Assembly: GCA_023078685.1 (NCBI GenBank)
Contig: JALGAS010000014.1
Coordinates: 186,001-250,000, forward strand
DNA: 64,000 nt
From: Neopestalotiopsis rosae
Lineage: Eukaryota; Ascomycota; Sordariomycetes; Amphisphaeriales; Sporocadaceae
Reading direction: 5' to 3'
Position numbers and translations under genes: made by a program. The notes beneath the pieces were generated by a model. It saw only the letters and a program-made list of their open reading frames with translations, ran no database searches and was not told where the DNA came from. Below are positions 1 through 64,000 of this stretch, piece by piece. How positions within the stretch are numbered: position 1 is the first letter of the stretch; each line of letters opens with the position of its first letter.

Positions 1-743
1 CTTCTTTGCTGTTCTACACGTCTGAGGTCGGCGGCCTCGCGTGTCGAGAGCGAGAGCGCACGAGAAGGATGAAAGGACAATTTGAGCCCCCAATGACAAA
101 CGTTCCGCCGAATCCAGCAGTTGCTGCAGACTGGTCGAACTCCATCACCTGCGGTCTGTCAGTTCAAAGCCTCGACGGCGACGAGCCCTAAAGCATGATC
201 GAAGACTCACATTTCTTCTTTCGAAAACGGCAGGAGAGACTTGATATTTCAGTATCAGCATCGAGCGGATGTTCAAACGCCGGAGGGAGGGGTGGGGTTT
301 ACCATCCGGATCTTGTTCTTGTCTTCGGGGACCGTGATGGACCCCAAGCGGTAACATCCATGAGGAGCCGATCAATCTAGCACATGCTGATGGAAGAGGT
401 CGGTTTGCAAAGCGAGATCTTCGGAGACTCATTCATTGATCAGGTGAGACAAAGGAGAGAAAATGACTGAGAAATGAACCACATGGTCGTCTTGACGACC
501 CACAAAAGCCTAAGGCGGTTTTCTTAGAAAGATATTGCATATTTCCCAAAAGCGGAAATTGGGGGGTTTAGTGGCACATGTAAGTAGGTATATACTGACT
601 CACGCTGAACGCTGGGATATTTCGCCTGTACTGTATACCGCATACTCATCACTGTTTACAGAAACTGGGTACACGAGTTGAAGTGTTCTAGTTTGTAACT
701 ATTCAATATTCATTATTATGCCGGAAAGGGAAACACTTGCCCC
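1..743. other. Intergenic, left edge
   Basis: No supported gene. The short open frames here are arginine- or serine-rich and show no domain. The right part is AT-rich and lies just downstream of the flavin monooxygenase, so it probably holds that gene's 3' untranslated region and terminator. Confidence 0.5.
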
Positions 744-2526
744 TCATCGAACCAGTGCGGCCATCTGAGTAGCCCACTCTTGGATTGATGCCATAAAGGC
801 ACCCTTCTCTACTGCCGAATTGACAACGAGTGCTGCAACCCCGATACTCGATATTACCGCTACCTTCTTGGTCCAAGAATCTCTGTAGGGGGCGCCAGTG
901 ATCTCAAAGTCAGACCAGACAGGGAAGATGGTTCTCAGCCAATATTTGTACATGGGGTCGGGATAGATGAATGTGTTTTTCTTGGTGTTGGGGTCCATCC
1001 ACCAACTCTGACAGCCGCTATTGAAAACGAGGTTCTGCAGTTTGCTGTGGACCCAAGTGAGATCTTGCCTCTGCGCTTCTGGCTTGACCCGGATGGATTT
1101 GGCTCCGCTGGTCAAGACTGGGCGCAAAAGGCGGCAGGAGTAATTGATCTGGCACTCGGAGTGGAAGATTACGGAATGTTGGCCTGTTGCCGCGTTGGGA
1201 CCGTAGAGGATGAAAAAGTTGGGGAAACCGGCGACTACGGTTCCCTTGTACGCTTCTGCACCTCCAGAGGCGTCCCAGACGTCGTGTAGGCTCTTTCCGC
1301 CGACGCCTTGGATTTGCATTGGATACAGCCATTTCTGCGTCATAAACCCAGTAGCGTATATGATCATATCTGCCGGGTATTCTGCGCCTGATTCAGTCAC
1401 TATCGAACCGGCTTCAATTCTGGCAGCTCGGTCCTTGGCAAGGTGCATTCTCGGGGAGTGCAGGCATGCCAAGTACGTGTTCGTGTTTACACGCCTCTTG
1501 CAGCCGGGTTCATAGTCTGGTCTCAATATCTCCTTGTACTCGGCCGGAGCATCGTTCTCAATGTATCGGTACGTAGCATCGCGGATCTGTTGTCGCATGC
1601 GGGCGCCATTGTCGTTCATGAGAAAAGAGTAGAAGACGCTCTCGAGTTGCCACGCCAGGACAATACGATACAGACGCGCTGCAAGTGGCACATAACTCAT
1701 GATCGTCTTCCAGACGCCAGAGTACTTGTCGTTCCCCTTGGTCATATTAGCTCGAATTCCGACGTATATCAAGTCGTGGCACGTATGGCGGCACTCGAGG
1801 ACGACTTACCCGTTTCGTCCACCAATGTGCACTCTTGACCAACTGCACCACGCGGCCGTGAGGTCCCACCTCCTTCACCAGCTCGGGCACGAACTGAGTT
1901 GCGGAAGCGCCGTTACCCAGCACTACTATGCTCTTGCCTTTGAAATCGACATCTCCCTTCCAGCGGGCACTGTGAAACATCTCTCCCTGAAACTTATCGG
2001 CACCGGCGATTTGAGGGATGGACGGGCGGTCCAGTGTTCCAATGGCGCTCACGACAACTGCTGCGGTGTGGGTAAAGATCTCGCCGGTCAGCTCGTTTTG
2101 AAAAGTGCATGTCCACAGCGAGGTGAGCTCGTCCCACGTCATGCTCAGACACTTTGAGTTGAACTTGCAGTGCGGCAAGATGGCGAAGCGGTCGGCAACG
2201 GAGGCAAAGTAGTCGTGAAGCTCTTGACGTCCGGGGTACGTTGTCGACCAGTCGCCCTTGAGGGCAAAGCTGTACGAGTAGAAGTGGCTGGGAATATCAC
2301 AGGCGCATGCTGGATACCTGTTATGCCACCTGTGTTCAAGACGCCCATATCAGCACCAGATCATGCTTACCATATCGCAAAAGTAGACTTACCAGGTTCC
2401 ACCAATGTTGTCTGATTTTTCGTACAGGGTGAAATTGTTGTGCCCAAGGATACGTTTGAGCTGCACAGCCATCCCAAGGCCCGAGATGCCGCCGCCTATG
2501 ATCAACACTTCCTTGGATGCGTCCAT
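744..2526 (-). CDS. Baeyer-Villiger-type flavin monooxygenase
   Basis: FAD/NADPH-dependent monooxygenase, 548 residues from three exons (2526-2393, 2329-1810, 1736-744); both introns are GT-AG and the frame closes. An FAD Rossmann motif GGGISG lies at about residues 11-16. The Baeyer-Villiger signature FxGxxxHxxxW reads FQGEMFHSARW at 158-168, and a second, NADPH-binding motif GNGASA follows at 183-188. The signature is normally followed by P or D; here it is K. The family inserts oxygen next to a ketone or oxidises N or S; the substrate cannot be read from sequence. A hydrophobic C-terminal stretch may contact membrane. It is followed by an MFS transporter and an epoxide hydrolase on the same strand, which suggests a shared oxidative pathway. 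The start is the first ATG in the frame carrying the FAD motif. Confidence 0.9.
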
Positions 2527-3449
2527 TTCCTAAAATCTTGAGATTACAGTTGTTCTGTTGCAAGATCACAGTCTCATCTAAGACATGTTGTTAGTAAGCC
2601 TTCTTATGTAGAACCGCTGTACCTAATAATTGAATATCATGACGAGAAATAGCGCTACGGCTCTATCAAGCGCCTTTGGCTGCTTTTGGCGAAGGGCCTG
2701 AGGTAAGTTGAGGCGCGGCCTATTGTTACCCCACAACATCAACCCCGGGGATGTACGCTATAGCCATTCCAGAATTGGAAGTAGACCAACAAGATCGCGG
2801 GGATTGAGTGGAGGGTCGGGGCCTTCACTAGACCAAACGCTATTATTGTCGCTTGCGCTTGCGCTTGCTGTTTATTTGCTTTCGCTTGTGCTTACACTTG
2901 TCATGATCTGAACAGCACCTCAATGGCGGCACAGGTCGACCTGGGATTGACCAGTACTAGCTGGTTTCCTTGGGAGGACCTTGCGGACTTACACGATCAT
3001 GACACCCTTTGATCTCAAAGCAGTGGTAAGAATGGGTTGACTGATCTACTCCATCTGAGTGCGTGAAGCTTAGAGTGATCGGCTACATGTACAGATCATT
3101 GGCCTACATTACCATCGGATAGTTGTTTCTTTTGGAGTTTCATGACCTACAAGGGTGTAATTAAAGGTACAGGCAGGGAGCTCGGTGAAGCGTAGGGGGC
3201 GGATCGTTCAAGATTCAGGGCCTGTATATTGAGATGAAGTAAACAACGGTCATATTTCGGTTCCGAGGGTTTCTTCTTTTTATTTTTTTTTCTTTTTATC
3301 TTTTTTCTTTTTCTTTTTTGACATATCTGACCATTCTATCAGTCCAGAAATGCGAAGCTCCAATCTAGTAAATTGTTTTTGGCTGCAAATTCAGCGCAAT
3401 TCTACGCTTGGAAAAGCGCATAGACTAGTATTTACTCTACAATTTGTGG
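2527..3449. other. Intergenic: promoter of the flavin monooxygenase
   Basis: Lies between the start of the monooxygenase (minus strand) and the stop of the MFS transporter. It contains the GCTTGC repeat at 2851-2868, listed separately, and a T-rich low-complexity stretch at about 3268-3320. No supported gene. Confidence 0.5.
2851..2868. repeat. (GCTTGC)3 hexamer repeat in promoter
   Basis: Three perfect tandem copies of GCTTGC, followed to about 2905 by degenerate copies (TTTGCT, CGCTTG, GCTTAC). It sits about 325 bp upstream of the flavin monooxygenase start. The same hexamer occurs twice in tandem at 7334-7345 and once at 7382-7387 in the promoter of the epoxide hydrolase. A regulatory role is inferred from position only. 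Confidence 0.5.
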
Positions 3450-5101
3450 TTACACACACTCCAAGTTGACTGCCGTCGCTCGGTCTGACTTTCCTTCTAC
3501 ACTGGATGAATTATCAGACGCCGCTGTCATGCTTGAAGAAGCGCCTCCATTCTTCACCATCTCGCGCGCCACATGCACAGGATTCCTTCCATCAGCGAAT
3601 ATCTTATCTATGTCTTCAAGTCGCAATCCACTTGTCTCGGGGTAAAGGAAATAGATGAGTGGAACGAACAGAAAGTTCGTCGCCATAAACACCAGATAGG
3701 CCTTCCACTGTAATCGGTTGATTATGATGGGTGAGATCATGACGATTGTAAAGTTCCACAGCCAATTGGAACTCGTGGCCACAGCCGCGCCCCGTGTCCG
3801 AGCGCGCAGTGGCAAGATCTCTGGAGCATAAACCCAGGGAACGCAGTTGACGCTCATGCCGAAAATGAGCATGTAAAGAAAGAAAAAGGCGACGGCAGCA
3901 GATGCGCAAGTCTCTCCGCTCTGGTACCCGTTACGTGACAGCAGCACAGATATCAGCAGCATGCAAATGCTGAGGCCAGAGCAACCAAATATCATGGTCT
4001 TGCGACGACCCATCCGGTCCAGTATCAAGGATGGCAGGATGGATCCAATCATGAACATTAGGTTGATACAGCCTCCAAGGATCTGAGCCATCCGCGCTGT
4101 TGTACCGACATTTTGTACCAGGACCGTAGGCGCATCTATTCGAGAACAGGACATTAGCGAAACCAAGAAGTGTACCAAGGAGCCACATAATACTAACAGT
4201 AGACAACAAGATTTATTCCACCAGCCTGATTCATGAATTGGATTAACCAGGCCAAGAACATTCGATAATGTGTTCGTACCGGGGCAGCACTCTCGGCATG
4301 CTCGCCGCCCATGGCTTCGAGCTCGATGGCTTGTATGATTGCGTTCTTCTCGGCAAGGATCCAAGCGTCTGTAGACCCCTTATCGTAAACGCTGCAGAGC
4401 GCTTCCGTAGCTTCCTGCTCCTTGCCATGATTGAGCAACCAACGGGGGGACTCTGGCAGCGCAAACACTAGGCAAATGACAAGAAGCGCAAAGAGGATCT
4501 GCAGAGCCAAGGGTAGGCGCCAAGCAATGGATCCACCCACAAAGGATAGGCCGAAATCGAGCCAGTACGCCAACACGATGCCCACGCCCACAAACAGGAC
4601 CTCAGCCGAGACCAGCCGACCGCGGGACTTGGCCTCACATAGCTCTGCCTGATACATGGGTACCGTGGATGTCTTGAGACCAGTCCCAACACCTGTAATG
4701 ATGCGACCAATGACCAAGGCCGGGACTGTAAATGCGCTGGCTTGCAAAATGGCACCTATGATGACAATACCCATGGCAAACCATATAGTCCTCCGACGTC
4801 CCAACTTGTCGCCGAGGAAAAAGCAGCCTTCACAAGACATCATTAGCTTAAACAACAAGTCATATTTACCAGCACATCACTCACCGAGACATCCGACAAG
4901 ACAGCCCAGGTTATAGCAGGAGACAATGATGCCAGTCTCGATATCGGAAGGATGATTGAAGAGGTCAAGCCAATCTTCATTCTGAAGTATACCGCCAAAG
5001 ACGCCTTGATCATAACCAAAGAGAATGAAAGCAATCAGGCAGCAAGTTGTAATACCTCGCTGGATGGGCTTGCCCGGCCCGAGAAATGATTTTTTAAGCA
5101 T
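3450..5101 (-). CDS. MFS sugar-type transporter
   Basis: Major facilitator of the sugar porter family, 510 residues from three exons (5101-4885, 4827-4198, 4135-3450). Hallmarks are visible in order: FGYDQG in the first helix, DKLGRRR and later DRMGRRK in the loops between helices 2-3 and 8-9, GRIITGVGTG, PESPRWL before the central loop, YYAPT formed across the second splice junction, and PETSG after helix 12. The length and about 12 hydrophobic helices fit a complete plasma-membrane transporter. The upstream in-frame ATG at 5170 would add 23 residues unlike the family, so the ATG at 5101 is preferred. The substrate may be a hexose, another polyol or a pathway metabolite; position between a monooxygenase and an epoxide hydrolase hints at uptake or export for that group. 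Confidence 0.92.
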
Positions 5102-5719
5102 ACTTGCAGTAACGCACAAAGGGTAAGCACAGCGTAGTGATGGGTAACTGGAGTGAAAGAGGAAGAGCAAGTGGGAGATTAGGGAACTTTATGCTTTTCC
5201 CGCGAGTCCTCCCCTCAAAGATACCCCAGACTCTCTCCGCTACCCCAGATCTCTGTTTATTCGGGGGGTTGTACGGCCTCCCATGCCCAACTTACCCCTG
5301 ACGCCACGTCTTGCGTGGTGTGATGGTTACAGATGCCGGATTGAGCATTTCCACAGCTTGAAATGGGCTAGACTTGATAGAGTCAAGTAGTCCAATTGTT
5401 TTAGACTAGCAAAGACGTGTGGCCAAGATCAAATCGCTTCATTTCACTTTGCGGATCTGTGGTGAGTCTACTAGCAATCGTTACCGGTGGTAGCATTGTA
5501 GTCTGGAGGGTTGTGATGCCAAAACTATTTCTTTGGTACTTCTAGACCATTCAAAAAACTGTAGAGAAATGTATTAAGGCGATTGAACTGTTATGTCTTG
5601 CAATGGATTTATATTGTGATGTTTTGATTCCAAGGTCGGTTCCAGACTGCTCATCTGTACAGTCAAGCTGCCACATTCTGCCCACTGCTCCTGCGAATCC
5701 AACCCGCGAGACTACTCCA
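5102..5719. other. Intergenic: promoter of the MFS transporter
   Basis: Lies between the transporter start and the epoxide hydrolase stop. No supported gene. The segment just upstream of the transporter is C/T-rich (about 5205-5260). Confidence 0.5.
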
Positions 5720-7081
5720 TTAGAAAGCGATTGAACCAAAGAACTCTCTCATATCTTTTACAAATACTTCTGGGCACTCCAGCGATGAGAAATGACCACC
5801 TCTATCATATTCTTTCCAATATTTCACATTGGCGGCTTGTTGAGCCCAGTCTTTAGGACACTGAAAAGCGTTTCATGTTAGCACCTCTTTACATTTTATC
5901 GATACACATATAACTTACATGAAGCTGCTCTTTGGCATACATGCTGACACCCGTGGGAGCTGCCACGTAGGTCTCAAACGTCTTCTCGGCCTCGCGCCGC
6001 TCTGCACCAAAGGCTTGACGGTAGAAACGCAAGCCCGGAGTGGCGCCCTGAATCCAATGCATCATGACCAGAGTAATGATATCGTCATCCGTCAGGTTCT
6101 CGTGGACATCACCCCAGTCGTGGAACTTCTCCACGAACCAAGCCAGGAGTCCCACGGGAGAGTCACCGAGGGCAAAACCTAGCGTTTGGGGACGCGTTTT
6201 CTGTTGTTCCAGATATCCGCTCTGATCGACTTCAAAGTTTCGTCTGACGCGCAGGGCCTCGCGTTCAAAGTCGCTGTACAACCAGGATGACAGGCACCAG
6301 CGCATGTACGCCCTGGGTGCCTTGAGAAGTGTTGGTGGCGGCACGGGGAACATGTTCAGATGCTGAGCGCGCACAATGGCTGGGAATTGGATGGCGATGG
6401 ACCGCGTGATAAAAGAACCAAAGTCGCCTCCCTGAGTGACAAACTTTTTGTACCCAAGAATATCAACCATGAGAATTTTGTAGGCTCGTGCGACGACCTC
6501 GGGACCAACACCAGACTTCCTGGGAGCAGGTGAGAATCCGAAGCCTGGAATGGACGGTGCGACAAGGTCGAAAGCTGGGGCTTCGGGATCTTCAGGGCTC
6601 GTCAAAGGGCCAACCACTTTGATGGCCTCGTAAATCGAGCCTGGCCATCCATGTGAGAATAGCAATGGGGTTGCGTCCGTTCTCTTGGACTTCGTATGAG
6701 TGTAGTGTAATATAAGCTCGCCATAGTCGGGGACGTCCAGCTTTACAAGATAATGTTGAAAAGCCTCGTTAATCCGTTGCTACGAATAGTTAGTATGCAA
6801 GCCATACTTGCACGCAGGCTTGGGGTAATTCGGTAGTATCTTACCTGGTGCTCCTCCCATTCATAATGTGTCTGCCAATACTCTGCAAGCTCTTTAACAC
6901 GCTTCACTTTGGCACCCTGTGACCAATCATTCTCGCCAAAGTCTTCCTGTTCTTCCGGGTACCTGGCCAATACGAGCTTCTGCTTCGTAACATCCAATAG
7001 CTCACCATCGACCGCAACTTCGAAAGGTACTGGGCGATGGAGCACCAACTCGAGTTTCGGCATCGCGAATCCGGAAGACAT
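5720..7081 (-). CDS. Epoxide hydrolase (alpha/beta hydrolase with EHN domain)
   Basis: Soluble or microsomal-type epoxide hydrolase, 412 residues, exons 7081-6845, 6779-5919 and 5860-5720. The first ~110 residues match the epoxide hydrolase N-terminal domain. The oxyanion motif HGWPG is at about 122-126, the nucleophilic aspartate in GGDFGS at about D198, and the general-base histidine in DRGGHFSS at about H389 in the last exon. The usual motif is GGDWGS; the Trp-to-Phe change is a mild variation. It would hydrolyse an epoxide, or convert a P450 product, to a diol. It is transcribed divergently from the Zn2Cys6 regulator, sharing a ~1.1 kb promoter. The start at 7081 is chosen over the ATG at 7132 because the extra residues are not family-like. 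Confidence 0.9.
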
Positions 7082-8177
7082 TATGGTAGGGAGGCAGAGA
7101 CGATGATCGTAACAGGACCGTTCATTGACCACTCAAGCAAAATTCTTGAATGTTCACTGAAGTAGATTTGGAACTTGGAACCTCTTCATTTCAATATGCC
7201 ATTGGCGACGCAAACTTTTCTCAGAGCATAAGTAAGTGTAACCTCAAGCGCCTTCTAGGATACTGACACGCCAAGCTCACGCATGCGGCTGATCAAATCC
7301 AATGCTATGGCTAAGGGCGTGCGGCAGGGTAGCGCTTGCGCTTGCACTTTCACGATTTGGGATGGTCTAGCGGGTGGATGCGCTTGCAACAGCTTTAACC
7401 GTCTAGGTTTACAGTATCAGGTCTAACAATCGAGGATGGCATGTCTAATCTAGGACATTAACCGTGTCTTAAGTCTTCGAAGCTATTACACGTTTTCAAA
7501 TTGGGTTGTCAAGCCCAGAAGGCCTGGGCGCTTTGTCTTCGCAAGCATTTGGGGCAGACTGTTGGCGTGCCACATTTCCCGTAGTCCCAAAGGCCGAGTT
7601 GACGCATGCCTTCACGATACCCTTAGCACAGCTGGCAGGTATGATGCATCATACCAAGCATAAATGTCATTATAACGCTGGAATTATTTCATTCCATTAG
7701 AAATCAATGCATTAATTATATAATTCTCCGGGATCAAATTTGCCAGCACCTAAGTCTAAGAGTGAAGGCTGCCAAAAGGAGCTAGCGCGTTTTATTCTGG
7801 GTGCCTAATCTGATCAGCGTCCTGAAGATTGACGACCAAGATTCTGGTCGTCAGATTGAAGAAAAAGTGTAGAAAACGATCAATCAGTGAATTAAAAACT
7901 CTACATGTCATCGGCCCTTACGAACTCAGCTCGCCTCTACCGAGCGCCCTGACCTAACTCTGGATAAATCCTCCCACTGGTAGCGGCGGGATTCTCTGCC
8001 GTGCCAGAACCTCCTGCTGTCAGCCGAGACCAGGGGCCCGCCGGCTGCCAATCACGGCAACTACCACGTCTCCAGGTTCCGAGCATCAGAAATGAATGCC
8101 ATCAATTCCGAGCAGCAGAGGATCCATCTATGAGTGAATGAATCTGGCTCACCGATAGCATCTGGGAAGTCCCCAGG
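7082..8177. other. Divergent promoter between epoxide hydrolase and Zn2Cys6 regulator
   Basis: About 1.1 kb between two divergently transcribed genes. Contains two tandem GCTTGC copies at 7334-7345 and one at 7382-7387. No supported gene; the open frame at 7506-7700 shows no recognisable features. Confidence 0.5.
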
Positions 8178-9891
8178 ATGGACAACAACGATAGACGTCA
8201 TTGCTGGGAGTGTCGCCGACGCTGTTTGGTTTGCGACTCTACAAAACCATCATGCAAAAGATGCTCGACGTCCGGCACTACATGTCCTGGATACGGCCAT
8301 GTCAAGCCCGCCAGAATCCGATGGGTTGAGCCTGGTAGAGTCACATCTCGAGCTCGAAGGAGACCCAAACAGTCCTGCCATGATGCTGCACATGAAGAGA
8401 AGAAATACGTTATCAGCACGCGAAATTCGAGCCCAGCATTCCCGATTAGTAATACAGGCATTCCATCTTTCTCCCTGAGCGTTGATCCTACTATCGTGCC
8501 AGCATTTCAGGTCGCAGAATATTGTGAGCGATTCTCTACGACACACAGCTGGCCCTGAACTTCTAGCTGACTTGCCAATGTATAGTCAATGCTTGTATAT
8601 ATCAAGATCTAAAGCCAGAGCTTGAGCTCGGCCATAATCCCCACATATATGAGCTCACGGCTCGAATGGTACAAGAGGCGTCTTCAGCTCCTCAATTTCT
8701 ACAACATGGCATGTACTGCATAGTCTTGAGCCACCGATTGAATCGCACAAGAGAGTCTTTGCCGGAAAAGGCACTGAACGAAAAGTTCTACTTACATAGG
8801 GGTCTCGCCATTCGCTCTCTGAGCGATCATCTCAATACGAGATATGACGGCATGGACGAAGTGATTATGGCCGGGATTCTAATGCTCCTTTTAACTGATG
8901 TGAGTTGGCCCTGTCGTTTGATTTGCCGAACGGTACTTCCCATATTGACCATTGCGTAGATTCACCACGGTGCCTTACACAGCTGGCAGTGCCACCTTGA
9001 AGGGGTCCAGAAGATAATCGGTCGTCGCGGTGGCTTCAATGCGCTGGCCGAGTTTCACAGGGCAGAGCCTTTAGTACTGCCAATCTGGTTGTATGTGATT
9101 CTGCAATCGATTAAATTGTTTTAGACTAATAAGTGAACAGCCTGACTGTGATGGGTCATACGACGTGTCCAGTCTCATATCTCGCTGCGACTGATTCTGA
9201 CCTCGATGCTGTCGATTTCATGCTAGAAAGGAATAGCATCGCATCATTTCCTGTTGGAATGTGTCCTCCGCCCCTCTTCGCCGAGGTGGTAAGGATTAAT
9301 CGTCTTCGATCGAGAGCGGCCATGGCGAGCGGTACGGAAAAGATGGCGGCAGCTCTCGACGCATATGAGACGCTGGATCGTATCCAAGCTTTCTCACCCG
9401 TAAATTGGGTGGAATCCAAGTCACTCACGTCGAAGCATGACTGGATTCGTGTGAGTAAAGCGTATCAAGCTTCTGTGGCTTTGTACTGCATCCTTGCACT
9501 ACAAAGCACGTCTTTGCTTCCGGAAACTCCGGTAATGCGATCGCAGTGTGCCGCATATGACACTCATCTCCAAAGCCTCCTTGTCGAGTGTCTAGCGTCG
9601 CCAAGGACCAAAAGATTCATGATCTGGCCGCTCGTCGTGCTCGGAGTCGAGGCGGTGCACGACGCTGGGGGTGCAGCAGCCCGTGCCTTTGTGGCCGAGA
9701 GGCTCCCTGAACTAAGCCGTGACCTCGGCACCCACGTACCGCTCACTGCTAAATCTGTCCTCGAGGCATTTTGGGCTTCAGGCAAGAAGCGTTGGGATGG
9801 TTGCTTTGATAGGCAGTACATCTTTACTACGCAAATTGCGCCAGATACTAGCCGGTTGTTTCCCTTGTACCAGAGAGCTGCCACGGGTTGA
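8178..9891 (+). CDS. Zn2Cys6 fungal transcription factor
   Basis: Nuclear DNA-binding regulator, 513 residues from four exons (8178-8523, 8586-8899, 8960-9090, 9141-9891). Six cysteines at positions 9, 12, 19, 26, 29 and 36 give a canonical Cx2Cx6C-x6-Cx2Cx6C binuclear zinc cluster close to the N-terminus. The remainder is an alpha-helical region consistent with the fungal-specific transcription factor domain type 2, ending in a family-like C-terminal segment. All four introns or junctions keep frame. Its position between the epoxide hydrolase and the RTA1/P450 pair makes it a candidate local pathway regulator; this is inference. Such factors usually bind CGG-containing sites. Confidence 0.88.
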
Positions 9892-10205
9892 CAAGAAATA
9901 CTAGACCAATCTGTGTCATCAGAATAATTATAATTTTCTTCTATGGTACATTTGATAACTGTTTATAGAAAGCGAAAGTCGTCTTTTCTCCCTGTCAGGG
10001 CGAAATGCAACTTAACATAGGATGAAACTTGGCTTTACTCTTGGACCCCCCAGTACCAAATTCAAAAGCGAAAAACGGAATTAGTACATAGTGATACACA
10101 GGAACCGACCACGGACAGGATGTAGAACACCAATTCCCTCAGAAGCGTACCGCCAATTAGATTTCTAACTTGACAGACGCCTGTCGTAGGCCGCTGCTAA
10201 GTTTC
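9892..10205. other. Convergent intergenic spacer
   Basis: Short spacer between the 3' ends of the Zn2Cys6 regulator and the RTA1-type gene. I see no gene. Confidence 0.5.
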
Positions 10206-11481
10206 TCATCTTCTGTTCGCGCTTCGAATATCTCCAAGTTCCTGAGTATCAGGGATCGGAAGGTCGCTCCTCTTGCGCCTGAATAAAAGGCCAAAGGTCA
10301 AGACGTTTGCAGTCTTAATGATGAAAGGTCTATCGTCATTGTCTTCCTCACCGTAGACCTCGGATCCGTCCTGCGCCAGGTAGACGTGGTGCTCGTGGGG
10401 TAGAAACCGACCGGGATGCCAGACGTTCCACAGCATCGAGTTGAGAAGCATAAATGTGGCCTCAAAGATATAGAAGAAGACCTCATAGCGAAGGACTGGA
10501 CTCAACCTCCTCAGAGCCTCAATATTGTCCAGATCAATGTTGGTACTGCCGGTAGTATGTTCCACCATTCTGTAGATGCAGCGAGCCAGAATCAGGAACA
10601 TGCTGGCATATAGCGTGGCCATGACCGTCCGAATGGCCGTTGTGTGAAGACCCGCCTTGACACAGCGCCATTGAAACAGGCCGGCCATGCAGTAAAATGT
10701 GACGATCACAAAGAACTGAAGCGAGAGTGCGGCGACGGTCATGTTGGAGCCTAGCTTCTGCACGGTCTCGGTCGATGCCGCGTTGGCGGTGAGCGCCACA
10801 CCAAGCGCGTTCAAGGTCTCGACAATGGCCATGAGGCCACCAAAGGTCGCCATCACCCGGCTGGGAGGTAGAGGCGCAAAGTAGGGCACGTAATAAAATG
10901 TTCGGCCGAGGATATGGTAGTTTGCAAGCTCAAGAAGGGGTCTGTTACCGATGAAGGGCCAAGTCAGCTACAACGAATGTTCATCGCATGCGCTATCGCT
11001 TCAGATCAGGGGTGTACTCACGGACAGATGAATATAAAGACCTGGCTGAGAATGAACATGATCAAGGGCGTTTGGTCAGTTTCGCTGTACAGATAGTTGC
11101 TGCCAGAGGCACCGTAGCCACGCAAGGCATACCCAAGAGTAAACAAGACGGCGCAGAGGGGATGTAGTCCAATGAGCTTGAAAGCCTTGTAGCGACTGTT
11201 TTAGAAGACGTTAGTTCGAACATTGATTCCTCCTTTTTTTGTTGGTGTTCAAGCCAGTGATGAAATGGAGAGAAGGTATGAGTAAGAACAATCCAGATAC
11301 ACACATGCATTGCCATATATGAAATCCTGCCGACAACGCGTACGCAATAGCGAAGAAGATTGGTGCCCCTTGATTAGGAGCGTAGACATACAAGCTCAGG
11401 AGAACTTGGATCGGTGTTAGCTTACATGGCAAGATATATGTTCAGAAGTATCAACTTACCTGGTTCTCCAGCTGAAGGCAT
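10206..11481 (-). CDS. RTA1-like seven-helix membrane protein
   Basis: 343 residues from four exons (11481-11460, 11404-11305, 11195-11022, 10941-10206); the first exon is only 22 nt. The spliced protein begins with a short tail, then YVYAPNQGAPIFF and FHIWQ, the pattern of the RTA1/RTM1/RSB1 family of lipid-translocating exporter-like proteins, followed by about seven hydrophobic helices, with ELANYHILGR near the middle and a charged cytoplasmic C-terminus. Family members are linked to resistance to 7-aminocholesterol, azoles or sphingoid bases; the molecular activity is not well settled. It is divergent from the P450 at 12287 and shares its promoter, so the two may respond to the same signal. 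Confidence 0.88.
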
Positions 11482-12286
11482 CTTGAAACAATAGACAAGC
11501 CGAGACTGGTTATATAGCTGGTACTGCGTTCTGATGGTATTCAACCCTTTAATATGTGTAGGTGTAGATATGGTAGCCACCGATGTCTGTTTCGTCACCC
11601 TTCAAATATGACTTGCAATCAGTCGTCACCACTGTCTCTGTTGCTTTTTTTGCTGTCGCTGAAAGTTCGAATTTTTGTATGATGTCTATCTTTCTATCGG
11701 AGTAAAATAAGGAACAGAACTGCCATTCTTATAGCAATTATCATGGTCAATGGCAGTGCTCAACGGGCTTTGAAGCAATATTCGCACTAATCCCAAGTAG
11801 GAGAATAAAAATGCCAAGAGGCTAATGCACGCCTATATTTGGCGTCGTCGGCCAATCACTCTGCACTTTTTGAAAACTACGGCTTACCATGGGTTTAGGC
11901 AGCGGTTTTTGACCCCTTGATACCCTCTCCTGCTAAATTTGAAAGAAAATCATTGAAGATCCAGTAAACCATCAATCTTTGATCTGAAGTGTGTTTTGGC
12001 GTCAAGAAGAAACAAATAGCTCATTGCAACCTGCACCATGTGACTAGCGCCGATGACTGACCCCAGCCGCTGGCCATTGGCCATGGCTGCAGCGCTGGAA
12101 CCAACGGCCTTCTTGCAGATTGCACAAAAACACTAAGCGAGCGCACCAACCATTAAGGCCTGATTACCGTATCGCATGTTGTCGACGAATCTCATACACC
12201 AAGACTCTTTCCTCAGCATTCAGATCGCCATGTTCCGATCAGTCCTCGATTAATTATTGGTAGCAATAAGTCCTGCGAATAGCACA
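11482..12286. other. Divergent promoter between RTA1-like gene and P450-1
   Basis: About 0.8 kb between divergent starts. AT-rich near the RTA1-like side. No supported gene. Confidence 0.5.
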
Positions 12287-14077
12287 ATGGCACTGATTCC
12301 CACCATTGCTCTCGGGATCGCTTATGTTCTCGGTATCCTGATACCTTATGTGAGTCGTCTTGAGCAAGGGGCCTTGGCTGTTGCTGATTTTTCAACAGTT
12401 CATTTTCCGATCAACGTACTACCTTGGTTTGCACCCACTCAAGGAGTACAATGGGCCGTTCTTGGCAAAGATATCCGACTCTTATGCTGGATTCTTTGTT
12501 CTCCGCAGATGTCTGCCCTTAACCACACACGATGACCATCAGAGATACGGTATGGAGTGCACCAAAACACTCTGTAATCCATCGTCTATCACATTATTGA
12601 CTATTGAAACAGGAAGCATCATGCGCTATGGCCCGAATCGGCTGATATTCAACTCTGTTACAGCCCTTCGCGGTATGTGTCGCACGTACAGTACCTAGGG
12701 GGTCATTACGATCATGCTTATCAGTGCGCTAGACATATACCAAAACCCGAATGTCACGAAATCGCGGGTATATCTATTCTCAACCAACAGGGGCGTGCCG
12801 TTCATCTTCAACACCTTGGACAGAAGCGGACATGCGCGTAAGCGCAAGATTATTGGCTCGGCGTTATCGGACAGGTCGATGAGAATGTTTGAGCCCGTCA
12901 TGTCCTCACAAGTAGACGTCTTCTTGAAGAAGCTTCTCAAGAGCGGCTCAGAACCAGTCGACGTCTCGGAACGCTTTCGGCGACTCGCAATGGACATTGT
13001 TGTGCACCTGGCCTACGGCTATCCGCTTGACCTGCAACTTCATGACGAGCACTACTTCATCTTGAAGTCCATCTCACTGGCCAACTTCAAGATCAATTCA
13101 TTCATGAACTGGCCGCTCTTGTCGAGGCTGGGAATTCAGTACATCTTGGACAAGAGTCCGGTGCGAAAACAGTGGAAGAATGTGATTGAGAAGATGATCA
13201 GGACACGCCTCGAGCAAGACTCACCCGAGCGTCAAGACTTTTACTCCTTTGTCCTGCAGAATCTCGATGCAGAATCTGCCGACTTCCGCCAGAGTGAGCT
13301 GTTTTCGGAGAGTCTCTTTTTCATATCAGCAGGTATGTACACCATTCGCCCCGCAACAAAGATTCATGTGGCTGACATTGCTTCGCTGTAGGTGGTGATA
13401 CTGTTTCGACTGCTATGGCAGGAACCTTTTTCTATTTGGCACGAAACAAAAGATGCTACGACAAACTCGCAGAGGAGATTCGCAGCAGATTCAGCGCTGG
13501 AAACGTTATCCAGAGTGGTCCACAACTTTCCAGCTGTACATACCTGCGCGCCTGCATCAATGAGACTCTGCGCATGTCGCCTCCCATTGGTGGTACCTTG
13601 TGGCGCGAAGCGGCAAACGAAAAGGAGCCATTCATCGTTGATGGCCATGTCATTCCCCCCGGAACCCACGTTGGGGTCAACACCTACGCGATCCACCACA
13701 ACGAGGAGTATTTCCCGGATCCCTTTACCTTTACCCCAGAGCGCTGGTTGGAGACGGCAGATAACAGTCCAGATGCCTCGACTGGCACTTCGACGCAGAC
13801 TAGAGCGTTTGTGCCGTTCTCAGTTGGAATGCGGTCTTGTGCGGGCAAGTCAATGGCGTACCTTGAGACCAGCCTACTCGTAGCGAAAACGCTCTGGTAT
13901 TTCGACTTTGAAAGATGCGAGGGCAGCCTCGGCGACGTCGGAGGTGGCAAGAAGGGCGTGTCTGGTGGTATAGGAAGAGTGGACGAGTTCCAGCTGTACG
14001 ATGTCATCACATCGCGGCATGACGGCCCTTGGTTGAAATTTGCCCCCAGGGAAGGCTACTGTGAGGATTTGAATTGA
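12287..14077 (+). CDS. Cytochrome P450 (P450-1)
   Basis: Haem-thiolate monooxygenase, 519 residues from five exons (12287-12349, 12399-12549, 12613-12672, 12733-13332, 13392-14077). An N-terminal membrane anchor occupies roughly residues 1-20. The I-helix oxygen-activation motif is GGDTVS, formed across the last intron. ExxR is present as ETLR, the PERF-type motif as TPERW, and the haem ligand loop as FSVGMRSCAGK, a perfect FxxGxRxCxG. Every intron is GT-AG and the frame is intact, so the enzyme should be functional. It would act at the endoplasmic reticulum with NADPH-P450 reductase. The substrate is unknown; neighbours (monooxygenase, epoxide hydrolase, regulator) suggest oxidative metabolism of one compound. 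The C-terminal tail is glycine-rich. Confidence 0.92.
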
Positions 14078-15107
14078 TGCTCTCACTGTAGAATGGAGTC
14101 AAGGCACTGTTGGACATTGCAATTGAGACTATCTTAAAGTCTTAGATGCCTGAATCAATTTGACCACCCTTTCAGTCTCATTCCCGTTGGCGACCATTAT
14201 TTCAATAACCGAGCGTCCTCTTAGCGGAGGGATTGTATTGACATGAATACCAGCCTAAATGCACCTTCGAAAGGCAATCTTTACCTTTGAGACAAATGTT
14301 AGAGATATTTCCGATCTCCATTAAGAACTGACGAAAATTGCGGGATATTGAAGCAAGACTTCTGTTGCGATAGCATTGTCTTCTGCGGCACAATTAGGCG
14401 CTTGTCACCCCCGGCCATAATCAGGGCGCTAGAGTCTGGTCAAGTTTTGCGACCCAACGACAGAGAGACTTTGATAGGCCTTTGAACTCGTGCGATGATG
14501 AGTTCTCAATCAGGATAATTCTGACTTGGCTGGATGAGATAGAATCATGCAAGAAGGATATTGCCAGCCTCGAGGCGAGGTTTTGGTGATACCCGGTAAA
14601 AGCTATCTCTCGACCTTCGTGGTCCTTCTCCTTGGCTCTAGCTATGGCTTATCCGTAAAAGCCGCAGATCCGCTTCTAAGAGAACCATGGGGCTCAGCGC
14701 CTGAATTCTTGTCTGTTGGGTTCATCGTCATGCTTCTGAGGGTCAAGGATATCACTGTTTTTCGTGTTGAAAGTTGACCATCGTGAAAATTTGGTAATTA
14801 TTCAGATACCTATATATATATATATATATATATAGGTAGATAGTTCTTTGAATTTGGACACCTACCCGCTACCCCGGGCCTCAGCCCCCAACCATACATG
14901 GAGTATTTACCCCCACCGCCCGATAGGCGCTGTACGACTCCAAGAGCACGTCCCCCGCATTATTGACCCTGGCCACCGCTAATTCATCGCGACGCAAGTC
15001 TGTCATCCGCCATTTTTGGACAACCTCCGATCACAAGCTGCTCGCAAGCTTCGCACAAGCATCGCCCTGCCATAGACAGACAAACCGCCCGGGGATACGT
15101 GGTCAGC
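14078..15107. other. Intergenic: promoter of the ankyrin protein
   Basis: About 1 kb with a (TA)12 microsatellite, listed separately, and C-rich stretches just before the ankyrin gene. The 76-codon open frame at 14547-14777 lacks recognisable features and is not called. Confidence 0.5.
14811..14834. repeat. (TA)12 microsatellite
   Basis: Perfect TA dinucleotide run flanked by ACC on the left and GGT on the right, so the whole segment is a palindrome able to form a cruciform. Intergenic, about 275 bp upstream of the ankyrin gene. Confidence 0.9.
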
Positions 15108-17804
15108 ATGTCTGACTCCGATGGACTGGATCTGGCAGGCGTCATTGGAACGTGGGTAGCAGCCTTTCTCGCTATTGTGGCATTGGTGGGCGTATTACCA
15201 GTGGTCCTGCTCTATAGGCGATCAAAGACGGAAAAGTCAAAGGCGCTCGCTCTCTTAGACGACCCGAGTGGGAATTACGTTATCAATAAGTTCAGGCTGG
15301 CCAATATTCGTTATCGAAAGGTAGGCAGACTGACGAACCTCACAACTCCACCGAATATGGAAACACTGGAGTATGAGCCACAATGGAGAAGCCAGGTGCA
15401 AAACGAATCTACAGGCGGCTGGATAAACTTTTCGTACATCATCAACGCAGCGTTTCCGAACCGTGACTCAACTGCGACTGGAGACGAAAAGAATCTTCAT
15501 TTTGAGGATGGGGAAACATTCCTCCTTGTTCATAGGGCCTGGATTTTGGTCTTGGCCGTCGCGCATTGTTATGCTTATCGACAAGACTACGGCCTCCCAA
15601 AGGAGAACGCGTCGCAGGATCACATCCAAAACTTACCTTGGGACAAAACACTCGCCGGTCTATCTGGCGGGCTATTTCAGCACACGAGAGATATGTTTGC
15701 TGGAGATGAACGGGGGAAACTCACTTTCATTATGCATCCCCGAAGCACGCCAAGTATTTTGGAAGAAAGAGTCGACATCCGCGCTCTGGTATTATTGTCA
15801 TTCGGGTTTGTCAAGATGACAGATGGTAATTATCTCAGATTCACTGTTGGAGAAAGTGACTTGTCACGCGGGGGAAGCTTCAGGCATGTTAAAATCGCGC
15901 AGCTGGTGGACCACGACGCAGATTCGTTCGATTTGAGACTTCTTTCCGATATGAAACTTGAAGTGGGCAGAACCAAGACTATCAACGTGGTGGAACCAAA
16001 AACTGTCTTCCCAGACCACCGAGCGAAACTTGATGCGAGCTTCATGAAAACAAAGGACTACTTGAACCTAGGCAGATTCAAACCTCTGAGCAATGGCGAT
16101 AACGTATGGATACATCGCGAAGATGCTTACCGCATAAGTGCTGGCTATCTTTCCACACCGTTCAGAAGACAGGGGTTTCTATACGCCAACTATAAAGATC
16201 TGATTGTTTCGAAATTATTCTCCGCGAAACCTACAACCATGACGTTGAGATGGGGACAAAAGTGGGTGTCTGAGCTCAACGTGAAGGAAGACGAAAGGAG
16301 GGTTCTGATTATTGCACTGGAAAAGCTGTCAAATTTTGATCTCGAAGACACATCCTGGAGTCGCGAGGCAATGCAAAATTTGTATGATCTAGACCAGGCA
16401 ATCTTGGTGGCTTGCAAATCGTCCGATTGGAAGTTTCGATCAGTATCTGTCCTTTTTGTGTGCGAAAGCAGGTTTCGGGCCAAATTCAACAGCAATATGG
16501 AATGCGAAGAAGATGAACGGCATCAATTTGTTCGTCTGAGCATTCCAAATCAAAAGGTTGTGTTGGGACGATCGAAAGAGGTTGGCGATCAGCAAGAAGC
16601 CGCCTTCCACTTCGCCTTCATGTCAGTATTCGCTTTTGGACGGCCTCCGACTGACAGTGAATCCGAAGATCTCCCGATCGCACAAGCTGTATTTGCAGCA
16701 CTTCAAGGACAAATCCGCGCCATCATGTGGAAAATGTCACTGAGCCCTCATGGCGTGCACGACTTCCTCGACGACAATATCTACTATGTCAGCACTCGTC
16801 CGCTGAGACGCGTCCAAGTTCCAACAAGAGTACGACATAGATCGCGCTCTTCTCCCAGCTCCGAGTCATCTTCAGCGTCCTCATCCGATGCGGATGAAGT
16901 CTCTCAATCTGAGCCCGAAATCCTCCCTCTAGGCCGTGTGGTAGTCCCACGTAAAAGGGCGCGTTCACGATCTGAAGACAGCATCAGACACCCAACTTCA
17001 CATGGACCAAAGTCAGAAACCTTGGTCCGCGACGAAATGCCACTCCACGCGGCAGCAAGACAGGGTGATGAAGCTAGTGTTCGCCAATGGATTGAGAGGG
17101 GGTTCAATAAGAACGCCAAGAATATGCATGGAGAGACAGCTCTATTCTTGGCGGCTAAGAATGGCGATCTACTCATTGCTGAATATCTGGTATCCATCGG
17201 GGTTGACCTAGAAGTTCGAGATGAAACCGACACAACAGCACTGGGCATAGCAGCAATGAAGGGGCAGCTAAGCGTTGTTCGATTCCTGCTTGACAAAGGT
17301 GCTGACTCGGAGGTGAGAGACGATGAAGGCTCCACGGCACTTACATGGGCAGCCTATGAGGGAGAGAAATCGGTGGTTGAAGTCTTGCTTCAGCATGGCT
17401 CAGATAAGGATACACAAGATGACAACGGCCGTACGCCACTTTATGACGCTTGCTTTGCAAAGCAATGGGAAGTGGCAGAAGTCTTGCTACATAATGGCGC
17501 TGATTGTAATAAAACAACGTATATCGGCAATGCACCACTACATAAGGCGACGGAGCATGGCAAGACTGCTATTGTTCAACTTTTACTCCAAAAAGGAGCG
17601 GATACATCTAGAAGAAATTCAGAGGGGAAAACGGCATTGCAAATTGCCGTTTGGAAAAATCATGAAGCGATTTGCAGACTACTAGAAGACTGGAAAAACA
17701 AAGAAAGGGAAAATCAAGATGTTGATGGGGGTCGGGAAAACAACTTAGAAAGCCCCAGCCTCCTGCAGGAGAAAAACCCGGGCAAAGCACACGGCCTTCC
17801 ATAA
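15108..17804 (+). CDS. Membrane-anchored ankyrin-repeat protein
   Basis: Single-exon gene, 898 residues from the ATG at 15108. The N-terminus has one strong hydrophobic helix (about residues 10-37) followed by RRSK, suggesting a membrane anchor. Residues ~45-560 form a large region I do not recognise. A Ser/Arg-rich low-complexity linker (about 575-640) leads to about seven ankyrin repeats (about 645-865), with clear TALxxAAxxG and VxxLLxxGAD signatures. The tail is charged. Architectures of a fungal-specific domain plus ankyrins are common in self/non-self or signalling proteins, but I have no direct evidence of role. No enzyme motif was seen. Intact throughout; it is unusual for lacking introns among multi-exon neighbours. 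Confidence 0.88.
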   Translation: MSDSDGLDLAGVIGTWVAAFLAIVALVGVLPVVLLYRRSKTEKSKALALLDDPSGNYVINKFRLANIRYRKVGRLTNLTTPPNMETLEYEPQWRSQVQNESTGGWINFSYIINAAFPNRDSTATGDEKNLHFEDGETFLLVHRAWILVLAVAHCYAYRQDYGLPKENASQDHIQNLPWDKTLAGLSGGLFQHTRDMFAGDERGKLTFIMHPRSTPSILEERVDIRALVLLSFGFVKMTDGNYLRFTVGESDLSRGGSFRHVKIAQLVDHDADSFDLRLLSDMKLEVGRTKTINVVEPKTVFPDHRAKLDASFMKTKDYLNLGRFKPLSNGDNVWIHREDAYRISAGYLSTPFRRQGFLYANYKDLIVSKLFSAKPTTMTLRWGQKWVSELNVKEDERRVLIIALEKLSNFDLEDTSWSREAMQNLYDLDQAILVACKSSDWKFRSVSVLFVCESRFRAKFNSNMECEEDERHQFVRLSIPNQKVVLGRSKEVGDQQEAAFHFAFMSVFAFGRPPTDSESEDLPIAQAVFAALQGQIRAIMWKMSLSPHGVHDFLDDNIYYVSTRPLRRVQVPTRVRHRSRSSPSSESSSASSSDADEVSQSEPEILPLGRVVVPRKRARSRSEDSIRHPTSHGPKSETLVRDEMPLHAAARQGDEASVRQWIERGFNKNAKNMHGETALFLAAKNGDLLIAEYLVSIGVDLEVRDETDTTALGIAAMKGQLSVVRFLLDKGADSEVRDDEGSTALTWAAYEGEKSVVEVLLQHGSDKDTQDDNGRTPLYDACFAKQWEVAEVLLHNGADCNKTTYIGNAPLHKATEHGKTAIVQLLLQKGADTSRRNSEGKTALQIAVWKNHEAICRLLEDWKNKERENQDVDGGRENNLESPSLLQEKNPGKAHGLP

Positions 17805-18385
17805 CCAAGACTCGACTTTATTTATCAAGATGAGGTCACAAAATCATCTATCTTTGAATCAAATAAAAAATTCAGAGCACGTTAGTCCGGTGAAATTATG
17901 AATTTCCAGGCGCTGTCGTGGTACAGTAAAGTACATGATGGGAATCTGCTAGCGATGTTCGTGGGACAGCGGGTTTGTAGCCTTGCAGTTCCCGGATCTC
18001 TTCTTTTCCCCGAAGTCTGACAGCCAAGTCCTGTTATTCGCAATCACATTCTGGGTAACCAATATTGGAGGTCCCATCGGTACTTATTGGATTAGTGCTG
18101 TTCTAAAAATCAAGGTTATGCGTTCATATACCGGCGTACCCGACCCATAACGCCGATCTGCATTGTAAAGGGACAGTTATTCTACGACCTGAAGTGCCAC
18201 GTCGTGCAACCCGCAATTCTTATCGATCAATTCCATGTGACTCTTCATTAAAACTTGACTTTGCCAACAATTTCAATATGCAACTATTGATAAAAAATCA
18301 TAGTTCTCACTATATGCCGGTAAGCTTCGCTTGTATTACTGGGAAACTTGCCCATCCGCTCTTGACCGACTCGACGGGTCTGCTA
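17805..18385. other. Convergent intergenic spacer
   Basis: Between the 3' ends of the ankyrin gene and the short-chain dehydrogenase. No supported gene. Confidence 0.5.
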
Positions 18386-19565
18386 TCATTCCCAATTTAC
18401 GAGCAGTGTTTCCTTTCCTGAGAGACCAGTGTACCTGAGGCTGTCTCGCCAGAGCTGTTCTCGTTTCTTGGGATCCCGCGCCTCAGCAGCCATGTCTCTT
18501 GGGTGTTCGCCGTCCAGGTACAATGCTTTGGGCTTCTCGCCCCAAACTGGGTTGTTGTCCAAGGCGGCTGCGAGAATATCCTTGGAAGATTTAAAGGTCG
18601 TCCGATTAGTCCCATTGGGCCAAATCCATGTGAGAATAACCACAAGCCAAGGTATAACATAGGTCCAGAGCCCACGAATCCTCCAATCGCCACGTCGCAC
18701 CAGTGTGGTTGGTGTGGACCCAGGATCAATGCCGACGACGGAAATATTGTGAAGGACTGGGTCTTTGTCGATCCGTCTCTGCAGCTCAGGACTATTGCGA
18801 AAACAAGATCAGATTGTATAACAAAGAGTTGAAGAAACGAACAACTTACATCATCATCACCTGGCATAACTTGGCAGCGCCATAGCGCCTGTAGCCTCCT
18901 CTGAATGACGGGTCATCCTTGGTGGTACTCCAGGTGCCTTTGGCAATTGGTTCGCAGTTCTCGTGGAAAATGGTGTGCCAACGCTCCTCGACGTATTGCG
19001 CGCCCGCGTTGTTACGCGCATCCTTGGTACTAACGAGTAATGTTAGCAAATAAGCTATTTGAATGTTGAGGCAGACAGGTTCCTACTCATGTGCTGAGCT
19101 TCCGATGACAACTATGCGACCGTGATCCCGGTCTAAGCTTTCCAGAAGCAACATTGTCAGAAGCCAATGACCAAGATATGCTGCTGCAAAAGCCGTATCG
19201 AACCCGTCGTCGGTCCATGTCTGCTGCTCAAACTCCAGATAAGCAGCATTGAGGATTAGCGCGCGAATGGGTGGAATTGCGCCTGACTTGACTCGCTCAT
19301 TGATCGTGGCCGCAGTCTCACGCACAGAGTCCAGCCTTGTCAATTCAAGTGAAATGATATCATGTGCATGGTTGTGACTTTGGGCGCCTTCTAGGATTGA
19401 TCTCAGTGCTGAGGCAGAGGATGCATCGCGGACTGCATAGAGTCCGTGGTAGGCGCTCAGCTCAGGCTGGGATACTATCCTGTGGATTACGGCATTGCCC
19501 AGCCCGCCGTTCGCTCCGGTGACAATTATGGTGCCTTTGCACCTGCTGGTCTTGGAATTGTCCAT
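18386..19565 (-). CDS. Short-chain dehydrogenase/reductase
   Basis: NAD(P)-dependent oxidoreductase, 354 residues from three exons (19565-19087, 19029-18850, 18791-18386). The cofactor motif TGANGGLG is at residues 16-23, NAA (in LILNAAY) in the middle of the fold, SS near VIGSSAH, and the catalytic YGAAK at Y209/K213. The region between the SS and YxxxK motifs is longer than usual (about 50 residues, charged). A hydrophobic stretch around 260-285 may be a membrane contact. It resembles retinol-dehydrogenase-like fungal SDRs. The substrate is unknown. It lies upstream of an alpha/beta hydrolase on the same strand. Confidence 0.87.
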
Positions 19566-19943
19566 GTCGTATCTATTTTGCGAAATGTAGCCAATCTAGG
19601 AATCAGAGATGAGAAGCTGCATGCAGACTGAATTTGGTGTTACCATTGGCGAGGGTGTTGGGAAAAAAGCTCAAATTGAATGGCAATTGCCAACACTAAC
19701 GCTGCATATATGGACCGGGGTCGGCACTGAACGAATAGTGCTTTGGCACCCCCTTGTCGGGTCTATTGAGGCCACCTGCGCCTGCGACCGTGATGATCTA
19801 ACTTAGAGTGGTCGTGGCAGCGTGGGCCAAAGTTTCCACATCCCATGTAAACTGGCTATAGTCCAGACCACGTAATTGGTCCGCCTCTTTCACATGGTGC
19901 TGTGAATGAATGTCCTAACATGTCTCTAAAGCCTATGGGTTGA
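19566..19943. other. Intergenic: promoter of the short-chain dehydrogenase
   Basis: Tandem spacer of under 0.4 kb between the hydrolase stop and the dehydrogenase start, both on the minus strand. Nothing else seen. Confidence 0.5.
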
Positions 19944-20734
19944 TCACTGCGCGACCGATCCTATCATCTGTGCAAGCTCAGATGTGTGACTCAACATGGG
20001 TGAATGTCCGGAATTGATCTTGATGATCTTTGAACCAGCCGTCGAGCCGAACATTTCCTGATATTGAGGCGGTGGGCCGCGGTCATTTTCGCAGACAGCG
20101 TAAGTAGAAGGAGCGAAGCGGTATGCTTCGTTCGTCATCTTGTACTCTTGGACTGCATAGGATTGGTCAATGATTTTTGACTGCCAATGTAGGGCTCCCT
20201 CCTTGGGTAGATCGTTGTAGAGAATCTCTGCTGCACTTTTGATTGTGAACCGACCATTCGGCTTGACTTCGTTATTTGGCGATTCACCAAAAACACCCAA
20301 GACCGATTGATCTTTGGTCAAAATGAAGGCTGCAAAGTAGAAGAGATGCACTGGATAGGGTCAATGAGCCAAGTTCGGCTATACGCCATAGTGGGGTACT
20401 CACCAACGCCTCCAGGTCGGCCTTCAGATTGTCGCTGGTCGAACGAAAGATCTTTAACAATGGCTTCAGAGCCTACGAGACCACCGTAAGAGTGCATGGC
20501 CACGACGACCCGTTTCCCTGCTTCTACAAGACTTTGAATCACCGTTTGGACAGCTATTGCATCGTCGCTGAGGGTCTTTGAAGCGATGTCGGGCTCCGTC
20601 AAAGTTGGCAAGATTGGCTGGTGAACCGTATAGCCGGTAGCCCTCAGCGTGTCGGCAAGTTTGTAGTACACTTCTGGCAATTGAAACGAGCCTTGAACTA
20701 GTACAATATCGGGCTTCTCAATGGAGGAAGGCAT
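19944..20734 (-). CDS. Alpha/beta hydrolase (AB_hydrolase_6 type)
   Basis: Small serine hydrolase, 245 residues, exons 20734-20404 and 20350-19944. It opens with VLVQGSFQLP, the first strand of the fold. The nucleophile elbow HSYGG is at S82. The C-terminal SGHSPMLSH supplies the catalytic histidine. There is no signal peptide, so it is cytosolic. The family includes plant-type methyl esterases and hydroxynitrile-lyase-like enzymes as well as many uncharacterised fungal esterases; an ester substrate is the best guess. It is divergent from the NAD(P) reductase at 21150, with a 415-bp shared promoter. An ATG at 20836 would add 34 residues that do not fit the fold. Confidence 0.85.
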
Positions 20735-21149
20735 GGTGACGCTTTGGAATAATTCAAAATGAAAAATCTTCCATTGCTTGTATCCAATTGCAGTCTCGTT
20801 AGAAGGAAAAAGAGGAAGAAGATCGAAGAGGGACAAAGCAGGAATAGCATGATCACGGGGAGCTCCAAGTTAGCATGACAGAACCCCGGTAAGACTTGTT
20901 GGTGATAGCACGCAGCGCTGTAACAATTAGCGTGTTCACTGCCCCAGCCGGTTTCCACCAGTTCACATTTGCATGCAATAGACCTTGTCATTTCATTGTC
21001 GCAACTGTCCAACACGCAACGTGCATTTATGGAGATGATTTGATCTCCAGTACTCAGCCTTTTACTTTTGAATCATTTATCTTCCAACGCGGCCTTGTGC
21101 CGCTCCTGATCAAGATGCTCACTGGAATACTTTTATTATCCATACGAAT
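20735..21149. other. Divergent promoter between hydrolase and NAD(P) reductase
   Basis: Compact shared promoter of 415 bp. No gene; suggests co-regulation of the two enzymes. Confidence 0.55.
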
Positions 21150-22148
21150 ATGTCGTCTCCAACTCTTCTCATCACTGGCGTGACCGGTTTCATTGGCTTC
21201 AAAGTCCTAATCACCGCACTTGAAGAAGGCTATACTGTCCGAGCCGCCGTGCGCTCCATTGAAAAGTCCAAGACAATATCTTCGCACCCAAAAGTACTGG
21301 CCGCATGCCAGCAGGACAAGCTCTCTTTCGTTCAGATCCCTGATATCTGCCGCACAGGTGCTTATGATGAAGCCCTCGAAGGCATTACACATGTCCTTCA
21401 CCATGCGTCGCCTCTCCCATCGCCCTTCCTGAACCCCCAGACCGAGATTTATGAGCCCACCATCAAGAGTGTAGACACTATTCTCCAGTCCGCTCTCAAC
21501 GTGCCTACAGTTAGAAAAATCGTCATTACGTCTTCGTCCTTTGCCAACATCCCCTTCCCACCGGATCCCGCCCAGCAAGTCACCGCCGAATCGCGTGCGC
21601 CCAACATACCAGGCCCATTTGATTCCCAACTTCCTGCGTACATGGCAGGCAAGGTTGCGGCCCTCAACTTGACAGACAAATTTGTCACGGAGAAACGACC
21701 GTCATTTTCCGTCGTGAACATCTTCCCCGGACTCGTCCTTGGAAGGGACGAGAGAGCCCTTAGCTTGGAGGACCTCGCTGTAGGAACCAATGCGCTCCTG
21801 ATGGGTGTCATTACAGGTCAGTCTGCCACTTGGCCGCTTGGTTCGGGTGTGGCAGATGTGTCGGATGTCGCGAAAGTTCATGTTGTGGCGTTGAAAGAGG
21901 ATTTCACGAAGGACGTTGGCGTGACAGTTGCACATCAATTCAATGATGCCTGGGATGTTGTGAAGAAGCATTTCCCAGAGGCCGTGGCCGATGGCATATT
22001 CACTCAGGGCGACCAGCCAACCGTGCGTACGAGCTGGGACACTTATCAAAATGAGATTGACATCGGTTATAGTTACAAGACCTATGAAGATATAGTCGTT
22101 GATCTTGCTAGCCAGTACCTCGAGTTGTCGGGTAAAGAGAAGGCATAG
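21150..22148 (+). CDS. NAD(P)-dependent reductase (extended SDR, dihydroflavonol-4-reductase-like)
   Basis: Single-exon gene, 332 residues. It begins with the extended SDR cofactor motif TGVTGFIG (residues 9-16), then RAAVRS, which favours NADP(H). The catalytic triad is visible: the serines of TSSSF near 130 and YMAGK at Y164/K168. The family (dihydroflavonol reductases, aldehyde and ketone reductases such as yeast Gre2-type methylglyoxal reductase) reduces carbonyls. Cytosolic; no signal peptide. It is divergent from an esterase-like hydrolase and upstream of P450-2, so it could work on a shared small molecule; this is inference. Confidence 0.9.
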   Translation: MSSPTLLITGVTGFIGFKVLITALEEGYTVRAAVRSIEKSKTISSHPKVLAACQQDKLSFVQIPDICRTGAYDEALEGITHVLHHASPLPSPFLNPQTEIYEPTIKSVDTILQSALNVPTVRKIVITSSSFANIPFPPDPAQQVTAESRAPNIPGPFDSQLPAYMAGKVAALNLTDKFVTEKRPSFSVVNIFPGLVLGRDERALSLEDLAVGTNALLMGVITGQSATWPLGSGVADVSDVAKVHVVALKEDFTKDVGVTVAHQFNDAWDVVKKHFPEAVADGIFTQGDQPTVRTSWDTYQNEIDIGYSYKTYEDIVVDLASQYLELSGKEKA

Positions 22149-22608
22149 TCTGTGTGTGCTATTGGTTGCTCGACACTCAAAGTCATGACTACTCAGAGGT
22201 TCCGTGGGAATCATTCAATTGAAATATGCTATTTTGAAAGGTGCACATACTCTATACAATAGATTTCTAGCTTGAATCTTCTTGCAACTAATCTAAGCAA
22301 AGTTTGCGAGTCATTTTGTTGCAACCGCGAGCTATGTGGAGAAGCAAGCAAGGGGTGGCATGCAACGGCTCTGTTGGTGCATTGCAGTGAGCGCGCATCG
22401 CCGCTTAGTGACTACCTGACGTTGTCACACATGCTAGATTTTGCAATAATTCTCTCTTTTGGCGTCTATGATCTTCACTGTTTATTATATTCATCACAAT
22501 CGCACCTCGAGACTTAACTGTACCAACCCAAGATCTATCAATTGTAGTAGCTGCCCCGGCAAGCATCGATCAGTAATAGAATTGGCCCTCACTTGAGCGT
22601 GTATCACG
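22149..22608. other. Intergenic: promoter of P450-2
   Basis: About 0.46 kb in front of P450-2. It includes a GCAAGCAAG stretch near 22345, the reverse complement of the GCTTGC hexamer seen in other promoters. No gene. Confidence 0.45.
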
Positions 22609-24406
22609 ATGACGATTCTTAATCTCGTATTTCATGAATCAATATCGACGGCGGTCGTCGTGAGCGCTACCCTGGGAGCAGTATGCCGCCCATTGATGGT
22701 ATGATTATGAGTCTATGTTTCTAACAAAGTGTCATCACAGATCTGCATCTACGCGATCCTGAGGTGCATCTACCTTTTGTATTTTCACCCACTTGCCAAG
22801 TTCCCCGGACCACGAATCGCTGCTGTATCCAACATTTGGTACGGGCGTAATTGGTTAGTAGCGAGGCCTATGATCAAATCAATATCCTCGACTGACCACC
22901 GCCACCAGGTTATCGGGGCGTTGGCCTTGGACAATCGAAGATGCATTGCGCAAGTACGGAGATGTTGTCCGAATTGCGCCCAATGAACTGGTCTTCTTCA
23001 CACCGAAGGCATTTCATGACATCTACTCACCCGCTCGTCGCGGCCTCGAGATCTTCACAAAGACGGATTTCAATAACCGTGGAGCGAATCTGGGCGGAAT
23101 CATCTGGGAAGAAGATCCCGTGAAGCATCACCAAGTTGCGCGGAAGCTCTTCCCTGCATTTAGCCCCCGCTCAATTCGAACGTTTGAACCATTGATGCAC
23201 CAGCACATGGACTATTTTGTTGAGCGCATGAAGCAGATTGGTGCTCGACAAGAAGGTGTCAACCTTGTCGATTGGACTCACTGGGTAGCTTGGGACACGT
23301 CACAAGACATATCATGGTGCGAGGAGACGCTGTCCATGCAGGCTGGTATGTTCAAAGCTTTTGCTATTATCGTCACGATTCGTCATGGACACTCATCATT
23401 CACTTATAGAAAAGGACCCGGTTGCTTTACATGTCCTCATCTCATTCAACGCCTTTGCGACCATGATCCAGGTTTTCAAGAGGTTTCCGCTGCTGAGCCC
23501 TATCAAGTACCTTTTCGCGCCCGTAAAGAAGTTGAGCTCGCTTGCCGAGATGGAAAGCAATACGCGCAAGAGTGTACTGCGCCGTATTGAAAGGCGTGGC
23601 AGGACCCCGCATCCGGACTTATTCGACCATGTCCTATCAGCTGATGACAAACCTCCCACAAACGATGCAGAGCTCGTACAACTGGGCTCTATTGCCTTGC
23701 AGGCTATGCTTGCAGGGTTCGGCCCAATGGCCGATTGGTATTACTTTACCCTCTTTCTAATCGTCAATGTTCCTGAGTGCTACAAGATCCTAGTGGATGA
23801 AATCCGGACCACTTTTGCAAGTTATGGTGATATCAACATACATAATACGGCAAACCTGCATTATCTCCAGGCATGTCTTGACGAGACACTTCGGATGATT
23901 GCAAACAATTCAACAGGCCTGCCTCGGTACAGCCCTGGAGCATTCGTTGATGGTCATTACATTCCTAAAGGTGTAAGAAGCCATTTTCTGAGTGATCTAT
24001 CTTTGCCAGCCTCACTCGCTTATGAATCCTACTCTAGGTCACTGTCCAAAGTAGCCTGCACACACTCGGCCGAAGTGCGAGATACTTCCATGACCCAATG
24101 CACTTCCGTCCAGAGCGGTACCTACCCTCGTCGCATCCGCTATACAATACAGTATTCGCCAACGATAGTATCAAGGGACTGCCAGCATTCAGTCTCGGCC
24201 CTCGCGCGTGCATCGGGCGGGAGCTGGGGTGGGCTGAGGCTAAGCTGTTCATATCGAAAGTGCTGTGGCAATTTGATGTCGTCAAGGCCCCGGGAGAAAC
24301 ATTAGATCTAGATGGCATGGAAAACAAGCTGCTCCACTTTGGCTTTCTTGTAAAGCCACCATTCATGGTTCGGTTCGTGGAGGTGCAGGGAAAGACATCG
24401 GCCTAG
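22609..24406 (+). CDS. Cytochrome P450 (P450-2) with atypical I helix
   Basis: 523 residues from five exons (22609-22698, 22741-22853, 22909-23345, 23410-23972, 24038-24406). The N-terminus carries a membrane helix and the proline-rich hinge FPGPR. ExxR is present as ETLR, RPERY follows, and the haem loop FSLGPRACIGR is a perfect FxxGxRxCxG. The I helix reads MLAGFGPMADW where most P450s have AGxDTT or AGSETT: the acidic residue and the threonine that deliver protons to bound oxygen are both missing. The haem pocket is otherwise intact, so the protein may do unusual chemistry such as isomerisation, dehydration or peroxide-driven reactions, or be losing activity. At the fourth donor the correct site is GTAAGA at 23973; splicing two bases earlier would give a premature stop. 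Confidence 0.87.
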
Positions 24407-25020
24407 TCTCACCCTAATCTCACCCGCTTCTTGTAAGAGTTGTAAGGAAACAGCAGCACCAAATTCGTGTACATTCTGGTTCATATTGCCTATATAATCT
24501 ATCCGCGATAATTACCCTAATTTCAGATTTTGAGGTAAGTTGGGCTAGTAAAAGACACCGTACACCGCTATTCAACGATACCCCTCTTTTCCAAGACAAG
24601 AGAAATAAAAATAACCTTTTTTTGGGAGGGGCTTTCCCCCCCCCCCCCCCCCCCCCCCCCGATTTGATATTGCTATGTATTTTATTCCTAGCAAAAGACA
24701 AAAAAGTAGAAAAACAGAAAACAACTAACTACGTATATTACATATATGAAAACGAAGACTTTTGCTACTCGTGGCCGGCCTTGACCTCTGAAGACGGTGC
24801 CGGTGCCCAGCTGTCTGGGATAAGTTATCCATCGACGATGCCAGTTCGCGATGACGGTGAAGTATGTTATCGATGTTACCGTAGATGTAACGGCGGACCA
24901 AGAACGCCAAGTCGCCGTTGCGGTCTCTGTTGATGCACTCTTTCTTCCATCACCAAATGATCGTGTCTGCTCGTACCACATACCATCATTTTCACTTGTG
25001 TGCCAAGAATCCTGAATGTC
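24407..25020. other. Convergent intergenic spacer
   Basis: Between P450-2 and the secreted chitinase-tail protein. Contains the poly(C) tract at 24636-24660. Open frames here are translations of the C-run or shadows. Confidence 0.5.
24636..24660. repeat. Poly(C) tract, 25 nt
   Basis: Uninterrupted run of 25 C, followed by GATTTG. Very similar in length to the second tract at 58638-58660. Long homopolymers can also mark assembly joins or unstable length. Confidence 0.9.
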
Positions 25021-28000
25021 TTAGCAAAAGAACCGACAATCCATCTGGCGATCACTATCTGGGAGGCCCCACGGCGCCTCATCCACATGGTTATCCCAAT
25101 CACCCACCTGGCAATGAGGCGTCTTGGAAAGGTCTTGGTTCGGCCTGCTGTTCCAGTCCAGATCACCGTAAGAGAGCTGAATCATCCAATTCACCCATTG
25201 GGTGTCCGCGCATCTCTTGTATATTCCTCTCCCACCACCGCCGCCACCTTCGGAATCTTCGGGGCATTCAATATCGGCCATACCGGGTGGCAATTCTGTC
25301 GATAATTTGACAGTAATACTCTTGGATAGCCCCGTTTCGGTTGTGGGCACCTGGTACTCTTCACCCCAGTTCTTGGTGAAGCTGCCCTCATACAGCTTAT
25401 CACCCTTGCCATTGTCGAAAGTATAGTCTACGACTATAGATGTGTCACTGTTTGACTGTGCATATTCGTGTAGATGCAGGGTGCAGGTATATAGTGTCTC
25501 ATCTGGTGGTGGTGCCGTATCAGTTTGTGTAGGCTGCGCCGCTGTCGTTGCTTCTGCTGATGTCGTTGTTATCGCGGGCTGTGGCAGACAGACGCACTGC
25601 CCGCCGTAGCACTTCTTTTCAAAGTTGGCCAGGCAGGTTAGAGATGCCTCGCAGTCCGAGTCGGCGCTGCATTCGGTTTCTGCATCTGGGAGACTGCCAC
25701 ACACACATTTGCCGTTCGAACAGGTCTGGACGGTGTGGCCCGTACAGACCATTGCGCCACAGTCAGAGTTCACCTGGCAAGCGCCCTGAGTTTCAGTAGG
25801 AGTGCTGATCTGACTGGTCCTTGTCTGTGAACTGGTCTCTGGGAGGGAAGAGCTACCGATACTACCAGTTGCGGTCTGTATGCTGGTCCCTGTTTGAGTA
25901 GTAGTCGCTGTCTGTGAGGTGGTATCAACTTGTGTTGAGCTGTCGCTCCCATCCCCATCAATGAAACAGCTGTCTTCTCGCTTCAAGTGCTGCATAGTTG
26001 AGGGTACCCACTCAGCATGCCGGTCTTCAAGCTCTGAATGGCAATGGCATTAGCTTTCGTCTTTGAAATGAACTTGCTGCTGTGATTGTGAGCTTACCTC
26101 GACCTTCAATCCAGAGGCGCCATTTTGCCTGTGTTTGATCGCCACTACCAGTATTGGCCTGGCAAGCCTGTGCGGCCGGCTGATATTGCACAAGCAGTTT
26201 TCCGCGGTGTGTATCGAATCCTTGATCTTCAGCATTGAACCTTAATGGGGAATACTGTATGGTGGAGATGTCCGCATTGTCGCCGAATATTTTGCGCAAC
26301 TCTTCTTCCACTTTGTCCATCTGCCAAGGGTAAAGAATTGAATCCCCACCCGCAGTCTCAGAGGAGTCGTGATCGTCTCTTATTCGCGGAGTCATGATAA
26401 AGATGCGTGGGTTGTTGACATCGTCAAACATGTGACCCTGTAGGATGGCATCATTGTTGCGCAGCTGACCGAGGCCATATTCGTTTGCCATCGGAATACC
26501 AGTGCCAAGCCACAATTTATTGAGAACGTCGTATGGGAAATTCTGTAGATTCGCGAATGATGTACTTTCCCAGAAATGGCTCGCCCATGCGCCCTGCTCC
26601 GACACAGCCACCACCGAGGTACAGCCCCAAAGGCCTGCGACTGCGAGGCTCATGACTTGGTTTGAAAAGCTGATCGAATTCGTGGTACTGACCTCGCCAT
26701 AACCCGGAACAGCGCCCAGCATAACACTTTGATCTGGATCATCACAAGCTAACGCGACCTCTGTATCCTTAGGTTAGTACTTGTCTTGAACAGGGTTACC
26801 ATACTGAGGAAGCAAAAGTCTGCCTGCTCGTTTAAAAGCGTAAATATTCCTCTATTTCTTTTTTGTTTTCTTCCTTTTCCTTTTTCCGAAAAAAAAAGAG
26901 GCATTATCAAAATAAAATGCACGGAAACTTTTGCCAGTCCAGTTGGAATAGGTACTTACCACCTCTCATAAACTTCTGTCGGTCTCCGCAATAATTGGCT
27001 GGGTCGGCCCAAGTGTTTGGAGCTGGGTAGGTGTCGCGAGGTGGCGCTGTGCGTCTCTCCAGATCTCTCTTTTCGATACAATCGTTACCACATCCATTGA
27101 GAGCACAGAGTGGCCCAGAAGTCTCTTCGGGCAGATTTGTCGTAGTAGTTGAGCCGACGACTAAATCACAGGCCGTCTTGGTACTATAAGCCAGTGTAGA
27201 ACAGCTTGTCGTTTCCTGGCGCTTCCCAATATCTGCCGCTGCCGCAGTCACCGAGCAAAAGACGCTCTCGTACGTCGCTGTGACTGTGGTTGTGCATGAA
27301 GTCTGAGGTGTGGTGGTTTCGACTTGGGTGGGCTCAGTCTTGGTCGAATGCTCCTTGTCGGGGTCATCTTCACCGTCGTCGTCGTCATCATCATCGTCGT
27401 CGTTATCGTCATCATTACTGCCATTATTATCTTTATTAGGAGGGCAGTTACCAATTTTCAACCCGAATATGTTGACACAGAACTCGGGCGCCTTGATCTG
27501 AATGTTGGCGGGAAAGCTTGGTATGCAGCCCAGCACTATAGATGGATGTTAGCCACTTTTCTGTACTCGTAATTGTGAAGTCCAGCAAAATGAGACAACT
27601 CAACATATATCGGGAATGTGGGCTTATACTAAGCAAGCAGAGCTCTAAGCACTACTAAGAATAACAATACGGAAAGAATAAAAGAATAAAACGAAAAAAG
27701 AAAAAGAAATCTCTTTTGAATACAGCAGCTTGCTCTATTTTCTCCGTAAATAAGAGTATGAAGAGCACCATAATATTATAAAGGGACTAAGGAGAATAAA
27801 GGGAGAGAAAAATATAGATTCTAATAAATCCGTGCGCAGACTTCTGCATGGTTATTGTACCTACAATCTTTGGCGGGCCACCTGCTGGGACAATTACTGG
27901 CACCACAGTCGGGTCGCTGCTTCCTGAAGATGTAGTCGTGATAACGGTACCCTCAGTAAAGACGACGCCAGTCAGTGTCTCCACGCGCGCTCCTGTGGGA

Positions 28001-28584
28001 AGTGAAGTAATTGTGGTCGACACAGACGGTTCGCTCGAGGGTCCAGCCAGTTCCGTATTGAGCTGTGTAGATGCTTGAGATGTAGCGATAGGGACAGGCG
28101 ATAATGACCCAGTCGGTTGACTACTGGGCTGCCCAAAGTCTTGAGATGCAGCGGTAGAGGATACGAGTACGGCTGATGTGGTTGGTGCACTGACTTGAGT
28201 ACTGGGCCCCGTAGATATGAAAGATGGAATAATTGAAATTGATATCGACGCCTGACCAGTGCCGGCCACAGTCGATGAAGGAGAAGGAATTGAGGAGAGA
28301 CTAGACAATGTAGAGTGTCCAGAAGGGTCAACAGATGATTGAACCCCAGTGGACAGATTGGTAAGAGAATTCAAGGAACCACTCTGAGTGCTTGAAGTAG
28401 TCGTAAGTGTGTTGTTATGGGCGGTGACTTGAGTTTGCAAAATGGTAGGTTGCACCGAGCCACTAGCAGTGTAATTCCATGCTGGCAAGCTCAACTGCCG
28501 ATTGTAGTGAGGGAAAGTAGCAACAGCAGGCGATATTTGCAACATCAACGCCGCTATGGCTGCAAAAGTGCGGAAAACGGTCAT
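25021..28584 (-). CDS. Secreted mucin-like protein with class V chitinase-type C-terminal tail, no chitinase domain
   Basis: 991 residues from four exons (28584-27861, 27535-26960, 26760-26098, 26033-25021); all junctions keep frame. A signal peptide (about 1-25) is followed by a long Ser/Thr-rich, probably O-glycosylated region to residue ~240. Then come GCIPSFPANI and FGLKIGNCPP, an Asp-rich stretch, a conserved domain with GLWGCTSVVAVS and GAWASHFWES, a second Ser/Thr-rich linker, a cysteine-rich segment (two CxxxSDC-like modules) and a C-terminal domain ending in SDRQMDCRFFC. From memory of the family, these C-terminal parts match the tails of fungal GH18 subgroup-B/C chitinases, but there is no GH18 catalytic motif or LysM here. 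Probably a cell-wall or extracellular protein. The first intron is long (about 325 nt) and is the least certain join; exon 1 could instead be a separate gene. Confidence 0.65.
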
Positions 28585-29489
28585 TTTCGTGCCTAATGAC
28601 TTATGTAGCATAAGAAGAGGCTATAAAGGCTGTTGAGCTTTCAGATTGATCTATTAGTTATCATGTACTTCAAGCCAGGCGCTTATATAAGTATATCTTT
28701 GGTAATTCTATAGTCTTGTCTTTCTGCCTCGTGTGACTCGATTATCTTTGGACTCAGAATCAATGTCATGTTGACATCACATTGTGAAGACGGACTGTGC
28801 TCCATACGCAGATCTTGCTTCATAGCTATTTCGGAGCATAATGCTTTCAAAAGGCCCTCGAGGCAGCTGGTCGATTTGATGTCAGCCCGAAATCCTATGA
28901 GAATCCCAACTGTGCCAAGTCCGTGATACAAGTCCCTTATTGAATTCGAGATGCTCGAAGGTATTACCTGCCCAAGGCGTCGCCAAGATTTCGAGGCTAT
29001 TTATATGTGAATCTATTTTTGAGATAGCGAGCCAATCCAGGACCGCTTGGCCACTACTGAGATCACAATTATGCAATCTATTTCGCAGAAGAAGGGTTGG
29101 ATCATCTCTCTGTTCCGTGTTTCTGACCTCATCGCATAGGGCGTTATGCTTCGCGGGCCAAGTTCGGCCCCAACCAACGTTTATCCTACATGTTGTGAAA
29201 TCATTGCCACTCAAGGTTCAAATCCTTCTCAATCCAATAGTGGCCTCATGTCGCATATGCGCGCCACATGCAAGGTATTTGTTATAATCGCTGCGCCTCA
29301 ATCTGGTCCAATCCTAGGCAGCTACATACCGATAATCTACACCGGACAACACCCCGCCCTGCCTGCCTGGATCTTTTGGGTTCGAACATAACATCTTCAT
29401 ATTTTACCCCACCCGCCACAACTTCACATACTGATATTTCAAGAGGTGCTACCAATTCATCTAGTTCGTGGTATCATATTATTATTCTA
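28585..29489. other. Divergent intergenic region
   Basis: About 0.9 kb between the secreted protein start and the second ankyrin protein. No supported gene. A tRNA T-arm-like string near 29214 lacks a matching acceptor stem and is not called. Confidence 0.5.
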
Positions 29490-30852
29490 ATGGAACCTGT
29501 CGCAAAAGAAGCTTCGCAACCTGTCTCGCCGAATGAGGCTGCGGAAGCAGCCCATCGCGAGAGGCTCGCGGCTAAGCTCGCGGTTATAGCCGACGAACTC
29601 GCGAGAAACGAAGATTACAGAGCAAAGCGTGATGAAGGCAAACGCAGAATCTTGGAGGGGTATAGCGACTTGCCCACCTTGCCCCCCGAACTATCTCCAC
29701 CCGACTACTTGGTCGACGACCAGATATCCTACTCCAAGGGCGATGCTGCCTTGGAGTTCTACAATACTTGTGCCCACGGAGATCTGGAAAAAGTCCGCGA
29801 TTGCACTCAGACCTCGAAGCTTCCCCAAGCCGACTTACAATACGGCCTAGAACAAGCAGCACATGCGTTCGAGGTCGACGTTGTGCGTTATCTGCTCAAG
29901 GAACAGAACACACAACTACATACCCGCGCATTCGCGGGAGAAGATGACATTGCGCCGTACGAGGGGCGGAATATATTCTTGCATGGTAGTACAAAGCTCA
30001 GGGACCTCCTTGAAGCTTTTCTGGAGAATGGATGGCATCCCAACCAGGTTATATATCCCGAGAAGAAGAAGATTCGCGTCTTTGCGTTCCGCGAGGATCC
30101 ACCCTCTATGAAGATGAAGGTCGCCCTACATCACCGGCGTTGTGTAGAAGACTTGGAGATACTCAGGCTACTTCTGGAGCATGGTGCAGATCCCACCATT
30201 GCCTGTCATCTGCATGCTACCAGAGAGTTTGGCCACTTTTACTACGAAGCACCACTGGCACGCAAATCGGGGGATATCCTCCACATAGCAGTCGAGATGG
30301 GCTCTGCTGAGGCAGTCGACCTCTTGGTGTCTCACGGCGCGAAACCTGTATATGGAAGTTCCCTGCACCGTCTCATCGAAGGATTTCACATGGAAACTGA
30401 GACTCGTTTCGCAATGGCGGACTATATGCTCAGTATTGGGGATGACATCAATGGACTAAGAAACGTGTAGGTCAAATCCATCTTTAGTCGTCCCAGATTG
30501 AACGTGATTGTGGTACATGATTGGGCATTTGGCTGACCAAAGGGGTTCTACTATTAGATTCGATGTCGTTAAAAAATATACCGCAGTAGCCCTGGGCGCG
30601 ACATACATGACAACACCCCTTAATCACGCGGTTTCGTTGCGAAAATGGGATTGGGTCGAGTGGCTTTTGGAAAGAGGGGCGGATCCTGAAGCCCATGATC
30701 GTCATGCGTTCGATCATAGGAATGTAATGCCCTATTGTAAGGCACACGCTCAGCGTGATATGAATGGCATCGGTGAAAGACGGGAGAACGATGTCTTGTT
30801 ACGACTGATAGAGGCGACAAAGAAGAAAGGACAGGCGGTGCACGCTGACTAA
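29490..30852 (+). CDS. Ankyrin-repeat protein (small)
   Basis: About 423 residues, exons 29490-30466 and 30558-30852. The N-terminal ~50 residues are charged and helical. Ankyrin-like units follow, the clearest being LEILRLLLEHGADP, the pair DILHIAVEMGSAEAVDLLVSHGA, and WDWVEWLLERGADPEA in the second exon. The exon junction is inferred: the donor GTAGGT and acceptor TATTAG restore frame and make a valine at the join, but another acceptor is possible. It starts at the in-frame ATG 29490; the open frame extends upstream to 29268 but with unlikely residues. Cytosolic; no enzymatic domain. Function unknown; it probably mediates protein-protein contacts. Confidence 0.75.
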
Positions 30853-32348
30853 GTGGGACTAGTCATGCTCCAAGATTCGAATGTGAGAGTCTAATCAATG
30901 TTGCCTCCTGTTGAAGTAAGGGTTGGGTGTTCGTAGGAGTTGCATGAGAACAAATCGAAGGTTGTTTTCTAGTGACGGCTCAATTCATTATCATGTCATG
31001 AACGGCTTACAGTCTTTTCCGCACAATGTCGTGAAACAGCTTGGTCGGTTTGCAATTCCAGGGCCTGATAGCTAGTACAAACGTTCATAGTTTGGAAAAA
31101 AATGTTTCATTTGTTGAGATCATTTGGAAAGGCCAGCAATCGGCTCATGATGGCTGTCAAAAAGCGTAAAAAGGAGGTTCAAATGTTTCCAGCATATCGC
31201 GAAAAGAAACACCGACCCACCCAAAGTGCTTACAATTGCTGGAGAAATCCTACGGTTGCCATGGCGGTGATGTATCGGGACTCCCCATGCCCTGATCTGA
31301 ATCAACGGGCCGACACGGACACGAACAGTCGAAATACCCAGGCCGCCGAAGGTGTCTAGTATCGAACGGTAGCATGCAGCTCACTTGTCGCGCTTAATTA
31401 CAAGGTAAGCCAATCACAGAATTGCAGCAAATCACCCAATCTGAGATTGATCTCATCCAAGGGTCTATTCTCCAGGTGTTGGTGCTGTGGACGGATCGGA
31501 CTTAGCTGGATCATTGAACACGGAGCGCCCCTCTCCTTCCCCGACCTCCGCCCACCCCTTTTCAGAGAGTTCAATGTCACTGGCAGACAGTCACTTGCCA
31601 TGGGTAGGGCGTGTCAAGGCGAGTCAGTGCAAACCGCGTCAGAGAAACTGGATGCGGTAAAGAACAAAGGGTACACACGCTCGGCAGATTGCTTCACGAT
31701 TGTTGATTGGACCTGCGAACCCCCAGGTACCTTTGCTGCACTAATATTGAGCATAAGGTTCTGGAAATTCTCAAGATGGAAAGGCTCCCCCTTTCCCCGC
31801 AATCACAGAACCAAGGTACATGCGAGCTAGTCGCCGGGACCCCGCGGCTAGAGACTCCCCATCCCCACTTCCCCAGACTCAGCTACCCAGCTAATCTTGC
31901 CATCTCCCACCTGAGCCAATACGAAGTGATAGATTTGATCGTGAACGTCACAAAGAAGTCTGAGTCGATCCTGTAGAACTACCAAAAGAGGTGTGCTGGA
32001 GAGCTACCTGATATACCTAAGCAGGCGATCTGCGGTGGGTACTGCCCACGTAAGTGCCACACTATTCCTGCCACTGCCCAGTGCACTTGCGCACGCAGAC
32101 GGTAGCTACAGGTAGGTAGCACAAACTAGAGTACATACGAGCTAGCAGCTTCTGGACCCCGGGGCTGGCTGTCAACGGACGCAGAGGCTTAGACCTTGGT
32201 TATTATGCAGATTACCAGTGTGCTGGGTGGTAGTGCGCGCTACCCATCAGCCCCGACCCTCTCTTCCAACATCTGTTTCAGTAATGCCCCATTTGCCAAC
32301 CAACTTATCTGGATATCACAACAACGTTTCTTTTTGTAACGGTCAATA
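30853..32348. other. Long intergenic region before the bZIP gene
   Basis: About 1.5 kb with no supported gene. Open frames at 31102-31359 and 31447-31830 have no recognisable features. The right half (32030-32340) holds the bZIP promoter, with C-rich stretches and a GTAGGTAGC repeat near 32110. Confidence 0.45.
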
Positions 32349-34002
32349 ATGTCGCCACAGTCAGAGTCTGCCCTCGGCAGAGGTACCAGTCATACGGCTG
32401 TATCCTTGCGCAAAGCCAAGAAAAGAGAGGCGGATCGGAAATCACAGCAGGCGGCTCGGGAACGGACGAAGAATCGCATGGCATTCCTCGAGGCCTTGGT
32501 CCTAGACTTTGAGCAACAAGACCCCACCAAGAACACCAAAGAACATCTCAGGCAACTCGACGAAGTACGCGCCGAGCGCGACTCGCTGGAGCATGCTCTA
32601 AGCTCCATCGAGCGCATCATCAAGGGCCGCAAGAGGTGCCATCCTGCGCCCAGCTCCGTCGACTCATTACCACGCGAAAACCAGTCGACCCCGCCGCCCG
32701 AAAATGCCGATAATAGTGGCTTCGGTGATATTGGAGACTTGTGAATATCCCTAGATACCCCATTGAATACTTCATTCAGCAGAGTCTGACCATGTTAGAT
32801 CGACGTTCGCTCCAATCAACAACGTCAACAATGAAAAGACAGAAAACAGTGTGCACGTACCGAGCAAGGCTTCTGCACTGGCTCTCGATCAAAATTTAGT
32901 CTCCGGATCAGATTTTATTCTAGATGATGTTTTACCAATGGGCGAGATGCTCACCTGCATCCCTCCAGATCCAATCATACCCTCAGCGGCAATTTCCAAG
33001 TGCGAATGCGCTCTCGGCTCCTCCCCGAAAGCTACGACGCAAGGAGGGGTCAATTTGTGGAGATTTGCGAATGAAGTCCTTAGTGAACCCACGCCCTGGT
33101 GCCCTCAAGTGAGTGACCAGGAAGCAGCGCTGGAGGACGATACCCCTATCCGGGCGGTCATTTACGGATGGGACGCTGTCGAGAGGCGTGCTGGGGGACG
33201 CCTGTTGCCGTCATGGCGAAAACTACGACAAATTGATGAAATGATATTCTCAACTCTCCCAAAGGTGGAAAGGCTTGCCATTCTGCGATTGATGCACACC
33301 CTGCTGAGGTTTCACCAAGAAGGAAGCCAGCAAAGACGCGAGGAGGTGCCCGCGTGGTATCTTGCAAGGTTTGTGTTCTTGTCGTTCCATGATAACCACG
33401 ATCGGAATCGCTGAATGCTCCGTAGGCCGTCACAGTCAATCGCACACTCTTATGCGATTGACCTTTTTGCCTGGTATGAAGACAGCCCCTAATCTTCCCT
33501 TTCTTTTTTGAACTCCAAGTCTCACTGACTTATTTTACTCCATTAAAGGCCGGGTATACGTGAACGCTTCGTATTTGGACAGCATCGGTACTGCTCTAAC
33601 ATGTTCTGGCGGCTATTCAATTCCGGGCTCAATGTACTCTGGCCGTTCGAGTTCCGTGACTGCTACTTCCGCAACACCGACACGCAGGAGTTTAAGATCT
33701 CGCCTACCTTCGATGAAAGAATCAAGGATATAAACGCTTGGACGATGTCGGGGGATATTTTCAAGATATGGCCCGAGTTCTTATCCGACATGCCCAGATC
33801 CAACCGAGGGCCGGGCCGAGAGCTGACTCCACATCTCTCCAACAACAGTATTATCGATAGCGAATTTCAGGGTAGCACAGAAGACGATCCCGACGAAACG
33901 GGCGAAGCAAGCTTCAACATTGGCTACGTAACGGAATGGGCAGATCAGCACGGTTGTAACCAGCAGAGAAGCCTTGACCTCGTTACGAGTTTTGACCAAT
34001 AG
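32349..34002 (+). CDS. bZIP transcription factor with DUF3425 domain
   Basis: About 488 residues from four exons (32349-32724, 32780-33368, 33426-33473, 33549-34002). The basic region READRKSQQAARERTKNR runs directly into a short heptad zipper (residues ~40-90). The C-terminal half is the DUF3425 domain: LPKVERLAILRLMHTLLRFH, then across a 48-nt exon SIAHSYAIDLFAW, then PGIRERFVF, FWRLF and DINAWTMSGD. The two introns in the domain are well supported because together they restore the family sequence. The first intron (donor GTGATA) is less certain; the acceptor could be 3 nt further right. Such factors are nuclear and mostly uncharacterised, some regulating stress or secondary metabolism. It is convergent with the alcohol dehydrogenase. 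Confidence 0.85.
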
Positions 34003-34522
34003 AAGGAAGTTGGTCTCACCTTGTTGAGAAAATGTATATCACCAATGGTGACGAGAAAAGTCACAACAGTTGTATTATTGCACGTAAATTAGCCAGCGAA
34101 TGTTTTGGGGATTTAGGGAATTCAAGAGGGATCAAGGGTTCAGGAAGGTTTGGACATATGTTCGATCGACAAAAGATGGAAAAATGAGGCCATTTCTTCT
34201 CATTTTCTTTCTAAATCGCAATATCTGTCACAGCAGTCCAAGTGGGCTCCTTCATCCAGTCAAAAAAGCAACCAACCAATTATACGAATATCAGAAAATG
34301 CATAGTTATATGCAAGTATGATCAGTAAGTTTTCCTTTTACATCCTACCATCCGCAGCCACATCTGATTTCAAATCATTAGGAATCATATAAATATTGAA
34401 CCAGGCATATGTGCATAATCGTTGTGACTAATTGCATGGACTCGAAATTACCCCTGCAGTGACCCTGCCAACTCGCCTAAAAGTGGGCACCAACGAAAAG
34501 GTACAGCTCCATATAACTCGGC
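34003..34522. other. Convergent intergenic spacer
   Basis: Between the 3' ends of the bZIP gene and the alcohol dehydrogenase; AT-rich. No gene. Confidence 0.5.
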
Positions 34523-36023
34523 TCAACGAAGATCCAGAACAATTCTTCCGTTGATTTTACCTGCTTCCATCTCCTCAAAGATCTAGCCCAGCTAATTAGC
34601 TCAAGTCAAAGACGAAAGTCGCAGCTAATACTCACGGCCGTAAGATCTTCCATTGGCCTTAACTCGTAATGAGTCTTGACGAGGCCGCGCGCTGCAATAT
34701 CCAAACATTCCCTTGCTTCAACTCGATTTCCCGATTTGTTCGCTGTGGTTATCTCCTTATCAGCCTATATCGCGTCATCAAGACAGCAGGACGCGCATAT
34801 TGGGCAGGGAGGAGGTGCATGCATCACGGAGAAAAGTCTTGAATAGTAACCCACCGAATATCGTTAATTCCAGTCCAATAAGATCAGCGACCTTTGCTCC
34901 ACCAATCGGCAGCTGTGGACCTTCCGGAACACCCAGGCACACCAAGGTGCCGCGGAAGCCGAGGAAGGAGATGGCTTGACTGTATGCTCGGTTGCTGGAC
35001 GAGCACATGAGCACAACCTTGGCACTCTCCTTGGTGACGGCTCTCACGGCTGCCGCGAGCTGCGCATCCGTGTCGTACTTGGTAAAGTCAATAAAGGCGT
35101 CCGCGTTGAAGCCCAGGCAGAACTGTTCCTTGGATCCCGCGTCCAGTGCCAGTACTCTGGCGCCCAGCACCTTGGCGTATTGGATGGCGAGATGGCCGAG
35201 ACCGCCTCCGGCGCCGCTGATTACCACCCACTGCCCGTGCTGCACCTTTGCCCTCTTCAGACCCGCATACACCGAGATGCCGCCGCACATGAGCGGTGCG
35301 GCGCCACCGAGGTCGATATTGTCGGGCATCGGGGTTACATATATCGCTGGGCTGAGACAGTACTGCTGGAATGTTCCAGCAGTGAGATAACCGGAGATTG
35401 TGCCTGAGCTGCAAGTTGTCTCGCCTCCTTCCAGGCAATTGTCTAGACATGATATTCATGTTAGAAGCTGCTGGCCGATGGGAAATTGGGGCATCGGATA
35501 GCTAATATAGAGGTGACACTACTGACCGCAACTTAAACAGGCGCTCGCTGCATACTTGATTCCCACCATTGAGCCGATTGGGGGCTGCTTGACGCCATCG
35601 CCGTGGGCGACGATTTTCCCTACACCTTTTCTCAAGTTTAGAACCATGAACGATCATGTTTGATGTATGGCAGCATTACCTTCGTGCCCTCCGATTTGTC
35701 CTGTAGTGTACGGGTTAGTGTCCATTCATGTCACAGTATTTGATGTGGGAGTATATGTATCCTACCCTTTGGGGTTGGAAGCGGCAGCGTCTCGAAGCCA
35801 TTTGTGCAGAATCCATAATCTGTGTGGCACACACCCGAGTAGAGCCTGGAATAGGGAGCAGTGGTTAGAAGTTTTGAAGATAATAAAACGTCGGGAATAA
35901 GACGGACAATCGAACAAGCACTTCACCTGGCCCGGGTGTGGGGATTGGCAATTCTACGACTTCCGTTTTGATGCTCGGAGGGTCGGAGTAGATTACGGCT
36001 TTGTTGACGCCTTCGATGGCCAT
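34523..36023 (-). CDS. Zinc-dependent alcohol dehydrogenase
   Basis: Medium-chain dehydrogenase, 356 residues from seven exons: 36023-35908, 35845-35766, 35700-35680, 35625-35527, 35442-34855, 34742-34636 and 34582-34523. Exon 3 is only 21 nt and carries the catalytic zinc-site GGHEG. SGVCHTD supplies the zinc cysteine and GAGGGLG binds NAD(P). The end, ARGLVKTHY then EEMEAGKINGRIVLDLR, is typical of yeast-type ADHs. The structural-zinc cysteines are spaced C-x2-C-x3-C-x7-C instead of the usual C-x2-C-x2-C-x7-C; this spacing depends on the intron 4 junction. It interconverts alcohols and aldehydes in the cytosol. It is divergent from P450-3, so oxidation in two steps (P450 hydroxylation, then ADH) is plausible. 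Confidence 0.9.
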
Positions 36024-36033
36024 GTTTAATGAT

Positions 36034-36072
<39 letters not shown>

Positions 36073-36856
36073 GCTTGGATGCTTCTTTTCTTTACTAGGC
36101 GATTGGAAGTGTTGGGTTAGGTTGTTTCTGCGTGCTTATTTAATCTGGTTAAGTGAAAGTACAAGTGAAGATAATGAAGTGTAATTTTGCCGAGGCAATG
36201 ACTTATCAAGCTTTCTTTCCAGTCATTGATCAACCAAGATGTTGAGTAACTTATGGATAAATATAAGTCAGTATTTCTCGTGCTGGAACGGTACGTCCAC
36301 TATAGCCAATTCTGTGTGGCATGCTGGGTATCTGTGAGTCAGTGTTGTCCGACTCACGAGAATCATGTGAACTACGAGAATCAAGCTGATCCGCTGACCT
36401 AATTCACATCTTTTGAGATTTCTACCAATGCGCAATTGGGTACTCTATGCCAAATATTTATGGAATTGTTCCCCAGATTCCAAGCCGATCAGTCCGGCGA
36501 AGAAAATGTGGATAGCGCTAGCAAACGGTCTCGTTTGCTGTTTGGGGGACTAAACCTCCCCCTGTTGCTATACCCTTGTCTATCGTGAGATCCATGTCTG
36601 TGCTTGTGGAGGGAAAGTGGAGGCCAAGACAACACAGTCGTGCGGGGAAAGCGCCTACTGACTCGACATAATCGAGTCAGAGTATTCCCTCCCCCGTCGC
36701 AGGACAAATGAGTGAACCTTTATTGGCCAGGGCACCGTATAGGAAGGTCGGAGTCAGTGGCATGTCGATCAAAACGCATCATAACCATTTATATACAAGA
36801 CAATATCACTCGAATACCAAGTACCGAGATCCAATGTCATCTTCTTCAACAAAAAA
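36024..36856. other. Divergent promoter between alcohol dehydrogenase and P450-3
   Basis: About 0.83 kb. Contains the (CT)15 run in the ADH leader and a TATA-like TTATATA at 36789-36795, about 65 bp before the P450-3 start. No gene. Confidence 0.5.
36038..36067. repeat. (CT)15 microsatellite in the ADH leader
   Basis: Perfect CT run, which is (GA)15 on the ADH strand, ending 15 nt before the ADH start codon. It therefore probably lies in the 5' untranslated region or core promoter, where length changes could affect expression. Confidence 0.9.
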
Positions 36857-38850
36857 ATGAATTCTATGGACATCAACACGAAAATACTGGAGGGCGGCAC
36901 TGCCCAGCTTGCGGCAGTGGCAGTCGGAATCCTCGCCCATTTGTTTGTTTTCCGCATCGGTGAATGGGATCTTGCAACCACAAGCCTAATCGTCTCCTTC
37001 TTCGGCTTTCAGTTGGTCTCTGCTGCAGCGCTATCGAACTTGGCCTCGGATCATGTCTCGTTGTTCGATGCTCAAATCATTGTTTCACGCCTTGCATTCC
37101 TCGCATTAGGTGGCATTTTCTCCAGCATGGTCGTCTATCGCGCGTTCTTTCATCGACTCTGCAAGTTTCCAGGTCCCTTTTGGGCTCGTATATCCAACCT
37201 TTACGTCACTTCTCTGTCAGCCAAGAAATTGCACCTGTACGCTGAGGTCCAGGAGCTTCACAGACAGTATGGTGACATCGTGCGCCTAGGTGAGCATTCT
37301 ATACGGAAACTGCTTGGAAGTTAGACGAATCCCACTCACACTTCATCAGGCCCTTCGGAGTTGTCCGTCAACAATAAACTTGCTGTTGCTGCAGTCCATG
37401 GGGCTCAAACAACCTGCACCAAAGGGCCATGGTACAACATTCTGCACCCAATGGTTTCGTTGCAATTGATCCGCAACAAGCCAGAGCATATCAAGCGCCG
37501 CCGCGTTTGGGACCGTGGGTTCAGTGCAAGCGGTGCGACAGCCACTTTCTCTGTATCTTTGAGGAGTCTTACTAATGAATTCTGTTAGCTCTACGCAACT
37601 ATGAACCTAGAGTTCAAGACTACACAAATCAGCTTATGCAGCAGCTCGCAAAGCGGGAGAATCAGCCGGTCAATGTCACGGATTGGTTCAACTTTTACAG
37701 TTTCGATGTCATGGGCGACCTTGCTTGGGGAAAATCCTTCAACATGCTCCGCGACGGAATCAAGCACTACTTCATGAAGTCCCTTCATGCTGACATGACC
37801 AACGTTGGGCTATTCAGCCATTTGGTCTGGCTATTCCCGATCTTCAAAGCGACACCTATTCTGAATGCAGAGAACAAGAAGTTTTGGAGCTGGGTTAACA
37901 AACAGGTTGCTGACCGGAAAATGGTAAATACATACTCGCACCGACAACATCAACTTTAGCTAACCCCTCTCCAGATGAAGCCAAGCCACCAAGATGTTTT
38001 CTCGTCTCTTTTGGAACATCATGAAAGTCAAGGAAAGCCCAGCCATCAGGATGAACTCAATCTCACCGGCGACGCGTATCTTATTGCAGTTGCAGGAAGG
38101 TAAGTCTGAACTAGGGAACATCCTTGGAATAAAGCTGACATAATTCCAGCGATACCACAGCAGCATCCCTGACCTGCATGTTTTTCGAGCTATCACAAAA
38201 CCAAGAAGCACTCAAAGCGCTCCAGAAAGAGGTCGACGACCTTTATGCGTCTACGGAAAATATCGATGCAATGACACTTTCGAAATTGAAATACATGGAC
38301 GCAGTCATTAACGAAGCACTCCGCTTACATCCACCGGTTCCCTCAGGTCTGCAGAGAATGACACCTCCAGAAGGTCTACAGATTGGCGAGACCTTTATCC
38401 CGGGCAACACCATTCTTCAGATTCCCTCCTACACAATGTATCGGGGTACGTAATTCTTCCACTTTGAAAGACCCAATTCCATGTTACTAACCGTCATAGA
38501 TGAACGTTTCTTTTTGCGGCCAGATGAGTTCATCCCAACCAGGTGGACCACGCAAAAGGAGTTGAACGTGGACGATTCCATCTTCCATCCCTTCTCCACA
38601 GGTAGGCTTTTATTCCCTTTTCTTGTTGATTATGCCGCTAATGATATACCAAGGCCGTACCTCTTGCATCGGCAAGCAGTTGGGCTTGATGGAGCTCAGA
38701 GCCGTCGCGTCGCAGATTGTTCGTAAATACGATGTCAGTCTTGCGCCAGGCCAAGACCCTCAGGCGTTTTTGGATGGCAGAAGGGACACATTCACGTTGG
38801 CACTGGGCTCTCTTGAACTCGTATTTAAACCTAGATTGCAGAAAGCGTGA
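36857..38850 (+). CDS. Cytochrome P450 (P450-3) with multi-helix N-terminus
   Basis: 556 residues from seven exons (36857-37289, 37350-37532, 37589-37923, 37975-38099, 38150-38445, 38500-38601, 38654-38850). About three hydrophobic helices precede the CKFPGPF hinge, an N-terminus seen in some fungal P450s such as tryprostatin-type hydroxylases. The I helix AGRSDTTA is normal, ExxR is EALR, and PTRW is the PERF-type motif. The haem loop reads FSTGRTSCIGK: the Cys ligand and both Gly are present, but the usual Arg two residues before Cys is Thr with Arg one position earlier. Related multi-helix P450s are also known to lack this Arg, so activity is likely. It is divergent from the zinc alcohol dehydrogenase. 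Confidence 0.9.
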
Positions 38851-40267
38851 GGAGTTCGTTGTATTCATGGAGCTACTACTCACAGCGAATAATCTGCTCG
38901 GGTGTATTAGATAGCCTTTCAACACCTCTTTCTTGAGGCTCACCAGGACGAATCAGGACGAATACAGTTTTATTTTACCCGCTTCTTCGATTGTATGCCC
39001 CTTTATGTTGAACCAAATGGTAAACAGATATCCAGGGGTAGCTTGAATTTATTGTTCATGCGTTTTCTCCTCGATGCCTTGAATGTATTTTAGAAATGTC
39101 GGCCATTATGACATCTTTGATTGCTCGGCCCGCGGTTTAATATATGACTTAATACTGATCAGCTAGATTCATGGAGGTGATTACACTCAAAGAATGTTTG
39201 ATTGCTCTTGGATTAAGAGGTATCGATGGGATAATATTTGATACAAGAAATCAGACAGATTCAGGTCTAATGGTAATGGTGCATTTCGTTTGCACGATGT
39301 TTTTATATAGTGTTATTGCCAGATGAAGCATGATGGAGTCCGTACACCAGGGTGTGCTTGAGCACACGATGCAAATGACGACCAGAGTAGATAGATGTAC
39401 GGGGCTCCCGAGGATTAGCCAGGGCCACCCAAATAAGCCTGTATCTTACGAAAACTTAGAGGCGCAGAACATACATAAATCAACACATCACACAATTAAC
39501 ATCCATATCACACCGGTATAAACTCTAATACGAAAGCGTCACACGTGAATTACACGTACTTGTTGCCTCTTGGTTCTTGGTCCTGCCGGGGGCATTTTTG
39601 TGACGCTAAGGTGACCCACAAATTCAACTTACAATAGCGGGTGATCGACAGCAAATAGTCAATGTACAGCTCGCTAGGGAGCTCGTGCTCTGTCGAACTA
39701 TATATATTGAATGGATCCAAGACCCGATGCTGACCGGATCGATCAGATCCGCTATATCTGAAATCGGGGGCGTATACTCTCGAGTCCCCGAGCCCCATAA
39801 GCCTAATCTCAGCTTGGACGACACAACCAATAGGAGGCTCTTACCGGCATTCATACGGGGCGACCCCTTTAAAGATCGTCCTTGAGTATGCACTCATTTT
39901 GGCTTTGGTCATGATGTCAGTATTCTCAAGGATTAAGATAGAGTTGATCCAGCTCCAACTTTGTCAAGATGTATACCTGATCACCGTGATCAGCTTCCCT
40001 CTAAGACGAATGCAGTGCATCGCACCTTGCAGGCAGGTTCAATAGTTGACACCAAGTATTCTGCATTGGCCCCCGGCCACCGCCTCGAGATGGCTGAAAT
40101 TGTCAGCGATGAGCTATCGTGTGGATGTATCTGTGAGCTCGAGAAAGGTCATCAAAACTATATAAAGACTCAACAATCCAGAAACCAAAAGTAGAACCCG
40201 AACAAGACAACTCACTACCTTTCACTTAGCAACAAAAATCCATCAATCAAGACTCGACAATCCCAAG
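38851..40267. other. Long intergenic region before the HsbA-like gene
   Basis: About 1.4 kb without a supported gene. The right end holds a TATA box for the HsbA-like gene, listed separately. Open frames at 39330-39521 and 39624-39893 show no recognisable features. Confidence 0.45.
40159..40166 (+). promoter_or_regulatory. TATA box of the HsbA-like gene
   Basis: TATATAAA, 102 bp upstream of the start codon, followed by an A/C-rich leader typical of highly expressed fungal genes. Confidence 0.55.
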
Positions 40268-41132
40268 ATGCATTTCAGATCTGTTCTGCCACTTCTGGGC
40301 CTCGCTGCCTCTGCCTCTGCCGCGATGAGTGCTTCCCAGATGACAGCCAATATCGATGCAGTCACTCAGATGTCATCAGACACCAACAATATTGCCCAGA
40401 GCATTTCTATCACCAACCTTTTTAGTACTACACCTGTACGTCAAGTCCCCCTTCACGGTCTTGCCATTATACTTTTCGCATGTGATGATTAATGCCAATC
40501 GTGACTGCAGCAATTGATCGGAGGCTTCAGGTCAATCGTCACCGCTGTCACGAACGATATCACTGCCATGGAGAACAAACGCTCTCTGAAGACTCGCCAG
40601 GATTGCTTGGACGTCACAGACGTGGAAAAATGCCTCGCAGACGTGGGAGAGATCGTCGAAGACCCTGGTGAGATTCTTGGAACGAAGCGCTCTGTCAAGG
40701 TTAGTCATGAATGCCATTCTCGGTTGCATTCTTCATGCTGGGTGCATTTTCTGACACTCGAGTCTAGGCTTCCAGGATGACCAGACGGCAGTTTACTTCC
40801 TTCAGTGATGTCGAGCAGCAAGCTATCTGCGCATCCTTCAAAGACGTAAGCTTTGCCCAGGAATTGAATTCTGCACGTCACGGTACTAACTAAACCATCA
40901 GTTTGTCACGATCCATCAACAGCTTCTGAACACCGTCATTGGCAAGCATGGCCTGCTGAGCCAGACCCCCTTCACCGCACCCATGGCCGCGGTGCTCCGT
41001 ACCCTGGAGGGTGCTGTTGATACGCTTGCATTCGGTGTGATTGATCTCGTTCCTACTTGCGCCCAGGGTGCCACGCAGAACCTGAATAGTTTGGACACGA
41101 CCCTGAATGACGCCATCACGACATACCAGTAA
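40268..41132 (+). CDS. HsbA-like hydrophobic-surface-binding cell wall protein
   Basis: 221 residues from four exons (40268-40435, 40511-40699, 40768-40845, 40902-41132). A clear signal peptide (about 1-19, ending ASA) is followed by helical segments rich in Asn, Thr and Asp with a few cysteines. The layout matches the HsbA/cell-wall galactomannoprotein family: an N-terminal helix pair around NIDAVTQMSS and a C-terminal helix with NTVIGKHGLL and LEGAVDTLAF. Such proteins are secreted, bind hydrophobic surfaces and help attach hydrolases or appressoria to surfaces. The protein is somewhat longer than the family average, with an extra dibasic stretch near SLKTRQ. Single-domain; no enzymatic motif. 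Convergent with the NmrA-like gene. Confidence 0.8.
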
Positions 41133-41567
41133 ATGCGCGGAGCCAGCGGGCTTCCAACTACTTGATGGATTAGATTTTGCATAGATATATATGGCTGAGG
41201 ACAACTATTGACTTATGAAGGAGGGCCAGATAAAACTTGGCACCAATAGCTTAGACAGTTATATACAATGATATTTACCTTTTGCGTAAGTCAAGAATGC
41301 ACACCATAACGTGAAACAGGCAAATATGCGCACTCCATTTTGACCAGGTCTGTCCATTTCCAAATACATCAAATCAGTTTTGAAGCTGGTGTCTAGACTG
41401 AGCAAGCAAAAGGCACATTATTGATCATTTCAAGACGTGGCGAAATGTGCTAGTATTCATTTGAGATGACGGCTAGCCGTCTGCCCTAGAAAGTGTCTGA
41501 TATGCGCGAAAACAACAATTGATTTGTAAAACTAATGTAGTGCCACGATTTGCACCCCACTCAGATA
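41133..41567. other. Convergent intergenic spacer
   Basis: Between the HsbA-like and NmrA-like genes. No gene seen. Confidence 0.5.
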
Positions 41568-42690
41568 TTATACTCTCGAATCACTCCATCCTTTCTCCAA
41601 AATATCCCGGACCTTTAGAGCTTGAATATCCGGGAATTCTTGATTCAACAATTGGCGCGAGCCCGGGTTGAAATACCCTTGATGGAACCAAAGGCCAAAC
41701 TGCGAGAAAAGAAATTGGAATGCTTCTTTAGGGAAGATGCTGTAGTTTGGAGCATGGCCGGGGAGTTCCGTCATGGCGCCAGACTGGAGCATTTCGATTG
41801 AATCGTGTACAACGCGGAATTTAGTACCTAGACTTATTAAACCACCATTCATGTGCTCATAAGGCCACGGTGATAGGAAGACTTACCTTTGATAGATTCG
41901 GCCATTTCCAGCACTTCATTCCAAGTCACTTTATCACCAACAATCCAACCTTCGCATGGCCAGTGGGGCAGATCCAGGCTTGCGACAACAAATTTGGCAA
42001 TGTCGTTGGTGTGAGTGAATGCAACGGGCGTTTCTCCAGAGCCTGGGATCGCAGCAGCGTTGGCCTCCATGTCAATGACTATGGGTATCGTTTGGGTGTA
42101 GCTTTGCAGTCGCGGAACTCCTAAAAAGTCGGAAAAGTAGCCGTTGTAAATTGCCATGTACTCGACAGTCGTCTCTTTTAATGCATGCAGAACATCAAGT
42201 TTGGCCTTGACAGACGGAAGTATTCCATGCCTATACTGGTCAACAAACGCAAACGAATACATCATGCGAATGAGACCAACCTTTCTTCATAGTGGAAACT
42301 TCCAAAGATACTAGGTATGTATCTCTTGGTCGTTTGAGATTGCTCAATAGCTCGCATGAGGTTAATCTCTGGGGTTGGGTCCATCATATAGTTCATCGTC
42401 GAGATAACAACATCCACACTGTGATCTTGGAGGACATTTCTAATGCCATCAATGCTATTGTAATCCACTACCACGGTGGTGTATCCGTTTTCCTCTTCTT
42501 GGGTATCTTGCGCAGCCTGGCTTGTGTTTTAGTGCGCTTTTGACATCATTTCACTGAGACAGTATGAACGTAAGTGCAAACTCACCTTGCGGCTGAAAAC
42601 TGAGATCTTATGCTTTGAGGTAAATCGAAGCTGATCAACAACTGCCCGACCAAGGCCGTTTGTGCCACCTGCGACTGCAACAACAGCCAT
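41568..42690 (-). CDS. NmrA-like NAD(P)-binding protein
   Basis: 314 residues from four exons (42690-42586, 42516-42281, 42230-41887, 41827-41568). The N-terminus AVAGGTNGLGRAVV is the Rossmann cofactor motif. Then come VVISTMNY, RYIPSIFGSF, SVKAKLDVLHAL, the family-typical ANAAAIPGSGETPVAFTHT, and a C-terminal helical cap. The family includes isoflavone-reductase-like enzymes and the NmrA nitrogen-regulator sensor; active reductases usually keep a catalytic Lys, here plausibly the Lys in VKAKL. Function is either a small-molecule reductase or a redox sensor. Cytosolic. The second intron (donor GTTGGT, acceptor TATAG) was chosen because the alternative acceptor breaks the frame. Confidence 0.85.
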
Positions 42691-44196
42691 TGCGTACTGA
42701 TTTTACTCATTTATCAAAGTGTGTCCTTTCAACTTGCCAACGGGACGAATATTTATCAAGTTTTGAACACTAGCTTCGGTAACTTTTTATAGCTGCTTAA
42801 TAATATTGTGCCGGTCTCCACTAATAGCCGCGTAGGTTGTGCCAGTGCCGCACCTTAGTGGTCATTGATCAATGCTTCGCAGCAGGGGTACTCTGGACAA
42901 ACTCGACAAGCCGTAATGCAGACGGGTTGTCGGGCAAATATAGAAGTCTCCGAAGCCGAAGCCGGTAGATCACGGTCCCCGAGAGCATGACCCGTGAGTT
43001 TCGGTGAAGTGGACTTTGGAGGTGGTTCAACATGCTCCCAGCTTTGCTCAAGTTTAATGGCCATTTGCGATTCTTATCTCAAGGGTTAGGCTCTGGTGAT
43101 GGGACTCCCGGATTCTTATCCGGGACGGCGAGTATTATCCGGGACGGCGCCGGGGTTAGGTAGATTTGGGTCCGTAATCTATTGCTCAATAGGGGCCCAT
43201 GGTTGGATCTTATTCTAAAATGAATTGGAAACGTATGACGAAAAGAGATTGCCAGCAGCTCTTGGACAATTTCGAGCCGCCCAGAGCCCATTACCCAGTT
43301 CGCTCGAGATTCTTGCTGTTCGCAGCGCAGTGGTATGTTACGAAACCTAATAGGGGTTGGCTTGGATGGGGCCCCATTCAAAATTAGGTAGGCCGGGCAT
43401 GCAGAAAACAGGGCAAAAGGAAACTAAAGGGCCATTGCATTGACCCTCTCAGTACCCTTTAAGATGGGGAGAATTATCATTAGGGCAGACGACGCTTGAA
43501 ATCAATGCCGGATCATATCGGGTTCTATCTAATCTATACTGTAGCACGCCCCAAACAGGCAGGAGTTGGTTTGATGAATAGAAAGGATGTTCAAAATAGG
43601 CGATCCTGGTCCCCGAGTGAGCATATATGCGTACGACATGACTAACCTAGCATCGTCATTGTACTAAGACGCCCGTATTTTGGGGAGAGAGATGTGTCGT
43701 CATTGAATGTCACGTAACATACGTGAAGCGTGCAGTGACTTCCTCAATTGCATCGCGGAATACCGAGTATACCTGACACAGGTTCATTTCGTATTAGAGA
43801 TATCAGTCAGCGATTGGTATAACTACACAGTACGTCATACAATAGTCCGTGCTAGAGTGATCTGCACATATCCTCTTTCAATACGAGAAGCTCAAACAGG
43901 AGACCCTCCAATAGGCTGGACACCCGTTGCTGCTTGAGAACTCCACGGAGCTAATCCGAGGATGGTAGAAAATGCGCCACCTACCCCTGTCAACGCAGCC
44001 TCAACGGTCAGTGGTGAGCCCATATGCTATATACCTAACCACTAGATATATAAGTCTATACGTCCTCTTAGTTGACGCAATATTGGACACATATGACAAC
44101 TTCCATCAAACAATCTCAGCAATTTCACTACTGTACTTCTTCCATCTCACTCACAACGAGCCAACCGACTCAATTTGTCCCATAAACAACGCCAAT
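42691..44196. other. Divergent intergenic region
   Basis: About 1.5 kb between the NmrA-like gene and the small cysteine-rich protein. Contains a short direct repeat at 43083-43160, described under findings. The open frames are unrecognised. The right end, from about 44020, includes TATA-like stretches for the secreted protein. Confidence 0.45.
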
Positions 44197-44466
44197 ATGC
44201 AGTTCTCCTACGCCGCCATTATCGCCATCCTCTCCTGCGTTGCGGTTGCCACTCCCGTGGTCCGCAACGTCCCAGACTCTTGCGACACGCAGTACGACCA
44301 GTGCGTCACTGCTCCGGATGCCAACATCTCGACTTGCGTCTCGCGACAGGCCACTTGCGAAAGCAACTGCCAGGCCGGTTACGATAGCTGCCGCACCGCA
44401 AACGACGCCAACCTCTCTACCTGCGTTGCCACTTTTGACGCGTGCGCCGGCCACCTCCCCAACTGA
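44197..44466 (+). CDS. Small secreted cysteine-rich protein (effector candidate)
   Basis: 89 residues, single exon. A signal peptide (about 1-18) precedes a mature part of about 70 residues with eight cysteines. The mature sequence is two copies of one unit: the first contains YDQCVTAPDANISTCV and the second YDSCRTANDANLSTCV, with cysteine spacing conserved. NIS and NLS are potential N-glycosylation sites. Size, secretion and cysteine content are those of fungal effector candidates or small wall proteins; nothing shows activity. Start: the first ATG that gives a signal peptide; the longer open frame from 43972 is an artefact of the upstream leader. Confidence 0.78.
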   Translation: MQFSYAAIIAILSCVAVATPVVRNVPDSCDTQYDQCVTAPDANISTCVSRQATCESNCQAGYDSCRTANDANLSTCVATFDACAGHLPN

Positions 44467-46318
44467 GTCGAAAAGGAACGAAAGGGCATTTTTGTACAAC
44501 GGCGAGTGTATGAACAAGGGGAGAACTATCCGATGACCACCATTATCCGAACTATTGCGATACAATATTTATATATATATCATATAATGTGTTTGCAGAG
44601 CACAGAAGAAACATGTCACAGACCCGGCTTTGGCCTCTTTCTCAGCGATCGTAGTGAATCAACACAACTTAAGCACGTAAAAAAGTGGCCACCCCAAAAG
44701 ACACATGGTACAGCACCTTTCGTTATGAAAAGTCGTGGAAATAAGTGCACAGTATGGCAGAAAACTGAAATGATCGAGAGGCTTAATGAAATTACCCGTA
44801 GTGAAGTTTGTTTAATCTCAGCGGTTATTGGTCGATATGAACATCCAAGTCGACTCTAGAGTCAACAATTGACATGCGGTACCAACAAAACGTAGGTTAA
44901 ATAATTCCAGCATGTCGCCGACAGACCTAAACTCACTCAGAGTGTTATTACTGCCAAAGAAAGGGGCACGGTTGCAAGACCCGTGTAAAGCTCCTACTAC
45001 TTTTACAGTATGGCCTGTCCGACGTACTAAACCAGCAGACGTCCTCTTGGAAACCGTAATGCTCTACTACATTTGAACGACTAATATCGATACAAATAAA
45101 GAGCTACCGGTCACAGCTGCATACGCCAACGTCCGCCAGACACTAACTGGTTGGAAATCGGCACTCCATACACTTTCTCTAACGTTCCACAACTTCCGTT
45201 ATTATGATTCTGCCTGTTATTTCTATATGTACCATGATTATTTCATTACGACCAATCTCGTCATTTCGGTCTTTGATCCGGCCTATGCAGCACCAATGAT
45301 CGAGTGAACTACATCCTCATGAACATATACGCCTACTGCCAGCAGTTTCGAGGTGGGGATCTGTTATGTTTGCCCTAATGAATATTCTCTGATACGGTCA
45401 TACCTTGATAATTGGGTCATTGAAGGTCAGTATATTTTATCCAATCTTTTACGAACATCCTCTCGAGGGGACGTGATAGGCAAAGCGCCATGGTGACAAG
45501 CTTGGCTGAAGAGCGTCGATATCAACCTTTGCTCGTCCTCATAGCTTCTACAGAGACATGCACGACGGCCACACCAAGTTCCACTGTTTCCAGTGTAACT
45601 GGCACCAGCTCTTCAACTCTTTCAGCCACACCCATTTCTACCGACATTGCTTCTACCTCAACGCTCGGGACCAGCAGCTCGACTACGGAGATTTGTATTA
45701 TTTCGAGTGTGCTAAATATGATGAGTTTGCAGGGATTTCTGAGAATTCTCGTGATTTCTTATGGGAAGTCATGGGATAATCAGTTATGCTTATTGTTCAA
45801 TTAGTTGATACATGGATTTGACTTAGAAGAGAGATATGTTAACAGGTTTCTAATTCGAGTGTTTCTTGAATATGATTCCATTATACGGCGATCACACAAA
45901 GTTCAGTATGCTCCACCATTGGCTAGCTTTCACTTCCCTAAGCATTCAACTGCATGTGATACACACGCAATTATGCTATTATAAAGATTGTTTTCGGAAT
46001 CTGTGGCGAGTGTCTCAAATATCCTGACCTAATTAACCTCTACCGCTTTGCTACGCCTTTGGCAAATACAACTTTTTTTTATCACTCTGTATTTATCTGA
46101 AAAAAAGGGGGAAAGGAACCATGAACAACACCAAAGAGAACGGTATCGCAAATCGTCACTCATCCGATTACCAATCGAATTAAAGTAGAATTAAAAAAAT
46201 CTCGGATACATAGTTAAGCAGACATAATGTAAATATACAATCATTACCAACCATTCAAAATTTCTCAGCATGGATCTGTTGTGACATAGAGGGGAAAAAG
46301 ATATCAGAAAAACAAAAA
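44467..46318. other. Long intergenic region with a Ser/Thr-rich open frame
   Basis: About 1.85 kb. The open frame 45490-45804 encodes a Ser/Thr-rich segment (about residues 20-65) like a mucin linker but has no signal peptide or domain; it may be a relic or chance. No other gene supported. The sequence just before the 5S gene is A-rich. Confidence 0.4.
46306..46318 (-). terminator. RNA polymerase III terminator of 5S rRNA
   Basis: On the minus strand the sequence after the 5S 3' end reads TTTTTGTTTTT, two T runs immediately downstream, the usual Pol III stop signal. Confidence 0.75.
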
Positions 46319-46436
46319 CATACAACACCAGGGATTCCCCAGTGGTCACCCACCTGAGTACTGATCCGGCGATCGCCAGTTTATCTAGGGCAGAGCGGAC
46401 GGGATGCCGAGTTTTCTAGCGTCTATGGTCGTATGT
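46319..46436 (-). rRNA. 5S ribosomal RNA
   Basis: 118 nt on the minus strand. The 5' end ACATACGACCAT and 3' end GTGTTGTATG can pair as helix I. Internal promoter and conserved parts are present: CCCGTCCGCTCT, GATCAGTACTCAGGTGGGTG and GACCACTGGGGAATCCC. This matches fungal 5S rRNA closely. It is followed downstream by TTTTTG then TTTTT, a Pol III terminator. A lone dispersed copy is normal in filamentous ascomycetes, where 5S genes are not in the rDNA array. Possible variant or pseudogene status cannot be judged without the other copies. Confidence 0.9.
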
Positions 46437-47642
46437 GATGGAAATACTTGTTGTCAGGCATTATATTGGATTTGAGCTATCAGGAAGCAGACCTTGGTGA
46501 ACACTTCATCCCAGAGCATCACGCTAAACTGGTGTGGTCTCGGCATAGATCTGTACTTGAGGACGCCGGGCCGATGCGTTCTCAGCACCATCATGGAACG
46601 GATCCCGACACCATGTGCAATTTACTTTACCGTGCTACCGTTAGCGGTTGGTTACCCTGAGATATGGCGTGATAAGCAGGCTAGTAATTGACACTATTTT
46701 CCTAGAGGCCATGCTGTTTCAAAGTGGCCGCTGCTTGCCAAGGCGAATAGACTGTCTTGCCATGTTCGCCAGGAGGGGTCCATCTCCGCAATCACAAGCT
46801 CAATTAACCTAGGTTGCAAATGTTGGGATTCGAATGATGTGTCACTTTTCGATTTCGACGTGGAACTGATTATCTTCCTCTGAGCCTTTTCAAAATGCGT
46901 TGTTTCTACAGGATTTCGACAAAAAGCAAATACCAATATCAAGGCTGATGATCTCCTGAACTGCCTCTTCGGCATTGGTAGGTCTTACCACCATCGTATC
47001 ACCAGCATCTCGCCAGGATTGCAGACGCAATTATAAGGGTCGGTGTGCCATCTGCCCAATCAAATGCCACATGTGTTTTGGCTTATTTCACCTGAGGCTC
47101 AAAATTCACACACCGCCAGCTGTGCCGAGGGCGCTTGCGTTATCTTGCCGCTATCTTAGCGTGAGTGCTAACCCGGGTAGGTATAATGCTCTGGTCGAGG
47201 GGCTGGAGGGGCTCAAGCAAAAAGCCGGGGACCCATCGCTGACGATCGCTCAACGACTGTGTCGAGAGGAGAGGTTGGACCTGGGACTTGGCTGGACTGC
47301 TGTAGTGGATTGGAATTGGCAAGGGAGGCTGGACAGGTCCAGGTCCAGGTCCAAGTCCCTTGAACAAACGCCCATCCCATCCCATCCAGTAGGTCCCATC
47401 CAGGTTTATCAATTCTTTATCGGCGACGCGCGGGATCGCATAATCTTTTGACCAGGAGCCGGACAGGTGTCGTGTCCCTGACCTGGGGAATCAATTGATT
47501 GATCTGTCTCGCCAAACTTGTCCAAGGAGAGAGCCCTTTCCGTCTCTCCTCTCCCTCTCCCATCTCCCATCCTCACAACTCGTTTGTCTGTCGTGCCTCA
47601 ATCCCACGAACTGTCTCGTCGCAATTGACGCGTCAGCCCACC
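46437..47642. other. Intergenic: promoter of the sphingolipid methyltransferase
   Basis: About 1.2 kb. The last ~110 bp before the start codon are strongly pyrimidine-rich (CTCTCC, CCCTCTCC), as in well expressed housekeeping genes. A GCGCTTGC site occurs at 47131. No supported gene. Confidence 0.5.
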
Positions 47643-49317
47643 ATGGCAGCTCAAGAGAAAAATGGCCCGCATCTGGAGGGCGACATGTCTTTCATTCAGA
47701 CACCTCCTGCCCAGCCCTCCAAGTTTAAGCCCACCGATTGCGGTGTCGCAACGACCAATGCAAGTATCATGCTTCCCACTGCCACGTGCAACTCAATGCC
47801 ATGCACATTTACTGACACGCTTTTGTCTTTCAGTCCGCCGCTATCCCGAATGCTCCCCTTCCTGCTGAGGGCTCTGGCAATGACTCCTTCCCGCTCATGA
47901 TCCTCGGCGGTCTCCTCGTCGGTGTGCCGATCTTCGTTGCCCGCTTCCTCGGCGGTGGCTTCTACACCTCGATCTTCTTCTTCATTGTGCTGTTTGTGCC
48001 TATTCTCGTGAGCGTCTGGTACTTCACCTCGCGCCTTTCCCCGAGACTCAACAACAAGGCCAGACTTCCCGGTCGACCAATTGAGGAGTACCTCACCTTT
48101 AAGAAGAATGAAGATCGCCTGCGTTACAACACCGCCTCCTCCAAGATTCCCATGGAGGACTTCATTGAGAAGTACCTCGATGGTGAGGTCGACTTCAACG
48201 GTGATGCTCTTGATATCCTCGAGTACCGCCACGACTGGGCCTCATGGGCCTTTACCTGGAACCTGTTCAAGTTCATCTTCGCCGGGTTTGGAAAGAGCGT
48301 CCTGTTCCACACTCGTGAGCAGGATGATGAGCAGATTCGCCCAACTTACGATGCTGGCAACGACCACTACAGCTACTTCCTGGGTCCTCGCATGGTCTAC
48401 ACTAGCGGTATCATCTCTGACATCACCAAGGAAGAGACACTCGAGGAAATGCAAGACAACAAGATGGCCGTCGTTTGCGAGAAGCTCGACCTCAAGGAGG
48501 GCGAGAAGCTTTTGGACATTGGCTGCGGCTGGGGTTCTTTGGCTCGCTTTGCTGCCGTCAACTATGGTGCCGATGTCACTGGTGTGACCATTGCTCCTAA
48601 CCAGGCTGCTTGGGGTAACGATGGTCTTCGCCGATCTGGAGTCCCGGAGAGCCGTGGCCGCATTCTGTGCTCTGATTACCGCGACATTCCCGAGCAGAAG
48701 TTCAACAAGATTTCTCAGATCGAGATGGGCGAGCACGTTGGTATCAAGAAGTTGACCGGTTTCTTCCGCCAATGCTCCGACATGTTGGAGGATGATGGTG
48801 CCATGTACGTCCAGCTGTCTGGTCTGCGCCGTGCCTGGCAGTACGAGGATTTGATCTGGGGTCTGTACCTGAACAAGTTCATCTTCCCTGGTGCTGACGC
48901 TTCTACCCCTCTTTGGTACTACGTCAGCTGCCTTGAGAGTGCTGGTTTTGAGGTCAAGAGGTATGTCATGATTTCCCAGCAAATATGTCATTGCTTGATG
49001 TTTACTAACATGTCCACAGCATCGACACTGTCGGAGTCCACTACTCTGGTACGCTTTGGCGCTGGTACCGCAACTGGGTTGGCAACGCTGAGACTGTTCG
49101 CGCCAAGTTTGGTGAGCGCTGGTACCGTATCTGGGAGCTGTTCCTGGCTTGGTCCACGATTGCCTCGCGCCAGGGTTCTGCTACTTGCTTCCAGTTTGTC
49201 GTGGTCAAGAACCTGAACGCGACACACCGCGTTGATGGTCTGCTGTCTCAGCACGGCATCCGCGGTGCACTTGCCGCTGCTCAGGCCAAGGGCAGATCTT
49301 TCTTCCCTAAGATCTAA
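47643..49317 (+). CDS. Sphingolipid C9-methyltransferase
   Basis: SAM-dependent methyltransferase that adds the C9 methyl branch to the sphingoid base of fungal glucosylceramides; acts at membranes of the secretory pathway. 513 residues from three exons (47643-47759, 47834-48960, 49020-49317). Two adjacent transmembrane helices (about 60-110) precede a cyclopropane-fatty-acid-synthase-type domain with SAM motif I LLDIGCGWGS. VTGVTIAPNQ, EMGEHVG and the long C-terminal part are family-like. Intron 1 starts with GCAAGT, not GT: a GC-AG intron that joins TTN to SAAIPNAPLP, as in homologues. Codons are strongly biased to C-ending ones, as for a highly expressed housekeeping gene. Confidence 0.93.
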
Positions 49318-49896
49318 GTCATTGATCTGAGCAATGAGACGAGACAAGTGCCATGTCAACTTGGTAATGTTGACCACGCGCTTTGATTTCTCCAAGAGTG
49401 GCAAATCTGGTGGCTACCAGTAGCATGACCATGAATGATCGACACTCACAGGGATCCACTGCAGCAACTTGGGTCGTTTCCTGCTGTGACTATGGCCAAG
49501 CACGCGCCTAGTCACACCAAGACAGGCTCTAGGTTGATTGGTGGCCATTTCTACTCGCCATCATAAGAGGGTTAACTCCACATCATGATCCGGTATCGTG
49601 ATCTAGCAATGATGCAAATTCGCTTTAGACGGGAATGCATGCAATGTTTATGAGATACGTGTCCTAGCATACCAAAATACCAAAACTATATACAGAAGGA
49701 GGGGTCAAGCCTCGAGGCGGCTTGTGTGACGTATACTGCCTAGATACGGAGGTAGTATTTCCACCGAGATATGACCCAAATGAATATGAACCGCTATCCA
49801 ATATGCACACTGAAGGAACGACTTGAGAGTGAATCCGCAAGCCCAAGAATTATATACATCTCCTGACTGGAAAGAGTTGTCAACCTCTCCAGATGC
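49318..49896. other. Convergent intergenic spacer
   Basis: Between the sphingolipid methyltransferase and the secreted protein. No gene seen. Confidence 0.5.
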
Positions 49897-51558
49897 TTAC
49901 TCACAGACAATAGGGTCGATAAGGACACCGGATTGGGGAAAAGGGTCGAGGGGCCCCCAGATGTTGCCAAACTCATCGGCGCCCAAGCCTCGAACGAGCC
50001 AGGGCATCTGAGAGAAGTCGTTGCCGGGCGGGGGCGTGCCGGGAATCAACTGCTCAGCCTGGACCCAGACATTGACCGGCTGTACGTAGGCACCAGCGAC
50101 GAGGCCTTGCTTGGTGAGACGCGTCTTGGGCACACCGTCGATTTGCGCGATTGCGCGGTAATCTCTGGCGTAGCCGGTGGTGATGTCGGCGCGGTACTCG
50201 AACCTGTTCTGCTCGTTGCGGCCGTTTCTCAGTGCCACAGACGCGATGAGGCGATCCGTCGTGTTTCCAGTACACGGATCATAATCCATGGCGTAGAGGT
50301 TGGCAGTAGCTCGAGCATTGGAGACAAAGCCAATGAACTAGGAACAGGTCAGCATTTGCGTGTCGGCGATGCGAGACGTATGGGTATAATGGGTGAATGA
50401 TGAGGTGGGTAACACTTACTCGGGACTCTCTCAACTCCGTATTCGTGTTGAAGTTGTCAACACCCAAGAGTGCCAACTCCATGCGGATGTAGACGAGGTC
50501 AACAGTAGTGGTGATTTGAACATTTTGGGCAATGATACTGAAGCAGATCATTTCGTTGCCTCTGCGGATACCTTGCCACGTGATAAAGTCACCAGGCAGA
50601 AAGGGCGCCATGCTCAGAGGATCTGGGGCAGCACTTTTCTTCGATGTCAGTCATCGCCATGATTCAAGCGGGCCACACTTGTTCACAACTCACAAGGTAC
50701 CAGAACCCTGAAAGGGCCGGTTGGTCGCCGGGCACAGCGGGTCGCTGGCGTTGCGGGGGATGCACATGGGGAACCCGGAGAAGGAGCTGACGCTGGGGCT
50801 CTCGTCGTCGGCGGTGAAGAAGGGGGCGCCGTCGTAGCCGACGGAGAAGACGGCGTTGGGGTCGCTGATGCGCAGCGTGGGCCCGCTGCGGATCTTCATG
50901 GTGCCGTTCTCAAAGTCGATGGACTCGATGAAGCCGCTCGACAGGCCCTCGAAGAACTCGTAGGCAATGATCTGCGCCGCCGTGGGCACGTTGTTGACAA
51001 AGTTGCCAATGACCTAAGTAGGGCGGAAGACAAAAGACCCAGGTTTCAGTAATGTCCATCTTTGGTGGCAAGGTAACGCAAATGATAATCCGCCCTTTCC
51101 TCGCTCTTTTACTTTTTCTTCCTCCTCTTTAAAACATGTCCATCCTTCCATGGTAGTCTCTGACTGGGGCCGCACTGGGAAATCGCACTTGGGAAAATCG
51201 CACTGGAATGGCCGCACATGGAGGGTGGTGGTGTTCTTCGCACTGGTGGAATCGAAGTGTATGTAGCCGCACCCTAACTCACATTGACCTCATACCCAAG
51301 CATACTGTCAGCCTCGGCGGCAAAGTCCTTCCACGGAACGTAGGCGGCCGGGAACTGGACCAGCATGTTCTTTGGAACGATCATGTCGAAGCCGGCAATG
51401 GAGATGGACCCGCCCGTGTTGAACGAGTCGTCATTGGCGACGGCGGCCTCGAGACCGCCCTGTATGAACAATGGCGCATCCTGGGCGACGGCGAAGGGAA
51501 GCATGTTAAGGACTTGGGCACCCAAGAAAGCCCAGAGGAGGGATGACGACTTGAGCAT
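49897..51558 (-). CDS. Secreted protein of unknown function
   Basis: 416 residues from four exons (51558-51283, 51013-50694, 50633-50420, 50337-49897); frame closes at every junction. A signal peptide ends near residue 26 (FAVAQ). No membrane anchor follows and cysteines are few (one pair near PMCIPRNASDPLCPA), with several NxT/NxS glycosylation sites. The sequence is rich in beta-like segments, such as IESIDFENGTMKIRSG and VFSVGYDGAPFF. I do not recognise the family, although its intron-rich structure and codon use indicate a real, conserved gene. A conserved fungal extracellular protein of this size could be a wall or surface component. The intron between exons 1 and 2 is long (about 270 nt). 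Confidence 0.75.
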
Positions 51559-52314
51559 CTTTACAAACGATGTGGAAGAGATTAGATGCGGTGCTCTGAG
51601 GTTATATGATTGGAAGTGAGGGGAAGTCGTCATTCAAGGTGGCAATAGTTGCACCTTTATAGACTTGGTTTGGGTTTCTCCTCAAGACACGTGGTATATC
51701 TCGGTGAAATATGTTCCATGTTGAGTCAGTGCAACTCGTGGATGAACACTTGTTTCTGGGCAATGATACCTTGCATTCGTCTTGGACATCGCCTATCGGC
51801 TTCCGGATGGTTGCAGAAGATTACAAGGTTGCGCAAAATGCACTCCATCGTGAGTCTTGTGATCCTTTTCGCAATATTCGCGCTCTACGCGCCGCCGTCG
51901 GTAAGCTTCAATGTCCTGACTGAGTAATTGAAGATCCACTCACCTACTTCTGGATGTGTAGAAACCTGTTTGTCATGATTACAATCACCTGTGTGAGGTG
52001 CCTGAGATGCCCGCGAGAGTCTTGGCGGATAGACAATAAGTTGTATTTGTCTTGTGCCGGATACCACATTGCAGGGGAATCGGAGAGATGGAGTTTGAAA
52101 ATTCACAATCTTCAGGCTGCAGAATTGTTGCGGCCCAGAACGTGAAAGCAGGGGTTCTAATTTTCGAGGGAATGCATTATTGATCATATGGGATTTCTCC
52201 TTCTCGTATCTTTCAGGGGCCGGAGGGACTCGAGCAATGAGGGACTGGAGTTGGACAAACGAGCTGCGCTGCCAAGTCTTATAGCCAAGAGTATCGCTCC
52301 AAGGATTTCCCACA

Positions 52315-52450
52315 TGGTGTGGTCGGAGAATATCCCTGTCGCCTCTCGTGAGCCTCCAAAAACAACGTTTACCTCAGTCACCCACATGTATAGTCAGGAG
52401 TATCGCATCGCTTCAGGGATCCCGCGTGGTGTGGTCGGAGAATATCCCTG
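52315..52450. repeat. 24-nt direct repeat, 112 bp apart
   Basis: Identical 24-nt copies at 52315-52338 and 52427-52450, both beginning TGGTGTGGTCGG and ending ATATCCCTG. Similarity extends about 25 bases to the left with mismatches (GAGTATCGC shared), so each unit is about 50 bp. Could be a local duplication or target-site remnant. Confidence 0.75.
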
Positions 52451-54192
52451 CATGCGTCTGCCTATAAGCCGCTGAACATTATGATTCAAGCCACAGTTTG
52501 TGTACGGGTAGCGTTCCGTGGGCTGGAAGGATTGTTCAGCAGGGCGAAGCTGGGCCCAGCTAAATAGGCAGAAGTAAGCCCGTATTTCCCATGCTGACAG
52601 CCACAGGTCAGCAATGCTATGCCTTAAGATCCTCGGCCCCTATCCGACGTGTACCTTGCAAAGCACCAGGCATTGCAAAAGTTTATTTCTCCAACGGGAT
52701 AGTTATCGTCCAAAGATCGTCGAGTTATAGCGCAGCGTCACAGCGACAAAGGCGGCTCCACCCTCTATGCCGTGGAATGCTACGATATCCTCTCCCGGAC
52801 TTGGGGTAGCGAATCACAGGGACCGACATACCGCGGGTGCGTCCGCAATGCACCTGAGCCCTTGAAATGATGGTACCCCAGGATGACGCCCGGGCGGCGG
52901 CCCGCGGGGCTCTCCAAACTTGATCTATTTGCCTGCCAAGTCAATATATGCAGCCAATCACTTGGCTTACCTCTTGGCATTCTGATCCACCACGCCGCCC
53001 CCGCGGGCAACCGTTGGCTGTAAGTCATCTTTTCGTCTGGTCCATTGGGCAACGTTGGACGGTCCAAGACTTTCACAGAAGCTTGGCCATCTCTTGTAAG
53101 CTGAAGCTTTTACCAGGATTTCGCAATCTTTATTGGAATTAGAAACTTTGTCGGTAAACTAGCACATGGAATGCAGGAACAGCTCGCTTACATTCAGCAT
53201 TATCTCCGAGAAATGTGCATTAGAGATGCTTTGCCACGAAAATTATGGCTCAAAAACGGAAATAAATGCGATAACTGAAAAGATACCAAGAATAGTAGCA
53301 CATTTTGAAGATTTCATTACCGGATTGCAGCCATCTCTCCAACCCACTCGGCACATTACACTGTCCGAGCAAACAAACGATGATACCTTTCTGCATTCTC
53401 TTGCTGCCCTTTATCAAGTAGTCAAAGGAAATGAATAGTCAGCCCACCGTTATAGAGTGGAGCCCCCGCCTGACACCAAGACCATAGACGACTGCAACTG
53501 CTTGGTGGATTGTGGCTGGGCTCCCACTCGGCAAAGCATATCCACATCAAGAAACATCTTACGAAATGACCAAAGAGGATTTACAAACTAAGGTAGTTCT
53601 CTTCAGCTCACGTGCTACTGCGAACGTTGACTAATGCTTACTGGGGCTGAGCGTATTGCATAATCCTCAGCAGCCGCACATTATCGTCTTCATGCTGTGC
53701 AATGCAGACATTATAGAGATTCATTCTAGATTTTTATTCAGGTGTTCTTCTCATATCGTAATGATGGACACCATAACAGACCCGAAAGATATCATGTGAA
53801 AGATTTCGAGAACAGTCTGCGTTTGGGAGACCTCCCATTCATTCAAGTTCTTCCAGCGGGCAAAACCATTCCCGTCCTCATGACAAGTATCCGGTGAAGC
53901 TCGAGAGGCAAAAAGAAGTGTGAGTGGGTGTGTGAAGCTGGCCAGGATCCGAGTCCACTTCGCCCGGTCTCGATGGTATGTAAGTATGCGTGATAGAGGA
54001 GTCCGATGCCCAAGAGTCATTATCCCAAAACGACATTTGACCTCTAAGCGAAGTCGAGAACCGAAATTCCTTGTGCCTCGCCGGGCCTCATGTCAACAGA
54101 CTCGGTCAGGAGGGATGGACTTAACTCGGGGATCAATAGGCCAGGTAATCCGTTATACTCATTTTCATGACACTGGAATCGTTTTGATTTTC

Positions 54193-54199
54193 TATAAAA
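54193..54199 (+). promoter_or_regulatory. TATA box of the multicopper oxidase
   Basis: TATAAAA, 104 bp upstream of the start codon, followed by a C/T-rich leader. Confidence 0.55.
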
Positions 54200-54296
54200 G
54201 CACATGAATCCCCTCACGATCAAGTGAACCTTTTCTTTTCCAGCATCAAATCAGACTCTCATCAAGACATTCATTCCCCTCATTCCTTTGCCCATC

Positions 54297-56593
54297 ATGG
54301 CTAAAGGACTCAGCTTGTTTGCTCTCGCTTCTTGCCTCTTGTCACTCTCTTGTGCACAGAAATTCGACTCGGCCATTCCTCCAGAGGAAGCCCAGGCTCT
54401 TTCCCAGATTGTAGAAGATGACCCCAACGATGTCTTCCGAATTGCAAAGAGCGGAGAGAGCCCAGAGTATCCTCTGATCTATGGCGTTCCTCTTCCCATT
54501 CCTCCAGTCAAGCAACCAAAGAAGTATGTTCAGGTCTAGAGTGTGCCCATTACCCAGTGCGATCAATACCTACCCACCCTAGTGCGAATCTCCTTGGTGC
54601 GAATATTCATGTTGTGTGTTACTCTTGTATGTGCGAATTTCTGTGTCTTCTATCTTATGTGAATAGTTTCACATTACTATATGCTACTCGAGTCATCAAT
54701 AGTAGTTCGATGACAAATCAGAGTGGAGCTGACAACTGAATGTTAGAATCATTACCAATCCTGTGACTGGTAAAGACATCTGGTACTACGAGGTTGAGAT
54801 CAAGCCGTTCGACCAGCAGGTCTATCCCAACCTGAGCCCTGCCCGCTTGGTCGGCTACGATGGCATCTCCCCAGGCCCAACCTTTGTGATCCCACGCGGC
54901 ACAGAATCCGTCGTTCGTTTCATCAACCAAGCTGAGCGAGAAAACTCTGTCCATCTCCACGGCTCCCCTTCTCGCGCACCCTTTGATGGCTGGGCGGAGG
55001 ATGTTACCTTCCCTGGACAATACAAGGACTACTACTACCCAAACTTTGAGTCTGCACGTCTGCTCTGGTAAGTGACCCAATATTGCTGCCGCGTCGGTTG
55101 GATGTACGATGTTAACAATAGGGACGTATAGGTACCATGACCACGCCTTGGGTATTGTAAGTTGACTTTGACTCATAACTTGGATCAAAACTCTAACCAT
55201 AATACAGACTGCTGAAAATGCGTACTTTGGCCAAGCTGGAGCTTACATCGTCACCGATGCCGCTGAGGACGCCCTGGGTCTGCCCTCTGGGTACGGCGAG
55301 TTTGACGTTCCCCTGATTCTCTCGGCCAAGTTCTACAATCAGGACGGCACTCTCCAGACAACTGTCAACGAGCGAGAGAGCACATGGGGAGATGTTATTC
55401 ACGTCAATGGACAACCCTGGCCTTTCATGAACGTGGAGCCCAGAAAGTACAGATTCCGCTTCCTCAACTCTGCGATCTCTCGCAGCTTTGCCTTGTATTT
55501 CGCCAAGACTTCGGCCTTGGGCGCGAGACTTCCCTTCCAAGTTATTGCTTCTGATGCCGGCCTTCTGGAAAAGCCAGGTAAGCATCACTTACTACATACC
55601 CAAGACCTATGGAAAATCATGCTGACTTGTTATACCATAGTCACCGTAGATGATCTATACATCTCCATTGCCGAGCGCTACGAAATTGTCTTTGACTTTA
55701 CCTCTTTTGCCGGACAGTCCATTGAGATGCGCAATGAAGAGCAAGCCGGTGGCATTGGAGTCGACGACGACTATGAGAACACTGACAAGGTCATGCGCTT
55801 TGTCGTGGGCTCCAACCCTGTCGCTGATCCTTCCACTGTACCTGCTACCCTGCGTGATGTTCCCTTTCCTCCGTCCACCACTGGCGTCGACCACCACTTC
55901 CGCTTCCACCGCAGCAACGGCGAGTGGCTCATCAACGGCGTCGGCTTCGAGGATGTTGAGAACCGTGTTTTGGCCAAGGTCCCCCGTGGTACCGTCGAGA
56001 TCTGGGAGCTCGAGAACAGCTCCGGCGGATGGAGCCACCCGATCCACGTGCACCTAGTCGATTTCAGAGTCATCAAGCGCACCGGCAACGCCCGCGGCGT
56101 CGAGCCCTACGAGGCTGAGGGTCTCAAGGACGTCGTCTGGCTGGGCCGCGGCGAGACGGTCACGGTCGAGGCGCACTACCACCCGTGGAACGGCGTCTAC
56201 ATGTTCCACTGCCACAACCTGATCCACGAGGACCACGACATGATGGCCGCCTTCAACGTGACCCAGCTCACCAACTTTGGCTACAACGAGACTACCGACT
56301 TTGGCGACCCCATGGACCCGCGCTGGCGCGCCGTCGACTACAGCGCCGCGGACCTGTCGGCGCGCGGCGGCGTCTTCACCGACGACGCCATTGTCGACAA
56401 GGTCCAGCGCCTCGCCCTCGAGCAGCCCTACAGCGAGCTCACCCAGGTCGAGGAGGCCCTGACCGAGTACTGGACCGCCAACGGCGCTGGCAACCCCAAC
56501 AGCCCCGTCAAGCGTGATGCCGGTGTCCCCATTCCCCGATACCGCCGGACGCAGCACCACCACTCCCCGGCTGTGCCTGTTGTCGCTGCTTGA
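54297..56593 (+). CDS. Multicopper oxidase (bilirubin-oxidase-like)
   Basis: 631 residues from five exons (54297-54523, 54747-55067, 55132-55156, 55208-55577, 55641-56593); exon 3 is only 25 nt and carries WYHDHALGI. A signal peptide (about 1-20, SCAQ) indicates secretion. All four copper clusters are present: HLHG, WYHDH, HPIHVHL and HCHNLIHED, with the HCH-xxx-H plus Met arrangement of a type 1 site. The layout (GKDIWYYEVEIKPF, AENAYFGQAGAYI, GGWSHPIHVHL) matches fungal bilirubin-oxidase/CotA-like enzymes more than classical laccases. It would oxidise phenols, indoles or pigments by one-electron steps with O2. The first intron is long (223 nt). Confidence 0.92.
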
Positions 56594-57118
56594 GCACTTG
56601 CCTAGGTAGTGACGAAGATCTTTTTGAGTATCTGCTTCTCATCGTGAATATTTATGGTGCGGAAAAACTTGTGCTTTGGCACGGACAGTCATTACCGGAT
56701 TTGGCCCGATTTGTTTACACTTGGTTCGCATACATATTCCGTACATATATCTTCTTGTATATACCTAGGTACATTTTCTAGTATATTAAATATCACTCAT
56801 TTGGAAGGCATTTGTCAAATACTCTGACCGGGCGCCTATGGCCATTCACAGAGTGGACTGATTGCCTCACATTGGCCAATTATATTTTGAAGCTGTTGGT
56901 CCCTTGTAGATCTCTCCTCAGTGGGTAGTGGTAACAGCAACCGTGCATAATCTTGGTGAATGCACTGAAGCGGAGACTTGGCGCACCAACAGTAATTGTG
57001 CATATACTCCCAGACTTCGTCCCTGAGACAACATTGAAAAGATGCGACTCACCCGGCAAACCTTCAGCAGACTTTTGACTACTACTCACGAATTCATTCA
57101 ACAAAATCATTTCAGAAA
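56594..57118. other. Intergenic: promoter of the proline iminopeptidase
   Basis: Spacer of about 0.5 kb between two plus-strand genes. AT-rich 3' region of the oxidase on the left. No gene. Confidence 0.5.
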
Positions 57119-58154
57119 ATGGCGGCTACTCCAAGTTCAGAAGGTTTCATTCCATTTGACATCCCCGGGAAGAGCGACACCCCGGGCGAGACCTACTACA
57201 AAGTGTATGGCGATCTCTCAAGTGGGGCAACGCCTTTGGTGGTACTTCACGGCGGCCCCGGCGGCGCTCACGAATACTTGCTCCCCTTTGCAAAGCTCTG
57301 GCCTGAGTATGGCATTCCGGTCATCTTTTACGATCAGATAGGCTGCGGTCGCTCAACGCATCTCCGCGACATGGCAGGTAACAAGGAGTTCTGGGTGGAG
57401 TCCTTGTTCGTCGCCGAGCTCAACAACCTGGTGGACCACTTCAAGCTGCACGACGGCCCCGGATTCCATCTCTTGGGCCAGAGCTGGGGCGGGCTTCTCG
57501 CTACTGCATTTGCCGCTTCTCAGCCACGGGGCCTCAAGAGACTGGTGCTGGCCAGCTCCCTAGCCAGCATTGAGCTTTCCATCAAGAGCATCTGGTTGTG
57601 CAAGGAGGCACTCCCGGCGGATGTCCAAAAGGTCATTGATGAAGGTCGCGCGAAAGGCGAAACCAAGACGCCAGAGTACAAGGCAGCCTCGGCAGTCTTT
57701 ACAAAGACTTTTGTGAGCCGTGCAGAGACAATGCCCCCAGAATTGATGGCGGCTTTCAAGACCATGGGCGAGGACACGACAGTTTATGATACTATGTGAG
57801 TTTTCTTGCAGACTCTCGCCACGTTCTAGATAAATATTCACATCCGCTGACCATTCATTCTTCAGGTATGGTCCCTCGTTGTTCGACTGTATTGGTACGC
57901 TGGTTGGCTGGAATGACATTCCGCGCCTTCACAAAATCACTGCCGACACTTTGGTCTACAATGGAGAATTTGACACCTCGCATGATATTGCACAAGAGCC
58001 ATATTTTGAGCTCATCTCGCGTGTCCGTTGGATCACGTTTCCAAATGGCAGCCACTTTTGCCATTTGGATGAAGGTGGACTGAGAGAACGAGTCTTGAAG
58101 GTAGTGGGACGATTTTTGACACACCACAAGACGGATTACAAGGTGGATGCATAA
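57119..58154 (+). CDS. Proline iminopeptidase-like alpha/beta hydrolase (S33 family)
   Basis: 321 residues, exons 57119-57795 and 57866-58154. HGGPGG (about 44-49) is the S33 oxyanion motif, GQSWGG at S122 the nucleophile, NGEFDT the catalytic acid and GSHFCHLDE the histidine. Starts with a short cytosolic N-terminus and no signal peptide. The reaction expected is removal of an N-terminal proline from a peptide, but the same fold also acts as amidase or esterase in secondary metabolite clusters. The splice donor is GTGAGT with the ATG split (AT|G). It lies between the multicopper oxidase and the tryptophanase fusion, and is convergent with the fusion. Confidence 0.9.
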
Positions 58155-59026
58155 GATACTAGATTGTATGTAGCAACCTTAACTACTCTGGAAAGCCAGT
58201 GGATGTTGTTAAACTAGACGCGTTTTGTGCTAGAAGCTTGCGACGTGGTATGCACTTGCACGAGGTCCCATTTATGCATGCATCTAACTGAATGCCGGCA
58301 CTTGAACTGACCATTTACCCGGTTGATAATGTTGGAAGACGTAAATAGATGCCCGGCACTCTCAAGGAGTATTCCGGGCTGCACCTGTATGTCGTATTGC
58401 ATGATTGCAAAAATCTCCTGGCGACTCCAACCCTCCGCAGCGCCACATTGGAGTGGCACGGGCTTCACTGTTCCATTGCGGCACTTTGTGCGCATGCATC
58501 ATTTGATTCGCTGCTGCGGCTGCCTATAGCTTCTCCGACCGACCTATGCGAGATGAATCATGAGCTCAATTCGGAATATAGTCCGTGCCGCCCGACCATG
58601 CGCACACCACACCAAGGTCATATTGTTGAATGTGCCACCCCCCCCCCCCCCCCCCCCCCCTTCTTTGGACTGCTGCTGATCACTGTCCGGTCTATTGCCG
58701 CAGGCGACGTCAATACCGACTATCCTGGGCGCCAAATCTTGCTTTAAGCGAAAGTTTATCGTTGCCTCAGAGATTGATATGAGCGGAGATGAATGTATTC
58801 AATATGCAAATTCGGACAAGACAAGCAATATTTAGAATTATAAGTGGGGTAGAGCAGTCCATTGACAGTATAGTCAATGAGTACTATTCTGAATATTGAT
58901 GTTGAAGCTCTTAGAAGCGCGCTCCAGACCCTACTCCAACTTTCTTGCCAAGGCTTATTAAGAACTCATTGGGAATGGAAGCAACCATCTTCATGCATGG
59001 ACGCGTGAACATTGAGGCGCAGCAGT
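58155..59026. other. Convergent intergenic spacer
   Basis: Between the iminopeptidase and the tryptophanase-prenyltransferase fusion. Holds the poly(C) tract at 58638-58660. No gene. Confidence 0.5.
58638..58660. repeat. Poly(C) tract, 23 nt
   Basis: Uninterrupted run of 23 C preceded by TGCCA and followed by TTCTTTG. Second tract of this kind in the window. Confidence 0.9.
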
Positions 59027-61875
59027 CTATCCAAACAACTCCGGTGAAAGATAGAAACCGTTTGACCGGTGACCATTAGACTCCTGCTTGAGACTGATCC
59101 AGGAATGAATCCCTGCCTTCTCTGCCAATGACCGGCGCTGCACTGCACCGATCAGCTTCATGTACCGTTGTCGATACAAAGATGACACATTTGCCACATC
59201 CATATACTGCTTGACCCTCGTCTGAGCCTCTGCATCCGAGCCCACGTAGGAGTCTACTGGAAAGTGCACTGTGCCAGTTGCCTTTGGTTGATCCGTAGTG
59301 ATTGCAAAGCACGAAAGTACAGGCTTCTTAGTGTAAGGGCCTAGAGAACCTCCTGACACGGTCTCGCAGAAGCGTTGGATGTCGTACGAGTTACTAGATG
59401 AACAGACTGAAGAGTGGAATGCAGCGACTCGAGATGCATATGCCTTGTCGTGGGCAATGTATACTTTGACACGTGCACATTGCTCGTCTGCACATAGGTC
59501 CAATGAAAAGTACACGACAGAGTCATTCGAGTCCATGTTGGACTCAATCAGTCGCCACTGGTCACATGCACCAAGACGATTGAATGCTTGACGTGTTATG
59601 TCAAGAGCGTTCTCGTTGCCAGAGGCGCGAGGATCGAGATATACTTTCCACACTGGAGCTTTTTCGCAGAGCGCACAACTATACCAAGCAGCAAAGTTGC
59701 CCCGAGGTTGCGCTGGCATGAAAAGATGGCGAATGCTCTCAAATCGCCGCAATGAGACGATTGACCCATACTGACTTGCGACCGTTTGCATCAGGCTCAA
59801 GGCACATTGCTGAGCCTGCAGCAAATCATACTCGGCAGGTTGCGCTTCGATTAGGAATCGCAACTCCGCCTTACCCGTGTTGTGATTAAGGGCCACTGAG
59901 TACTCGATTGGTGAATGGTCATTGCTCACGTGCGACACCCAGCCGATGTTGCTCAGCTGATCTGGGATCCGAATTTGGCCCAACTGTCCCAATCCCACGT
60001 TGAGTGCGCGGAGAAGTTCGTCCCTAGCCGAGGGACTCTGTCCTATTGCTCGCGAAAGAAATTCAAGCTGACGACTGGACTCGTCAAGCAAAGTTCCAGA
60101 TATTTCCGACGTGACAGGTATAGGCTCAAGGCCGCACGAAAAATGGCGGACACGCATATCCTTGCCTCTTGAAATTCTGACGTTGGGTATCGTGTGTCTC
60201 CTGTCGTAGAGCTGCTTGATGGCAGCGACCGTGTAGTTGATGTGTTCGTCGGACATGACGTGGCGCGGAACAGCGAATCGGACCAGATTGGGAATAAGTT
60301 TCTGCTCCTCGGGCGATTTGCGGTCCCATTCCCAGCCAAACGGACCTGCCTCTGCCGCGCGAATACCAAAGTCCTTGATCAGCTCTAGGCAGAACCCCAA
60401 GCCGGCAAAGTCGCCTGGGCTTCTGCCACAGCCGTAGAAGAAGTCATCCATGTCGAGATATATGGCATGACCCCCAGGAGGAGAAAGCACGGCAATGCCG
60501 CTTGCCTGTAGTCGCTGGCAGAATGATTGAACTTGGCGCACTCGGCCACGAAGGTAGCTCTCCTTCGTGACCTCATATAAGCCAACGACAGATGCCATCA
60601 GATCGCGGCCGCTCACTAGGAGAATTGATTCAACACTGCGCGCTCAGAGCTCTTTTGAGTCAGGGTCACGTATTGGTGAATAAGACTTACTGCCGCCATA
60701 GGAGTCGTTCCCGTAACACAATATCTGCATTTCTTTCAGGAGTACCCCGATGCCCTTGTACCGCTGTGCAAAGAGCCCTTGGTCGCGTAAGCACAGTACA
60801 CCGCCCATGTTGGAAAGACCGTCCTTCTTTAGACTGATGGTGAAGCCTTCAGCATATGAGAACAATTCCTTCACAATGTTGGCGATGGAGACGTCTGAAT
60901 ATCCTTCTTCGAATTCGTGAATGAAGAATGCATTTTCAGCAAAGCGACAGGCGTCATAGAATAGGGGTATCTCTTTACGGGCCGCCAATGACGCAGCTGC
61001 TCGGAGATTAGCCATGGATACTGGCTGCGCGGCTGCCCAGTTGTTTGTAATGGTCATGAGCAACATGTTCACCTGGCTGGGGTGCTCATCAATAAAGCGC
61101 TCGGCGGCAACCACATCCATGTTTCCCTTGAAGTTATTCTTGAGGCCGATTTGATCTTGAGGGAACTCATCACTCAGCCCTGGTTGAGTAAAGGTCTGCA
61201 GCTCGAAACCAGCAACTGCTGCATTGGCACCCGTCGTGTCAAAGAAGCCGTTGCTTATTATGATGGGCTTTTGAGCATGGTCTGACTTAGCATCTTGGGC
61301 CATGACCCTGGCCAGCGTGGAAAACAAAAGCGTCTCCGCGCAGCGGCCTTGAGGAGTGATGAAGAAGTTCGGACGCTCGAGCTGATGGTGACCTCCATTG
61401 AAGAAGCCAACCGAATGTCCTACCAACAGTTTCTTCTGATAGAATTCGCCATCGGCAGAACCCGTGAGGACACTCTCAAAGACGTTTTCCTGTTCATCTC
61501 CTCTTTCGAAAATGTCTCGAAAGGCGTCAAGCAGGCAGTAGTATCCCCAGTTGCGGCCATAGCTTTCATCCCCTCGCAGCACTGTGACGATCGAGTCAGC
61601 ACCAGACGTGAGGCAGTAGTCAGATCGTAGGAAAACCACTCGACTATTCTCATATAATACCACTTACTGGCTGCCCATTGTATATCTGTCATTGCTGAAG
61701 TCCCTGAGTCCGACAAGAAGTCGCAAGTAATAAGTCCAGCAGGGAAAGCAAAAATATTGTATTCGACATCCTTGAGGATGTTTTCACGATATTCAGGTGT
61801 GACTTCCAACAGTGATCTCACAACAAGGGAGTTATGAGTGGGGGCTGAAGGCATAATAACGTTTGTGGCGTTCAT
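59027..61875 (-). CDS. Tryptophanase / DMATS-type prenyltransferase fusion
   Basis: 895 residues from three exons (61875-61668, 61581-60691, 60615-59027), all joins in frame. Residues 1-~530 are a PLP-dependent beta-eliminating lyase (tryptophanase/tyrosine phenol-lyase fold I): DSGTSAMTD, QWAAMLRGDESY across intron 1, TGANAAVAGFEL, YDACRF (cofactor Asp at D279), SLKKDG with the Schiff-base lysine at about K322, SYGGMSGRDL across intron 2, PPGGHA. The C-terminal VRHF (His ~524) matches tryptophan indole-lyase, where tyrosine phenol-lyase has Phe. Residues ~536-895 are an ABBA/DMATS aromatic prenyltransferase: NDHSPIEYSVAL, WKVYLDP, ARVKVYIAH, TVHFPVDSY. At ~360 residues this half is like short bacterial enzymes. 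Predicted: L-Trp to indole, pyruvate and ammonia, then prenylation of indole. Cytosolic; no signal peptide. Confidence 0.9.
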
Positions 61876-63219
61876 TTTGATAATTGAAATACAGGTTGGG
61901 TCATGGCCTGAAGGTCAAAATCTTATTCTTAGTCCTGCATTTGTTAACAATGAAAAGGGATTCTTGGAGGGTTTTACTTGGTGACTTGTGGAGGATCACT
62001 AGGTGGCCCGTCAACCTGATTAAATATTCCTCCTGAATACATGTCTTCGATGAGTCTTGCTTCTAAACTATATCTTAAGAAGGCAATAGGAGAAGATGGT
62101 GAGATGAGTATGTTCCGCTGTCTGACAGTTAGGGGTGGTGGCGCTTGCCAAGCACCTGTCCCAGGACTATTCTGGATTGATCGTTCATTATCACCTTCGC
62201 AGTCACTCGCCAAGGCAATATTAGATGTTGAGTCACCCCTCAGTCATAGTTGCTTGGCGATCATTTCTGTAGTCGCAACCTTTCTATGCCACTACCCGTT
62301 GTATTGGACCAATCAATGATCATGTATTCGTGACGGCTCCAAGAATAAATACGGTGCAGATAAAACCATGCAATAATCAATTATGTAAAATTCCGGTTAG
62401 TGGGTAAGCTTCATGAACGAGCTATGAAAGCCATGGCGTATACCCCTGTATGTGACCGGGGATGTGATTACGCCCGATTTGACTCTATTTGTCCGTGACC
62501 GGATTCTGGGAGCCTATCATATGTGATTCGCAAGGGGTATGATTACTTCCTTCTTCGAGATTCTCCAGCGCCATCGGGTACTTCATCCTTTTGACATCTA
62601 TCCGTCTGCTTCAGGTCTTTTCTCTCTCATTGAAGCAAGCACAGATAAATATTTCTGTCGTGCAGCCAACCACCATGTCAGCCGGTGAGTATATCGCCAT
62701 GCAGGAGCGATACCCGACCTAGCCTCATTCTTCATGGTGGCTGAACAACTAGATGCCCGTTGTGCGAATGTCAGCAAGTATTCGCCGATAATTCTTGGTG
62801 ATCAGTCTTCTACTAAATTTCCACCCCCCTATCAAGGCAATAATCATATATCATCGCGATTGCTGGCAGTTCTTTACTTGAAGAGGTCCCCACTAGCACC
62901 CGTATAGCAAAAATTGGATATCTGCAGCCAAGATAGTCATGTAGCGTGGTGTCAGGATCATATCCGTGCTTAAACTCGTGAGTCGAACAAAAGTCATTGA
63001 GGTAATTCCTGTATTTGCACGTGCTATCAATAAGGGTAAATTTGGCGCCGTCGTTGAGAGTTGACAACATAAAGAAACACGACAGTGCTTTGACAAAACT
63101 TGGAAGTCGCAGACTGCAATTGCATTTTTGAAGCAGTACACCATGTATCAACTGCTTCTTCGACTTCTGGTCTCATATGACTTGAGTATTGGAATGGACT
63201 AGATAGTGATGCCTGACTT
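61876..63219. other. Intergenic: promoter of the fusion gene
   Basis: About 1.3 kb upstream of the fusion gene. Contains GCGCTTGC at 62141-62148, about 270 bp before its start, as in other promoters of the window. The segment 62813-63176 carries a possible gene remnant, listed separately. Confidence 0.5.
62813..63176 (-). pseudogene. Possible frameshifted gene remnant of unknown family
   Basis: An ATG at 63176 opens a frame beginning MRPEVEEAVDTWC. About 30 codons later the protein-like character shifts to another frame, which runs to a stop at 62813 and includes NDGAKFTLID and KYRNYLNDFC. No canonical splice sites restore the frame. The two halves look like one protein broken by a frameshift, but I do not recognise the family and the call is tentative. 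Confidence 0.25.
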
Positions 63220-64000
63220 TCATGGTTTATTGAACCAGATATAATCGTCAAGATCCTCTTCCAAGTGAAGACCCATGCGCGTGACTTTTCCGTTCTCGAG
63301 AACAAACTCGGCTTTCTTGCTGTAGACCTCACCGTCCAGATAGTCTTTCATGTGCATGAGGTACTTCGTCTGATCACAGACATGTTCAAATGTGACCAGA
63401 AATCCCATGGACCTTTCCGAGGCGTCAATGAATAGCTTCCCGTCTAACACCTGAACAGTCATTCCATGGTACCCAACATTGTGGTATTCGCCTGCGTATG
63501 CCTCGAGAGGCTGCGTTTGAGGCTGCGGCTCCTTGATGCCAGGGCAGAGCTCCTGTCGCAGCTTCTCACGCCTCTCCTTCTCCGCTTCGGGAGCTCGCCA
63601 TTTCTGTTCGGCGTCGCGCTCCCTCTTGTTCCAGTCGACACGCTCGTCCTTTGGTACCTTCAGGATTTCATCAATCAACTCTTTGGCCACGACTTCTGCC
63701 AGAGTACCGCCGTTGGTCGAGTTTCCAAAAGCGACGCAGCCAAAACTGTGGTCGGGCAAAAAGGTATGGCGAGTACCGAAGCCCGGCACGCCGCCGTTGT
63801 GTGTGACAACCTTGTGACCACGGTAGTAGAAGATATCCCAACCCGCAGCATAGACGCCCGGGTCGGTAAAAGGGTCTTGGTCATCGTCATCCAGATCATT
63901 TATTGCGCGCGGCTTGAGGATGCCCTTGCGGACGTCTTGCGTGATTGGGCCTTCGTGCTTGAGCATGGCCTTGACCCATTTGATGTAGTCGTTTGCGCTG
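63220..64000 (-). CDS. Beta-lactamase-like serine hydrolase, C-terminal part
   Basis: Partial: the frame is open to the right edge, so the N-terminus, with the expected SxxK and YxN motifs, lies outside the window. The visible 259 residues include VVTHNGGVPGFG, which is the HxG variant of the third active-site motif of serine beta-lactamase/penicillin-binding-type hydrolases, and FGNSTNGG. A charged linker (about 60 residues) leads to a C-terminal beta domain (YAGEYHNVGYHGMTVQV) of the DUF3471 type. The family contains esterases, peptidases and lactonases; the activity here is unknown. It is on the same strand and upstream of the fusion gene. Confidence 0.82.
   Translation of the reverse strand, partial: SANDYIKWVKAMLKHEGPITQDVRKGILKPRAINDLDDDDQDPFTDPGVYAAGWDIFYYRGHKVVTHNGGVPGFGTRHTFLPDHSFGCVAFGNSTNGGTLAEVVAKELIDEILKVPKDERVDWNKRERDAEQKWRAPEAEKERREKLRQELCPGIKEPQPQTQPLEAYAGEYHNVGYHGMTVQVLDGKLFIDASERSMGFLVTFEHVCDQTKYLMHMKDYLDGEVYSKKAEFVLENGKVTRMGLHLEEDLDDYIWFNKP

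Follow-up and report, generated by a model that had tools for sequence, protein, structure and literature searches.

A fungal gene in Neopestalotiopsis rosae combines a tryptophanase and a bacterial-type prenyltransferase: a candidate prenyl-indole synthase

A 64,000-nucleotide stretch of Neopestalotiopsis rosae DNA (hereafter, the window) contains a gene that appears to encode a tryptophanase and a DMATS-type prenyltransferase in one chain. This raises the question of whether the two halves truly belong to one protein and, if so, in which order they would act. The gene lies on the minus strand (61875–59027), and its three exons are predicted to encode a protein of 895 amino acids, with the following features:

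61668..61875, minus strand: exon 1, start codon at 61875, supported by translation and a conserved junction
61582..61667, minus strand: intron 1, 86 nt, GTAAGT...CACAG
60691..61581, minus strand: exon 2, bulk of the tryptophanase half (PF01212)
60616..60690, minus strand: intron 2, 75 nt, GTAAGT...CCTAG; the exon 2 frame meets a stop codon inside it
59027..60615, minus strand: exon 3, end of the tryptophanase, linker, and the entire prenyltransferase half; stop codon at 59027–59029
60112..61875, minus strand: predicted tryptophanase half, residues 1–535, interrupted by the two introns (PF01212, 8sl7 match, and Foldseek)
59030..60094, minus strand: predicted DMATS-type prenyltransferase half, residues 541–895 (ten-strand barrel)
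60824..60826, minus strand: codon of Lys322 (second Lys of SLKKDG), the expected Schiff-base lysine
59903..59905, minus strand: codon of Glu604 (SPIEYS), the expected catalytic base of the prenyltransferase

The sequences across the two splice junctions, WAAMLRGDESYGRN and NDSYGGMSGRDLMA, are conserved in 49 homologous fusions, as judged by comparison with their consensus, and this conservation demonstrates the predicted gene structure. Translation, Pfam, and the conserved junctions bore out the preliminary description in its two canonical introns, its coordinates, its motifs, and its domain boundary. The junction between the domains lies at approximately residue 535, near base 60112, and falls within exon 3, as had been claimed in arguing against a splicing error.

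In a domain search of the 895-residue product, two Pfam families scored above cut-off: PF01212 at residues 52–495 (E 1.6e-49, 169 bits; cut-off 27) and PF11991 at residues 589–843 (E 7.7e-11, 42.4 bits; cut-off 25). When solved structures were searched by sequence, residues 10–532 matched the Butyricicoccus tryptophanase 8sl7 (479 bits, E 2.2e-142). A model of P0002, a homologue from Biscogniauxia, was built from 49 sequences, drawn from the 77 full fusions described later, with a mean pLDDT of 85.8 and a pTM of 0.84, and this predicted structure resembled 8sl7 in Foldseek (TMt 0.90, 46% identity). The whole fold and the active-site residues of 8sl7 and E. coli TnaA are as in the fungal N-terminal half, whereas solved tryptophanases comprise 430–570 residues and, unlike the fungal fusion, have no prenyltransferase half.

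The alignment shows that K322, D279, R282, N249, and R479 are invariant in all 77 full fusions. We take K322 to be the Schiff-base lysine, by assignment from TPL and TnaA, and D279 and R282 to be the cofactor Asp and Arg of the lyase half. The Lys322 position is also occupied by Lys in 20 of 20 tryptophanase-only proteins and in 7 of 7 bacterial tryptophanases encoded beside DMATS genes. The N. rosae protein contains both D184 and H524, presumably the Asp and His that mark Trp over Tyr lyases (D137 and H463 in TnaA; T124 and F448 in TPL); H524 is replaced in 11 of the 77 fusions (by Val in 10 and by Leu in one). The site aligned to Met379 of TPL is Ala or Cys in 51 of the 77 fusions, versus 4 of the 20 tryptophanase-only proteins, and at the TPL Arg381 site, where the groups are separated less clearly, Ala or Ser occurs in 74 of the 77 fusions and also in 13 of the 20. 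A small residue at the Met379 site would fit a roomier lyase pocket, a weak hint from rows that are related to one another.

For the C-terminal half, the nearest solved relatives are L-Trp prenyltransferases. By sequence, residues 572–876 match 6zrx (E 2e-27) and residues 541–893 match CymD (E 1.5e-22), and the predicted structure contains a complete ten-strand alpha-beta-beta-alpha barrel. E604, R619, K690, Y692, R748, K750, and Y752 are all present in the aligned N. rosae protein; we take E604 to be the catalytic base and the remaining six to be the Arg, Lys, and Tyr residues that bind the diphosphate. Glu occupies position 604 in 74 of the 77 fusions and in all 38 bacterial rows. Residues other than Arg are found at position 748 in 15 of the 77 fusions and, given that H524 varies too, members of the family need not all be active or share one reaction. 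Sequence matches and modeling together show a bacterial-type tryptophan prenyltransferase fold. The bacterial enzymes PriB, 6-DMATS, 5-DMATS, CymD, and IptA are free-standing and 24–28% identical to the fungal half, and fungal DMATS enzymes (FgaPT2, DMATS1, and others) share its superfamily. Five other DMATS genes in the N. rosae genome score 238–326 bits on PF11991, versus 42 for the fusion, and the fusion hence carries a different kind of DMATS from these five. One of these five, on contig C15, has an in-frame TAG within the matched stretch, and another DMATS lies approximately 0.4 Mb away on that contig (L028 and L027). As the preliminary description held, one gene carries both domains in full: the predicted polypeptide combines a complete PLP-type tryptophanase with a complete bacterial-type tryptophan prenyltransferase, and the expected catalytic residues are present in both.

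Homologues were collected by a search with the whole protein (120 listed of 997 matches) and a search with the prenyltransferase half (57 new of 75), which gave 177 distinct proteins; fusion counts given here describe this list and not nature. Among the 177 listed, 77 span the greater part of each half and 39 span a part of each; a further 20 match only the lyase half and 41 only the prenyltransferase half. The full fusions among the matches listed come from Xylaria, Hypoxylon, Biscogniauxia, Nemania, Rosellinia, Podospora, Colletotrichum, Metarhizium, Corynespora, Diaporthe, Mycena, and the liverwort Riccia sorocarpa, as well as from metagenomes, so that the sources named are mainly ascomycetes, plus Mycena and R. 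sorocarpa. On record, the fusions among these matches are named tryptophanase, beta-eliminating lyase, PLP-dependent transferase, or hypothetical protein. Judged by protein sequence, the fusion is widespread and not peculiar to one gene.

Pairwise identities of the lyase and prenyltransferase halves, calculated for the N. rosae query and the 77 full fusions (3003 pairs), are correlated (Mantel r 0.86, a value reached in 0 of 999 permutations), as expected if the two halves travel together. The mean pairwise identity in this set is 68% for the lyase half and 47% for the prenyltransferase half. These comparisons show the halves to have been kept together across a large, mainly fungal family. In the N. 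rosae genome itself (53.8 Mb, 17 contigs), the lyase half had three matches, every one of them within the fusion gene, i.e., a single lyase copy was found.

Trees were made for each half by quick searches. The prenyltransferase tree contained the window protein, 36 of the 77 full fusions, 7 of the 39 partial fusions, 16 of the 20 DMATS-only proteins assumed to be eukaryotic, 14 of the 21 assumed to be bacterial (P0157–P0177), and 24 DMATS stretches from 23 bacterial loci. The lyase tree, which carried a long-branch warning, contained the window protein, 36 of the 77 fusions, all 20 tryptophanase-only proteins, and seven bacterial tryptophanases. In both trees, single-domain relatives (tryptophanase-only or DMATS-only) fall inside groups of fusions, which implies either that the halves can part or that those gene models are cut; the tryptophanase-only and DMATS-only proteins may thus be partly truncated gene models. 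The DMATS-only proteins P0139, P0140, and P0148 (P0139 and P0148 being named Penicillium) and their relatives lie among fusions; these proteins may have shed the lyase half and taken on a different function, or they may be cut gene models. Across the 16 eukaryotic standalone DMATS rows, Glu occupies the Arg748 site in nine and Leu the His817 site in nine. Another set of DMATS proteins, from Myxococcaceae, Chamaesiphon, and others (P0160–P0162, P0164–P0167, and P0169), is 603–637 residues long and has extra sequence; in three of these, PF14518 adjoins the DMATS domain and is a possible other fusion partner.

Of the four R. sorocarpa proteins (P0049, P0079, P0152, and P0153), the one full fusion is encoded on a 31.9 Mb contig. 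A lyase-only and a DMATS-only protein share a contig of 52.3 Mb, and a second DMATS-only protein is encoded on one of 45.9 Mb. In the quick prenyltransferase tree, the DMATS domains of the three Riccia proteins that have one fall among the fungal fusions as a single starred group, and the two Riccia lyase domains pair with each other in the lyase tree. This grouping suggests transfer from fungi, with duplication later. Prenylated indoles are mentioned from the liverwort Riccardia, a different genus from Riccia, in the accessible parts of two reviews (PMC7911284, PMC10096483).

The same two enzyme types also occur together in bacteria. The preliminary description had them as separate neighboring genes in Streptomyces, and this arrangement was seen in actinomycetes, both in the accessible parts of a published study (PMC3617294) and in the bacterial loci examined here. 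According to those parts of the study, IptA-type enzymes sit with a tryptophanase in actinomycete Type A clusters (Streptomyces sp. SN-593), IptA adds its prenyl group to C-6 of Trp while the side chain is still in place, and the tryptophanase is suggested as a possible source of 6-prenylindole; a conservon cassette lies alongside in Type A clusters, and some actinomycete clusters include a P450. The same source describes SCO7467 as acting on Trp and, when given indole-3-acetonitrile instead, as forming several products, the two identified being 2- and 6-prenyl isomers; the amino-acid side chain thus seems to influence regiochemistry.

Pattern and tblastn searches located 23 bacterial DMATS loci, of which six carry a tryptophanase (Nostoc, a Myxococcaceae MAG, Enhygromyxa, Acrocarpospora, Allokutzneria, and Amycolatopsis), and none was detected at E 1e-4 in the other 17, several of which are short. 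A DMATS gene was found in 13 of 200 genomes from the order of Allokutzneria, and in 10 of these 13 loci, one of them from the Allokutzneria genome already among the six, a tryptophanase gene lies directly downstream on the same strand. As for the remaining three, no tryptophanase was detected in two short loci, and the third matched neither query; the 13 loci span only approximately 3–4 kb, from which a more distant tryptophanase would escape. At 364–454 residues, the open frames that enclose these 13 DMATS matches are all unfused, and no bacterial fusion was seen in the 23 and 13 loci, a small sample. The tryptophanase gene comes first, on the same strand as DMATS, at the Nostoc locus (L006). 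Two myxobacterial loci have the two genes on opposite strands, and in Acrocarpospora two tryptophanases surround one DMATS (L007, L010, and L015).

The Type A clusters resemble the fungal fusion in enzyme types and likely chemistry (Trp to prenyl-Trp to prenyl-indole), but have two separate genes where the fungus has both halves in one. Enzyme types that recur as bacterial neighbors and form one protein in fungi point to a shared pathway, and this analogy is strong indirect evidence that the tryptophanase and the prenyltransferase act in one. Simple capture of a bacterial operon was considered and is not supported. The fungal lyase half shares only 29–34% identity with tryptophanases encoded next to bacterial DMATS genes, compared with 46% between P0002 and the Butyricicoccus enzyme; the prenyltransferase gene comes first in the 10 bacterial pairs, whereas the fungal domain order is the reverse; and the seven DMATS-adjacent tryptophanases, the only bacterial ones in the tree, make up a separate branch.

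The surroundings of the gene were searched with Pfam in six frames. Between 44.2 and 64 kb of the window, matches above cut-off were a CMAS-type methyltransferase, a multicopper oxidase, an alpha/beta hydrolase, and DUF3471, the last being the end of a beta-lactamase-related protein whose main part lies beyond the window. One further scan within this region yielded only a match below cut-off. The next 17 kb contain GH47, a Fringe-like match, DUF3176, HET, a short-chain dehydrogenase, and DUF3425, with one of the scans there yielding no match. No P450, FMO or other monooxygenase, NRPS, PKS, or Type A conservon part was recognized by Pfam in the 44.2–64 kb region or the next 17 kb, and a biosynthetic cluster around the fusion gene was accordingly rejected for this region. 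A fusion gene that stands alone is consistent with a route that stops at prenyl-indole or shortly beyond it. Telomere proximity was also rejected, as neither TTAGGG nor CCCTAA was found in the outer 2 kb at either end of contig C6 (425 kb). Pieces of the multicopper oxidase lie on the plus strand at window positions 54820–56263, approximately 3 kb from the fusion gene, and a run of 23 C (58638–58660) lies between the hydrolase gene and the fusion gene.

Based on sequence, modeling, and analogy, we think it fairly probable that the gene encodes a bifunctional prenyl-indole synthase in which Trp is prenylated and then cleaved; a self-contained prenyl-indole synthase is the best reading. The substrate, ring position, order of steps, channeling, product, and role that we infer would be as follows. 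The C-terminal half would transfer the dimethylallyl group of DMAPP onto the L-tryptophan ring system, with C-6 as a guess taken from the nearest enzymes, and the N-terminal half would then cleave prenyl-tryptophan into prenyl-indole, pyruvate, and ammonia. Fusion would fix the two activities at 1:1. Tryptophanases are tetramers, and a tetrameric lyase core would therefore carry four prenyltransferases. One guess is that the small product may serve as a diffusible or volatile antimicrobial or signal.

The preliminary description had proposed the opposite order, in which indole freed from Trp by the lyase half would be prenylated by the other half before it could escape. The presence of both domains in one chain would suit this order, as would the presumably Trp-specific Asp and His of the lyase half, with which plain tryptophan should be a substrate. 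We nevertheless consider it unlikely, since the nearest solved relatives of the prenyltransferase half bind L-Trp and, in the accessible parts of PMC3617294, IptA and SCO7467 act on Trp, the paired actinomycete pathway prenylates Trp first, and SCO7467 yields mixed products from indole-3-acetonitrile. Prenylation of Trp before cleavage is favored by this analogy. Rather unlikely, too, is a protein whose two activities share no intermediate, the prenyltransferase acting on another indole or aromatic acceptor, or the lyase running in reverse to join prenyl-indole, pyruvate, and ammonia into prenyl-tryptophan. Tryptophanase is described as able to run reversibly in the accessible parts of a 2021 survey (PMC8537960), the prenyltransferase half is the more diverged of the two, and its diphosphate-site residues are changed in some members, but both the recurrence of this enzyme pair in bacteria and the Trp route already described (PMC3617294, same parts) argue for one pathway.

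It is very improbable that the prenyltransferase half is decaying or structural and that the protein is a tryptophanase only. Several sources among the matches listed do name the fusions for the lyase side, and the prenyltransferase half is less conserved, but the predicted barrel is complete and the catalytic residues are intact here and in most of the 77 fusions. That an error of assembly, splicing, or gene modeling joined two genes is barely conceivable: the junction lies within one exon, and the 77 full and 39 partial fusions among the 177 listed homologues, from many sources, speak against an assembly or splicing artefact.

Colletotrichum, Fusarium, Podospora, and Metarhizium are among the fungi covered by the 2021 survey of tryptophanase genes, which places their clade beside Blastocystis, and a word count in the accessible parts of its main text found no words beginning with prenyl or DMAT (PMC8537960). 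In a literature search that lay outside preprints and most subscription papers, no report of the fusion was found in the titles and abstract starts of the matches listed, and tryptophanase and DMATS occurred together only in a review of nematicidal compounds. The component enzymes and the logic of the pathway are already known; no description of the fused form in eukaryotes, or of how widely it occurs, was found in that search.

The fusion indicates a direct one-gene fungal route to prenylated indoles that is easily missed, as names cover the lyase half only. It offers a ready two-step biocatalyst to try and a clean case for asking whether fusion brings channeling, and it is a candidate gene for prenylated indoles in liverworts. 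More tentatively, and as a possibility that we would not yet expect to hold, the fusions may form a widespread, unrecognized eukaryotic class in which a single protein prenylates Trp and then cleaves it with hand-over between the halves; such a fusion would have come together in fungi separately from the bacterial pair and been transferred to liverworts. If so, this enzyme class could explain the prenylated indoles reported from liverworts.
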